The notes beneath the pieces are model-generated. The model was given only the letters and a program-made list of their open reading frames with translations. It did not search any database and was not told where the DNA came from. Positions 1 through 64,000 of a DNA stretch of 64,000 bases are shown here, one piece after another (within the stretch, counting starts at the first letter, position 1; the number at the start of each line of letters is the position of its first letter). Source of the stretch: Ectocarpus siliculosus (taxonomy: Eukaryota > Sar > Phaeophyceae > Ectocarpales > Ectocarpaceae); assembly GCA_000310025.1 (NCBI GenBank), contig FN648703.1:5649-69648 (forward strand), in the 5' to 3' direction. The position numbers and the translations under genes were made by a program.

Positions 1-670
1 CCCCCGCCGCTGACGCCGCAGCCACCACAGCAGCTTCGGTCGAGGTGCCCGGTACCATCGCGGCGACCGGGGACGACGCTGCTGCTGCCGCTGCTGCCGC
101 CCCCCCTGCCGCCGACGCCGCCGCCACCACCGCTGCGTCCGTCGAGGTGCCCGGGGCCATCGCGGCTACCGGGGACGACACGAAATCGGTACTGCTAGTG
201 CTGTGGGTAGACGCGGCACTATCACCAACCCACCAGTCGGTACGCCCAGACGCCGACAGCAAAGTGGGGACAGGGGCCGGCGGATACGCTACAGGGTGAC
301 GGTGTTGGCAGAAAACGTGAAGAGCATTACGATCGGGGGGGGGACCTACCGGCTCTACGGTGCCGTACGAACCGGCATGACCATTCCCCCCTACTCCATC
401 AACGCATTCACCCTCACCGCCACTGACCTGTGTATCCACGCCGGAAGCATCCCCCCACGCGCGGCCCTCCTGCTGTTACAGCTGCTGCTGCGGCTCCTGC
501 TGCCCATCACCCACAGAAAACCGGACCCCACTACCGGCTCCACCCACCGAGCCAAGCTGCTTTTCTCGCTGCTGCTGCTGGAGCACACCACCATAGCCGC
601 TGCCGCCAGAACCCTGCCATGGCTGCACACCTCCGCTGCAACCATCCTGATGTACCACGGCAAGGTGCTG
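1..670 (-). pseudogene. pol: Copia Pol N-terminus: linker and aspartic protease, runs off the window
   Basis: Directly after the gag TAG, and in the same phase, 64 sense codons reach a TAA at 476-478. The phase then stays open to base 1. At 235-209 it reads WWVGDSAAS followed by T-H, matching the Copia protease signature W-(I/V)-x-D-S-G-A-S-x-H with Ala in place of the usual Gly. After this come two Ala-rich copies of an SSPVAAM..PGTST module. The reading phase matches gag at every point (lowest codon base is 2 modulo 3), so gag-pol was one polyprotein now cut by two nonsense codons. Integrase, RT and the other LTR would lie left of the window. Whether the stops are mutations or are suppressed is not decidable here. 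Confidence 0.65.
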
Positions 671-1417
671 CTACGGAAGAGGCGCCGACACGGGCCAATG
701 GTGCGCTATCGACCCGTCTACACAACTTGCCGAATACCCCGGCTCCGCGCTGTTGAGATGGGAGTGCTGGGGGAAAGGCTGCTGCGAGAAAGGCTCGTAA
801 GGTGGGGGCATTACGGCGTTGAGGTGGGGTGCCTGAGACGTGTTGGCCGCCGCGTGTTGGCGCGGCTGCTGCTGCAGATTGTTGGATGTGTTAAATTTGC
901 AGTTGCGCCCCGTGTGGCCGGGTTCACCACAAATATAACACCTGCCATAAAATCGCGGAGGAGCCTGGCAGATGATGGCCGTGTGCCCGACATGACCGCA
1001 GCGACCACACATGGGCACGGCGCACATCGATGATCCCGGGGGAATGGGGGACGCCTCCTGCGGCCACGCTGCGTTCCGCCCGGGCTCCCTGGGGCCACCC
1101 GGAACGAAGCCCATAGCCATCGCGGGAGTGAACTGCTGGGGCTGGTGCTGCTGCTGGGGCTGCTGCTGCTGAAACGACTGCTGCGGAAACGACTGCTGCG
1201 GAAAATGCTGAGGGAATCTCCGTTGATACTGCTGCTGCCGTGCCTGCTGCTGAAACGACTGTTGCGGCTGCTGCTGCTGCGGGCGATATCCCCCGTTGTA
1301 CTCTCCTTGAGTTTCCCCTCCCCACCCCGGCTGCTGCTGCCCATCTCTACCCTGTTGTCTGCCTTGGGAAAACCCACCGGTCCTCCGCTGCGGACCACCA
1401 CTGCCGCCGCCGCCACC

Positions 1418-1451
<34 letters not shown>

Positions 1452-2368
1452 CCGTTGGGCCGTGAATTTCCGCCGAAACGGAGAGCGTGCGGGTCGCCAG
1501 CCGGCGCGGCCGTCCGCTGCGCACGATCACCGAGATTTTTCTCAACGTGGTGGCTACGCACAAGAATCTCCAAGCTTCTGCGTGTGAGCGTGTGATCATG
1601 CATGAGCACGATCTTGACCTGTTCGTAGTCTGCCGAGAGGCTTCGACGTAAAGTCGCAAGGACCTCACTTTCCGGGATTTCATAACCGTTGACAGCGCGA
1701 AGCGTATTCAGCACTTTGTTAAACCTCAGAAAGTAGTCTTGCGGGTCCTCTCCGAGCTGCATCTTCATGTTAGCGAGAGACAACTTCAGGGCCTCCTTCT
1801 CAGAGCTACTCATCGGAAGACAAAACTCCTGGTCAGCCTGCCATGCCCCCGACACATTCCCTACAGCACGAATTGTCGATTGGAATTTCGCCCCCTTCGT
1901 GGCTCGCCTCAAGTAATCGAAAGCACGCTCGTGATCACGCACACGCTTCTCACTGTGGAATCTGATGTTCGCGCTCCTGGAGGTGTGGATGAGCCAGATG
2001 CGTTGATCAGGACTCGCCGGCGGAGTGAGTGTGTGCCCAAGATCTTCGCCGGCGAGGAAGACCTCGAATATCGTCTTGAAGAGCGGGAAGTTGCCGTCGT
2101 ACACTGGTGGCTTGCGGTCCCTGTACTGCTGTTGTACTGGACCATCTCGAAAAGAAGTAGCCGCTCCCCCGGCTCCAAAGGTGTCCGCCCCCCCGGCTGC
2201 TCCACCCCTATAATACCCCGACGCGTACCCAGCGCCATCCACCCTATCTCTAGTAGCGTCCCCCGCTGAACTCCTCTCCTCTGCCTCCTCAATTCTCCTC
2301 CGTAACTCCGAAATCTCGGCTGCCGCTTTCTTCATTCCTTCTTCCAGCTCTCTTTCTCTTTCCGTCAT
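671..2368 (-). CDS. gag: Ty1/Copia retrotransposon Gag with two zinc knuckles
   Basis: Gag packages element RNA into cytoplasmic virus-like particles. The 565-residue frame starts at an ATG followed by a charged coiled-coil-like stretch (about residues 1-35). A folded region (about 85-280) has the alternating hydrophobic pattern of Copia-type Gag (UBN2-like; typical pieces are DYFLRFNKVLNTLR and ESEVLATLRRSL). Gly- and Gln-rich linkers fill 300-415. Two CX2CX4HX4C knuckles follow: C455, C458, H463, C468 and C478, C481, H486, C491. The frame ends at a TAG at 671-673, but the same phase continues leftwards into a protease motif, so Gag and Pol share one frame. The Gln and Gly runs come from CAG/GGC repeats and may vary in length. 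Assignment to Copia rests on the knuckles and the following protease. Confidence 0.85.
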
Positions 2369-5319
2369 CGCTGTACCAACACCTGGCCTAGCTAGGCCCC
2401 ACTCGATATCGTGTTAATGCACTGCCGCCCTCAGCGGTCTGTGGTGTTGAGACTGGGGACTGTGTTATCCCAGGAACAGCTGATATAAAAGGACCATGTA
2501 GTGTATATATTCGTCTCGCGAGCCCCTCAGGCAAGCTGGTATTCGACACGCAAGCCCCTCAGGCAAGTGTCGAGAGCACACCGCCGTGTGCTCCCGGGGG
2601 CCCCGCACTTGGACCAGAACCGCACACATACCCTCACGCCCATACTTACAATACGCGTATCCCCCACAGAGGATGCACAGATCGGACTCATATCCAAGTA
2701 CCACAAACAAAGTACATTCTATCCTCCGGCTGCGGCGGGAGGCTATACCGGTCCCCACGGCCTCAGTCCCCAGTCACGCGTTATCTGTTTATTTTTTTGT
2801 CGTAAGCTGCATCCAGGGGATGGTGTGGTGGATTCTACAGCAGCAGCAATCAATCGGCGAAGGGTTGCACCTGAACGGTCGAAAGTTCGTCTACAGTACT
2901 ACTGTAGGGGATTGCTGACAGAACCAATCTCACAACGTCGTTTTCAAACAACAAGCAAGACGAGCTTCGCTGAGTGAGAGGCCAGGACTGCTGTCCAATT
3001 ACTGTAAAGACCGACTTTTGAACCGAATGGTGTGAGCGGAGAAAGCACACCACTCCATCCCAGGAAACCATGTTCTTGTTGTAGTACCTAACGCAGGAAG
3101 AACGAAGAGAGCCAACCCGGGAAAGTAAAAAAGTAACTGCTCCGCATACGGCGAAATGCTCACAAGAAGGGCAGGTGAAGACGGAGGGAGTCATTCATTA
3201 CACTCACGTACCAGGCGCGGCCGCCGGAGGCGCTGGAAGCGCCGGAGGTGGCCGCCGTTCGATCTTGTACTTCGACCACGAACGACTGTCGGGTTGTTGG
3301 CAATGCTGCGGCCGCGCAGGGTTGCCAGTAGCAGTGTCGCGGGGCTTCGGAGCGGCCGACGGGGCTGAAGAAGCGGTGGACATACATACATTCTTGCGTC
3401 AGAGAGCGTGGACTTCTAAAGGCAATCTCTAAGACTCTAAGGTGGGAGGTTGGGGACTTGTGTGTGAAGTTCAGCGAGATACAACAGCAGCAGCATTATC
3501 AAATTTATTTACGATCTGATTTCAATTCAGATCGGCTAATTGATTCCCGAGGTCGGGGCACGGAGGAATTGTCGGGACTTTTATTTATTTTTTCCTGGAG
3601 TTCAATGGGATGATGATGGTAATTTTGAAATTAGTGGGATGGTAATGGGAGGATGCTAGGTGGGATATAGGAGATTTTGAGTCCCATCGCCAATTATTCC
3701 ATCCCATCGGATAATAATCGTACCATCCCTTCCCAGCTAACTTCTCATGTCGCTCCTATCCCACCCACACTCCCACAAAGCGTATCCTCATCTCAAAGCC
3801 ACTGCTGCCGACAACATGACACCCACCATCCCATCTAAAGACCAGCCCGCCGGATATCATGTACAGTAGGTCTCACTCCCCCTCCCCCTCCCGCCGTCCG
3901 TAGCTATTCTGAAACATCAACATACCCACCCCCCGTTGCACCAGTTGGCACCCCCCCCCAGCCGCCTCCGACTCGGCGTACTGCGGTGCTGCTGCTGCTG
4001 CTGCGTGTGTGGCGGATGCGAAGCCACGCAGCGGAGCCAACTTTAGTGATGTATTGGCATGACTGTCGCTCTGTATTACATAGTCGGGTAGCATGCCAGG
4101 TAGTAGGTGCATCTCCCTGTCCTTGTTGTACGAAACATCGATGATGGGAATGATCAATGCCATGTCTTCTTTGGGTCGTCGCCGTCCAGCAGCTGTTGTT
4201 GGGATGACAAGTACAGGGGACTCGGCCAGGATAATACCTCGGGTTAATCTCTGTCCCTCCCTGGTCCCTGGGAACTTCTGGGGTGAATCTCTGTCCGTCC
4301 CCCCTGCTGGGGCGCCGCCTCTTTCGTGCAGTTCCGCCCAAAGCCAAGGCAAAATCACCCCACGGTATATACTCCAAGGATTCATTCCGTCGCACTACTT
4401 GAACATAGATAAGGTGGAGTTTTTTTTTTCGATTTTTGTTTTTCTCGCGCACGCTGCACACACTTTGTGTGAGACTGAATACGACAGCCTTTGGGCTGCC
4501 CCCGACCGCAAAAACGTTTCACCAACGGAACATGTACTCTCATACTTGAGCATTGGTCGTGATCGGATGAGTGTGGTGACGAGTTCTAGACATACATGCG
4601 GTATGTTGAGCAGCGCACGATTACGTATTACACAGAGCGGGAACCAACGGTTCGATATAGCCGCTGTACAGCACACACACGTATTGTGGCGAGTGTACAC
4701 GGCAGATCAGTGTGGACTTCGGTTCACGCACGTCTCGCATGTATGTGTTGTTACGGTCCGGGCGTTAGGTCGCGCGCCTGGGCCAGTTCGCGAGTTGGGG
4801 TTGGGTCAATCCGTGAAAACATGCGTGACAGCCACCAGCACAGGAGCATAGGAGCACGGGATTGCGTAGAGAGAACTGTTGTGTCTCCGCAATGTAAACA
4901 ACAACCAGCACCCTCAAAACGTCTTGTATGTATGAGCTATGCAGGAGGTCCGCACAATTGGTGGACGTCGTTAATCAGGCCATACAACGGGTACGCAAGG
5001 CCGTCCAGCCGTGAACATGCACGCATATCGTTTGCAGCACTGCTGCTGTAGCGGAGAGAACTTGCATTTTCCCCTGCTACGTGTCAACAGCAGAAAGACA
5101 ACGACCGCGGTCATCACGCAATACGCCGTGCCTCGCCTTTCTGTTCAAACGCGAAATGCCTAGAAAAGCTATATTTCGCAGTCATCAACTTGCTTCGACA
5201 AAAGCCATACCCAACGCACGTTTTCTCTCAGCCGGTGTGCTGTATGCAGGCCGCTAGCTCAGCGGACCCGCGCAGATTTTTCCATGAATTTTCTTCACAC
5301 GGGACCACCAACGGAACCG
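2369..5319. other. Non-coding stretch right of the Copia gag, up to the DIRS-type element
   Basis: No convincing gene. The Copia 5' LTR must start somewhere right of gag, but only one LTR could be present in this window, so its borders cannot be fixed by comparison. Short open frames here lack family motifs. A foldback-like sequence lies at 3607-3785 (listed separately). CAG/CTG runs occur at 3990-4005. The stretch ends where repeat A1 begins. Confidence 0.5.
3607..3785. repeat. Imperfect foldback (MITE-like) sequence
   Basis: The left half repeats GGGATGGTAATGGGAGG-like words and ends in GGTGGGATATAGGAG. The right half carries their complements, such as CTCCTATCCCACCCAC and CCATCCCATCGG. 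The arms are clearly related but imperfect, with small indels. No target duplication could be assigned. This resembles a decayed non-autonomous DNA element. Confidence 0.35.
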
Positions 5320-5542
5320 TGAAGATTCAGTACGTTTTTGAATCTGTGGTTTGTGGAGGCGTGTTGGAATTCGGAAAAGCGGGGATCGAAGAGAAATAGA
5401 GACGGCCTCGGTCTCAGAAAGTTTTTGTGCTCTCGCTGGGCGAGAGTCAACCAAGTGCATTTGAGAGAAGGAGAGGAGTGGCAGAGATGGCAGCTTTGAG
5501 GAGTAGCAAACGCGGGGTGCCGCCTAGGATTTGATCGATTTC
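5320..5542 (+). repeat. Split direct repeat A1 (left terminus)
   Basis: About 223 bases beginning TGAAGATTCAG and ending at GATCGATTTC, nearly identical to A2 with scattered substitutions and a 2-base indel near the end. It forms the left end of the element. The gag ATG (5546) lies four bases after its end, so A1 probably holds the promoter and leader. Confidence 0.9.
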
Positions 5543-5545
5543 GGG

Positions 5546-7478
5546 ATGGACGGCAATGATGGGCGACCGGCGAGCGCGAACGGCGCCGCGGGCGTCGCGG
5601 CGGCCAGTCAAGGCAACTCGGCGGACGGCAGTCCTCCAAGCTCGGCCGCCGGTGGCGGGGACGCCCAAAACAGGCAGCAGCAGCAGCAACAACATCAGGC
5701 AGCAGCAGCAACAGCGGCAGCAGGAGCAGCAGCAGGTCAGGTGCCGCAGCAGCAGCAGCAGCAGGATCTCCAGCATGGACACCCGCAGCAACAAAACGCC
5801 GGCGGTCCGGCGGCAGCAATTCCGCCGCGGCCGCCCATGATTTACGGAGCCCCCCAACCTCAGCTGATGCAACAGCAGCAGCAACAGCAGCAGCCGCAGC
5901 AACAGCCCCAGCAGCAGCAGCAGGGGGGCACTGGGAGTAATCCGAACCTCTTCTCGCTGTTACAACAGCTCGTGACTCAGGGCAGCCGCCAGCAACAACA
6001 GATTCGGTCTCTCCAGGAGGTGGTCGTAAATTTGACCGGCAACCGGCAACCCGCACAGGGCGCCGCGGCCCACAACAATGCCCAGGATGGCCTCGCCTAC
6101 AACAATAGTCAGTCAGTAATCCTCCCCCTGGTCCAAGCGCCGCCGCCGCCACCGCCGCCGCCGCCGCAGCAGCAGCAGCAACAACCTCACCAGCTGCAGC
6201 AGCAGCAGCAGCAACAACAACAACCTCACCAGCAGCAGCAGCAGCACCGGTAGCAGTCGCAGCCGCAACCGTTGCAACAACAGTATCAACACCAACAACT
6301 CCAGGCCTACCCCCACCAGCACTACCTCCAGTCCTCGTCGGCCGCGCCTCAGGGATACCAACAGCTCGCGAGCATCCCGGGGGGCGCGCCTGTATACAAT
6401 GCCCACCGGCTGAAAGAAGCCCAAAAGCTGGAGGGCCGCACGTGGGAAAAAGACGGCCAAGCGGCCCTGTACCTAATGCGAGGTGCCACCTTCTCGCCTG
6501 TCGTCATGACGGGGGGCGAGTTCGACCACATCATTCGTGACGTGGCCCACCCGCAACCGGGCCTGCACGCGCTGCTTACCTTCGGCGCCATCGACATTGC
6601 GGCGTTTTCGCCGACGCGCCCCCCGGAGGTAGCGGCGGTGACACGCACGTTCGACGTCATCTCGACACCTTCGTTCGCGTCCTGGAAGTTTTCATCAAGG
6701 ACGGCATGGCGGGCGCCTCGCCGGCCGGGCCGACCGAGTTGGCCTGTTTTTCCGGGAACTTTACAGGATCTCCGGGGACCTCCGCCGCTACACTTCCCGC
6801 CACTGCACTGAGTTCAGGGGCCGCGAAGCCGACGTCTTCGCCAGGTTCAAGCAAGACGCCAACCTCGATTGGGACGAGTTCGTCAGTCGTCTGACCACCG
6901 AAGCTAGGGCGCTCCGGCAGCGCAACACCCTCTCCCCTCCACCCCCCAACACGGTGGGGGCGATCCAAGTCCCGCAATTCTCACGGACGTTCATCCTGAT
7001 TGCGGAGGGTACGGCTTCTTCGATGGTGGGTCTCCTGCAGGGGGGTCTAGCCCGTCAGCAGCAGCCAAAAACGGCCGCCGCTAGCACCATGCGCAAAGCT
7101 ACTTCACAGGGTCAACCTGCCCGCACCCCTGCTGCTCCAGTCCCATACTCTTCCACGGCAGCCGCCAATGCGTTTGCACAGACCGTTGCCGCCTGGAACA
7201 CTCCCGACAACCAGTGCTTCTACACGTGGTCGGGCACGTCCTGCACACGCCCGCGGTGCGAGAAGGGGCACACCCAGCGGCACCCGTCACTCTTGCCTGC
7301 TGTCCCCCCCCCCCCCCCCCCTCCGCCCGCTCCGCCCGCTCGTGCCCCCCCTGCTCCGAGAGCGACACAAGCACCAGTCGCGAGGTACAGCCATGGAGGC
7401 GGCCGGGGAGGAGGAGCAACTGGAGGAGGAGGAGGTGGAGGGCGCGCGGGAGGAGGCCGTGGCGGTTCCAATCCGTGA
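5546..7478 (+). pseudogene. gag: DIRS-type Gag-like protein, Gln-rich, with CCCH zinc finger
   Basis: Starts at ATG 5546 (M-D-G-N-D-G-R-P). Gln-, Ala- and Pro-rich tracts fill the first 240 residues. An in-frame TAG at 6251-6253 (probably a CAG changed to TAG) interrupts them, and the frame resumes at once. A more complex region follows (HRLKEAQKLEGRTW, then TFGAIDIAAFSPTRPPEV). Around 6660-6740 the readable protein moves through two other phases (TFVRVLEVFIKDG, then LFFRELYRISGDLRRY and WDEFVSRLTTEARALRQRN). This indicates two small frameshifts. Near the end, 7215-7271 encodes C-X8-C-X4-C-X3-H, a CCCH-type finger, followed by Pro- and Gly/Arg-rich tails. A TGA closes the phase at 7476-7478, but the same phase continues into the spacer ORF. 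By position this is the capsid/nucleic-acid-binding protein. Confidence 0.7.
7215..7271 (+). other. CCCH zinc-finger motif in Gag
   Basis: The phase encodes Cys, eight residues, Cys, four residues, Cys, three residues, His (CFYTWSGTSC, then TRPRCEKGH). This CX8CX4CX3H spacing fits CCCH RNA-binding fingers rather than the CX2CX4HX4C knuckle seen in the Copia Gag of this window. It is the obvious candidate RNA-contact module of this Gag and lies 430 bases upstream of the hairpin array. Confidence 0.6.
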
Positions 7479-9155
7479 CGGTGCGGGCCCCACTTTCACG
7501 AGGTGGGGCCGACAAGGGGGGGTGGCGAGCTTGGCACGGGAGCGAACGCCTTTGCGGACAGCAGAAGGACAGTAGCGAGTGTGGGAGTTCCCCTTCCCGG
7601 GTCGGTGGCACCCGCTGTGTTTTACGGTGAGAGCATGAGTTGCGAACCTGTAATTTCCCATACTGTCAACCGTTTGAATTCGTTTTCACCCTGCATAGGG
7701 GCGGACACCACTCACGCGAAAACGTCAAAAACAGTAGCTACGGGGGCGGACACCCCCGGTGCTCAGTACGGGTCATATAACACACAAGCGGAGGACACCG
7801 CACTGGTGATAGATAAGTCACAACTATTGGCGGACACCAATTATGCGAATATTGACACACACCGGGCGGACACCCGGTGTGAACATGCATTACCCTCACT
7901 CCCGCAAACGGTGGACGCCATTCCCGCGAAAAACACACTAACGGAAAACCTATCACTCCCGCAAACGGTGGACGCCGTTCCCGCGGAAAACACACTGACG
8001 GAAAACCCATTGGCGGACACCAATAGCGGGACCAATTACTGCTCTGCCTCGTTCACCACGAAGACTGTGGTGGACGCCACACGTGCTGAACAATGCAATG
8101 CAGTCGCCTCGGGGGAGGACACCCCGGGCGAATATACGTGGCCCCGCGGCACGCAAGCAGTGGACGCCGCGAGCGTTGTCGGTAAACAAAAAATACTGGC
8201 GGACACCAGTAGTGTGCAATATGAACATGCATTACCCTCACTCCCGCAAACGGTGGACGCCGTTCCCGCGGAAAACACACTAAGGGAAAACCTATTGGCG
8301 GACACCAATAGCGGCATCAATTACTGCTCTGCCTTGTACACCACGAAGACTGTGGCGGACACCACACGTGCCGAACAATGCAATGCAGTCGTCTCGGGGG
8401 AGGACACCCCGGGCGAATATAATTGGCCCCGCGGTACGCAAGCGGTGGACGCCGCGAGCGTTGTCGGTACACAAAAAATACTGGCGGACACCAGTAGTGT
8501 GCAGAAGGACATACACGGGGCGGACACCCCGCGTAAGAATTTGTCTGTCACACAGCCCCGATTGGCGGACACCATTCGCGGGAACGACACGGAATTGGCG
8601 GACACCATGACCGTGTCTACAGCTACCCCGGGGGCGGACACCCCGGGGGATGCACCGTCGGCATGTAGGGCACTAGCGGCGGACACTGCTAGGGCCGCTG
8701 ACATCACAAAAGTAATGCGACAGGGTTGCGGGTCGAATTCAGCGATTTCTCACTTTGGGGCGGGGAAAGAACCTCCGGCCCTAGAGAGCCCAAAAAAGAC
8801 AACCTTTTCGAGAAACTTAAAAACTCTGACCGATAGACTCGAGGCACAGAGAAGCATGCTCGCGTCAAGCCTACAGTCACTAGACGATAAACAATGTATC
8901 ATTCGGAAGATGGCGGATATTGGTAGTGATTTGGTAAAGCTCCACGATGGAAGGCTGGGAGACGTCGCGAGGGGAATCGGCGGCACTTTGGTGTCACCGC
9001 CGTTGGACGTGAGCGACGTCAAGCAGTGTTTCGGAGAGGAGAAGGGTTTCCCGGGTATCGATGACCTCATTGAGATAGTCGGTGAAGGAGCCCCTGCCCC
9101 CACTCTAGTCTCGCAGCAAAATCTCAAGAAAGTTGGCATACGGCAACCACCGTAG
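7479..9155 (+). CDS. Gag-Pol spacer ORF carrying the ADT repeats and the start of Pol
   Basis: Open in the phase of the Gag C-terminus after the TGA at 7476, with an inner ATG at 7635. The first two thirds (7690-8700) are low-complexity protein in which [Ala/Val/Glu]-Asp-[Thr/Ala] recurs 23 times, most often every 15 codons. The last 130 residues look folded or coiled (NLKTLTDRLEAQRSM, ADIGSDLVKLHDGRLGDVAR, FPGIDDLIEIVGEG) and lead into RT, whose frame takes over in the overlap 9109-9155. I recognise no enzyme in it. The repeats sit exactly on nucleic-acid palindromes (separate entry), so the protein repeat may be secondary to RNA or DNA structure. A segment of roughly 300 bases (about 7880-8220 and 8221-8500) is duplicated. 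Confidence 0.6.
   Translation, partial: RCGPHFHEVGPTRGGGELGTGANAFADSRRTVASVGVPLPGSVAPAVFYGESMSCEPVISHTVNRLNSFSPCIGADTTHAKTSKTVATGADTPGAQYGSYNTQAEDTALVIDKSQLLADTNYANIDTHRADTRCEHALPSLPQTVDAIPAKNTLTENLSLPQTVDAVPAENTLTENPLADTNSGTNYCSASFTTKTVVDATRAEQCNAVASGEDTPGEYTWPRGTQAVDAASVVGKQKILADTSSVQYEHALPSLPQTVDAVPAENTLRENLLADTNSGINYCSALYTTKTVADTTRAEQCNAVVSGEDTPGEYNWPRGTQAVDAASVVGTQKILADTSSVQKDIHGADTPRKNLSVTQPRLADTIRGNDTELADTMTVSTATPGADTPGDAPSACRALAADTARAADITKVMRQGCGSNSAISHFGAGKEPPALESPKKTTFSRNLKTLTDRLEAQRSMLASSLQSLDDKQCIIRKMADIGSDLVKLHDGRLGDVARGIGGTLVSPPLDVSDVKQCFGEEKGFPGIDDLIEIVGEGAPAPTLVSQQNLKKVGIRQPP
7698..8692 (+). repeat. Array of 23 in-phase GGAC-loop palindromes with variable arms
   Basis: Each unit has a six-base centre CGGACA, TGGACG or AGGACA, mostly closed by GG on the left and CC on the right and extended by arms that differ between units. 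Centres start at 7702, 7747, 7792, 7831, 7867, 7912, 7969, 8014, 8071, 8116, 8161, 8200, 8254, 8299, 8356, 8401, 8446, 8485, 8521, 8566, 8599, 8635 and 8680. All are 1 modulo 3, and spacings are multiples of three with 45 commonest (11 of 22). Arm pairs include CACACCGGG/CCCGGTGTG (7867), TACTGG/CCAGTA (8200, 8485), CTATTGG/CCAATAG (8299), TGTGG/CCACA (8071, 8356), AACGG/CCGTT (7969, 8254), GCGG/CCGC (7792, 8446) and CTAGCGG/CTGCTAG (8680). The copy at 8599 has an extra outer stem GACACGG/CCGTGTC. The first copy (7702) is weak. Copies at 7912, 8161, 8521, 8566 and 8635 carry one arm mismatch. Confidence 0.85.
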
Positions 9156-10927
9156 CGTAGACGATCACCAAACACAAGTGTGGGAAAAACTATGCGACGA
9201 TGTCAAGCGTAACAGGTGTATCGTCCTGAGAAAGGCGAACGCATCGGACGTACGTGGGATTAGAGTAGCTCCGTTGGGAGCGGTCCCAGGGAAAAAAGTG
9301 AGGATCATCAACGACTTCTCCTTTGACCCAAGCACAAGCAAGGGGTCAAAAGGTGGGCTCAACAAAGATACCATCATATCTGGAGTACCACGTTGCCTGT
9401 GCGGCGAAGCACTACCAGCTTTCCTCGAGGAGCTCACTAGCCTACGAGTAAGATGGCCTGACAAGAGAATTCTCGCAGCCAAGGCTGATGTCACCTCAGC
9501 GTTCAGAAATGTTAGGATATCACCAGATCATGCTCACAAGTTTTGCTACGTGATAGGAGACGTGCTAGTAGCAGATCTACGGCTGACATTTGGCTGGGCA
9601 ACGCCACCAGGATTGTGGGGTGTGTTAGCCTCCGCTGCAGAGCACTCGCACCGCAACACGTCCCTCGCGAACGCCCGACTACTACCAGAAGGAATCGCAA
9701 TGATGTCTCACGTCAAAAATGAAACCCCCTTTGGGAAAAAGGCACCCCAACCCCAATTCCATCGTCGGCAGGCGTACAACCGCATAGAGGCGGGGGACCC
9801 GCGGACGATTTCTTGGCCAGGGTCTACGTTGACGATTTCTTGCTCACGAAGGTCCAGCATGACCTCGCTGACGAATCGGCACTCGTTGCTTCCGCCTCGC
9901 TAGCTTCGGATCATGTCAGACTGTTTGGTAAGGGAGAAGCTGGAGAAACCCCCATTCTCGCCCCCAAAAAGAGCACCGACTGGGACACGGTCATAGAGGC
10001 CCTGGGGTACACAATAGACACGCATGATGACAGAATTGCAACTACTCCCGAACGGGTGAGCGCGATTCGGAACACCCTAGAGACAGCTTGGCCCCACGAT
10101 AGGAAGAAGGCCAGTGTTCAAGAAGTCCTCAGCATTGCAGGAAAACTTTGGAACCTTACCTATGTCATCAGGGCTGGCAGGTACTTTGTGTGGCAACTGC
10201 TCCGCCTATCGGGTCTGCATACGCAAGCCAGTCGACACACGCGGTCAAGACGTCTAGTGGACTTGGGTAGAGAGTTCCACGGCGTATCGCTTTCTGGAAG
10301 TGGGCTCTCAACCAGCCCCTGGCGCTTCGAGGGGAGTCCCTCAGCGCATCGTTCCTACTCCACGTTAAACGAGCACCATCACGCCTCTACCTCTCAGACG
10401 CTAGCTTCACAGCGATTGGCGGCTACTGCCCCGAACTAAAGACTTTCTGGAGATACACGATCGAACCTTCGTTGTCTCCGGAGCTCAAGCGCAAGGCGCA
10501 GGTGAAGGAGACGTCAGACATTACGATCAATCTGTTAGAACTCACGGGCATGTTCATGACGGCGTGGGTAGTCCAAATGATCTTGAAAGACAGACCCGTA
10601 GAAGAAGGGCAGTCGGCGTTGATGCGTGGGGACAACGTGTCAGCCGTCAGCTGGACTAACAGGTGTGGGGGGTCGCGTGACAGGCGCGCTAGCCTCAGAA
10701 TGAGACTCATGGGTAGGATGGAAATTTCTTGCGGCTGGTGCCACGTGGCCACGCACATCCCTGGTCGAAAGAACACACTCGCGGACGGGATCTCACGTTG
10801 GGAAGAAAACGAGATCGCCACCAACGTAAGAATGCTCACGAAAGACTCAGGGTGGACACAGCAGGGTATCGGGGAAGGGGGACGAGCGTTGCTCAGCATT
10901 ATTCTCCAAAAGAAATTACCGAAATAA
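9109..10927 (+). pseudogene. Reverse transcriptase and RNase H of the DIRS-type element
   Basis: RT copies element RNA to DNA and RNase H removes the template. The RT phase opens at 9109, overlapping the spacer ORF by 47 bases. Motifs in order: VRIINDFSF, a GGLNKDTI block, KADVTSAFRNVRISP (catalytic Asp), FGWATPPGLWGV, then VYVDDFLL at 9822-9842 with the catalytic Asp pair at 9831-9836. The YVDD motif lies in another phase, so a single-base shift occurred near 9740, by the CCCCAACCCC tract. Connection residues (ASVQEVLSIAGKLWNL) follow. A further shift near 10280 leads to RNase H: Asp in SDAS (10397), Glu in NLLEL (10538), Asp in RGDN (10631) and Asp in LADGISR (10784), all four expected catalytic acids. 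The frame ends at a TAA at 10925. Domains are complete but the frame is broken twice. Confidence 0.88.
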
Positions 10928-11342
10928 AGTCTGGACGACTCGGTATGGGACATTATGGTCCAAGGAACAGAAAATATCTGACACGGCAAAGAGATCGAAG
11001 GTAGGGCAGTAGGACACCGCTCTGCGTTCTGGTCGATCAACGAATTATCAAAGGAATTGAGATATCGAGAAGCTGGAGCGGTGGACACGCATCATACTCA
11101 CGGTTTCATGACGCCTTGATAAAAACGGATAGCCGGGGGAGGCAGAGTTGGTTTGGACGACCAAGTTTTCTGTTCTCCCTTCAAGCCAAGTTGGGGCTAT
11201 CCCGGGTTCGGCATGAATTTGTCGTACCTTAGAAAGGAACCTCGAAATGCACGCATTCCTTACGCTGTGAAAACCCGGTGACCGAATATCAGGAACACAG
11301 GGAAAGGATGGCCGGGGAGGCACGAGCGTCGAGGGGGAGCGG
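10928..11342 (+). other. Linker between RNase H and recombinase, no domain recognised
   Basis: About 400 bases inside the element. DIRS1- and PAT-type elements carry a DNA N6-methyltransferase near here. I see no DPPY or FxGxG motif in any frame. This favours an Ngaro-like content, or a lost domain. Confidence 0.45.
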
Positions 11343-12322
11343 TTGGTCAACGCACTCACCTTCGGGTCGTTGGGAAGCGGTACCAATAAGGTGTATCAAA
11401 GGATGTGGAACACTCGAGCAGGGGCGGGTTCGGGCCCGTGGCTCAGCGAGAGCGATGGGGTGGAAAGTGCGGTGCGTGAGTTGTCTGTGTTCATGGCCTG
11501 CCGGTGTTTCGGTCACAAGAACCAGAGTCAGACTATTCGCGGGTATCTGTCAGTCATCAAGTACTTCCATAAGATGCACGCAGGATGGGAGTTGCCTACT
11601 TCGCATTTCCAGATCCTTGCCATGTTGAAGACCTCCACGCCAATACGCAGACGAAGCCTAAGATTAGGAATCCACATTCGTGGGACATGCTACAAGCTGG
11701 AAAGGCCGTGGTCGAACATTCGAGAGAATCAGGAAAGTTGATTTGGTGTGGACTTGCCCTCTCGTACCTGCTGATGTGCCGAGCTTCAGAAATCTGGGCG
11801 GACGACTCGGGGCTCGTGCACTCAGATTTTTGCCTGACTAGAGGAGACCTGGGTTTCTTTTGCGGTCCGGTAAGGGTTGCATGGGCAGACAGACGGCAGG
11901 CTAGCCGAGTGGAAGTCACGTTCAGAGCATCAAAAGCAGATCAGAAACGTTTGGGAGCAACGGTCACTAGATCAGGAGAAGCGTTGAAGGTGTTACTCGA
12001 TCTGTTAGATCTGCACCCCGAGCTCGGGAGTCATGCGCCGTTGATGCAATCGTGGACACAAGACAGGTGGAAGGTTATTTCGAGGGCAGAGGCATCGAGA
12101 CACTTCAGGTTACTCGTGAGCGTGGCGGGTAGAGACCCGCAGAAGTATGCGTTGCATTCAGGGAGGATCGGGGGGGCCACGCACCTAGCAAGTATGGGGG
12201 CGTCGGTAATCCAGATTCAGAGAGCCGGGAGGTGGAAATCATCGGCTTTTATGGTGTACGTTAGGGCTGGGGGTGAAGGAGCGAAGTTCGTGTCTCAGGC
12301 CCTTACGGAACCCGAGGAGTGA
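11343..12322 (+). pseudogene. Tyrosine recombinase (YR) of the DIRS-type element
   Basis: Integrates the circular DNA intermediate. The N-terminal part (11343 to about 11630) reads like a SAM-like core-binding domain (TIRGYLSVIKYFHKMHAGW). The catalytic part is in another phase from about 11600 on, so one single-base shift separates them. Catalytic residues are all present: Arg in LLMCRASEIW (11780), Lys in RASKADQ, His and Arg in HSGRIGGAT (12155, 12164), Trp in the His/Trp position of AGRWKSS (12233) and the nucleophile Tyr in FMVYVR (12257). The frame stops with TGA at 12320, 50 bases before B1. The HxxR and GRW...YVR pattern is characteristic of DIRS, Ngaro and PAT recombinases. No true ATG is obvious because the start region is shifted. 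Confidence 0.88.
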
Positions 12323-12371
12323 CCAGGGAGCGGTTTCGGAGGAGTAGGTCATCGGACATGCCTAATGGAGT

Positions 12372-12570
12372 AAGATATGTTTAGGCCAGAGGTCGAAACA
12401 ATAGTAATGATAGTAGGGCAATCTTGGGAAGTTTGCAACGGGTTAGTCCGATTAGAAAACGTTGGGCGCAAGACGGCATTGTACCTGCGCTCTCAATTTG
12501 TTTCATTTGTCTTGGTTTTTCTTTGGTTGACTACAGAAAAATAATCCAGAATTCTTGAGCAAACATAAAC
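12372..12570 (+). repeat. Split direct repeat B1
   Basis: About 199 bases from AAGATATGTTTAG to AAACATAAAC, matching B2 with roughly a dozen differences. It abuts A2 with one intervening base (12571). Confidence 0.9.
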
Positions 12571-12571
12571 A

Positions 12572-12796
12572 TGAAGATTCAGTATGTTTTTGAATCTGTT
12601 GTTTGTGGAGGCGTGTTGGAATTCGGAAAAGCGGGGATCGAAGAGAAATAGAGACAGCCTCGGTATCAGAAAGTTTTTGTGCTCTCGCTGGGCGAGAGTC
12701 AAGCAAGTGCATTTGAGAGAAGGAGAGAAGTAGCAGAGATAGCAGCTTTGAGGAGTAGCAAACACGGAGTGCCGCCTAGGATTTTTGATCGATTTC
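12572..12796 (+). repeat. Split direct repeat A2
   Basis: About 225 bases, a copy of A1 placed between B1 and B2. It differs from A1 by scattered substitutions and a 2-base insertion (ATTTTTGATC against ATTTGATC). The gag start that follows A1 is absent here. A unique 98-base spacer (12797-12894) follows. Confidence 0.9.
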
Positions 12797-12894
12797 CCAC
12801 CCACCCACACCTATCGCTCAAGAGAGGGGGGAGCATGGGGGGGTCTAGTCGGTCGACGACTAGAGGTACCAAGTGTAGGTAGTTTATTATGAGC

Positions 12895-13092
12895 AAGATA
12901 TGTTTAGACCAGAGGCCGAAACAACAGTAATGATAGTAGGGCAATCTTGGGATGTTTGCACCGGGTTAGTCCGATAAGAAAACGTTGGGAGCAAGACGGC
13001 ATTTTACCTGCGCTCTCAATTTGTTTCATTTGTCTTGGTTTTTCTTTGGTTGCCTGAGAAAAATAATCCAGAATTCTTGAGCAAACATAAAC
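12895..13092 (+). repeat. Split direct repeat B2 (right terminus)
   Basis: Copy of B1 that ends in AAACATAAAC at 13092, after which similarity stops. This defines the right end of the element. No target-site duplication is visible between the flanks of A1 and B2, as expected for recombinase-mediated insertion. Confidence 0.88.
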
Positions 13093-15805
13093 CCAACAAT
13101 GGTGTTGTTGTGGTCATTTATTTGTGTTGTAACGTTTCTGACCGCCGTACGAACGATGGGAACGATGTTGTTACTCGACATCAAGCCACGTACGAACGAT
13201 GGGAAATATGTTGTCACTCAACGTCAAGCCACACATTCTTCACTTCAAACTCTAGACAGTCAGAATTAATTGTACAGTTGGTTGCCGCGTGTCACCATTA
13301 CTGTCATCGCCACTCACCAGGGCGTTGTTTAGCGTCAATCGGACCTTTGAACTTTGCAACAGGCACTACTCACACTGCTGTACATGTAGATATTTCAGTC
13401 CTCTTCGCGGTATTGTTTGGGTTATTATTCTGCATGTTTTTATCGGATCCTGCAGCCTCCACCGTCATGGGATGGTTCTTACAGTAAATAGCATCTCCAC
13501 ACGATAATATCTCCTTGGGCAAGCCTTCATCACCTTAGCATACAGGTACCCGTGCGTTCTCACCACACATTACGCGGTGCCACGCCTTTCCACTCTCTCA
13601 CCCACGTACCGGAACAAATTCTCATCAGCTTTCCAACTTCTTCGCCGTCTTACTTTTTCTCTCCCTTTCCACCGTCGTCGATTACTCTCGCTTGCGATTC
13701 GGCCCCCCGCGCCCCCTGGGGGCGCGGGGGCCGTTCAGTACCCGAGTACTAAATAATCGCTTCTGTTCAGAGAGGTTAACGTCGGTCGAAACGAAGAAAG
13801 TAGTAGTGGTTTGAGTCTGAGAATACCGACAAAAACTGTCCCTAGAAAAACTGTTCGTGTTACATGGGTTCTCCGCAGTCAGAAACACGATGACGATGGA
13901 ACCATACATAGCACACAAACCGTGGTCGAGACGCTACCGCCATCCAGCGTAACCTTGCGAGGATTGCGTCACTCCGAGGCCACGCATTGGAGACCTCTTC
14001 ACCGTGTGTGGCGTTGGAGATGGTTGGGATTGGTTATTATGAACTCAGCGACTAACATGTTACCGTTCCCCCCTCTCCTATCGAAACGTCAACATGGTGC
14101 CATCGTCTTGCACTGGCCAACGAAAATTATAGTTCATGCAACTTCTATAGATCTTGTCGCGAACCACCATCAAGCTCCGTGCTCCATCCAACCCACCTAA
14201 GCTGGCACCCTCAAGTACAACATGGTCATATGTATATTACCCGAGGAAGTCCGACGTTTCGTGTCCAATCAATCTCCAATGCAGCACCTACCGACCAGCC
14301 CCCTTGACATCGACCAAATCATCCCACCCTAAGAAAAACTACACATGAACACTACACATGAACTTCCTTCCCACCAACACTGCACTGGCTCCTACCCCGG
14401 CTGCTTTTGTCGCGAAACCAAGACCAAACGATCGCAACATTGAACCGACACCATTCGACGCGCGATCGTGGAACGTTATTTCCCAACTTTATACATGCGA
14501 CAGATGAAGAGTGCATGCACTTCGGCTTTCTTGCGTCTACATGTCGCACAAATGAAAAACGCCGAAGCAAACCTCACAGACATTGCCCCATTTCAACAGC
14601 AAAACCTCTGAATTCTAGCATACTCGAGACTAAAATTATTGAGAAAACGTCCCTGCTGACCCAGGTCTTACCAATCCATCACCCTGAAAATATTAGTATA
14701 CCACATGACACCGAGCCCGACGCGACTTCACAGCCCTCTAAACCTTAACGCTGGGTTTTCAAGCTGCCGTACACAAACCCAGGTGTTATTAGCCCATCCG
14801 AAGCAAAGGCCGCCAACGGATACCATTGTTCTAGGGCTTGGATCCCCATACCGGAAAAAGAAAACCAAGCAGCAAAACTTGACCGTCTGTTTGTCATCGA
14901 GGATCTCTTGAGAGCATATTTGCCGTTCTTTGGTTGTGTGCACAAATTTTCACAGCAACAGCAACGTTCGGATCAACATGAATGTAGCACGGTTACATGC
15001 TGATCCAGCACCAACAACCGCACCAGGATGCAGTTACCAAACCGGCAAGAAGCAGATCTCAGAATCCGCTACGCTGATGTTTTTCTTGGACCCACCACAC
15101 TTACCTGAGACTACGCTGGTTGTACGGCAGCACCTATCGTGCTATCTACAGACATACATACGCATACCTGAACACCAAACGCACCACCAACACAAGCAAA
15201 ATCTGATGGCGACCTCTCCGGAACCCCCCCAACACGAAGCATGTTCGAGCTGTGCTTCTGTCATACACCCCCGGCCACACCCAACAACACAGCCTGCGTT
15301 GGCGCTACCGCCAAGACAACACCAATCTCCAAAAGGTTCACAGGAAAGCGTACCCGACTCACAGATATGACAAAGGCTGCAAAGGCTAAAAAACAAAGCA
15401 ACACACGTTTCGTTTTGACTTCCCACCTCCGGCAGCCGATGTAAACAACGCTTTTTTGTTTGGCCATCTGTCTCCTCTATCGCGGTTTCCCAAAATCGTT
15501 TGATCCCTCTTGCTCTAACCCCCACCAATGAACGAAACTATAAACCGCTCCATCAAACATGCGACCCAACAACAACTACAAAATCAACCGCATGGAGAGG
15601 GCAGCAGTGTTAAAAGGCCTCCGTTGCTCTGTCTCAGAGCATTTCTGCACTTGGCCTGTCCAGCACGGCTGTAGCACACTAGCCTTTAACCAAGTCGGCA
15701 AAGCGAGCGTCACCAAGCTCAAGAAAACGCTGTCTTCATTGCAGGCCTCCCGAAGTTCGGTAGCATATCAGGAAGCTTTCTACATGCTTTGACCATTCGG
15801 TTGTA
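13093..15805. other. Intergenic stretch between the DIRS-type element and the Sec14-like gene
   Basis: No coding segment with family motifs or convincing splice pattern. A GC palindrome sits at 13701-13732. At 15774-15834 there is a near-exact tandem duplication of about 37 bases (ATCAGGAAGCTTTCTACATG-type) that copies the 3' tip of the Sec14-like coding sequence just past its stop. Confidence 0.5.
13701..13732. other. GC-rich palindrome
   Basis: GGCCCCCCGCGCCCCC followed by T and GGGGGCGCGGGGGCC: a 15-bp stem with one bulged C and almost no loop. It follows a C/T-rich tract. Function unknown. Confidence 0.7.
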
Positions 15806-17881
15806 TCAGGAAGCTTTCTGCATGCTTTGACCGTTCTCCGCCAGCACCTTTTCCACGTGGGCCAGCATCGCCAGTTCTTGCGGAGAGCTTCCCAACGCCA
15901 CCTTCAGGGGGTAAAGGAAAAGCATCAACGAGGCAACACAATGGGTTAACAGCAGCTTTTCATGTTCGAGAACACACTCGGCGATATGAGCCCGGGAAGT
16001 CCCTGGGGGGGGGACTCTGGAGGGCCAAGTGCTGGGTTTTATTTTATTCCAGTCACCGCGTTGTTTCTCTGCCCCGGGTGTTTCAAGTATAGTGCGGGTT
16101 TCTTTTTTCGTCCTTGGGAACCACGGAAATAGCACAAAAAAAACAGCAGCACGCAGCAACAGCGGCAGTGGCACAACGATCCTGCTGTCCTCACCTCTCC
16201 CGCCCCACCGTAATGCAGAGGAAGGTGCTCGGATGGAATGACCTTGAGCATCTCCTCTCCCACGTTGGCGACGGGCAACAGGTCGATCTTTTTCTTGGTC
16301 GCCTCGGTCAGCATCGGTTTCACTAGCGCGAACACCGAGTTGAAGAACGACGGCGCATTCAGGATCATAATCTGCGAATACAGTAGCAAAGCGCGACGAA
16401 AGCGGCCAATAATGGAGGCGCATCAATATTTGAAGTTGCTGCTTTACCACACGGCATCAGTTTCCGATGTCGAAGGATCCCCTGGCAGCGATGTATTGTA
16501 CCACTAGAAATCTCCAGCAACCCCCCCATCATTTGACAAAAAAAACATTCTTGAAGATAGAATCTCCGACTGGGCGGCGACGCACCATACGATATAGAGT
16601 GGCTCAGAAAAAATGGGTCACGGAAGAACAAAAACACGGGTGTAGCCCGTGGGAAAATCCGGGGGCCCCGGTGGTCTAGTCGGTATCCGCGAAACCTTCT
16701 AGAGGTCAGGTCAGGGGTTTCAATCCCGGCGTAAGCGAGCTTTTCTTGCAGAGCGAGTTTTTCTCTCGCTTCCGCTCCTGGTCTAGTGGATAGCGCTAGT
16801 TCGTGTGTACACGGAGGGAAGGGAGTGCTGAACTCTTCTCGCATTAAAAATCGAAGGCAAAGTACCGCAGGAGGGGAGGGTAGAGAGGGGCTCTTCTGTG
16901 TGACCACGGGCTGGAGTAAACGGCACTAGTGCTGTTTACGCTGATTTGAAGTGAAGACAAAAAAATAAATATGCATCATGTTATCATGTTATTATATATA
17001 TATACTCACAGGATGGTCGTCGTGACGTGATACATTTCTTGTAATTAGTATGGAAAAAAAAAAAAAAAGATGGCTCGATTTTTGAATTTCTACAGCAGTA
17101 TGGACCAGACGCCGACTGTACATGGAAGTCGTACGAGTGTCGATTCAGTTGTGCTGTCGCAGCATCTTCCACGCACTTCTTCCAGTGCTGGTTTGTTGAT
17201 TGAAGTCTTGTAGGTCGAGATACAGCAGTGGGATTCTCGGGTTGTGGAGGCAAAAGTAAACCAGAGCAAAAAATATCATACATAGCTCGATTACTGCTGT
17301 GTTTTTGCAACAGGGGTATGGACTAGACGCCGAACGACGTCCGCGTACTACCGCAACGACCTAACTGGATGGGATACTTCCTGCCACGGCGAACCATAGT
17401 ACAGTGCGACGCATACATCCGTTCGTGTGTCGCGCGACTGCCACGTGTGTCGACGACAGGTACACGTAGAGCTCTCGCCATGTTGTCGTTACCGCGCAGG
17501 AGGACCCCTCGGAGATCTTCCACATGGTGCTACAACGACAGCAGTACTACTGTACATAGATGTCGTAGGAGAGTGGAGTTGTGCAGTCACGGCATCTTCC
17601 ACGCACTCTCCTACCGGTGTTTGCGTCGATTGGAGTCTTGTAGGCCAAAATACATGAGTGGGTTGGGTTCCCGGGTTGTGGAAGCAAACCTGCCTGCAAC
17701 AACAGAGAAGGCGGTGTTCTATTTACTAGAGTATCCCGCTCAACTTTATTTTTTTTGCGACAACATGTGGTTGCATATTTCTTTGCCACTGCCGAACAAG
17801 ACCGCTGGATCTTTACGCAGTCCACCTTTCGCATTTATCATTTTACACCGAACGACGCAGGACGGGTCGACCTTCATCATT

Positions 17882-17915
<34 letters not shown>

Positions 17916-20764
17916 CTTCACATGAAAAACCGTTCGGATCTCTCTCTACCCAGTAACTTCATATGTCCGTACTTGTGGATTACCTTTTGGAAATTGTGGG
18001 AATCTCTTCATTCCGAGAGAGCCACAGGTCGGCGTCCGGTCTTTTCTTTTTTTGTATGCACTTTTCTTATATGCACTTTTCTTCCTGTGAAGTTTTGACG
18101 TTGCGCTTGCCATCGTCGCTGAAGTGTTTGTGGCTTCAAACCTTCTCAGCCGGCCTTCAAACTTCTTGCTTGTGATAAGTCTCCGTGGTAACTTCTCCGC
18201 GCATGAGTCATATACAGTTATGACCTGCACTTTGACTTTCACGATGGGTATTTTACCTCTCTCTTTGTCTTGCATTGGTGAGTACCTGCGTTATACGGAA
18301 GGATCGTTCCACGACGCAAACGTCGACGTTTCCGTTTTTCTTTTTTGTTCCCTTCGCACTCCTTCCTTGCGGCGGTTTTCACACCGACTTCGAACGTGGG
18401 GTGCAATTTCCTCTCTTCGTACCTTCCTCGTCGGCCTTCTCCATCGTTATGTACAAATGTATACCTCGATTTTTTTGCTTTTCGATTCCGATAGAGACAA
18501 GGCTACGGACTGACATTTCCCTTTCGCCCCCGGCGGGACCGGGCGCTCGTCGAGTGCCGAAATTCTTCACCACTTCCTTGCCTCTCCCAACACCGTCCCT
18601 TCTTCCCGCCCCAACAAATCTTCTCCCCTTCTTCTTCTTCTTTCCTTCCTCCCGGACACTCACCACCATCCGTCCTGGATGTTGGCCCCCAGCCCCATTG
18701 GGGGGCTACTACATATTTCAAGCGATTAATTACCCTCGTCATTCGACGTCGAGCACGCAGTAGGTGCCTACCGCAAGGTCTCGCCTCTCTAGTGACGAGC
18801 GACGATGCGGTGTCAAATTAGGTATCCTGTGGTCCTGTTCACGTCTTTGATGCTATCACGACAAGCGCGTTCCACAACGCCTTCCCTTGTTAACAAGCAA
18901 GTCGAACATGTTACACTCACGAGCAAGCGTCTGCTTCTTCTCTTGTCCCTCTGGGATTTGAATCCGCTCCCTTCCCTTCACCCAAAGGTTCAACATGTGC
19001 GTTTAGATCACAGGGTCCAAAGGGTTCCACACTGCTACTGCATGGACGTCAACGTAGGTGGAGCGACCCGTCGCGGTGCACACAAGACACGTCACAAGGT
19101 TCACCTTGAACGAGCGCTGCGGATAGTGCCTCGACATCATGCCGACGCTGGTCTTGAGAAACGCCAACGACTCGCCGACGAGGTCCCTGAACCTCATCCC
19201 GGCCAAGTCGATCACAATCGTGATGCGCTGGCTTTGCCTGGGCTGGAGCACCTGTGGCAACCCGTACGGGAAACAGGGCCAACAGAAACAAAACAATGCT
19301 GGAAATGCAACCAAGGCATGAGGCGGGTCGCAGAACAATCGCAGGGCACAATACGCACGACATCTGAAAAAGGAAAAGGCTTTTGTGCAGGACTCAGTCC
19401 GTCATCCTGTCACCTTCCACAAGAACTCCATGCAGTACACGTAGTGGTCCAGCAGTTCCGACTTTGTGATGCCCAGCATCTTGAGCTCGGCAATGTCAGA
19501 CTGCCAGGTCTCTCGTAGTAAGTCACCCGCCCATCCTTGTCCGGGAGGTGAAAGCAGTGGGCGTACTTGCTCTTTATTAGCGCAAACCTGTTGTTGCGGG
19601 AGTTTCGGAGAGGACGGCAACGCTGGGGTTGAGAAAAAAGGAGTTCCTTGTACGCACTGGCCGAGTAGGAAAAAGCTTAGGGTTATGTCGGTCAATCATG
19701 GAGCGACCAAAGGGTTGCACGACTAGGCAGAGTTGTACGTGCAGCATACACCAACAGGCCAAAGGCATGAGATGAACTTCCCAAGGTACTACGACTTCCT
19801 TTCTCCATCCGATCCCATCGATCATGTCGCCACCAATTTCGCCGGAAAAAGGGCGAGGGAACCGTAACTGAGACAGCGTTTCCAAATGTACACGCGAAGG
19901 CCTCGAACAGCACCGATGTGCTGTCGAGTCACGGTGAGTCCCTGACTGGAACCGATGAGGTCACAAAAACGAAAACAACAGCAACACCCTTCCCAAAAGA
20001 ACAACATACTCCTCGAGAGCAATCCTCGTTGCGACCACCGCTCAAGAATCTACGTCGTACTAATGTATCGAGGCAGGGCTTTCCATAGAAGCACACTTTC
20101 TTGGACGGGTGCCTTGGACAATCATAAAATAAATCTAAATAAAGACATTCCACCGCAGTCTTCGACATGCGTATTGTATTGACGGCGTTACAGCACGTGA
20201 TCATCCGCCCCCCCCCCTCAACTGCTGTGTGCTGCATCCAATCCAACACCCTCGTATGCGGCATGAGGAACGTGGCAAGTTTGGATACTTGGAGTGCGGT
20301 GTATTCCCCTAAGACTTTAGGTATTCCTAGGAAGCCAAGGCTACAGTAGCAGCTCCTCCTCCATCGAAGGAAATTAGCGCCCAAGTAGTCCCTGCTCTTT
20401 GCGGCAAAGCCACATCTTGGAAAGCGATAGCGGGAGTGTCGCTCACCAATCCTGTGCCAAACGGTTTGCCTGCAATGTTCACCGCAGGTTCAGTCACTCA
20501 ATTCGATCTGGGGTGGACTCAGCTCCCTGCTGCGGGTGCCAAAACGCAGAAATTTGGGCCACACCGTAACGGTATCTCCATCTCTGCACCAAAACGAAGG
20601 GTGGACTCCCGTGATCTCACTTCGGGTGGGGTCTGTCGAGGATGGTGTCCGCCTCGGTTTCCTTCCTCCAGTCTAGCGTGGCTTCCCACCTCGCCCAAGC
20701 TTTGGCCACGTCCATGCTCTCGGCCAGCAGGAAGCGGTGCGGCATCGGTGCCAGAGAGGACCCA
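15806..20764 (-). CDS. Sec14-like CRAL-TRIO lipid-transfer protein, five exons seen
   Basis: Sec14-type proteins bind and move phosphoinositides or other lipids between membranes. Exons on the minus strand: A 20764-20621 (HRFLLAESMDVAKAWARW, ATLDWRKE: the CRAL-TRIO N-terminal helices); B 19587-19414 (FALIKSKYAHCF, DKDGRVTYYERPG, then HYVYCMEFLWK); C 19251-19105 (QRITIVIDLAGMRFRDLVG, HYPQRSFK); D 16371-16195 (IMILNAPSFFNSVF, KKKIDLL, HLPLHYGG); E 15901-15806 (SSPQELAMLAHVEKVL, stop TGA at 15806-15808). All introns start GT and end AG and the phases fit (AA|G between A and B, phase 0 for the rest seen). Exon B has a one-base shift at the Pro-Gly/Ser-Asp junction (about 19500). Exons upstream of A were not found. 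The C-D intron is 2.7 kb and full of repeats. Confidence 0.82.
16665..16736 (+). other. tRNA-like sequence (SINE head or tRNA pseudogene)
   Basis: TGGTCTAGTCGG at 16672 is a perfect A-box and GGTTTCAATCC at 16716 a near-perfect B-box, exactly 44 bases apart as in a 72-base tRNA. The acceptor arms do not pair (GCCCCGG against GGCGTAA), so it is not a working tRNA gene. A second A-box-like TGGTCTAGTGG lies at 16779 with no B-box. It sits inside the long C-D intron of the Sec14-like gene. Confidence 0.4.
16930..17880. repeat. Diverged tandem duplication of about 430 bases
   Basis: 17142-17270 and 17575-17700 share long words (GCATCTTCCACGCACT, GTCTTGTAGG, CTCGGGTTGTGGA-like) with substitutions throughout. 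The preceding 17095-17130 and 17315-17345 also match (TATGGAC.AGACGCCGA). Both copies lie in the Sec14-like C-D intron. Confidence 0.5.
17882..17916. repeat. (GTT)n microsatellite
   Basis: About eleven GTT units without interruption. Confidence 0.9.
18945..19017 (-). other. Weak tRNA-like sequence
   Basis: On the minus strand TGATCTAAACG (near A-box) and GGATTCAAATCC (near B-box) are 45 bases apart. The acceptor stem is poor. It may be a SINE relic or coincidence. Confidence 0.2.
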
Positions 20765-22166
20765 CTAGGTTTTTGGCGGGGGGGGCGGGGATTGACACAA
20801 AAGAGCAAAGTCCACGTTTGGGACAGGGCGGAAAGCAGGAGTCAAAAATCGACACGACCAAAATAGGGGCCTTGCGGGACCAAAAAATGGGCATCAATGC
20901 TGGCTGCCCATCGCATGACCGCACTAAACCAACATCGACAGCAGTGCAAGGGCAATATTTGCATTGAAAAAGTGGTAGCGTTCACACGGCCGGAACATGC
21001 CGCGGCTGGGCGATGGTACATCATTCCACACCAACCAGAACAAACAAATTGAAACCCTGAATCGCTCTGCCGTGCAGCTCGTACATTCAGCACCTGCAAC
21101 GGAAAACCAGAGGCCGTGGCGGACCGTGCTACATGTATGCATACGTCATGCCGTTGTCTCCACTACAGTACTACCCCAAATCACACCCACCAACACGTGC
21201 GCAACACGGTACACGTTCGGTTCAAAGACGGTGCCATCTACACTATTGCCTCCAAACGAGAATACAAATGGTCAGAGTGCTCGGCCAATCAATGCTCCAG
21301 AACAGTACAGGGAGCGGAGTGGAGAAATAATTTAGTCGGACCAAGCAGATCGAAACGCGGTAAGTGTGCTTCGAATACCTGGGAGGGGGGTAAAACAAGT
21401 TGTCGATGTCCTCCGTAGCCCGTGTCGCCTCGCTCATTTTTCGCCCATCCCATCCCAACAAAACCACTTGGGCCTGCATAGGGCCCGAAGGCTGCTCAAC
21501 AAAAATACAACAGCAGTGTCGGGGGGGATTTTGGGGTTGAAACCTAACTTCGTTGACCGAAAAGCAGTACTAGTGGGCGGCTCTAAGAAGAACAATGTCT
21601 GCATCCAACCACGTCAACCTGTGCATGCCGAGACAAAGTACGTGAGCACACCCAGGCCGGGACATGTACCAGAAAAATTGAAGCAGCAGAGCGATCGTAA
21701 AGGACGCTGCACGCCGGATCCCAACGATGGTTTTGACGCCGCACGAGATGGGCAGCCACGAGAACCGCACAAACACTCAATCCAAACCTACGATGAAATG
21801 GGCGTCTAGAAAATCTCAGTCCACACCACACGGTCCACGACAGACCGTACTACAGTGGTGTCGTTCACGTGGTGCGTGATTCTCAGCGGTTTCCCGTTTA
21901 CTTGGCATCATGTGTAAAGCCTGTCTCACCTCTAGGGTGTGTTTTGGCTCGGCCTCGTCGACGAGAAGGGAACCCAAACACAACACCCCCCGGATTTTTT
22001 TATGTGTTATAGCGTTGAGAGAAAATATTGTGAGGTTTAACTATACTTCCGGGTGTCTCTTACATACAGCAGGAGCACGTTCGGCGTTCACGAGTCGAGC
22101 AAATGGTGCTACACTGTATGCTGTCGGCTATTCCTCTCGCCTCCCGTGCCTCCCGAGACTAGGTAT
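20765..22166. other. Stretch upstream of Sec14-like exon A
   Basis: No exon with family motifs was found, although the missing Sec14 N-terminal exon or promoter may lie here. Short open frames in all phases have no consistent splice borders. Confidence 0.4.
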
Positions 22167-22988
22167 TCATTTATTTTCGACCGTGTCATGGGTAAACTTG
22201 TCGTAATTCTTGTCATCACGGAAATAGCTTCCAGGCGTTCTAGGAACACGGAAGAGAAGGTCTGTATACGCAAGACCTAGAGCTTGGAGCAGTTCTCGGC
22301 GGAAAGACAACAACCATGGAATGGAATCCAAGCTTACCGACGGAGGTTCTGGCGGGGAAGACGTGCCCCCGATGCCAAACAGCCCCTTCACGAGCACCAC
22401 GGCGAAAGCCACAGCCACCAAGCCGATCGCACCCACCCACGCCTCCATGTCAACGCCGGCGTCGCCCCCTCCCTGGGCGTACCCCTGAGCGTGCCAACCG
22501 CCACCAACACCGCCGTCGCCGGCCAAACTCCTCCTTACGCCAACGCCACCAGCCTCGGCCTGGGGTCCAGCGGTGGTCTGGGGTACCGTGATGGCGGCGT
22601 CCTCAGCAGAGATGGCTCGCCCGCCTCCGGGACAGCTGGCGGGGCTCACACGCCCGCTTCCGCCCTCCCCGCGAGGATGGGCCGCCTCTCTTCTGGTGTT
22701 GCCGCCTGCCCTATCACCATCCTGTGGAGAACCTTGCTGCCAGTTGTCTTGGCTGTTCGCTTCTTCCGGGGCAGCGAGCGCGGCGGCTGCGGCGCTGAGC
22801 TGGTTGTGAGGGTACGTCGTTCCGTCCGGTCTACGGAGGTCCCACACCGACGTGCAAGGGCTGGGGGCAGCAGAAGGTGCTGCTTTGCCAGTCGATAGAG
22901 GTGCTCGCGACATCGACATCGACCACGACGAGAAGCTGCTCTGGATCGTCGACAAAGACAGGAGACCGACCGCTAGAACCAGGAACAA
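22167..22988 (-). CDS. Unrecognised coding segment with a strong transmembrane helix
   Basis: A long GC-rich frame of about 270 codons, open further upstream, so its true start is not fixed. It has a hydrophobic stretch near the N-terminus (LFLVLAVGLLSLS), a Ser/Ala/Gly-rich probably disordered middle, and a convincing membrane segment (WVGAIGLVAVAFAVVLVKGL) about 80 residues before the stop. An inner Met pair (M-S-M-S-R) is a possible start. It may be the 3' exon of a gene that also uses the segment at 23386-23550. I recognise no family. Confidence 0.4.
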   Translation of the reverse strand: MFLVLAVGLLSLSTIQSSFSSWSMSMSRAPLSTGKAAPSAAPSPCTSVWDLRRPDGTTYPHNQLSAAAAALAAPEEANSQDNWQQGSPQDGDRAGGNTRREAAHPRGEGGSGRVSPASCPGGGRAISAEDAAITVPQTTAGPQAEAGGVGVRRSLAGDGGVGGGWHAQGYAQGGGDAGVDMEAWVGAIGLVAVAFAVVLVKGLFGIGGTSSPPEPPSVSLDSIPWLLSFRRELLQALGLAYTDLLFRVPRTPGSYFRDDKNYDKFTHDTVENK

Positions 22989-23385
22989 CGCAACGCTACA
23001 TCGATTTGTTCCGAGGACGGAAGAGCGGGCGATAGCAGCGGTGAAAACGAGGCGCGAAAAATGGCGGAGGGTCGTGTTGGCATGGTATTTTACAAGCCTG
23101 ATACCCCTTCAAGGTGGAACACTGGACAAAATGGACCTGATGTGTCGATGGAAATCAAGCGGAAACATTCCTCCACAGGTCATTATCGATATCGTACACA
23201 CGGTGCGTTTGTTCCGGGGACATATACACGTCTCTTGCTTCAGAGCAAAAAAGGTGTCATTAAGAATCGAAACGTTCCATTCATAGTAAAAGCCACCGGC
23301 AGGATTCAACCTGGCCGAAAGATGCCGTCAACTCAGCGAAATATCAACTGCCAGATCGCCCCATTTGTGAGTCCAACGTGCTCAC

Positions 23386-23550
23386 CCCCTCGATATCCTT
23401 GGCAAGACTCCTTTGAGGGCGGAAGGTTTGACAACACCCATCCATATCAAAACCTCTGGAAAAGGAGGCTTCGACCTTCCCTCCGTCGTTTGGAAAGAGC
23501 ATGCGCCACACGTGGTGGTAAACACGTTCCGCCAGCCCCGCCACTTCTCC
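23386..23550 (-). CDS. Probable single exon, unknown protein
   Basis: Bounded by an acceptor GCGCAG and a donor GTGAGC on the minus strand. It encodes 55 residues of complex composition (GLAERVYHHVWRMLFP, GFDMDGCCQTFRPQ, SLAKDIEG). Probably an internal exon of the gene ending at 22167. Confidence 0.4.
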
Positions 23551-23821
23551 CTGCGCCAAAGGTTTTATTGGACAGCACGCCGCACCCAGCACGAAAAGTA
23601 CAAATCGGGAGGGGTTGCGGGAAGGGGAAATTTAAATTCCCTTCTCTGCTGTTGTTCTTCGAAAGGAGTTGCCAAATTGCACGTTCTGAACGCGACGAGT
23701 GCCGGGGATTTTCACAATGCAAAAAAGAAAGGGGCCATCCGCATGAAACCATGGAACACTCCGAGACTACGAGTCAATCGTGATCACGAGGGGGGTAGGG
23801 GGGGCGGGTCTCTTGGATGAG

Positions 23822-24150
23822 ATTTAGTACAGTATACTCAAACCAATATATGCTTAGTTATACGGGGTTTAGTGTTGTATAAAAAAATTGGAGTCTACTG
23901 TACATGCTTTATTGTTTAGGATTTAGTATGGCAATACATAAACCTAAACACCCCGGTATTGAGTTTTAGAATGCAACACTAAAGCCTATTGGATAGAGTA
24001 TGGCCATACTGAAACCAATACACCCACCAATCATATCGGTCCTACAATGTCACACTACAGGCTATAGAAAGTGAGACCGTACTTGAACCCATACTCCCCC
24101 GTGTGGGTTTTAGAATGCCACATGAGAGCCTATGCAATAAACGGTATATA
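23822..24150. repeat. AT-rich tandem repeats, unit about 75-85 bases
   Basis: Four diverged units share words such as CAAACC(A)ATA.A, GTTTTAGAATGC.ACA and AG(C)CTAT. The composition is far more AT-rich than the flanks. Possibly a MITE or decayed satellite. Confidence 0.5.
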
Positions 24151-24303
24151 GGTTTTACTTACTACACAACAAATACCATACAATAGACTTGCTGCAAGTG
24201 GTCCGTGCAGTCTACTGATCCTGGGCGTCAATCTTGGTCCCGGGGGGGGGGGAGGTTCAGGGCGTTCAATGGTTTGAGAAATATCACACTTCCTCACCGT
24301 GAC

Positions 24304-24460
24304 AGAGGCAGCACCGGTGGCGGCGGCGGCGGCGGCGGCGGCGTTGTCAGTCTCAGAACAGCTGCAAGGAGTGAGCATGCACTTGAGAAAAACCAGGCCG
24401 TTCCCGCTCGGAAGATCCCCGCTTAGGTCTGATGTATCGGCGACAACACGCACGAATGAC
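24304..24460 (-). CDS. Possible exon with Ala tract
   Basis: Frame reads RVVADTSDLSGDLPSGNG and FLKCMLTPCSCSETDN, then poly-Ala from a GGC run. It may belong to the gene at 24844-26425. The composition is plausible but no splice partner is confirmed. Confidence 0.2.
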
Positions 24461-24843
24461 GGGCGTGGCGAGTAGATGGGGGGGGGAGGGTAGGCAGTGG
24501 GTCACGAGGGGCCTCATACATGACTTTTACTGCTGTACCTGTTGAAAGTGGTTGCGGGGCTTGCAGGAAACTCGCAGGTCAACATCTACAGTGGACGAAA
24601 GACTGTGTGCGTGCTTGGTGCTAATTGTGATACTAAATAGATTGTAGATGCTTGGCACAGCATGGAAGACCTGAAATTATACTTCAGAAACGAACTACGT
24701 AACTTGTCGTGGCACGTCGATGGTCTCTCCCGCACAACCCCGCCACATAGACACAACCTACATCGGCATTGACTACTGTATCAGTGCTGAATGTTGATGT
24801 CACAACCGTCCTGCCATTCACCACTGTCTAGCACACGAGTCTT

Positions 24844-26425
24844 TTAGTCTTTTGGCATAGCGACCTGGTGGACCCCGCACATATTAAGTTGTACAAGGCT
24901 TGCTTCATTCTTCACTTGTACCATTTTGTCAAGCGCCTCTGGTAAATCACCGAGACATCCACCCACACACGAGCGGGTAGCTTGACAAGGTGCTGCCACG
25001 GTATGTAGCACACGCTGCTTGGCCAACAAAATCGAAGGAGTATTCCGTGCCGACCAATCGAAAAGTAGGTTGCATGAGAGCCATTTATGGCCGCACGAAC
25101 ATGACCTTTAACGTTCGCCTTGTTCACCTTGCGATCCTTTCATCTTGATGGCCTTGACTGGAAATTTGCCTAGCCCCGCGTGTTTCCGCAGCTCTTCACC
25201 GGTCAGTGTCGCCGTGTAGCCGTTGGAAAGCCTCAGTGTCATCAACTTGTCGTCCAGTATCTCCTGTCCAACCCAATCCCGAAGACAGGAAGGAAAGGAA
25301 GAACGATTGTCAGCCGGCTCCGTATTCGCATGGTCAAGGGATTCAGAATGTCTCCCGTCGAAATACAGATGGAGACTGGATAAGAAAGCAACGGTGGAAA
25401 AGAGCAGGCCGACAACAAAATCAAGATGTAAAGAGAGAGGGGGGGGGGGGGGGCACTTGCCGCCGCGGTGTGCTATTCTGGTACGCACTCCAAGGTACGT
25501 TTGGATAAAGTGGAGGGGAATCTCTATTTTTTCTGACTTGGACTACCGCGGGGGCAACTCAAATGATGGACAGGGGCATTTGTTCCAACGGTCAAAAATG
25601 ATATCCGCCAGGGTAACCAATGTGTTGATGGTTCCACTTCGAATTTCACGGAGGGAACCAACAGGGGTCGCGGTTTTCAGATTATGCACCTTTCCACAGC
25701 AGCTCACCAACTTCGAAACAGCACAACTACAGCAAACCTCGTGCTCAACAGGTGGAAAGTAGTCACCAATCCTGCGGCCTAGCCATGTTTTTCGGGGAAC
25801 CCACCTGCCTCTCGTCGGGCATCTTGAACCTCACGGAGTCCCCCCACCTAAGCCCCTCCACCATGTCTCCGTCCGAAAAGGCACCCCCTTCCTCAGACGG
25901 AAGAAGTTCTTCGTCGCCTCCATCCAGGTTACTTCGAGAAAGCTCTGAGTTGGTCGGAGAGCATGCGGGGCTGGGGATGCTTTCCGGCATCATGAAGCCC
26001 CGTCCAGACGTCGCACTAAGGCTGTGCCCAACGCTGGAGCTCTTTGGCCTCTTCTGGCTCAGGCTGCTCCGCCGCTTGTGGGCTGTTTTCAGCTTGCGCC
26101 CGACGGGCAAAACTTTGGATACCATTGACTTTGGCCAGGGCGTCTCGCTCCCTTGCGAGATTGTGTCCTCTAGTCAGATTGCGGAGGGGCTCGAACCCTG
26201 TTCCGTACCGCTACCGTCCGCTGTCACGCAAGAGAGAGGGGTGGTCGGAGCCTCGGACGGCCAGCGGGCCTCTTGCACCTTGGTGGAGAGAGCGGGGAGA
26301 AATGACATCTTGCCGTGCAGCCGAGGCTTTTCATCCACGTGTACCGTAACCTGGCAACGTGAGAGAGGTTTACGTGGGGCCGGTACTGCGTTAGAGCGGG
26401 GTAGAGAACCAAACAAACTATTCAA
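24844..26425 (-). CDS. Putative multi-exon gene, unknown product
   Basis: Coding-like pieces on the minus strand: 26350-26177 (VTVHVDEKPRLHG, SFLPALSTKVQEARWPSE); 26125-25827 (Ser- and acidic-rich, ending GLRWGDSVRFKMPDERQ at a GTGGGT donor); 25261-25126 (acceptor GGACAG, then EILDDKLMTLRLSNGY, TGEELRKHAGLG, donor GTGAAC); 24980-24844 (acceptor GTGGCAG, ending QVAMPKD and a stop). An in-frame stop lies between the first two pieces. No family recognised. Exon joins are tentative. Confidence 0.35.
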
Positions 26426-26910
26426 AAAATTACAACATCTGCCTCAGGAGACTCCTGACTCACAGCACACCTCGCTCCGCTGCAACATCTATACGTCAGA
26501 GGAAAAAACAGAACAGACCACGCAGACAATTCACGAGTACAGTGTACGCCACATGAACATCCAAAGAGCTTCATCATTCTTGCCGACTCCGACCAAGTCC
26601 GAAAACAGAGCAGAGTTGAAACCCACTCAAAAACAAATTCCACAATGCACCGTTCACCTTGGTCACTACTGGAAAAGGGTCCCCGATGGGACTCTCGTTG
26701 GGTAGATGCACTTCAAACACAACACCTCTCCTCGTCCGTCTGCGCAGAGAAATGCCCCGTTGACGCTAGAATTGCCGCTGTTTTCTTCGAGAAAGTGGTC
26801 AGTGCATGGGAGTTCTTCCTATTGTTGTATTAGCGACAAACACCAAGTCAAGTAGCAGAAGGAGCGGCGCAGGGAAGGGAGGAGAGTTGCTCAGCAAGAG
26901 GCAAGCGCAA

Positions 26911-27475
26911 CACAGGTGGAGGTCGAACCCCCTTGGGGACTTTTCGGCAAGGGGGGGGGGGGGTCATCGGCAAGGTCGAGCCCCTGAAGAGTCCGTTGGG
27001 TTGTCCAACCTCCGTCCCTTCACCAACCTTGGCAACCCCTGACAAAAGAACGGTTTGGCAAACTCATTGCCTAGGATGTGCTTGCCAAGCTCGTTCGCGT
27101 ACGTGAGATTGGCAAGGCTAGTTATAGCCAGCGTGCGATTGGCGATTGGCAAGGTCGTTTTCGAACTTGAGATTGGCAAGGCTAGTTATAGCCAGCGTGC
27201 GATTGGCGATTGGCAAGGTCGTTTTCGAACTTGAGATTGGCAACGCTAGTTCGGGAACGTGTGATTGGCAAGGCTCATTGCCTACGATGTGCTTGCCAAG
27301 CTTGTTCGCGAACATGAGATTGGCAAGGCTAGTTCGCGAGCGTGCGATTGGCGATTGGCGAGCTTGTTCGCGAAAGTGGGATTGCAAGCTCGACCCGGAT
27401 ATTGGCAAGGCTCATTGCCTACGATGTGTTTGGCAAGGCTAGTTCGCGAGCGTGAGATTGCCAAGGTGCTCTGAG
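26911..27475 (+). repeat. GGTCGAACCCCC module and (GATTGGCAAGGCTAGTTCG)-type minisatellite
   Basis: CACAGGTGGAGGTCGAACCC at 26911 opens a module that recurs inverted near 38340. From 27056 on, units of about 37 bases built on ATTGGCAAGGCTAGTTCGCG repeat with variations. A 64-base block (about 27106-27170) is exactly doubled at 27170-27234. Many units carry TTCGCGAA-type palindromes and GGCAAG/CTTGCC pairs, so the array can fold. Confidence 0.75.
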
Positions 27476-28129
27476 CACTTCGACTGGCAGGCTCGGTGAA
27501 TGTACGAGATAGTTAGCCAGTCACGTTCGTTCGCTAAGGCCGACAACGCGAAGGTCGTACCCGCCCCCGCCCCCGGCACCTCACAGCCGTCGTGGTCGAG
27601 GACAGTAAGAGATGGATATAGAGTTCTTCCTTTTCCCGTGAATCCACACATACATGCTTGTAAATTACAAAAAAAGCGACAGCGACTCTTCTCGATGCAG
27701 TATGTGCCTCTCTACAGTAGACCGACGCACAGCGCGAAAGGTATATCGGCAAAAAGGCAACAAACTCATGCAGTAATATAAACATACCCGCAAGTACAAT
27801 GGAGTCCGTAGCGGAAATGCGCGCTCAACTCCCCCCATGGCAAAAAAAAAACGCGACACATGAGTCATCATCGCCACCCTCCACCCTCTCCAGATGACAG
27901 GCTACAACACGAAGCGCCACCACATGTAACTCACAAGAGTAGACACCATAAGACCAAGAGAATGGTCGCTACAAGAGACACAGCATATGCCACAAAACGC
28001 ACACACACCGAGATATCACCATAACCCGCCTTCTCACTCTCTCCATCACAAGACAAGCAAAAACAACCGACACAATCGAACACCCGCAGACCACAACACT
28101 AGAAACGTCCCCGCGCGCAGGGGCACAAG

Positions 28130-28870
28130 AAGAGACACCCCTCTCTACTTCTACGCGCAGCCTATGCACCGTCCTCGAGGAACTCAATATTTTATACGTG
28201 CATATACATGATTCGGATAATTGAACAACACCCCGCGAGCTTTCTTGGTCGAACCCGGCAAGGGTCAGACCACCAGATAGCAACAAACACGTGGATAAGA
28301 CGATACAAAGTCCTTGGCGAGAGGAAAGTCCGCGGCTTCGCGCACCTCCTCCGTCAGCCACGACTAAAACACCACAGAAAGAAGAGTAACCACCCTCTCT
28401 ACGACAGTCCAGATGTAAAAACTAAGACAATGTACCACAACAACAACGGTACCAAACCCTGTGCCATTCGACCGCCACCGTCCGCCGTGCAACGTCGACG
28501 ACCTCGCATTATTTTAGAAATGAACAGGATGCACACGCATCCCTTGAGCCTCTTTCGACAAACACATGATCACCCGTAGTTTTACAGAACCCCCGCCCGC
28601 GCTAACAAAAGAAAAACACAGCACCGTCTGCAGTCACAGACAAAAATACGAAACCAAAATTTAAAGACACACACGTCGACAACAACAACGGAACAAGACC
28701 GTCTTTTTCTACGCGCAGAGTACCCTACCATTCGACTAGTGTACCGTCCGCCCTGCAGCGTCGACGACCTCACACTATTGTACACATGAGGATATGTACA
28801 CGACGAGGTGATCTCATAATTTACATGATCATCCGCAAGTTTACAAAAATCCGTGCCCCCACGACTAAAA
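28130..28870. repeat. Diverged tandem units, period about 270 bases
   Basis: ACCGTCCGCC.TGCA.CGTCG with ACGACCTC.CA appears at 28480 and 28746. TTCTACGCGCAG appears at 28148 and 28713. AT-rich A-tracts lie between. Non-coding. Confidence 0.45.
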
Positions 28871-29112
28871 TAAAAAAATGCAGCAAGCGTCGTCACTTCT
28901 CCCATCACGGGAAAAAACGAAACAAAAATGCCTTCTGTTGGCAGTGCGCGCAAAAGAAAGCTAGACACACGCCAAACCAAACCACAGCGACTCGCCTCCG
29001 AAGAGACATGGTCGGTCGATGGTGCCACCTTGCGGCCTCCCACCTGCGTTCACTTTCGCCGCGCACGGTGGGTTCTGAACAGGCTGTGGTACAGGCCAAG
29101 AGGGCACAGCTT

Positions 29113-29329
29113 CTATCCAGAAGCCTCTCCTGCTGCTCCTGCCCCTCCGGCAGCTGCTCCCGTCGCCGCCCCTTGAGCAGCTGATCCAGCCGCGGCCGAC
29201 GCCGGACTCGAAACCGTCAGGTACGGCTTGAAGAAAATGTCCGCGTCTGCTTTGGACGTAATGTTGTCCGGCGTCAGCTTCTTGTCTTTGGAGATCTTGG
29301 ACACGCAATTGCCCAAAAATGTGCGCACC
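29113..29329 (-). CDS. Terminal exon of the large gene
   Basis: Acceptor TTGCAG, then VRTFLGNCVSKISKDKKL, PDNITSKADADIFFKPYL, an Ala/Gly-rich tail and a stop at 29113. It joins exon 30986-30709 through a split Thr codon. Confidence 0.6.
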
Positions 29330-32300
29330 CTGCAAGAAAGGGAAATGGGCGCGAGCCGAGAGAGAACAGGAGGCGACGCTCAGCCCGTGTCTCGAGGGCG
29401 ATTGCAAAGCCCCCAAAACGTCCACAGTCATCAGACACCGGTAGAAAATGCATGGTCCAAAGCCTTCACACATAGGACAGATCAGATCCACGCAGATCGA
29501 GCTAAATAGCTCTTTTGTTGAGGGTTATGATATGTCCCTGTTGATCGTTAGGGCATACTCCGAGTAGGTGTTCGGTGTAAGTTTCCCCGAGGTGATCTGA
29601 AGGACATAGGGAACCGGGCCCATACGTAGGGCATTTTTATGTTGGACAGGAAGACACAAATAAAAATCATCGATGTTTGAGAGGGGTGGAGGCGAGTTGT
29701 TACCCGCGCTCCCACCAATCACATGTCGATAATGTAGGACAGAGATATGTGTAGAATATTGACTGGTTGTTTCACGCCGCCGAGCGGGAATCCCCTGAAA
29801 GACGTAGCACAGCAACAGAAGCGGCAGCAGCAGCACATACATGATGACACGCACACACACGTAGACAACACACGAGACAACAAGCACAGCAGCACACGAG
29901 ACTGCTGTAGACCAAGGCCAGCCAAAGGTACACATCATAGGAGGCTTCGGGTGCGAGACTGTCAGAGCCCGTCGCCTGCTGCTGGCAGCGTAAAAGCGAG
30001 GGAAAAGCGAGTGCACACAAGTCAGTCAATCTGCGGTCTTCCTCCGTCGACTGCCGACAGGCCAATCTTTGATCCACAACAGATGCACCCCGAAACAGCG
30101 AGACAATGACGCGTACACACTTAGGGGCCATCGGGGCGATTTTTTTAGAGCCTGTTGCATGCTGCTAGCAGAGTTAGCAAGGAAAGTAAGTAGTGCACAT
30201 CCACACAGCAGCAGCAGCAGCAGCAAGCAACAGATTTGAGAGCTTCTCGTTTACACCATCAAATAACGTCCGGCGTTCACGTCTGGCTGGTGGTGGCGGG
30301 TGAGGTGTGTGTGTGTGCAGTGGCAGTGGTGGCCTCTGTGTGGTGGCCTATATAGGCTACATCCGTATCTAACTACACCTGTTTGCCCCTCTCTCTCTCT
30401 CCTCCCCTTCTTTCTCGCGCTCGCTTCATTATATTTCGTTGGACCCCTACGTACGGGAGGCGACCAGGACATAGGCGATCAGGGTATGTTTGCCAGAGGT
30501 GAGCTGAAGGACATAGGTGATCGTGGAATGTTGGTTCGGTGGTGACCTGAAGGACACAAGGTGAGCTAGCTCATGATCTGTCCGATGTGTGAAAGCCTAG
30601 CCTTGTGAGTGACAATAAAGTGTGCATAGATCGACCAGGTACGGCCGGGGTAGCACGTCGTCGGAGACTCTCTGTTGGTTGTCCTTGAGGAGGCAACACT
30701 ACACTCACGTCTGGTTGAAGACCTGGTCGTTGGTAGTATCGAGGTACTTCCGCTTGATCTTCTTCTTGCTCGGAGGCGCGCCGCCGTTCCTTCCTCCTCC
30801 GCACGCCGGAGTGCGGTACTTGTCCGCCCAGTCAGCTGCTCGGAGCATGGCGTTGAACCCCGGAGCCTCGTAAACATGCAGCAGTTCAGGCCCCAGCTGT
30901 CCCTCGGACCCCTGGCTCTCGTCGGGGTTCTCTTTGTTGTACTGCCGGCGGTCCTCGTCGAGGACTTCAACGAGCCAACGCACCACCTGGAACATGATGT
31001 GAGTCATTACCTAAAAGGCAGGGAAGTCGCGCGTCGGCCGAAGACGCGATTGATATCAGAGCAAGCAGAAACAAGGCGATAGGTAAGGATTGTGTAGCGT
31101 CCTGCTTGTCAGCACAAACCACTATTTACCGAACCCATCGGCTTGCTGGACCATCTGTGGGGTACAATCGCTTTCTCGAGAGTTCACGTACAAGGGAAAG
31201 CAGCCTAGATAGAACAGGGGAAAGAGGGCTAATACAGTAGGGGTTTGCCAGGTTTGGAGGTCAATACCTTGGCTTCCTTCCTGCCTACACCTCCTTTGAG
31301 GTGAAAGAACGGAAGGTATGCGGGGCAAAGTGAACAGGGGGGTACATGTACCCTTCGGGGACAAGAAGGCGTGCCTGGTTTCTCTCCCTCTGTCTCGCTC
31401 GGCTCGTGTTGAGCAAAACATACAGCTGGGAGGGAAACAATACACGGGCTCCCATCTCGACCAAAATATAAGCAAAAGAGCGTAGTGCGGGACGTGGGGC
31501 ACATCATTCCAAGCAAAAGAAAGTCGATGATGCGCGAGCGGGGGGTAGGTGGGTGGGCGGGGAAGTGAAGTCATGCCGGGGCCGTTCATAGCAGTGGGAC
31601 AGCAACTACATGATACAGACACGGTTAAGTTTGATAAGTTCAAGAATTCTGGCATTTTTTTTCTTCCACGTACACCTATCTATACTGAATGAAACATTCG
31701 GGACACCGTGTGGAACACCGACAGACGAAAGAAAAACGATACCCTCAACCCTCGCATTGTATACCCTTCATGTCTCCGCTCCATTCCCCCAAGTTAATTA
31801 CTCAGCCAACCCGTATAGCCTCCACCCCTGTGGGGCTACCTGACCCTCTCTCCTCACCCCAACATACAACATATGAATGTTCTCCACAAAACAAAATGAC
31901 AAAATATTCATAATTTTTTGTGGACGCTTGTCGTGACCGACCGATTTTGTGCAACCTGACCCCCCCCCCCCCCCCCCCCCTCCTGAACGAAGAAGGGGGG
32001 GGGGTGGGGGAAAATCCATCAATCCTGTATCCCCTCCTTTACTCTCTTTTCTATTGTCTCTCTCTTGGTACCACAGGCTCCCCCCTGTCCAGCGGTGGGC
32101 CGTCGAGGAAAAAATGGAGGCGGGCCTGAACCGTGTGTTCTCCGGGGGGGGGGGGGGGGGAGACTAAATCGGTGGANNNNNNNNNNNNNNNNNNNNNNNN
32201 NNNNNNNNNNNNNNNNNNNNNNNNNNNNNNNNNNNNNNNNNNNNNNNNNNNNNNNNNNNNNNNNNNNNNNNNNNNNCCCGAGAATAAATACAAGAGTAAG

Positions 32301-35300
32301 TTTCCCAAAAAAAAAAAAGAAAAAATTTTTAAAATTTTTTGGGGAGGGTTTGTGGGACCACCCATTTTTTGAGAACCGGCCCCCCCCCCCCCCCCCCCCT
32401 TTTCTTGAGGGAGGGGGGGGGGGGGGGGGAAAAGTGGATAATTCCTGTTTCCACTCTTTCACTTTTTTTTTTTATTTTTTTTTTTTGGGTACCCCGGGTT
32501 CCCCGCTTTGGAGGGGTGGGGGTGGGGGAGAAACGCCAGGGGGCCTTGATCGGTGTTTCTTCGGGGGGGGGGGGGGCACGGAGCACAGCTCACTACACCC
32601 CCCCTCTGGTCTATGTTTTCAAATTCCGATCCACGACACAAACAACACTTTCCTTCTGAACGCTACATATTCGCCCTGATCACGTTGAGCCGCGTGTCAT
32701 AAGACATACTAGCTGTCGCTACAACGAGCGACAGCTGATAAATGTAACCGCTGTCGTCACATGTGTGGGTCCACGGGTGAAAACAGAGTGCATACACCAC
32801 ACACTTGATACTTCACCTACCTGCTGTGCGCTGGTGTAAGACCTGTGGTAACGTTACCAATCACCTGCCCCCCCCCGTCCACATCCCGCTTTCGTGATCA
32901 TACATACCCCCCGCATACTATTGCTGAAGCTCCTGTTCCCTCTTTTTTGTTCGGTGTTGTCCAACTGCTAGCAAAACAGCAGGACACAAGTCAGTTCTCG
33001 TCACCTAGCGCACCAATCGTCTTGGTACCACTTCGAGCGTGTGCTCCATTGCGATATCTAGGGCCGTGACAGTTGTGTTAGGCATGGGTGCTGTGTGTGG
33101 GAAGACCTTCGTGGTGGCGTGGAATCTAAATCGTTTTTTTTTGGCCCGGGCAATCGGGCCACATCGCAAGGCGAAAACGCCAAACCGGATTTCACATCGC
33201 CACGATGCTCTCACCCCACACAGCACTCAATGCCCAACACAACTATCTTGCCCAGAGACACCACAATGGATCACACGCTGGAAGTGGTGCGATGGCGATC
33301 GGCGTCCTAGGTGTCGAGAACTAACGTGGTGCTGTGCTCACATTGCTGGCAGTTGATGAACGCGGCGGTAACAAAAAATCATGCACGACAGACAGCACAA
33401 TGCATACCGTCATCACACCACAGAGAGTCCAGCCCAATCGAGCCCAGATGCTATTGCCCGCTGTGCGTGTGTTGTCTGCTGTGTGGTGTCGCCCGCAGTG
33501 CGTATGTTCTCTGCTGCAATCCTCTGTGCGTTCCGAGAAAAAAGTGCATCTGCTGACCCCTGTATTCGAAACTCAAGTCATATACTCTAAAACCGAATAG
33601 ACTGTACAAACGGTTTGGTCTTGATGGGGCCCTATATTGCGGCGAGACCTCAGGCCAGATTAGAAATCTCGCTTCGCTCGAGCAAAATCTAAAAACAGGT
33701 TAAAATGTCTCACCCGAGCGTCGAAATCCTTGTCCCGGCTGAGCGCGAAGATCTCCCTCAGGGGCCGATTTGTGTGCTGGTCGCGAACGGTTCGGAACGC
33801 TCGCCCCGCAAGCTCTCCGGCCGATGCATGCTGCGCGTTTGTCGAAACGTCAGTCCAACACAAGTAACAGTTCGATTTTCGGGTTTTGCGAGAAAGCTAC
33901 TTTGAACCTTGCAGCAGTTGCCGACAAATCAAAACACGCGCCAAGAAAAATGTGTTCGAGCCGGGCGACGACATGTATCCGCGAGCTATTGAATGAGGAA
34001 AACAAAGAGGGAGAGCGCAAAAGCAGCGGGTCGTAGCCTACGACCACAACCGCTTCATGTAGTAAGCTTCAGGAATCACGCAACACGCCGCGGGTATGTA
34101 TTGCCGAATAGTACGCCTTTCGCCAGTATGCTCGCAAATATGTCTTCTGGTACAACCAAGTAGCCCACGACACGTGACCAAAACCATATTCTTTGGAGAG
34201 CATGTGCTTGAGCTTATCATAGTACAAGAGAGAAACATGCGCGTCTCTGTTGAAGCATATATCGACCACCATTTTTGCTCTATTTGGCGCCTAAGGCAAC
34301 AAGATTGTGTTCTGAGGCACGCTGCAATAGCTCTCTCCGATTCACTGGCTGTAATTCAATGAGCGAAAAAAATACTTCCGCAACACGCACACGCACAATA
34401 TGAGCACAAAACAACACGGCACAAGTCAATACGGAATAATCTATGACGAAGAACCCGCCATCGCCTTCCCAAGGGCACACACTCACCAAGACATTGTGGA
34501 GAAAACAGAATGAACAACGCCCAACAGCACACAAGTTGCGTCGTCCCCGAGAGGCAACCACCACACAAAAGACGAATCAGCCACTCACATCCTTCAATTC
34601 CTTGAGCAACGTCTCTTTAAGCTGGGCGAGGGCAATGAGGCATGATTGCCGACGCGCGGGAACCTCGTTCTCCCTGAAACTATCATCCTCGGACTCCTCC
34701 TCGTCGGCGGTCTCGATGTTCCTCTTGGCTACGCGGTCGAGGGTTGCCGTGAGGCTGTCGAAGATGACAAGCCGATGGCCTTGTACATTTCGCAGGACCT
34801 GGTCGTCAATGCCGCGACAAACTTTGCTGAAAAGCGTGCGGCAGCGGGCATAACGGCGACAAATGCGTGCGACAGGATGGGGGGAGGGGCGAGGGGGGGG
34901 GGGTTAGTGGAAAAACACAAGACGTTTTCTTCGGCGACACCCAAAGAAGAGTGGTGGCGCGTTTTCGCATTGGGGGCTGGACCCATTCCTGATCGAGAGC
35001 TGGCCGGCGTGTCTCTCTCTTTCATTGTCGTCTTCCGTAATGATGACGTTGCAAATCCTTTGCTTCTCGGCGAGAACCTACGGTGAGCTCTCCAGAGCGG
35101 CTCAGCCCGACGTCCTCACCAGGGGCTACAATACGCCACAACGATTTTCATGTCCAATCTTGCACAGCAGTGGGGTCGAGGCTGTGTAGCTGAGCCTAGC
35201 TGTTGAGAGCTTTCGAACCTTACCACTAAATTGATGTTATTGGCGAGCAGCGCGCCCTTCACCGCCGCTTCGCTGCCCGTCAGAGCGTGGGACATGTGCT

Positions 35301-37227
35301 TCGCCAGGAATGAAACGAGACGCTTCCCGTCCTTGTAGTCGTCCACGTCGATCCACCTGGTCTGCACAGCAATAGATACAAGCAGAGACAGGGACGAGCA
35401 GCACGGAGATCAAACAATGGTAACATTAAATTCAAGGCCGCGACACGAGGGATTAGTGTTTGATTCTCTCTTCTCTGCGCGCTGTCGTCGAATGTAGTGT
35501 GCGAACAGGTACTTAATTTATTTTTTTGGCACGTATACGTACTGCAGGGATTGTAGGTGCACTTCTTCTTGACGCCGGCCCTTTCCTTGCAAAGTGTGAG
35601 TGTTCTTTATACTGTATCTTCTGATGGCTCTAGCATTTTTGTGACCACCGACCGAGTCTTCGCTAGATTTTGGGAATAGCAACTGACACTTGTTTATTGT
35701 GCAGAAGAGAACAACAACAACAACAGCGAAAGATATGAATATGACAACCAGGGTGACTCTGCTTCTCGACGCCCGCACTCGTTCGGTTGCATATCCTCCT
35801 CACTCCTCAGCTCCTCAGCGCTCTCCCGCATCCCACTCTTGCCCAGCCTTCGTGAGTCTCTTTTCTACTCTTCTCTTTCGTATGCACAGATGTCGGAAAG
35901 GCGAGTATCTTTCAGCCAGTGAACCTCGTTTAAAACTCACCAACCGCATCTTTTACGCGATAAAAAAACATGTATCTTGGAATCGCTTCCTTAAGCGTGA
36001 CGGCGGAAGCCCCCGAAGCCCCCGAAGCCCCTTGCACTTGTACTGTAGTGTGAGGATTCTTCGATAGAGATGGATTCGTTGGGTCGTACCTAGTAGTCTT
36101 AACCCTTACGTGACTACAGGCTGATTCAGCTCCGTTCTCAGCTCCGATCACTTTGCGTGCCGAAAGATCGCCGTTGTGCCTCGGCTAAGAGCAAAAAACA
36201 CAAATAGAGACCAGCAGGGAGACACAGGCAGCCCACCCCAAAAGCACGCTTATCAGCAATGCGCACAGGACTCACATAGTGCAATACTATTCACCCATGC
36301 CTAACCTCTCTGACGTGGGGCAGATATCCTTTCCAGATCCAATCTACTGCCTACCGGTACTGCAAGATTCAAACGCAAAATACCACCTGAGGGTGCATAC
36401 AGCACCCTGAACATGTGATCAACCCAGTGCCGCATCCGTGGGGGAGAGCAGAGCAAGCGTACACCGGAGCCGATGCTAACGTACTGCCTCGGTGCTTGAT
36501 GTTGTTGTGATTGCGGTGCGTGTGGTTCCCAGCATTGGGAGTGGAGGGTGGTTCGTCTGCTGTGTGCAAAATTTCGCTCAAAGGCAAGGGTTTTCGGGAC
36601 TACAGCTCTGATCACAGCTCCGATCACAGCTCTCTATTTGTAGTACAGATTAGTAAAATCTATCACGATTTTTATGCATTTTGTGCGATAGTGGATGATG
36701 GTCTCGATTCTCTGATGCGCGGGCCGTTTTTTTCGTCGATCTGGCGCTTCTGTGAGGCGTTTTCCCGTCAGTGTATGCTCTGTCCCAAGATGAGGTGGAG
36801 AAGATGTGCCAACAGGTATTGCTTGGACAGGTACATCCTCTGTGCGGACGGTTGCTGTCGGAGACGGCATGCACACCTGCTCAGAAACTACTCCTGCTGT
36901 ACAGTCTATTTCTCTCCGCATAGCTGCTACTGCTGTACAACAGTAGTACTACTGTACTCACTCCTGTTCGTCACCCTTACATACACCGCGTCCCTATCCC
37001 TGTGAGCCCATGTGGGGGCTCACAGGGACCCACTGCTGCACTATCCTTGCCGCCGTGACTTATGGATGTACACGCACGCTTGGAAAATCTTTGACCGCAG
37101 AGAGCCAGTTGTGGGGAAAAAGACATAAAAATTCAAATCAACCCAGTCACGAAATGAAGTTGGGTCATAGTCTACAGCAGTACTGACATCTTCGGAGAGA
37201 TCCCTGGGAACGAATGGGAGAGCGAGC

Positions 37228-37305
<78 letters not shown>

Positions 37306-40300
37306 CAGACAGAGAGAGACAGGCAGACAGAGAGAGACAGGCAGACAGAGAGAGACAGGCAGACAGAGAGAGAGAAAGAGAGAAAGAGACAGGGAGACAG
37401 AGAGAGAGAGAGAGCGAGAGAGAGAGAGAGCGAGAGAGAGAGGGAGACAAACAGAGAGAGAGAGAAAGACAGAAAGAGAGAAACACAGAGAGACAGAGAA
37501 AGAAAGAGAGGGAGAGAGAGTATAGAGGTCGTGGCGGGTTTATTATTGGGTGCAAATCCAAAGGGACGGGGCAAAAGGTTCATACTACATCGGGTGGGTG
37601 TGCCCCCCTCACCTCATCCGTGAGGTTGTCACGCAACCTTCGCACTTTGGTCCTGATCTTCGCGACGTGCTTCTGCATCTTTTCCTCCTTCTTCTGCAGT
37701 TGAGACTGCGTCTGTGCTGCTGCAGCATGCTGGGGGTGAGCAGTAGTGCCCGTGCTGCTCATAGCGCTGATGGTGTATATGCTCTTTGCACGTAAGAGGG
37801 ACGGGAGCGCGGGAAGGGAGGGACACACTGGCTCTGTCGTGCGTGTCCACGTCAGCTCCAACCATTTTTTTCTCGAGAGCCCCCCCCCCCTATGGAAATT
37901 ATGCACCTTCCGTGGGCCCCCTCCGCACTCCAATCTGCGCGCCCCCGAGTTGTTCCTCCCTTGTTCCTCCGCACACACACATTGAATAACTACAATCGCG
38001 TGTTGTTGCCGGCATTGCGATGACCTCGAGATTTTTTTCCCCTTGGCGAGATGACTCCCAAGGTTGCCGCACCGCCGAGATTGCCAAGGTTGCGTGTTGC
38101 CCGTATTGCGATGACCTTTGGATTCTTTATCCCTTGGCGAGGTGACTCCCAAGGTTGCCGCACGGCCGAGATTGCCAAGGTAGCGTGTTGCCGGCATTGT
38201 GATAACCTTTGGATGTTTTACCCCTTGGCGTGGTGACTCCCAAGGTTGCCGCACGGCCGAGATTGTCAAGGTACAAAATTCAGGAAAATGAGGCACATCC
38301 ACCTTGGCAAGGTGGGGGGGGGAGGGGTATTTTCTCCACAAGGGGGTTCGACCTCCACCTGTGAAGGAGGGTCGGGCCTTCAGATATTGGACAAGTCGAT
38401 ATTGTATTCAAGCAAGCCTCCCGTCATCGCCCCCACAGACGTCGCAGCGAGGCAAAGAGTTGACATTTCACAAACTGATGTCCATCCCAGACTTCCGTCA
38501 ATAGACAACACGGCGAAACCTCAAAGCCTTTCTCCCACCTCGAAGAAGTGCGCCGCTTCTTGGTGTTCTGGTCCTTGCTGCCGTGCTCGACCATCGTGAT
38601 CTGTAGTCCGTGCGTGCTGAACACCACTGCAGGCAATTCGTTGTTGGCATCAAGTTTCATCGGCGCCAAGAAGGGCTTGAAGCTCACCGCGATTTGCCGC
38701 TTCGATCCCCTGGATTTCATCCTCAACGACCCAGGCAACAAATGCCCCTGCATAAGACGCAGATCCGACAACGATGCAAGCAGGCATTCTTCGGCCACGC
38801 CGGGGGGAACAAACAAGCAGGGGATCACGGTCACAACGAACTACAGTAGCCCAAGCCTAACGAAATACTGACACTGCAGAACGACACTTGTTGAACAGCA
38901 GATTCTTCCGTAGTGAGATCAACAAACTACCCAGTTCACACTAGGCCGCGGAACTCAATAGCTCCCGTGAGAGTCATATCACAGCTCACGTGCCCGTGCA
39001 ACAGCAGCAGGCACACGGCCAGTGGTGGACCCCAACAGAAGGCAGTGTAGCATACATTGTATAACACGAGGGCGTACATTTCTCACGTTGTCGCTCCACA
39101 CGTAATTCCTGTCGTCGACCAGGAAGATCACATCCCCGTAGCGCACTACGCCCCCGTCCTTTTTCTTGTTCTCGGGGTCAACGGCCTGTGACGCAAGCCG
39201 TGAAAACAAGGGGAAAATACTTGAAGCAACAGTACAGAAACACCCAACAGGTGTCCAACTCGCACAGGGATTGGTGACTCCCGTGGAAACAGAACTGCAT
39301 GTACATTGACGAAGGGTCATTGAACCAAGACCTTAGCACATCGGTAACTCAGTAGACCGTTGTTTCATAAAAAAGCACCTACCGGAGAGGGGGAGCGAGA
39401 ATTCCAGTATTCTGGTCAACGGTAACGACGGACACATGTGTGAAAATCGAAACCAATGAAATCACCGCTGCCCGCACCTCCAAAACACCATCACCGCATC
39501 GACAACCTAGTAACAATTCAATTACTACCTACACCACATGTCCACCACCCAGACTTGTTTGATAGAGACTGCACAAGCACCGCGAGTCTTTCATCGACCC
39601 GGAACAAAAAACGGCAACATGTCACCAACACTACTGCCGTCTACGACAACGTACAGCGGGGCGCGCGTTGCTACGACTGCACACCTTGAAGTGGCAGCTG
39701 GTGAATCCCGCGTCGTTTTTCCCTTCGGACAGGCTGATCACCGCCACCTCGCTCCCCCTGAACAGCTTCGTCGATACCTTCTGCACCTTCTCCAGCGAAC
39801 CGACAAAGCCCCCGCCTCCTCCCACCACGCCTTCAGCTGGGGCACCAGCGCCACCTTCTCCCAACGCACCGACTGAGATGTCACTCCCTCCGGAGGGCCT
39901 GTGGTGAACTCTGGAAGGCAAAAGAGGCCTGCATCAAGGTCGAGCACCGTAGAAGGGGGTGGGGGCTAAGAAACGGAGGTCTTGAATGGGCGGTGGGACA
40001 TGAAAATAGCAACGACCGGGGAAAAGAGGAACCGATACTCAGCAACTCGAGGCACCGGCTCCTGAAGTGGGTGGTGTAGTGCTCGGCGAGCATCGCCTAC
40101 GAAAGCGTTCGAAGCGGTGATTACAAGCATTCATGAGCGTACCGTACCAAATCAACAGGCGAGGCACACCGACGATCCAAAAGTTGTATCTACCTACCTG
40201 GCTTTGAGCCTCAGCCTGTCGCCGTACTTCAGCTCCGGGGGCAGGGCCGCTGGCACGCAGGGCGGACCCGTCACGGGAGCAGCTGGGACATCCTCAACAA

Positions 40301-41142
40301 CGCTTGGTGCATGTCCTGAGTCGCCCCGCTTGACATGGCCTTTGATGACTTCGTCACACTTGGACCTGTCATGGAGAATCTTTTCGGCGTTCAATTTCGC
40401 TTTGCTCGTCGCTTGTGCCGCTGTCACCTCGTCGGAAGACAGGGTTGCGCTAGTAGTGACTGGTGATGCTGGGTTGAAGCTGCTAGTTTCTTGATCGGTG
40501 TGGCCCTCTTGGCCATCTTGGCCTTGGCCTTGGGTTTGCTCTTGGTCTTGGCCGTTCCCCGAGGGTGACACGGGCTTGCGGTTGAACGGGTTCTGGAATG
40601 GATTGATTGATAGCACGCAACAGTGGGAAGGCATGCACCCGAGACCTGTTGTTCAACGCACAGAAACGCTTGGTAGTGCTTGTTGAAAAAGGGGCACCGC
40701 GGCTTTAACCATGGACATTCGCGCCTCCTCAGTCCCAGGTACCATGTCTCGGGAGGAGCTATGATTTTAGACGCAGCTTGGGGTTCATACGCAGGACAAG
40801 ACAAATCCTTCCCTTCCAACAGTATTCAGTGTTCAAGAAGATTCGTATATACTGGTAAGAATCGGTGGAGCATGAACTGCTGTCGATGCCTGTACACAGC
40901 AAGTTGGCCCGCAGGGCGAGCGAGCAAGCTGCGCGGTGATATCATCGCGACCGCTCCACCCCTCCCCAAACACAGGTCACTCTTTGTGTGGACTGCGCTT
41001 GCAACAGCAATGGCGATTCAGATCAACGACGCGCGGAAAGACGAGGACGACAGTAAAGCAACAAACCCCAAAACGGTTATGAAGAGACCGTACTGTTAAA
41101 ACGAAACTACTGCATGATATGAACGACGAGTCATATTTTCTC

Positions 41143-41177
<35 letters not shown>

Positions 41178-42907
41178 TGTCTCCTCTCGCTTACCACACG
41201 CTTTGGGGAGGCCGAGCGGCTTCGATGTCTCTCCCCGATGCCCTCCCACCCCCCCTTCGGAGACAGGCTTTTGCTCTTGCTCCCTTCCAACAGCCCAGGC
41301 CGGCCTCTGGCCACCTCCGGCTTCCCCTCCTGTTCCCGTGCCTCTGCCCTGCACACGCCTTCTCCCCCCTTTTCCAGTAGATCTTCCTTCCTGCGCGATT
41401 CGCTGCCCACGCCCGTTGCAGTCCCCTCGAACCTCCGGTGATCGCACGGACTCCCCAGGTCCGTGAGGCCTCGAGTGATTGGTGGCATTCGAGGTGGAGG
41501 CAGCCCCGGCATCAATATTTCTCCGCTCCTTGTCGGAGAAGGCCGCCGGCTGCCGGTGCTGCTGCGAGGAGGCCTGCCTTGGTCAGCTTGCGGCGGCGGC
41601 GACGCCATCGGGGGCGTCACGGGGCTCGTGCTTGTGAGCGGTAAATGCCAGTCTTGGGGCAACTTCCTAGGCGATGGAAATTCGAAAGATAAACAGACGG
41701 CGTTGAGAACACCATTGTCGAGGGTATTCGTACGGATCCAAAGTGACGCTACAAGCAACTTGCACGATCGTGTCCTACCGCTCTTACATAGAATGCCCGA
41801 GTGGAAGGATGAATCGTGCGCACCACAAAAAAAAAAAAACGGATAAACGACAGCAGTATGAACCTTGTTCTGGCCTCTTGTGGACGTATACCAATAGGTA
41901 CGTCGGCACTGCTGAACTTATCAAGGCTAGGCATCAACAACTTGCACGCAATTCACCCAAATAAATTATGGGATCCTTTGACGCTGATCGACAGGGATCA
42001 TCGGCATGATCCTCCCTTAGCGTAGCCTCATGGGGTGCTCATGCGTACAAGAGAAAAGCCTTACGCTGACACACGAGAGTTGATTAGATTACGGTACGTA
42101 CCAAGGCCACTCCCTATGCGGACAGGCGTTTGGAAGGAATCCCTGGCCTTCAGACATCGAAACAAATCCACAAATGACTGTCTGGGGAGATGAAAGCAAC
42201 GGAACATCGCAGCACACCATGCAACCAATTTTTATGGTATGAGTGAAAAGCGTTACGCACCTCTCGCCATGCTCCGGCGACGTTGGGCTATTGCTCCAAC
42301 CCCCGGTGAACGATCTGGGCCCCTCGCCGTCGAAATCAGCATCGTGCGCACGCAAGTAGCTGTTATCCCTCCCTATGCTCATCGCCTCCGATGACCCCAC
42401 CGACCGCTTCGTGAGCCGCCGGGCCACGTTCAACAGACCCCTCGCGAGCTTGGTCGCTCGTTTCGGCTGCCCGGTGCTGTGGTCTTCTCCTTTCCCCCTC
42501 CCCCCCCCTCTAAGGTTCGCTGCTACCGCTTCTGCACTAACACCCCCTTCCTCAACGCTTGCACCACTGTTATCACTACCAGCATCGTCCAAGGCGTCGG
42601 TGCCAGCGCTTGTATCCAAACCACCGGCATAGTTGTTGCCGTCGGATCCCACGGGAGTGAGCACAAAGTCTCCTTCCCGGTCCACCCCGGACAAGGCATG
42701 CAGAACTTCACCGTCCAGGCTACTTCCTCTCGAGCGCTTGCTGCGGAACTTCTTCTTCAAGCCGGGTATCGGAGAAGGAGGCCTCAGCAAACGTTGGAAC
42801 CCCTTCTTGGACACGGTATCCCTGACGTGTGGGGGGCCGGGACACGGGGTTGATGGAAGCGTGTCTTTCGTGAATACTTGTGGAAAATTGCGCCGAGTGG
42901 TCTCTGT
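29113..42907 (-). CDS. Large multi-exon gene or gene cluster, unknown product
   Basis: A run of minus-strand exons with GT/AG borders, read right to left: 42907-42261, 41666-41195, 40592-40198, about 39915-39690, 39185-39087, 38840-38539, 37766-37613, 35361-35224, 34821-34589, 33830-33714, 30986-30709 and 29329-29113 (stop). The last junction is phase-exact (AC|G). The two first exons are Ser/Arg/Pro-rich and probably disordered. The middle exons contain ELKYGDRLRLKA and RYGDVIFLVDDRNYVW, a YGD-x-(I/L)-x-L pattern as in MIR or other beta-trefoil repeats, and a coiled coil (QKKEEKMQKHVAKIRTKV). Later exons are helical. Not all junctions were phased, so more than one gene is possible. One exon (34821-34589) has a one-base shift near 34780. 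Confidence 0.5.
30709..30986 (-). CDS. Exon of the large gene
   Basis: Acceptor TTCCAG and donor GTGAGT. Encodes VVRWLVEVLDEDRRQYN, GFNAMLRAADWADKYRTP, a Gly/Lys linker and KRKYLDTTNDQVFNQT. Mostly helical and charged. No family assigned. Confidence 0.6.
31007..32176. other. Intron or intergenic stretch, ending in homopolymers before the gap
   Basis: No exon seen. A hairpin lies at 31815-31838 (TAGCC-t-CCAC/GTGG-GGCTA). A 21-base poly-C (31960-31980), a poly-G stretch and an 18-base poly-G near 32145 flank the gap side. Confidence 0.5.
32177..32276. other. Assembly gap of exactly 100 N
   Basis: One hundred unknown bases, a standard placeholder length. See the finding on the flanking duplicate. 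Confidence 0.99.
33027..33288. repeat. Foldback element with arms of about 105 bases
   Basis: Left arm 33027-33131 and the reverse complement of 33183-33288 align end to end (ACCACTTC.AGCGTGTG, GTTGTGTT.GGCAT, GTGCTGTGTG.GG, TCGTGG). Identity is roughly 70-75 per cent by eye, and the loop is about 50 bases. Confidence 0.6.
33714..33830 (-). CDS. Exon of the large gene
   Basis: 117 bases, phase 0 at both ends, acceptor GCGCAG and donor GTGAGA. Encodes 39 residues including AGRAFRTVRDQHTNRPLR and EIFALSRDKDFDAR. Confidence 0.6.
34589..34821 (-). CDS. Exon of the large gene with an internal one-base shift
   Basis: Starts FVAALTTRSCEMYKAIG in the phase left by the exon at 35224. The rest (DSLTATLDRVAKRNIE, EEESEDDSF, ALAQLKETLLKELKD) reads one base out. 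Donor GTGAGT. Either a true frameshift or a sequence error near 34780. Confidence 0.5.
35224..35361 (-). CDS. Exon of the large gene
   Basis: 138 bases, phase 0, acceptor GTGCAG and donor GTAAGG. Encodes TRWIDVDDYKDGKRLVSFL and SEAAVKGALLANNINLV. Confidence 0.6.
35530..37230. other. Intron or intergenic stretch with a 13-bp hairpin
   Basis: No coding segment supported. The hairpin at 36997-37028 is listed separately. Confidence 0.4.
36997..37028. other. Perfect 13-bp hairpin
   Basis: TCCCTGTGAGCCC and its exact complement GGGCTCACAGGGA are separated by six bases (ATGTGG). It follows a pyrimidine-rich tract. Function unknown. Confidence 0.85.
37232..37525 (+). repeat. (GA)n microsatellite with 18-base GGCAGACAGAGAGAGACA minisatellite
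   Basis: Pure GA from 37232 to 37304, then about four units of the 18-mer to 37372, then impure GA/GAA. The long Ser/Leu-repeat frames across it are not genes. Confidence 0.95.
37613..37766 (-). CDS. Exon of the large gene (coiled coil)
   Basis: Acceptor CATCAG and donor GTGAGG. Encodes a Gln/Ala-rich lead and a heptad-like QLQKKEEKMQKHVAKIRTK segment. Confidence 0.55.
37997..38275 (+). repeat. About 91-base tandem repeat, three units
   Basis: Units start CTTGGCG near 38042, 38133 and 38224, each with ACTCCCAAGGTTGCCGCAC and GAGATTG.CAAGGT, plus a partial lead copy. The array is followed by the inverted CACAGGTGGAGGTCGAACCC module near 38340, linking it to the array at 27 kb. Confidence 0.8.
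38539..38840 (-). CDS. Exon of the large gene
   Basis: Acceptor CTGTAG and donor GTGGGA. Encodes about 100 residues of mixed beta/alpha character (CLLASLSDLRLMQGHLLPG, KRQIAVSFKPFLAPMKLD, LPAVVFSTHGLQITMVEHG). Confidence 0.55.
39087..39185 (-). CDS. Exon of the large gene with YGD motif
   Basis: 99 bases, phase 0 at both ends, acceptor TCACAG and donor GTGAGA. Encodes DPENKKKDGGVVRYGDVIFL and VDDRNYVWSDN. The YGD-hydrophobic pattern and the second one at 40205-40240 suggest beta-trefoil (MIR-like) repeats, which is inference. Confidence 0.55.
40198..40592 (-). CDS. Exon of the large gene (Gln/Ser-rich, ends ELKYGDRLRLKA)
   Basis: Acceptor ATTCCAG and donor GTAGGT. A low-complexity Gln/Gly/Thr lead, then KLNAEKILHDRSKCDEVIKG and a C-terminal ELKYGDRLRLKA. 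Confidence 0.55.
41148..41176 (+). repeat. (CT)n microsatellite
   Basis: About 14 CT units directly beside the donor of exon 41666-41195. Confidence 0.9.
41195..41666 (-). CDS. Exon of the large gene (Pro/Ser/Arg-rich)
   Basis: Acceptor CGCCTAG and donor GTAAGC. The product is Pro- and Ser-rich with SRSASPKR-type sites, probably disordered and phosphorylated. A (CT)n run follows just past the donor. Confidence 0.45.
42261..42907 (-). CDS. 5'-most long exon of the large gene
   Basis: Donor GTGCGT at its left end; the start is uncertain (a possible acceptor GCACAG at its right end). Encodes basic and acidic disordered stretches (PIPGLKKKFRSKRSRG, ATKLARGLLNVARRLTKRS, AHDADFDGEGPRSF). The 75-bp-arm foldback lies just upstream. 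Confidence 0.45.
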
Positions 42908-42981
42908 GCTCAAGCGTGGGAAAGATCGATATGCCCTGGCCAAAACTAAATAACAAACAAAACCAACCACCCCACACAAAA

Positions 42982-43207
42982 GGGTGGTTCTGCGGCCTCC
43001 GGGTCAACCAGCTCGGGGACGGCGGGTCGTCGTGGACCTAGACGCCCTCGTCGAGCGCCGGCCGTCCAGGAACTGAAATCGACCCCGTTTCGGGGGACTA
43101 CACGAACCCCCTCATCAGCACCTATGATAGGTGCTCGACGCGGGCGTCCATGTCCACGACGACCCGCCCTCCCCGAGCCCGTTGACCGAGCGGCCGCAGA
43201 ACCACCC
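42982..43207. repeat. Foldback element with 75-base arms
   Basis: Left arm 42982-43056 and the reverse complement of 43133-43207 align without gaps over 75 bases with about nine mismatches (shared words GGGTGGTTCTGCGGCC, GGCGGGTCGTCGTGGAC, GTCGAGC). The 76-base loop ends in a smaller palindrome, AGCACCTAT-G-ATAGGTGCT, at 43118-43136. Confidence 0.85.
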
Positions 43208-43429
43208 GCATCGGCGACAGGAGGAAAGAGGAAGAGCCTCGGAGGGACACCATCGGGGATCTCGTGGAGGAACAGTCGTGGATTGTGAGTTGATCATTTC
43301 CAACGGTTCAGGAGTGCTGATGAACCCGAAGGGAGGGCTGCTCTCAGCGGGCGGAAACGTGTCAAACACTGAGGTCGAACTCCCACCGAGTACCGTGTGT
43401 GAGACAAGACCGCACCACCCTGGTGATAA

Positions 43430-44150
43430 TATTTCGGAGTTTAAAAAAACTCATCACCGGGTGTGCTTTCCTGGAATGGGTGTGCTGTCTTGTGTTACCG
43501 GTGTGATAAGGTGCACGTTGACGGAGCCCGCAATCGGGGGGTGTGATACGCCAAGCGGGCGTGATAACATATCTACCTGCTCCACCGTTCTTTGAAGGGG
43601 TGTGATAAATCAAGCGGGGACAGCAGACTCTGTTGTCCGGTCCTCAACCGACGATGTTGTGCGTACCTCGGCGGACGCTCGCCGTTGAGCGGGCTTTGGC
43701 AGCACTTGCGGTGGGAAGTGCTGATGGAGTCTCATCGTTTGGCTTGCCAGTGGGGTGCTTCGAAAAATGATGTGGTCACCCGTGGAGGCGCTGGCGCAGA
43801 CAGACGTGGATGGCACCGTCTGAGCAACGTCACTTCCACGCAGGGTTGTGTCAGGAGGGTTGTCTACCTCCTCCACCTCCGTATTGTCCTAGTTTGTGTG
43901 CATACCAGCCGTGTGCCCTGTTGGTGTTTGCACGTTGGGCTGTGCACATTCGTGCGACCTGCCACCAGCCACCATAATAAGGTTCCGTGACTGGAAATGC
44001 GGCGTAACTTTTGGGGTGTGTGCTATCTTGTGTCACCGGTGTGATAAATTGGCGTTTTTCCCCGCGAAAACAACAAATATCACGGGGTGTGCTTTCCTGG
44101 AGAGGTGTATTGGGGGTGTACTATCTTCTGTGAGTGTGCTATCTTGTGTC
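43430..44150 (+). repeat. Interspersed GGTGTGCTTTCCTGGA / GTGTGCTATCTTGTGTCAC / CCGGTGTGATAA words
   Basis: Three words recur in two clusters (43455-43610 and 44010-44150), always on the same strand and partly in the same order. The copies at 43490 and 44020 share the run CTTGTGT.ACCGGTGTGATAA. Likely fragments of one small element copied twice. Confidence 0.55.
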
Positions 44151-44687
44151 ACTTACGGTAAGACACGGCATTATAGGCAACCGCATGGTGCAAAATACTC
44201 TCAAAATCATTCATTCCCCTTCACATAGATAGATTGATCACCTCGGGAATAGGCAAGCACATGCGACACTCTCGTGAAAAAAACGAGCTTGTCCCAATTC
44301 CAAATCCAGGATTGTTTTTTCATATGATACGCCATTTTCAAATTGGAGAATGAATCCCCCAAGAGGCTTTCCGAGGGCCGTTCCGCACATCATTTACAGA
44401 CATCCTGCGCCGAGAAACCCCCGTCCGAGACAGGACAGGAACCGGACCAAATTGTTGTCGTGCGAAGGTCGTCGGAAAACGAAAGGGGCCAACAAAAAAA
44501 ACACACACAATACAAATGCGTGATTTCGTCTCTCATCTATTCCGCCTGCCGGTCAGACTGCATCTTTCGGTATCGGAGGACGCACCAGCCGAAGGCATTG
44601 AGTAATGCAGCAGGAAGGGAAGACCAAGCGGGAGCTTTATTTTGTTCTCCCGCTGCTCTACTCTGCTGCTGTGCTCACCACAATATG

Positions 44688-45013
44688 GTAGCGCTGTCGC
44701 AAAAAAACATGCCCACCACCATGCATGGCCGCCACTCTCTATTTATGTGTGTGGTTCCGGCATTTACACTTTCTCTATTCATGCGTGAATCGCCCACAGG
44801 CAACCACCCTGGCAAGTAGCGCTGTCGCGAAAACAAGCCCACCAACCACGGCCGCCACACACAATTTATGTGTGTGGTTCCGGCATTCATACTCTCTCTA
44901 TTCATGCATGAATCGCCACACAGGCAACAACCCTGGTAGGTAGCGCAGTTGGGAATACAAGCCCACCACTACGGCCGCCACACACTATTTATGTGTGTGG
45001 TTCCGGCATTTAA
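44688..45013 (+). repeat. About 125-base tandem repeat, 2.6 copies
   Basis: Copies start GTAGCGC near 44688, 44816 and 44940, each with GCCGCCAC.C and TTTATGTGTGTGGTTCCGGC. A diverged relative lies at 45672-45760 (AGCGCTGTCGAAGCAGGCCC). Confidence 0.85.
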
Positions 45014-46471
45014 CTCATGATCATACCACGATCGACTGATCGCTACTAAATCAACAACGTGCTGGCGTCAAGGTATGCTTGGTGCTGTCCAGCAACTTTC
45101 TCAGTACAATTGTATGTACTCTGGGAGGACTTCAACGGATTTCGTCGAATCGGACCTCGATTCTCACGGTAAGTCTCCAAGAATTTAATTGTAACTTTGG
45201 AAGTATTGTCCACATACTTCGCGGGCAATTGCACAATCTCTGGCTTTTATCCACTGCAGCGTAAATCTGAATCCAGATTATCCCCTGTGATACACACTCG
45301 TGTACAGGACACCTCGTGTACAGGACACCATGTGATTCAAAACGACTGCAACGCATATCTGGGGCCAGATCAGTCCATGTGATACACTCGTCTACAGCGC
45401 ACCATGTGATCCAGCATTCGTGTATGTACTTCCATCGCGTATCGACACCAAACAACAATAGTTTGTGGGTATTGTCTTGCTTGGCTGTGGCTACCACACA
45501 CTCGTTAGATGCGGAGCCGGTATTGAAACCACGTTCAACATGGTGAACGTAACGCCACAGAACCCACAGTTATTTTTCTCTCCCGCATCGATGCGGAACA
45601 ACTGCTGTATTTGCGAGTGTATGCATACGTGATCCACATGACTGCGTACTCTTCGTACGGTGGCAACAGCCGTGACAGCCAGCGCTGTCGAAGCAGGCCC
45701 ACCAACCTCGGCCACCAAACCCGGTTGATGTGTTTAGTCATTGAATCACGTGCGACATGGGTGATTGGGTACGCCACCGAATCAACCCAGCAGCAGCGGG
45801 ATCTCTCTCCCCATGCAAACGTGCAGAACACTCCGTTGGGGTTGTGTCTCTCCTTGACACACCAAAACACATTGTGGGTTTTGCTCTCTTCCCACATCAT
45901 CCCACATTGTCATCACATCACCACACGTACCGCTCAGTGTTGCGCCCTAGATGCCACGCCTGCCGGCGCCTGGCGTCCTTGCTCTCCTCTCCGCTCTCGT
46001 CGCATCTCGGGACCCCGGGTTCTCAGTTACGACTGCTGTAGCTCGGTAGCCCGATTTCCCAACTGGAAGAGGAGGCAAGAAAAGACTCCACTTCCTGTCA
46101 GCTCCAGAGGCCGGCACACCACAGAAGCCTTCTATGTGACCACCTCGCTAGTTGTCTCTGCGATACTCTCTCTCTCTGGCACGCTAAGACTCTGTGGACA
46201 CAAGGCTTGAACAGAATGGTAACACATGCGACCCCTCCTCTCGACCGAGGGGGCCGCGCAGTACGCAATGCGTTCCGGGTACCCCAAATAAACAGTATGG
46301 CAATTCGAGTTGTTTCAATAAACCTCGGTTTGTTTTGTCTACGCCTTTGTCTACGCCTTAAACAAACCTGCCCTTGTTCATGCCGAGAGAGAACGGTTGC
46401 CCCTTCAGCATCTCGATTGAAAAGTTAATTGTGTACACGAAGCTCGGTTAAACAATAACCGCGGCTCAGCG

Positions 46472-46545
46472 TTGCCGTTGGGATAGTATCCTCGTAAACA
46501 TCTCATGGATCTAGGTTGTCTGTTCGAATCTCGCCAGAGTGAAAG
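46472..46545 (+). other. tRNA-like sequence (SINE relic)
   Basis: TGGGATAGTAT (46479) resembles an A-box and TGTTCGAATCT (46521) a B-box, 42 bases apart. Stems pair poorly, so it is not a functional tRNA. Confidence 0.25.
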
Positions 46546-47669
46546 AAATCGCAATTGTACAAACCAAGTGACGAAAAAAGCACGAAGTCGTAAGTACACA
46601 CAACAAAGAGAGAAGGGACGGCCACCGCCTACGTGAGGGAAAGTACCAAAGTAGTCTACGTACGTAGCAAAATTGATGAAGCAAACATATGGGATAAAGT
46701 ATTCAATCCTTGCTTTGGGGTTACCCTCGGAGAGGACGGTGGAACAAACAAGCGATCTCCCTGTTTACGGCCAGGTGAGCCCCGGGCTGGTGCATGAAAA
46801 ACACGTGTATGTAATAACGAAAGGTGTATTTTTAGTTGGATAGGCACACAGGGTAGAAGATAAACAGGGAGTGAAGTATCGGTCTTCGCTTGTTTCGGCA
46901 TGATAATCGCTTGTGTGATGTGAGAAAAATGCGGGAGCGGATGACAGCACCGAGATGAGCGTTGAGCGGTGTTTCTCCTTCTCAAAATCAAGAGTTTTAG
47001 GCCTCGTGCATTGAGTCCACACAAACAAGGAGACACAATTATTAACCGCCCGAGTGATTGGGGAGTTGCGGGTGGACACACCACGTCAATCGCTGCAAAA
47101 ATATAAACATATGGCAGCAGCATCGATACAGCAGTGCCAACGCGCTGGGCGGAAAACAGGACAGCAATTGCTCCCTAGATTCACCGCTGAGAGAGCTGGT
47201 TAACGGATGGGATGTATCTTTCAATGGTTGTCCTTGGATCTTATGCTTGCAGTTGAACAACAGCTTCTCCACAAAACCAAAGGCATTTCATCTTATGCCC
47301 TTGATACACGCAGAATTGGCAGTTGACAGCAGTTGACAGCGCGCGCAGACAGCAGCGGCGGATCCTACTGCTGTGTCTACAAACTTTCGCCAGGCAAGGT
47401 CGGTCGGTGCTCGGTGCTACGAAGCGGCCTCAACAACGTCCGCCGTAATAAGAACACGCACAGCAGCAGTGTTTGTACAACACTAGCATTCTGATTCGTG
47501 CCTCAGCCAGCCACGTTCATTTCATTCGTTCTTTCATTTGTTCCGTGTTTGCTCTCGGTTGCTTCGATTTGACACCGGAGCCGTCTAAACTCCCTTATGG
47601 GCAGTCACAAGCACCACCATAGGTCGATTCACCAATGTAAATACAACACTGGGCGTAACTACAACTCAC

Positions 47670-47849
47670 CTGTTCTTGCTATCTTCGCCCTCTGATATAG
47701 GGCCGGCTGCACCTCTCCGCTCAATCAAGCCGTCGTTGCTGCTGGTGCTACTAATACCATATTCTTGTTCGGCACTACTGCTGCGTTCGACTGGGCCTTC
47801 GTCAAATGGCCACCCAACCAGTTGAGGTGTCTCTGTCCCGACGTCCATC
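47670..47849 (-). CDS. Probable exon, Ser/Glu-rich, unknown protein
   Basis: Acceptor CAGCAG then G-ATG (M-D-V-G-T-E-T-P-Q-L-V-G-W-P-F) and donor GTGAGT after EDSKNR. It may be a 5' exon of the large gene to the left or a separate gene. No partner proven. Confidence 0.5.
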
Positions 47850-49065
47850 CTGCTGTGTGAATGTATATGCCGCGAGTACAAAAACCTAGAGCAGCAGAAG
47901 TCACGATTCACAGGGAGCTTTGAACGTGGTTCGTAGGAGTGTGCTTGAGCTCGACAACTTTGGTGAGAGCGATGCAAAAAACAAACCGAAAACCATTTCA
48001 CCGTTCGTTCACTTCACCAAAAAAAGGAGACTCAGCAGCATAGACTTAACTACAATATTGTGTCGAAAGCCTGAGACGCAAGAGTTCAACCATTGTTGCG
48101 CTCTAAAAGCAAGACGTTTTATTTCGGTGCATCAGTTCGCGGTCGCCTTGAGACTTTTTTTCCGCCGGCTCCTGCCCGCGGCAGCGGGCCAGTCTCTGGA
48201 TCACAGCCCCCCTGTCGTACAGCACGGTGAATGCACGCAACCACTATTTCAGTCATTGAGCTAGACGTTGCGGTGCGATAAATCGGTTTTAATTGTTTTT
48301 AAATGCGGTTTAAACATTTTTTTCGGCCGTCTTCGCCGACGTGGGCGTGCCACTCTCACGATCACAGCGCCCCTCCCTGTCGCGAGCTCTAGGCTCCAAG
48401 GCGAGCCGAGTTACAGCACGGTCAAGTACGACTAACTCCTGCATCCGGGCGCGTCTACGGTAGGGACTGTCCCCTCGAAGAATCACGCAGCTCATTGGAC
48501 GAGATTTTGGAGAACGTCAAGTCAAAAACCATGACCGACCACCACGTTGAAGTTGTTGTTATGTGTAGCACCGACGGCGGATTTTATTGTGTAATTGTGC
48601 CGTGGTGTCAACTAGATATCGACAGACTTGCTGTCGTCACCTTCTCTAGCGTAAGCCACGCTAACTGAAGTAATTACTTCGAAGTCCTCACGTGCATTGT
48701 GTTTCTTCACGTACGTGCACACGGCAAAGTATGTATGCCTGAAATACACACTCACCCTCCAAGTGGCAAGTACAGGTCTACTGCTGCTGTAGGAAATATT
48801 TGAACAGGGTGACATACAGTTAATGTATTTGTTGTGGTACGCCAAAGCTGGCTTGTGCTTTGAGTTTTCGGACATGCATCGGCATGAACATCTCACGGAC
48901 AACTGCAAGTTATTTTTTTCTTCTGTATATAGCCGCGATCAATTTTTAAAAATTCCAAAAACCGAAAAACCAAAACGCCAAAATACAGCCACCATGGGGG
49001 GGTGGTCATTTTTGAATGCTCGTTTCGCGCCCCGGGTGTGCGGGGCGCACTCCACTTTGAGCATC
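47850..49065. other. Stretch left of the Harbinger gene pair
   Basis: Two related minus-strand pieces (48130-48250 and 48300-48450) contain LDRAV.RL.LEPR.RDREG-like and similar words, suggesting a small duplication. No gene or terminal repeat identified. Confidence 0.35.
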
Positions 49066-52000
49066 ATGGCACCCACAACAAGAGGAGCGCATAAAGCAGG
49101 GGGGGAGACCGCGGCACCCTCAGGCCGTTCAGGTCGCCCTGTGGTCGGCACCAGGGCTACCCGCAGCAGCGGCCGCGGTCCGCAACAAGCAGCGAAAAAA
49201 ATAAATCAAAAACAGCACCCTCGCAACGCACGAGGCGCGGCCTCTCCCTCCCGCCGCGTAACACGCGGAGCTCAGCGAAGGAGGATGCTGCCGCTGATGG
49301 TGCCACATACCCTGCCTCTGCCACGGCTAATGCTGCAGAGGCGTTGACACAAGCTGAGGCGCCTCCCGCTGCTCGTGCGGAGTCTTGAGGACTCACAGCG
49401 CAGCCTGTCTCTTCGCCGGCGAGGGCGAGTTCTAGGGGGAAGACGCGACGTGACTATAGGTCGATGCACGAAGGCACGCCGCCAGCTGCAAGTCACACGG
49501 CGTCAGGGTGTCAACCTTCAGCGAAGGAGAGGCGTGAAGAGCTTCAGCGGCGAGCGATGGATATGCCAGAGAGCGACGACAACAACAGCAGCAGCAGCGG
49601 GTGCGGCGGCGGCGGGTGCGGCGACGGCGACGACGATGACGACGTTGGCCGCGGCGCCGAGGAGGAGGAGGAGGAGGAGGAGGAGGAGGAGGAGGAGGAG
49701 GAGGAGGAGGAAGAAGAAGAAGAAGAAGAAGACGAGGAGGACGAGGACGAGAACGAGGACGAGAGCCGTGCTGTGCCGGACGGGTTCGACAAACAGAACA
49801 CGGTGAGAGCGGGAGAACATTGGAACATGACGGAATTATTCTTGAGAGGTGCCGTTATTTTTTTGCGATCTTGCTGCAGGTTATGTACATGCACTTCTGT
49901 TCTACGCTGCCGCTATTGTAGGTGGTTGGAATTGCGAGGGATAGACTTGTAATTGTATCTATGTTGGTCAGCGTTCATGTGGCGTGTGATTGAGGCGTTT
50001 TTATCCAAATTTAAGTCTATACACACACCCGCTGTGTTCCACTGTTGCATCTCTCTCCTGCCGCTTGAATATATGGGGTTTAACTGCTTTCTGGCCGCAC
50101 CAGTATAGAAAGCTCGCTCGCGACGACACAAATCTCGAGTCGCGAGTTTTTACGTAGGGGTAGGCTTAGCATGCTGCATGTAGAGCTTTCTCAGTTAGAC
50201 TGTCGGGTTTGCGGTCGACGTACGTAGAGACTTAAGTGGGTTGAACTCGGGACACCTCCACATCGCCGGTGGTGCTGCCGGGCACGTGCTGGTTATCCCG
50301 TCGTGCTATGTACTGTTTGTCTTGCCTGGTATTCGCTGGTTGCGAGTTTTTGTAGCCTACAGTCGGGCCTATAAAAGCAACACTGGATTCGAACAAATGT
50401 GTTTCTTGTGCCCATTGCTGCGCGGCGCAAATATACGAAGGGATCGAGGTCTCACCCCCGCCTATGCCCCCCCCCCTCTCGCGTGCCCACATAGTAGTCT
50501 TCGGATCCACGCTCCCGATCCATCGGCTTGATGGTTTTACCGTTGGTTGATAATTTACTCTGGCAACCTTGTCTCCGGGGTTAGGTTTGGGGAAGGGTCG
50601 ACCAGGAGTTCGATGTTGTATTTTACTATTTGCGTCCCGCGTACTGAAACGATTAAACCCCGCCGACGTCCCTCCGCGCCGCGCAGAGCAAAATGCTGTA
50701 CGACTTCCGCGAGAAGAAAAATATCTTCGAGACCATCATCAAACTGGGTGGAGGGAAGTTCATGATGGTGGGTGCATATTATTGGTAAGGGTTAGTCTAG
50801 TGCTAGGGTTGGCCTGTTGCCAACGCTTCATGCTGGCAAACAGGAAGCAGGTCGACTTGGACAATGCTTTAGCTGATGTAGCACAAACGCTGGCTTCCCG
50901 ATGTCAGGCGAGATCGCGAAGTATTAAGTTTTCAGGGCGTTTGGTAGTACAGGTTCACCCTGGAGCACCCACGTACGACAGCATAAGTTTAGCTATGCAT
51001 CGATGCATCGGGCGTAGTCTCGGTCCTCCTTTCCAGAATAGTAGGCCAGCAGAAGACCCTCCCGGGAAAACCGGTAGATTCGTTTATAGTAACTCTAAGA
51101 GTCTCGAGCTGACTAGGGCACCCTCCCCCGTCCTCTCTCTACCGCCCTACCGTCAACCCGAGCAGAACAAGAGGTTTTCCTTCAACAACCAATACGGCGT
51201 GGTTGTGTGGTACAACGAGATCGCCAAGCACGTCGTGACCAGGCTTGAGAAGGATAGCTCATACATGAGCTCTATGAACGGGTCGCAGGTCCGCAGGCGT
51301 TTCGGCAAACGGCGGATGAAGACACTGATGAAGTGGGGGAAAGGGCAGATCGACGCCGACAAGAAAGCACGGCGGGAGGAGAGCAAAAGCACTGGCGCGA
51401 GCGGGGGGAAGGAGGCCAAGAGACCGAGGTTCCTCACCTCGCTCCGGATGGATGCGTTGAACGCCAACCCGGCCGTCAACACGAAGCAAGTCCTGAACGA
51501 GGGCTTTGACTTAGGCGGCGCTTTCGAGGGCGGTTAGACGAAGAGGACGAGGATCGCCAGCAGCGGCGGCGGCAAGGCCCTGAACCTTGACGGCGAGGGA
51601 GGGGGGGAGAGGAAGAAGAAGAAGAGCAAGAGCCGTGACGGCGGCGGTGGCGGAGGAAGCAGCGGGGTCGGTGCGCCCGTGGACGTCACGGGCGACGCAA
51701 GCGCCGGGGGTGGCAAGAACAGGAAGAAGGGCGAGAAGAAGAAGCAGAAGGTGACCGGGAGCGGTGACGGCGGTAGCGGCGGCGGTAGCCGCCTCGTCGG
51801 TGCGCCGGTGGACCTTACAGGCGAGGCGAGCGCGGGGGGTGGCAAGAAGAAGAAGGAGAGCGGTGGTGGGAAGGGCACGGGGAAGGGCAAAGGAAAAGCG
51901 AGGGCGGACGCCAATGTCGACGGTGGTGGTGACGAGGGTTCGTGGGCGGGGAGCTCCTCCGAAGAGGAAGAGCAGGTCACCGACGTTGCCCTGTCACCGG

Positions 52001-52452
52001 CGGGTGAAGGGCAGAGCGGGGGGGGGCAGAGCGGGGGGGACGAGTCTTCCGACTCCGAGTCCGACTCCGACGCTTCCTCGCGCGACGCAGGCGGCCGGAG
52101 TAAATCGAGGAGGAAGTCGAAAAAGTTCTCCCCCCAAGACACTCTGCACGTCTTGGGTAAGATGAACCAGAAGGCGGCCAAGCAGCGCGAACATAATTTC
52201 TCGCGGTTCGCGGGTGTAGTCGAGAAGGTCTTGTGCGGGGGCGGAGGCCAGGGTGGGGGCGGGGGAGCGAGCTCGGGCGTCGCGGACCGTGCCGCAGAGC
52301 TGGAGATTGAGAAACGGAAGCTTGCGCTGGACGAGAAGAAGGAGGCAGAAAAGCAGTGGCAGCAAGCGGTAGCGTCGGAGAAGGCTGGTACAGAAGGTGT
52401 CACCAAAGCAATGGTGGCGGCGGCCGCACAGAGGTACTTCAGCCTAACTTAG
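49066..52452 (+). pseudogene. Harbinger accessory DNA-binding protein (SANT/trihelix-like), decayed
   Basis: Exon 1 49066-49802: ATG, basic Arg/Ala/Pro-rich lead, then a (GAG)n-encoded acidic run. It shifts by one base near 49270 and has a TGA at about 49386. Exon 2 50687-50767 (81 bases, phase 0, acceptor GCGCAG, donor GTGGGT) encodes SKMLYDFREKKNIFETIIKL. Exon 3 51166-52452 encodes VVVWYNEIAKHVVTRLEKD and NGSQVRRRFGKRRMKTLMKW, a helical SANT/trihelix-like pattern. A TAG lies at 51535-51537, then come Gly/Lys/Ser-rich repeats (APVD.TG.ASAGGGKK twice) and a C-terminal coiled coil (RAAELEIEKRKLALDEKKE). Three lesions make it non-functional as assembled, unlike its partner. Confidence 0.55.
49658..49735 (+). 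repeat. (GAG)n coding microsatellite (poly-Glu)
   Basis: A nearly pure GAG/GAA run of about 25 codons inside exon 1 of the accessory gene, preceded by GAC/GGC runs. Confidence 0.9.
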
Positions 52453-52684
52453 GAAGCTAATGGGGGGGGGGGGGCGTGTTTGGTCCCAGGGGGGTTTAGG
52501 TTTACTTTAGCTTCCCAACGCCTCCCCCCTCCTTGCCGCGTGCTTGGACTAGAAGTGTGGTTGGGGCCGTGTCTGCAGGGTAGGGTCGCGCATCGGCGCC
52601 AATACCAGGCGTGAAATCAGCGGTTCCGCGACAATACCTTGTCGCCGAACACTGATCCCTCGCCCAAGCCCGCGTAGCCGCGAC

Positions 52685-53160
52685 GTCTTTGGTTTTCTCG
52701 ATTGTTTTTCGTCTTTTCCGCTTGCTTTCTGCTAGTTTCCTTGTGTTGGGTGGGGACGACTTGATTGTGTCTTGTGTTATCCGCTTGCTTTCTGTTAACT
52801 TCCTTGTTTCGCATGGGGACTTATTGTCTTTGGTTTTCTCGATTGTTTTTCGTCTTTTCCACTTGCTTTCTGCTAATTTCCTTGTGTTGGGTGGGGACGA
52901 CTTGATTGTGTCTTGTGTTATCCGCTTGCTTTCTGTTAACTTCCTTGTTTCGCATGGGGACTTATTGTCTTTGGTTTGGTCAATTGTTTTTTTGTGTTAT
53001 CCGCTTGCTTTCGGCTAATTTCCTTGTTTTGGGTGGGGACGACTTGATTGTGTCTTGTGTTATCCGCTTGCTTTCGGCTAATTTCCTTGTTTTGGGTGGG
53101 GACGACTTGATTGTGTCTTGTATTATCCGCTTGCTTCCGGCTATCTTTCATGTTTGTGGT
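52685..53160 (+). repeat. Nested minisatellite, 60-base unit within a 135-base higher-order unit
   Basis: The unit reads like TTGTGTTATCCGCTTGCTTT, then C.GCTAATTTCCTTGT and GGGTGGGGACGACTTGATTG. Early copies alternate between two variants (135-138-base period), later copies follow every 60 bases. It lies between the two converging Harbinger genes. Confidence 0.85.
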
Positions 53161-54754
53161 GGGACTGACTATTTTTCGGGGGAACGTAGCGTGCCATGTC
53201 GCCCACGGGGAACGCCGAGCGACGGACGGAGTAGGGATGTCTAAGGTCTTTGTTCATCTATTGTCGCAAATTTCTCGTACGATCGGGGTTAGTTTATTTC
53301 TTTTGGTTTTCTGGGACGTTGGGCGGTCGCAGCGTGTCATTCTACTATGGGTGACCAGGCGAAGCTCAGGATGGAGATGCCTGTCGTTGGTCGGCTAGCG
53401 TGGTGGTTTGTTTGTGTTGGCGCTCGGTGCATAAGCAGCCTGGACTTGGCGGGGGGTAGCTGGCTTCCTTGTAGCACTACTGTCTTTTCCTGTTTCGCGC
53501 CGACGTCGTCCTAATGTCTATTCTTGTTTCGTCGTTTCTTTGTCCACTGCTCACGGAGTGGGGGCGATTAGACGATGATGACCGCTGTAAGGGCAACGAT
53601 TGATTGTGATGTCCCTATGGCTTTTTCGTGTGCTGGGTTAGGGGACATAGTTCCATCTTTGCTGCTCAAGATGTTTTATTTTGCATCGAAGGAAAGGACT
53701 TGGTATGTGCTGCTTGGTAATGGTTGGAGCCTTTGTGCGTTCCGAATGCTGATGAAGTGCTGACCAGTAGGTTGAAATGATGGTTTCATTTGAGGAATTT
53801 GGCGCTGATTGAAAGACACGTCTGCTGAAATGTCCGTCGCTCTGCAAGACGCAAGTCTGATGTGATGTTGTATTTTGTGGATAGTCTTCCAAGGATGTCT
53901 CTGTTGTTTTGGCGGGTTGAGTTTTCTCAACGGGGGTAGGTAGGCTCTCGGCGTATGTAGGAGGTTTATGTTTGGTCAGGGTTCTGAAGTCAGGAAGGGG
54001 GAAAGATGGCTGTTTGACTGGGTGCTTGGTGTAATATTATTTGAAGCTGCCTGTTCCTGGAACGGTACATGCATGTGATACACATGGACGGCATTGTCCA
54101 TAAACAAGCACGGTGACTGTTGGTACTTGGAATAGGAATATTAGTCTGGAACGGATGGCATGGGTTACGCAATTGGGGTAGTGGATTGATCGCTTTATGT
54201 TGCGGGGACCCTTGCGCCCCCGCACGCACCACAACCTGATAACATGAGAGCAAAACAACTTAGTAGCGCATTCGGCGAGTGTCCACAGCGAGCTGCCAAC
54301 GCCCTCGCGCCTGCACACAAAGACGACGACATTACAGTTACGAGGTGGTATGACAAGTGTACTAGGCTACCGTACTTAAGATGTTTCCGCGAGCTTCTTC
54401 GGGACACCCTCCCGCGAGCTGCGCCACAGAGACACAAAGAGTCCACAACGGGCAAATACACTTCGACTTGAGGGCTAGTATTGCCTATCATGACCTCTTA
54501 CAGCAGAAGATACACACACTGGGCAGGCCACCGGAACAGGCCACCCCCCTGTCACACACACACACACAGACACGTGCGCGCGCCAAGCCCCCCGCCCTCT
54601 GCCCGAACTCGTCAAGAAAGCCTCTGCACAACGACACAACGGGGAGTGTCCAAAACGAGCGACTTCACGGATATTTACGGCTTTAGGGTTACTACGCCTC
54701 CAACGTACAACTCATGGCCACGAAACACGATAGGGCAGGGCAAGGGCAAGACCC
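53161..54754. other. Non-coding centre of the Harbinger element
   Basis: No frame with motifs. Probably the 3' flanks of both converging genes. Confidence 0.4.
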
Positions 54755-57060
54755 TCATGTCAACGTCCCGTTGTTCCTCCTCATGCGCTTCTCGGCTCTC
54801 TTGCGGCGGCGGTCCGCCCGCGAGCCAGGCGCTCCCCATTCCCTCAGCAGGAAGTGTCCTCGAAGGTGTTCGACTTCTTGCGCCCTCGCCGAAGCTGCGG
54901 GTCCGCAACCGGCAACAATATTGTGGCCCGTCCCGTTCTTGGTCGGCGCGTTGTCCTTTCCCTGGTCCTTCGGAAACTGGCCCTCCAGTGCGAAGATGAT
55001 GTTGTGCAGCACGACACAAGCGTTAACCAGGAGAGGGGCGTTCTTGATTTGGCAGTCGAGGCCCTTAGCAAGCGCCGGGAATTTCTTCTTCACACGCCCG
55101 TACGCGTGCTCCACTCGGAAGCGATGACTGGAGTGCTTGTAGTTGAAGAACCGCTCGGCCCTGCAAGTGGGCTTGGGGATCGGCGTGCGCATCCAATCAG
55201 ACTCGGCGAAAGCCGAATCCCCGAGAATCACCGCGCCGTTGGCCAAGACGCGGCGCTCTGCTGCAGCCACCGTCCGCTCCGCCTCTGCCGCATGGTAGAA
55301 CTGACTGTGCTGTAAGACGCCGCTGTCACCACAACTCCCTGGCGCGCCGGAACAGAACCAGCGGAACAGACCCTCGTTGTCCACGATCGTGAGGAGGGAT
55401 ATGGAGTAGAAGTGCTTGTAGTTGTAGTAAGCCCTCGCCAGGGCCTCGGGGGGCGACACCTTGATGTGGGTCCCGTCTATAGCTCCGATGACGTTCCTGT
55501 ATGGGGCACAGGTCCGAACGTGCAAGATCGGGCGCGAGGGTGGTAGTCATTAGGGCGCGCGAATATGCAAACGCAGATATTGGGCAAGAGAACAGTGTCA
55601 CGGGTTATACGTGGGTGAAAACTCGTACTCGCGCCAAGAGGTCCCAGAGCACACCGGAGAGGCTCAACATCCGTCCTCCATGGAGCGTACGCAAGATACA
55701 CTCCTATCCCTCCGATGTTATACATTGGCCAGGGTGATGGTCCCACCGCCGTCTTCACAATCAGCGCTCCCCTAACCCCTGTACCCATATCCTTAGTCTA
55801 TACATGCGCGCGCCATCGGCGATGGTAAGTGTAAAGGCTACAACAACGGGAAAGGGTCAGAGCTCAGGGCTTTGTAACTTAACGCGCCAACGCTGGGGAC
55901 AACAACGCACGGACCAGCAGGGCCCGTTCATCGTCCTTCGATCTACACGCCAAGTCCGACCCGCACACAGGTGTACACTGAACTGCGTTAAACTCGGGCA
56001 ACTAACACCGATTGGATGGGTTTAGGCGATACTAGGCCGGGGTTAGACCTACGGGTCGTACACACCTGAGACCCTTCTCCAGCTCCCACTCAGTGGAAAT
56101 CTCACGCTGCTCCGCTGGGCTGGGCCAAGCGACATGCTTCCGACGAGGTTTTTCTTCGATGAGTTTAGCCACCTCGAGCGTGCAGTAGGAGATCGCCCCC
56201 TCTGACAGCCCAAACATGATCGAAGCCCCCCTCACATCCGTATTGTGACCCAGGCGCCACAAAAAGACCGCAACCCTTTCGCAGGGATCGAAGAACGGTC
56301 CACGAGCCCCCCTCCTGCAAAAGTCCGTCGTTCCGTATAGCTTCCTCACCAGTGTCGCGAAGGTCGTCTTCCTGGTTTTTCCACGGAGACAAAAGTCAGT
56401 TTACATCGCGGGCACCTTTTATCGGCTTTGCTGTGCTTAACCTAACCAGCTGCTAAGCACCAGGGTTAACTACAAAGCATAGAGTGTGTACGCTGTGGGC
56501 GTGAAAGAGGTGTACGTTTGTTTGGGGCTGGGGCTGCTTTGGGGCGACTGAGACAGGACTGGAGGGACAGCGGTCACGCGCGCTCGCAAATAAAAAATAT
56601 CAACCCCATGCAGGCTCATCGCGCGTGACGGCTCTCGCTTTTCTTACCCCTTCATGCAAATGTACACTGACGAAGGGTCGACACGAACGGAAGGCACAAA
56701 ATCTACGTTTAGGAGAGGCGGAGGTGCTCAGCCTAAACTGGTGAACAGCCTTGTGGTCCTAGGGACACCGCCGCATATACTGTCAGCCCTAGCTTTCGGG
56801 CCAGCGACATACCTGCACCGAAAGGCACTTCTGAATTGGGTGCTGCTCAGGTATCGTCCCGTGCGCTCCCAGTACCGCTTTGCATGCGGTCTGGTCGTGC
56901 CGTCCCTGGCGCTGCCGTCGAGGAAGTCGGCGACCTCATCATACCCGGCGGTTCCAAGGGCTTGCACGAGAGGTGTCTCAAAGTCGTCGTCATCGTCGTC
57001 TATAAACATCAGGGACGCGAGCAAAAGCAGCGGCGCTTTGTCGGACCCGGTGAACGGCAT
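54755..57060 (-). CDS. PIF/Harbinger DDE transposase, three exons, intact
   Basis: Cuts the element out and inserts it at a new site. Exon 1 57060-56813 (ATG at 57060; acidic stretch, YWERTGRYLSSTQFRSAFR), exon 2 56371-56066 (ERVAVFLWRLGHNTDVRG and SIMFGLSEGAISYCTLEVAK, the helix-turn-helix-like part), exon 3 55496-54755. Donors GTATGT and GTGTGT, acceptors ACCAG and TACAG. Lengths 248, 306 and 742 total 1296 bases, an exact multiple of three giving 431 residues and a stop. DDE_Tnp_4 landmarks: first Asp in GAIDGTHI, NYKHFYSISLLTIVDNEGLF, second Asp in ILGDSAF, catalytic Glu in HRFRVEHAYGRVK, then ACVVLHNI. All three acidic residues and both splice joins are preserved, so this gene may be active. 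Confidence 0.88.
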
Positions 57061-59264
57061 CCTGCGAGGGACAGCGGAAAAGGGCGTAAACAATTTACGT
57101 CGGCTACCGTAGTTACGAATCTTGACGTCACGCGAGAAAGAAGGGAAATTCGCGCAAAAGCTTGATGATAGGGTTAGTAACGACGCAATGACGCTAATAT
57201 TTCGTCAGGAGAGTGTCCTACTAAGGACCCGTGCCGCCTGAAAGACACGCGACATTTCGGCGAGTGGCGCCTTCCCCCCCCCCGGCCCAATTTGGAGTGC
57301 ACAGCAGCAACATGTACATATTGCACCTCTTGCTTGAAGGGTTCGCACAGCACCAGACAACGGGTCCTGCAATAGGGGGATCTTTCTTAAACTTCCCGAG
57401 TGTTTCTCAGATTAGTGTTGGATGTGCGTGTGACTGAATTGTCTTTGTGTATGCATGCATGCCGTACCCACCCTCGGGCTAGGGTTAGGCTCATCACAGA
57501 AACAGCATTACGCTGGCCAAGCACCAACACGGAAACTTAACATCCTAAATCACCTACGTAGGCCCGGGATTGGGTGATGGCATTCGGCGAACTATCTTCT
57601 ATTTTGAATTCCCTCGGCAGCGGGCCCCCTCAATACTACTGCTGCTGTATCGCGACGTGTCCTGTTTCCCGTTGGAGTTATGCGCAAAAAGGATTTCGGA
57701 TAGCGACAGCGTACACACACGGTCGCCTGGTCATGTTTGGTTAGCGGGTGTACTACACGGTTCGTGCAGAATCAACGAAACCGCTACTCCATAGGGTGTA
57801 CATTCGTTCGTAGCCCTCATGGCCTCGTGCGGCATTGGTGGGGCCGCGTCAAGAACCCTGTCTCATACATGTCATACCATTGTACGACATGTATGAGACG
57901 AGGTCGATAGCGCCATACCACCGGCTATGTCACCGACTACAGCAGGGTGGTTAGAGACGCCTGTGCTTCGGCTGCAGTATACGTAGGCCCTCGAAAATCG
58001 AAGTAGCCAACAACCACAGGCGCGCGCACGCCCGAACCCACCACCACACACACACACACATATCTTTGCTGTGGACTGAATGTTGACGTTCTTAACCACA
58101 CGAGAGCGCACGCCCCCGACTGCTTACCTCACGAGCCCAAGGATTCGCACACTGCTCTTCAGTGGCGCGCTGTGTGTGCATCGCGCGGTCGCGTGTGTGT
58201 GGTGATCGGCACAGCGCACAGCAGCAGCAATCGCGCCGCTTATTAATCGCGCCGCTTGTTACTTCTTATCGGCACCGCAAGAGGAGACTGCACGCGGAAG
58301 CCTGACACGCCGAAACCCCAACCGAACACGGAGTATGACTAACACACCGCCACCTTCGTTCACATGAGGCGCCGCCCTATTCCTTACACAACTCAACGCC
58401 ATGCGTAAGGAGAGTTCGAACTGTCACAGCAAGGCGACAACCGACAACGGCTGCTGCTGCACACACACACACACACCTGCACCAAGCCTTGAGTCTCCAG
58501 AGCCAAGCACCCTTGGGTAACTGCGTCCGAGCCCGCCCGCAGAGGTTATGTCACTCGTGGGGGGCTCTCTCGCCGCAGGGGTGGTTGTCTTGGCGTGCGT
58601 GTGCTGGCAGGGACTGTGCGCCCGGTGGTCTACAAAAATAGGCGTTTGTCGAGGTTTGTCCGCTTTACTTGGAGAAAACGGTTTTTGGAAAAAAAAACTC
58701 TGCCCGCGGCTTTGCTGTCAACGACGCTCTACAGTAGTATTGAAGATGCTGCCGTAGCCTATACACTCTACCGTATACAGGTGAACCGTAGAGAGTTTAC
58801 GTACGTTTGTTGTGCGGTGTGCCGCTACAAGTACATAATATCCCTGCCTGTCTTTCACAGGTGAACGGTAGATAGGTATAGATAGATCAAGTTTTAGTCG
58901 CGTACTATGCACATTTCGTGGATACCACAAGCATTTCGTTGAAATTTCCTGGAAGTTAGTATTATGAAGACCGGTCCGGGAAATGTTCCAAACATTTTCC
59001 AGGAACGTTCGCACACAAAAGCACACGTACCACAGGGGTGCCTCTTATCCCCACTTCTTTGGGCAACCTAGTGCCGACACGGCAAACACGAGGAAAGAAA
59101 GAGCACGTTTTGCAGCAGTTTATTCGTCAGGGGCGCCCCTGCTGTGTGACACCCGGGGCTTGGTAGCAGCGCGGCGCACGCTACAAGTGCCGTCTTGCGT
59201 TTGTCGACGCGCGCTGCTGCCGCAGCGTCTTTCCTCTTGTCTCCCGTGTCTACAGCAGTGGTCG
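57061..59264. other. Intergenic stretch right of the Harbinger transposase
   Basis: Contains a perfect 14-bp hairpin (57860-57899) and short CA runs (58040-58060, 58460-58475). No gene seen, and no clear Harbinger terminal repeat. Confidence 0.45.
57860..57899. other. Perfect 14-bp hairpin
   Basis: GTCTCATACATGTC and its exact complement GACATGTATGAGAC around a 12-base loop. Not GC-rich and not in an obvious repeat. Confidence 0.85.
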
Positions 59265-60009
59265 CCATGTCTTCACCGGCTCGCATGACCGCCGATCCGG
59301 CGGCCGCGTCCACCATTGCGGCAGCGGCGGCCTACGCCGTCGTCCAAGATCTCATCCTGGTGCAGCGCGGCGACTCCCGCGTCATGGATCTCGAGCGCGT
59401 GGGGGTGTTTCCCGGGCCGAGGTCGTGCGCGGACACGAAAAACCTGTCCGTGTTGATCGCGGTCTTGCAACCACTGGTCGACGCGCACGACTACGAACCC
59501 AAGCCTATATTTCTGGATCTGTGGTCGACGGCGCGTGACCGGGCAAGAGCGGAGCGGAGATCCTCACGCGCGCCAAGATTGCTCTGATCCACGCCACGCT
59601 CGAGTACCTCTTCAAGCGGGTCAACCACGGGGACCTCCGCGTTCTTCCCGACGCTGTCTTTTTGCCGTCTATGTATTCGTCAGTTCCCCCTGCGACACAG
59701 CTCGTGGTTCCGTCGCCCCCCGCGCCGGCCGCCGGCGCGCCCGCCTTCCCCCCCACGCCTACAGCTGCAGCCACAACGGCAGCCGCTACACCTTCTGCAG
59801 CCACCGCTACGGCCGCGACTTCAGGGCCCGCAGCACCGCCTGGGAGCCACCCGGAGGACGAGTTGGGCGCCAAAAAGCGGGCCCGCACGGATGGAGCGGA
59901 AGGAGCGGCTGGCAGTGCCTTGGCGGGAGAGCCCTCCAAGAGTATGGCAGCAGGAGACAGCGCTGGCGGAGATCGTCCGTTGTTCAAGGTGTCGGTGCAG
60001 GCGCAGGTG
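59265..60009 (+). pseudogene. Unknown protein with Ala/Pro-rich tail, frame broken once
   Basis: ATG 59267 (M-S-S-P-A-R-M-T). The first phase reads STIAAAAAYAVVQDLILVQ, ADTKNLSVLIAVLQPLVDAH and PIFLDLWSTAR. At about 59535 the readable protein moves to another phase: AEILTRAKIALIHATLEYLF, then Pro/Ala-rich and KKRARTDG, ending at a GTGAGT donor (60010). A single-base change separates the halves. It may pair with the segment at 61551-61950. No family recognised; the context and decay suggest a transposable-element gene. Confidence 0.4.
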
Positions 60010-60844
60010 AGTTTTCTTTACGCGTGGGTGTGAGATTTTGCGACGGCCTGCTTATAGGGAGGCGCATTCGACGCGAGATAGGTGAAGGCAAAACATCTTC
60101 GCTCACATGCTCTTGTACACTAGACCTGTCGCTCGAGGTCGGCACATCGCACTGCTGTTTGGCTCACGTACGCTACCGTCAGACAAGCGAGCCCTGATGC
60201 GTGGTACATAGCGCGTGGCATACCACCCGGCGTGACGATCAGTTGCTCGAGGAGGAGCCAGTACAGTTTGAGGCGTGAGGCAGAGCCGTCTGTGTGTTTT
60301 GTCTTCGATCGTTGATTTCTCGCTTCGCGCGAGTTGGAACATGTTCAAATATTGGGTGACTTTCAAATCGGAACAAGCGGCACCTGTTGTTATTCTTTTG
60401 GGCCAGGAGGGGCCACTCGCGCGTTGGTTTGTGATCGTCATTTCACCCCGCTCCTGCAGTCGCATTGCCAACGTCGTCACACGCGCGAGATAACGCGAAT
60501 AGGATGTTCTGCTGTAGAAGTAGGAGGCGTTGATTGCATTTGCTAGCACGCTGACGAACGCTACACGAATATATATTTTCCACGAGCCGATCAAGTTCAT
60601 CCGCGGACCCATAGCAGCAGTGGCTTTAAAAAACAAAAACAAAAAATTTATGCTGTATACATATTCGTGATTTGTGGCGTACGTACTTCCGTGGGGTATG
60701 CTTATGCACGGCAGCACACGGGGAGCGAATGCACAACCCCTCAAGTACAAGTACGTGCACGGTCGGACGTAAGAGCGCCCGGGAAGGGGCGGCAGACACT
60801 TTGTAGACGAGTTCAGGCACACGCACATACGCCCGTACCGGAAA

Positions 60845-60985
60845 GAAAATTCGAGCACAAACGACAGAGCACAGCGTACGCACGCACGGTACAACCTGGT
60901 CAAAGGTCCCCAGAAACAATTTCAGGCACAAACGACAGAGCACAGGGTACGCACACACGGTGCAACATGGGCAAAGGCCCCGCAC
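60845..60985 (+). repeat. Tandem duplication of about 72 bases
   Basis: GCACAAACGACAGAGCACAG followed by GTACGCAC.CACGGT.CAAC occurs at 60855 and 60926. The surroundings are CA-rich. Confidence 0.8.
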
Positions 60986-61550
60986 GCACAAAGTACTTCA
61001 CAGCACATTGAGACCCACGCACGCACACGCACAGCGGGATGTGGGGCGAGATGTTACCGCACGCGCATGCACACGTACATGGTCGAAGCACGCACATACA
61101 AGGGTACACATAGCGAGGTTTCGCGTCATTGCTCTTCATAGGAATAAGGCGCGATTGACGAGCGGTAGACACGAGGGGCGAACACGCACAGATCCGGTGG
61201 GGGTACATACGGCGGTACGAGCACGTGCGAAATCGTTAGCCCGGTAACGTACACAGGCGAGCGAGTATGGCCACCGAGTTCGACTCGGGCGAATGCACGT
61301 TAGCTCAGTACAGGCGCACGTACGACGCAGGGTACATGCGTTGAAGGTGTGGGCGAGTGTATGTTAGGCCCTCCTTTCGCTCGATTTTCCCCTTAAGCAC
61401 CGGTACATTGGAAAAAGTACAACACTTCTGCGCAGGGCACGACGCACTTGCGCACAGCACGTTCAATGACGCCACATATTTCCCTCGTTCTTTTTCGCAT
61501 GCCCTGTCTGGTTGGTGCTTCATGCGGCACGTGGTGGTCGACTAGGTTCT

Positions 61551-61950
61551 CACGCATCATGGAGTACGTTCCGGACCTCGGAAGGGCGATGCACATTGGG
61601 CCCGGGGGATGTACCACACTGATAACCCACATGAGGGCTGACCTACGCGAGCTTGATAAGCAGGTCAAGACGTGACCCAATTTACGAAGGAGCGCGAGTT
61701 CACCGCCATGTCGAGTGTCATGATAGATCATTCCGTGCTTGTACAGGACCCCGTACTCGGATGCATGGCGCTTTATCAAGAGCTGGCTGCTTCATCTGAG
61801 AAAAGTAGCGCTGTCGATTATGAGGCCTTGCGTAATAAGTTCAAAGAGGCCCGTTTGCAGGCAGGCTTGACCGAGCAGCCGAATCGGGGCGGTTTGGGCG
61901 GCGTTAGGGCCGTTTTAATCGTTTCCAAATCTCTGTTCCAAATTTCCAAA
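61551..61950 (+). pseudogene. Unknown coding segment, frame broken once
   Basis: After an acceptor GACTAG the frame reads FSRIMEYVPDLGRAMHIG and ADLRELDKQVKT, then meets a TGA at 61673. One base out it continues TQFTKEREFTAMSSVMIDH, LVQDPVLGCMALYQELAA and ALRNKFKEARLQAGLTEQ. The protein on both sides is of good complexity, so a one-base indel is likelier than two genes. Probably downstream exon(s) of 59265-60009. Confidence 0.4.
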
Positions 61951-64000
61951 TTACGGTTCCAAATATTTGGAAGCCAGCAAGATTCATTTCAAACGCGCTG
62001 CACGGCAACTTTCCAAATAAATCTCGCCGCGTGTGATGGCGAGTGGGCATGCGCCTATAATCCCACCACGCACTCCACAGACAACGTCCCCCCACGCGCG
62101 ACACCACGGGAGGGCCCAACATAGATAGGGTTAGTGGTCACCAAGGGCAAATCCCGGCTGGATGCAGCGAACAGGGCGATTAACGGCGCTGCTGTAGGTC
62201 CAGCCGCTTTCGGTTTTCCGTGCTCGGCAGGCCGCCAGACAACACCTCAGGCCAAGGCGAGCAAGGGCGAAGCAGCAAGATGTTGAGAGCATGTCCTCCT
62301 TGCTGGATATCGTCAGCCAGGTTGTTGAAAGGAGAAGCCATCATGTCTCGGGCCTCGAGGTTGCAGCAGCAGGTGTGTGAGAAGCTACTTCTGAAGTAGT
62401 TTTCTGTCTCTCTCGTCATCTGATTATGTATGTCAGCCTGGTGTGTCCGCCTGGTGTGCCGCCCGGTGTGTGTGTGTGTGTGTGTCGCTCTCGTCCCGGC
62501 TCTCTTGTCTCGCCGCACCACTCGCGCACCCGCAATATCACCCCAACTCTTCGTCTCGCACTGCATATCGACGCATGTGTCTGGTGGTATTCTTGGTTCA
62601 AAAACCTGCTGTACCCACATGTGTGCTTTTCTTGTATCATGGCCTCTGACTCTGGCTGTACGTTACATTTCGAAGCATGCTGGTGCCACTGCGCTGCTGT
62701 TACCCACTGCGTCGGTGTACAGCAGTAGTCTGCCTGGGCACATACTACTTCTGCGTCGCCGAAACAACTGCTTATCTCCGAAACCTGCTGCAATCTGTCA
62801 GTCACGTCGGCAGCATTGGTAAATCGTTTTTTTTGGTAATCTGACATGAATACTATGTACACAATTTGTACACCATATTTTTATATTTTCGCAGTCATGC
62901 GTTGTGCGTGTTATCCACAGCTGCAGCCATTCTGCCAGCGTGCGATCCCTGTGAGACAGGAGGCGGATTGTTTGGTACAGCAGTACAATGTATTCGTCAG
63001 AATACCCTCCACCACCCTGCGGCTATTGTCGTCACCAAATGTGCGTGGCCACGAAGCGAGAAAAATACTGGTAGGTTTGATCCTAGACCTACCGCTCTCT
63101 GCTAGCCCCGCACCCGCCAATTTTCGAGGTGCGAATGCTACAACATTTGACTTGAGCGTCCCGCAACGTGGCCACTTTTTTTACGCCTTCAAGGCGAAAA
63201 AGCCGCTGCAGGGGGCGATCGCACGTAATGCAGCCGGAAGAGCAGATTAAGAAATGGTGTCTTCCTCGCGTGACCGAGTGGACGGCTGGTAGAGGAAAGG
63301 CCTTCCTGAGAGCACAGGACTCAGCTGGCGCGAAAGCAGAGCTCGACAACGAGGATACAGCGCGGAGAAACGGGGTACCGACTACGGCATTGTGGAGGAC
63401 TTCAAGAACGAAATAGTGAAGGTGATCTCCGAACGCCAGAATCGATTCAGGCAGCCAACCCCTTTGATTTTTCTTCTCGCCACAGAACGAGCTTGCACGA
63501 TGATATCGTAATCCTGTTCTCCGCTGTCATCGGTAGGAAGGAACCGCCTTTTATGAGCTATCCAACGCCCCCATCATAGTTGTGTGCCATCTGCCAACGT
63601 TGTTGCTACCTTGTCTCGGAGTGCTTGCGCAAAAAAAAAATCGTTATACAGCAGCAGTATTGCCGTGCAATTTCCGCCCACCCGGTCCCCCCCCGATCGC
63701 CCTTCTCGCTTATTTTTGCGACGGTTAACATGTCGCAGGTTGACGGAGCGGTGGAGGAATATCTCGCAGCATGAGGGAGGGATGAGAGCGAGAGGGAATT
63801 GGGTGGGGATATGGGGGGGCTCGTTGCTGTGGGGGTGATCCAGGTGGCGCACCTGCTTCATCGCCAAATATTTCTGGGACACATTCGTTTAGCACAACGT
63901 GTTTTCGATACCTTCGGGCTTTGGCGTCCCTTGCATTCGTACTTGGTTATGCATTTCGATGTGGTTCCTGGAAGGCCGAAGCACTTGCCATTCTAGGTTT
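61951..64000. other. Right end of the window
   Basis: Mostly non-coding: a GT run (62466-62486), CTG/CAG words and poly-A/T tracts. At 63315-63450 a possible exon (plus) reads SWRESRARQRGYSAEKRG and DYGIVEDFKNEIVKVISER, but its borders are unclear. Confidence 0.3.

Follow-up and report, generated by a model that had tools for sequence, protein, structure and literature searches.

Between the gag and reverse transcriptase (RT) genes of a retrotransposon of Ectocarpus siliculosus, the motif N-GGAC-R recurs 23 times in 1 kb, a count first made from the bare sequence and confirmed here, between arms that are largely complementary to each other at a site and differ from site to site. What has kept the arms paired, and what might a fixed loop on free stems be for? 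The answer given below draws on the window (the whole 64-kb stretch of DNA analysed), on the other copies of the element in the genome and on its relatives.

The element and its pol-side frame

The element, which spans approximately positions 5310-13092 of the window, is a retrotransposon of the DIRS order, an assignment made by the sequence-only reading and borne out by its split direct repeats (Table 1), which are of the Ngaro/PAT type. These enclose gag, an RT region that we take to include RNase H, and a recombinase ORF, which lies at the expected place and matches Phage_integrase (PF00589) only weakly (E 0.018, below the Pfam cut-off). PAT elements have an A1-[ORFs]-B1A2B2 plan. The window copy has its repeats in this order (A1-[ORFs]-B1-A2-B2), a plan described for Ngaro in the accessible text of PMC8547959. 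In its split direct repeats and gag, and in its putative RT-RH and tyrosine recombinase, the element resembles the Ngaro/PAT-like DIRS-order elements that the accessible parts of two papers describe from Ectocarpus (PMC12477816) and Cafeteria (PMC8547959). The RT region has 150 homologous matches in the 189-Mb genome, homologues elsewhere and no Pfam hit. Two Ectocarpus sp. CCAP 1310/34 proteins are 93-96% identical to the array/pol frame across 13% of it, which places the host in Ectocarpus or near it. A search of viral contigs found no relatives of the element. Rfam cmscan of 5300-13100 at E values up to 1 returned three matches outside the array, all of them below the gathering score. In the window copy, which is degraded, gag and RT are split over several frames, and the translation of gag contains a CX8CX4CX3H motif (CFYTWSGTSCTRPRCEKGH), which we take, as did the sequence-only reading, to be a CCCH-type Gag finger. 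Elsewhere in the window, a 565-aa ORF on the minus strand (671-2368) has two CCHC zinc-knuckle motifs (CGRCGHVGHTAIIC, CYICGEPGHTGRNC) and is presumably the Gag of another retroelement.

Gag is in frame before a UGA-C in the window copy, and the frame behind this stop holds the array. A UGA-C at the start of the pol-side frame, with a GC-rich hairpin 7 nt further on, is found in 29 of the 45 sequences compared, which are the window and 44 loci. The loci that have it are L031-L037, L039, L042-L046, L048, L050, L051, L053-L059, L061-L063, L066 and L068; L030 has another stop and motif search found none in 15. The stems that follow the UGA differ between families yet pair (CCCCAC/GTGGGG and CTCTGCC/GGCAGRG, by eye; that of the window was also folded), and in copies such as L043 and L053 the array frame runs unbroken into RT. 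On this sequence pattern, the UGA-C and hairpin probably direct programmed stop-codon readthrough into pol. The array thus lies between gag and RT, as originally placed, but in an open frame continuous with gag after the UGA rather than in an untranslated spacer.

Table 1. Coordinates of the element and of its array in the window
Feature	Position	Strand	Remarks
Split direct repeat A1	5310..5532	+	94% to 12562-12784
Gag CX8CX4CX3H finger	7215..7271	+	From translation; candidate loop reader
Gag stop, UGA then C	7476..7478	+	In frame with array ORF; proposed readthrough site
Open frame containing array, N-terminal to RT	7479..9155	+	From translation
Hairpin 7 nt after UGA	7486..7510	+	By eye; fold -21.8 kcal/mol, z -2.55
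Array of 23 hairpins, loop N-GGAC-R	7698..8692	+	Sequence, pair counts, codon shuffles, covariation
Longest perfect hairpin	7858..7881	+	9 pairs around CGGACA; RNA fold -17.7 kcal/mol, z -3.98
285-bp tandem duplication within array	7953..8503	+	Copies 7953-8218 and 8238-8503, 94% alike
Last hairpin, CTAGCGG/CTGCTAG	8673..8692	+	Seven pairs including one G.U; RNA fold z -3.29
Reverse transcriptase / presumed RNase H region	9133..10924	+	Several frames in window copy; homologues
Tyrosine recombinase region	11343..12322	+	Overlapping ORFs; weak PF00589 match
Split direct repeat B1	12368..12570	+	Matched parts 12368-12532 and 12535-12570
Split direct repeat A2	12562..12784	+
Split direct repeat B2	12891..13092	+	Parts 12891-13055 and 13057-13092; element end near here

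Arms, loop and loop edge

The GGAC cores start at 7703, 7748, 7793, 7832, 7868, 7913, 7970, 8015, 8072, 8117, 8162 and 8201 in the first part of the array and at 8255, 8300, 8357, 8402, 8447, 8486, 8522, 8567, 8600, 8636 and 8681 in the second. They share the sense strand and a single frame, at spacings of 33-57 nt that are always a multiple of 3. Positions 7600-8750 contain 25 GGAC, two of which (8029 and 8507) fall outside the set, and no GTCC. At least four perfect Watson-Crick pairs flank N-GGAC-N at 17 of these 25, and at none of the 220 GGAC and 220 GTCC found elsewhere in the 64-kb window. Codon-preserving shuffles of 7692-8699, the check proposed together with the sequence-only reading, fall far short of 17 such hairpins, with a mean of 1.97 (s.d. 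1.28) and a maximum of 8 in 2000. Arms of up to nine pairs do occur, as that reading had stated, and many stems have only 4-5 perfect pairs. By eye, the stems at 8447 (ACGC-AA-GCGG/CCGC-GA-GCGT) and 8600 (GACACGG-AAT-TGG/CCA-TGA-CCGTGTC) look longer, each with a symmetric internal loop; 8590-8618, a segment without most of the outer stem, did not form the hairpin when folded alone (z 0.11). Folding of the whole array produces some of the local hairpins and omits others.

Because a 57-bp tandem duplication and the 285-bp one have copied seven sites, the sites are not independent, and covariation was counted on the 18 distinct 26-base hairpins that remain (about 16 site lineages), with six pairs each and the 3' letters dealt anew in 500 shuffles. 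The covariation score is 0.553 against 0.157 for dealt letters, a value reached in 0 of 500 shuffles, and sliding the partner by 1-3 columns reduces it to 0.07-0.15. Paired cells amount to 83.3% (61.2% shuffled) and cells with a two-sided change to 26 (8.5 shuffled), again with 0 of 500 shuffles reaching either value; no excess was found in how many pairs change on both sides (4 vs 3.7, 366/500) or in further pair types (13 vs 11.2, 113/500). Fifteen sources gave 252 sites, 125 of them unique, and these 125 were compared with a control in which right arms were dealt among sites. Watson-Crick pairs at offsets 3, 4, 5 and 6 number 113, 103, 84 and 56, compared with 44, 41, 41 and 25.5 dealt; the excess is absent at offset 7 (45 vs 47.7) and weak at offsets 8-10 (z 3.4-4.2). 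The covariation of the arms that was claimed from the sequence lies well above both the dealt-arm and the slid controls. The accompanying figure of at least eight arm families is close to what we count, seven fully Watson-Crick classes plus two with one G.U over the inner four pairs of the 18 hairpins, but these families had been taken as independent and the sites are not.

The bases at the loop edge are coupled. Among the 125 unique sites the edge pair is C.A in 84, U.G in 22, A.A in 15, U-A in three and C-G in one, counts obtained with a search pattern in which the 3' base had to be A or G. The C.A+ and U.G wobbles are isosteric. A change from U.G to C.A on unchanged arms separates 8072 from 8357 and, by eye, also 8162/8447 from the copy on contig C25; a U-A edge is seen in contig C55. 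At site 8522, the fourth pair is A-T, G.T or G-C depending on the copy. As the edge coupling is strand-symmetric, it supports a folded strand and does not favour RNA over DNA.

In the coding frame, the Asp codon within the loop is GAC at all 23 sites (26 GAC and two GAT in the whole array, six of each in the following 450 nt). It is preceded by GCG, GTG or GAG (Ala, Val or Glu), always with G as third base, and followed by ACC or GCC except for one ACT, whose T gives a G.U pair. Synonymous positions are thus fixed and replacement positions variable, the opposite of what selection on the protein produces. Across the genome GG-N-GGAC-R-CC is unenriched (2210 forward and 2244 reverse, compared with 3064 and 3236 for the reversed pattern), by which we rejected a dispersed host repeat motif. 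Kissing between GGAC and GUCC loops was likewise set aside, since no hairpin with this geometry and at least four pairs is centred on GTCC anywhere in the window. Two other repeats were seen in the window: a TGTCCGCCTGGTG-like tandem repeat at 62431-62471 that resembles the reverse of the array core and has no GTCC hairpin with at least four pairs, and tandem repeats of GATTGGCAAGGCTAGTT-type units at 27082-27384, with periods of 28-64 and inverted-looking words such as GGCTAGTTATAGCC.

Genomic copies and sister families

We collected 40 stretches upstream of RT homologues (L030-L069, one of them mostly N) and four shorter ones (L070-L073). In 12 near copies (93-96% identical, including the window) a Watson-Crick pair is the most frequent state at all 23 sites for offset 1, at 22 (plus one G.U) for offset 2, at 23 for offset 3, at 20 (plus one G.U, with two unpaired) for offset 4 and at 15 for offset 5; the mismatches seen in the window copy at 7703, 7913 and 8162 occur in it alone. 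The 23 non-majority states at majority-paired positions in these copies are all one-sided (6 G.U, 7 A.C and 10 other), so that copies lose pairs at random and without correction. Substitutions number 213/6851 in linkers, 33/2513 in arms, 15/1004 in GGAC and 7/502 at edges, or 3.1% per base for linkers as against 1.3-1.5% for the other three classes, in copies that share ancestry and with outer stems counted among the linkers. Divergent copies are partly decayed, with at least four perfect pairs at 4 of 6 core sites on C55 (L049), 4 of 8 on C25 (L026) and 2 of 2 on C16 (L028). L026 also has longer stems with a 2x2 AA/GA internal loop, and swapped GA/AA at another site. Taken together, selection on the hairpin array is well supported: pairing was, on the evidence of the aligned copies, preserved in the line from which they descend.

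The sequence-only reading would have been overturned by related elements with the ADT protein core and no complementary arms. The divergent copies on C55, C25 and C16 retain pairing in part, as above, and two proteins with ADT repeats that are known from protein sequence alone, P0001 and its 82% relative P0005, fit at the residue level. With the pattern [AVE]D[TAN], which omits the D-P sites of P0005 and the sites of P0001 that lack Asp, the residues two before and two after Asp are compatible with codons that pair at 12 of 16 sites in P0001 (6.0 permuted, p 0.006, and 0.006 with wobble) and 11 of 16 in P0005 (6.0 permuted, p 0.023, or 0.013 with wobble). The P0001 value comes from a longer stretch with one extra site outside the array, seven sites alone giving p 0.003-0.005, and the two proteins, being related to each other, are not independent lines. 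Arm pairing in the elements that encode them would fit these residues.

A sister family (12 loci examined; 48-64% RT identity, nine of them 60-64%) has a different hairpin array at the same place. Its units are CCCC/GGGG (45), CCCT/AGGG (56) and CCAATA/TATTGG (49), together with 39 CTAGTG/CACTAG hairpins whose loops are GGAA, GAAA or GTAA, and AGAC and AGAA flank the hairpins. Pairing is kept in variants such as CCGGCG/CGCTGG and broken in others. L043, where the hairpins make up a 120-bp tandem repeat in 5.8 copies, contains 10 perfect palindromes compared with 2.9 in codon shuffles (maximum 8 of 400), while L052 shows no excess (2 vs 2.2). The residue-level test is not significant in this family (P0012, 11/12 vs 9.0, p 0.20; Ectocarpus units, 14/28 vs 11.3, p 0.11). 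A third array type may exist in P0006, a related protein of 1134 aa, where a DPSGRQNFPHGKNRKEILV-like unit recurs about 13 times in the corresponding position ahead of RT.

Hairpins are not in excess of codon shuffles in the long spacers of the third-clade copies L053 (7 vs 7.4) and L058 (8 vs 6.5) or of L068 (2 vs 5.2), an indication that not all relatives need such an array. In deeper relatives, with about 40% RT identity, no array was seen by eye in four regions, where palindromes have no common loop or flank; L070-L072 have a shorter spacer, and three of four have a CX8CX5CX3H finger. The array thus appears to be derived and restricted to part of the clade.

RGAC is predicted to be unpaired in both arrays (0.68 vs 0.42 and 0.83 vs 0.53) and mostly paired in L053 and L058 (0.28 and 0.22 vs 0.42). 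Its counts barely exceed those of codon shuffles, at 27 vs 21.6 (maximum 29) and, in the sister family, whose count comes from a tandem repeat, 37 vs 31.9 (maximum 37). As the word was chosen after the data had been seen, and its counts are only slightly above shuffles, it is a lead only. We hold it possible, though rather doubtful, that in sister brown-algal families the pol readthrough segment holds clustered, fast-evolving arrays for RNA display, with RGAC exposed on tens of hairpins, in the loop in one family and at the stem foot in the other, a modular multivalent Gag-RNA code that would be rebuilt while the recognised word stays unchanged.

Candidate functions of the array

With 23 repeats of a fixed loop on free stems along one strand, the array has the logic of a multivalent loop-binding site. 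Our tentative preference, which falls somewhat short of a probable assignment, is that the element's Gag recognises the clustered hairpins for packaging, likeliest in genomic RNA; as a single function for the array, we infer, the Gag packaging code proposed by the sequence-only reading serves best. Each unit would be a stem of free sequence closed by a wobble-type edge pair (C.A, U.G or A.A) and topped by the invariant GGAC loop, the stem merely presenting the loop and the loop being read by a protein, most plausibly Gag through its putative CCCH-type finger. By binding many loops per RNA, Gag could select or condense that RNA for a virus-like particle, and placement within the pol frame would ensure that full-length RNA carries the array at little cost in protein constraint.

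Stem-loops read by coat protein on one RNA are described, in the parts available of PMC7612645, PMC3593212 and PMC4751978, for hepatitis B virus core, with shared -RGAG- loops, for satellite tobacco necrosis virus and for phage MS2. The array has the repeated stem-loops, common loop motif and free stems of the hepatitis B virus signals. Unlike the signals of those viruses, its sites, known from sequence alone, lie together within 1 kb of a retrotransposon, about 45 nt apart in one frame and with covarying stems, and no N-GGAC-N hairpin with at least four perfect pairs occurs in the window outside 7600-8750. The likeness to dispersed packaging signals drawn at first does not hold on this point, the sites being confined to the pol frame behind the conserved UGA-C. 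In the accessible text of the respective sources, some two dozen copies of NC bind the HIV-1 leader (PMC7395439) and the Ty1 packaging/dimerisation domain is a structured leader RNA recognised by Gag (PMC5454406). Recognition of structured RNA by Gag, if it applies to the array, would be shared with retroviral psi and Ty1, whereas the array is one unit repeated 23 times inside the pol frame.

Psi and Ty1 hairpins are few, individually distinct and near the 5' end. CsrB/RsmZ-type RNAs, which are bacterial and noncoding, also carry repeated GGA-loop hairpins on free stems and titrate one protein; the array is similar in this respect, without any claim of homology, but lies in the coding frame of a eukaryotic element. 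Multi-site packaging signals are themselves debated, since the sites of many viruses are weak and difficult to distinguish from random occurrences. In the main text of PMC12477816, PMC8547959 and the DIRS1 overview PMC3266345, as far as accessible, the word hairpin occurs 0 times, and among the matches listed in a literature search on DIRS/Ngaro elements and retrotransposon hairpin arrays, which covered titles and abstract starts and few subscription papers, no such array is described.

Any loop-binding protein would be suited by a fixed loop on free stems, and the reader could be a host protein or modification system, such as an m6A writer or reader or a loop-binding regulator, with the array serving as a decoy, export or stability element. 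GGAC is the typical core of m6A sites and GGACA matches their consensus; moreover, the loop core being unenriched genome-wide, a host reader might meet this form mainly in the element. GGACG, which is outside the m6A consensus, occupies 5 of 22 core sites in the window, however, and the sister family has AGAC outside its stems instead, and we regard a host reader as unlikely.

An effect on translation is more improbable. Ribosome slowing or spacing behind the UGA readthrough, which would tune the Gag:Gag-Pol ratio or Pol folding, accords with an array open in frame directly downstream of the conserved UGA-C and hairpin, but slowing requires no conserved loop sequence, stems of 4-5 perfect pairs are many, and L053, L058 and L068 share the UGA-C arrangement without a hairpin excess.

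We give a similarly small chance to a role at the DNA level, in which single-stranded cDNA or cruciforms would provide second-strand start, recombinase or condensation sites. The pairing statistics are nearly strand-symmetric, as are the folding z-scores (for array windows of the window copy, sense strand -1.4 to -4.4 and opposite strand -0.9 to -4.4; 0.1 and -0.6 for one window of L036, a copy that has no open frame and is absent from the codon-shuffle results), and we rejected the latter as a strand indicator. At the site equivalent to 8636, L038 and L041 have the hairpin inverted (GGGGTGTCCGCCCCC), an apparent arm-mediated flip of the loop in two copies, which indicates that DNA-level events act on the palindromes. 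In lox/FRT-type sites, however, the arms are conserved and the spacer varies; the array is the reverse of this, as the sequence-only reading had recognised, and it lies mid-element, far from the split repeats. The mostly GNRA loops of the 39 CTAGTG units on the sense strand and the purine-purine 2x2 internal loop, also on the sense strand, point away from DNA but are suggestive only. An excess of G.U over A.C at offsets 2-4 of the 125 unique sites (18 vs 5) was dropped as proof of RNA, the non-majority states having 6 and 7. This near-equality and the symmetric edge coupling are compatible with either RNA or single-stranded DNA.

That the palindromes arose by mutation and have no function, tandem duplication and templated quasi-palindrome correction keeping the arms complementary, seems very improbable to us: the duplications and the loop inversion show that such processes happen, but they predict no loop conservation, no edge coupling and no slowdown in the arms (1.3% vs 3.1% observed), and the one-sided non-majority states show no two-sided correction. 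Least credible of all is that an ADT protein repeat is selected for its amino acids, with palindromes as a by-product of codon bias, since, although the sites are in frame and A/V/E-D-T/A recurs, codon-preserving shuffles do not approach the observed hairpins and synonymous positions are fixed beside variable replacement positions.

Packaging in DIRS-order elements is undescribed as far as our literature search shows. Here one element offers tens of fixed-loop sites with covarying stems, in coding sequence, in many genomic copies and with a different array in a sister family. The array is a clear case of nucleic-acid structure dictating protein sequence and, if recognition by Gag is its function, would allow retroelement Gag-RNA recognition to be tested on many equivalent sites.
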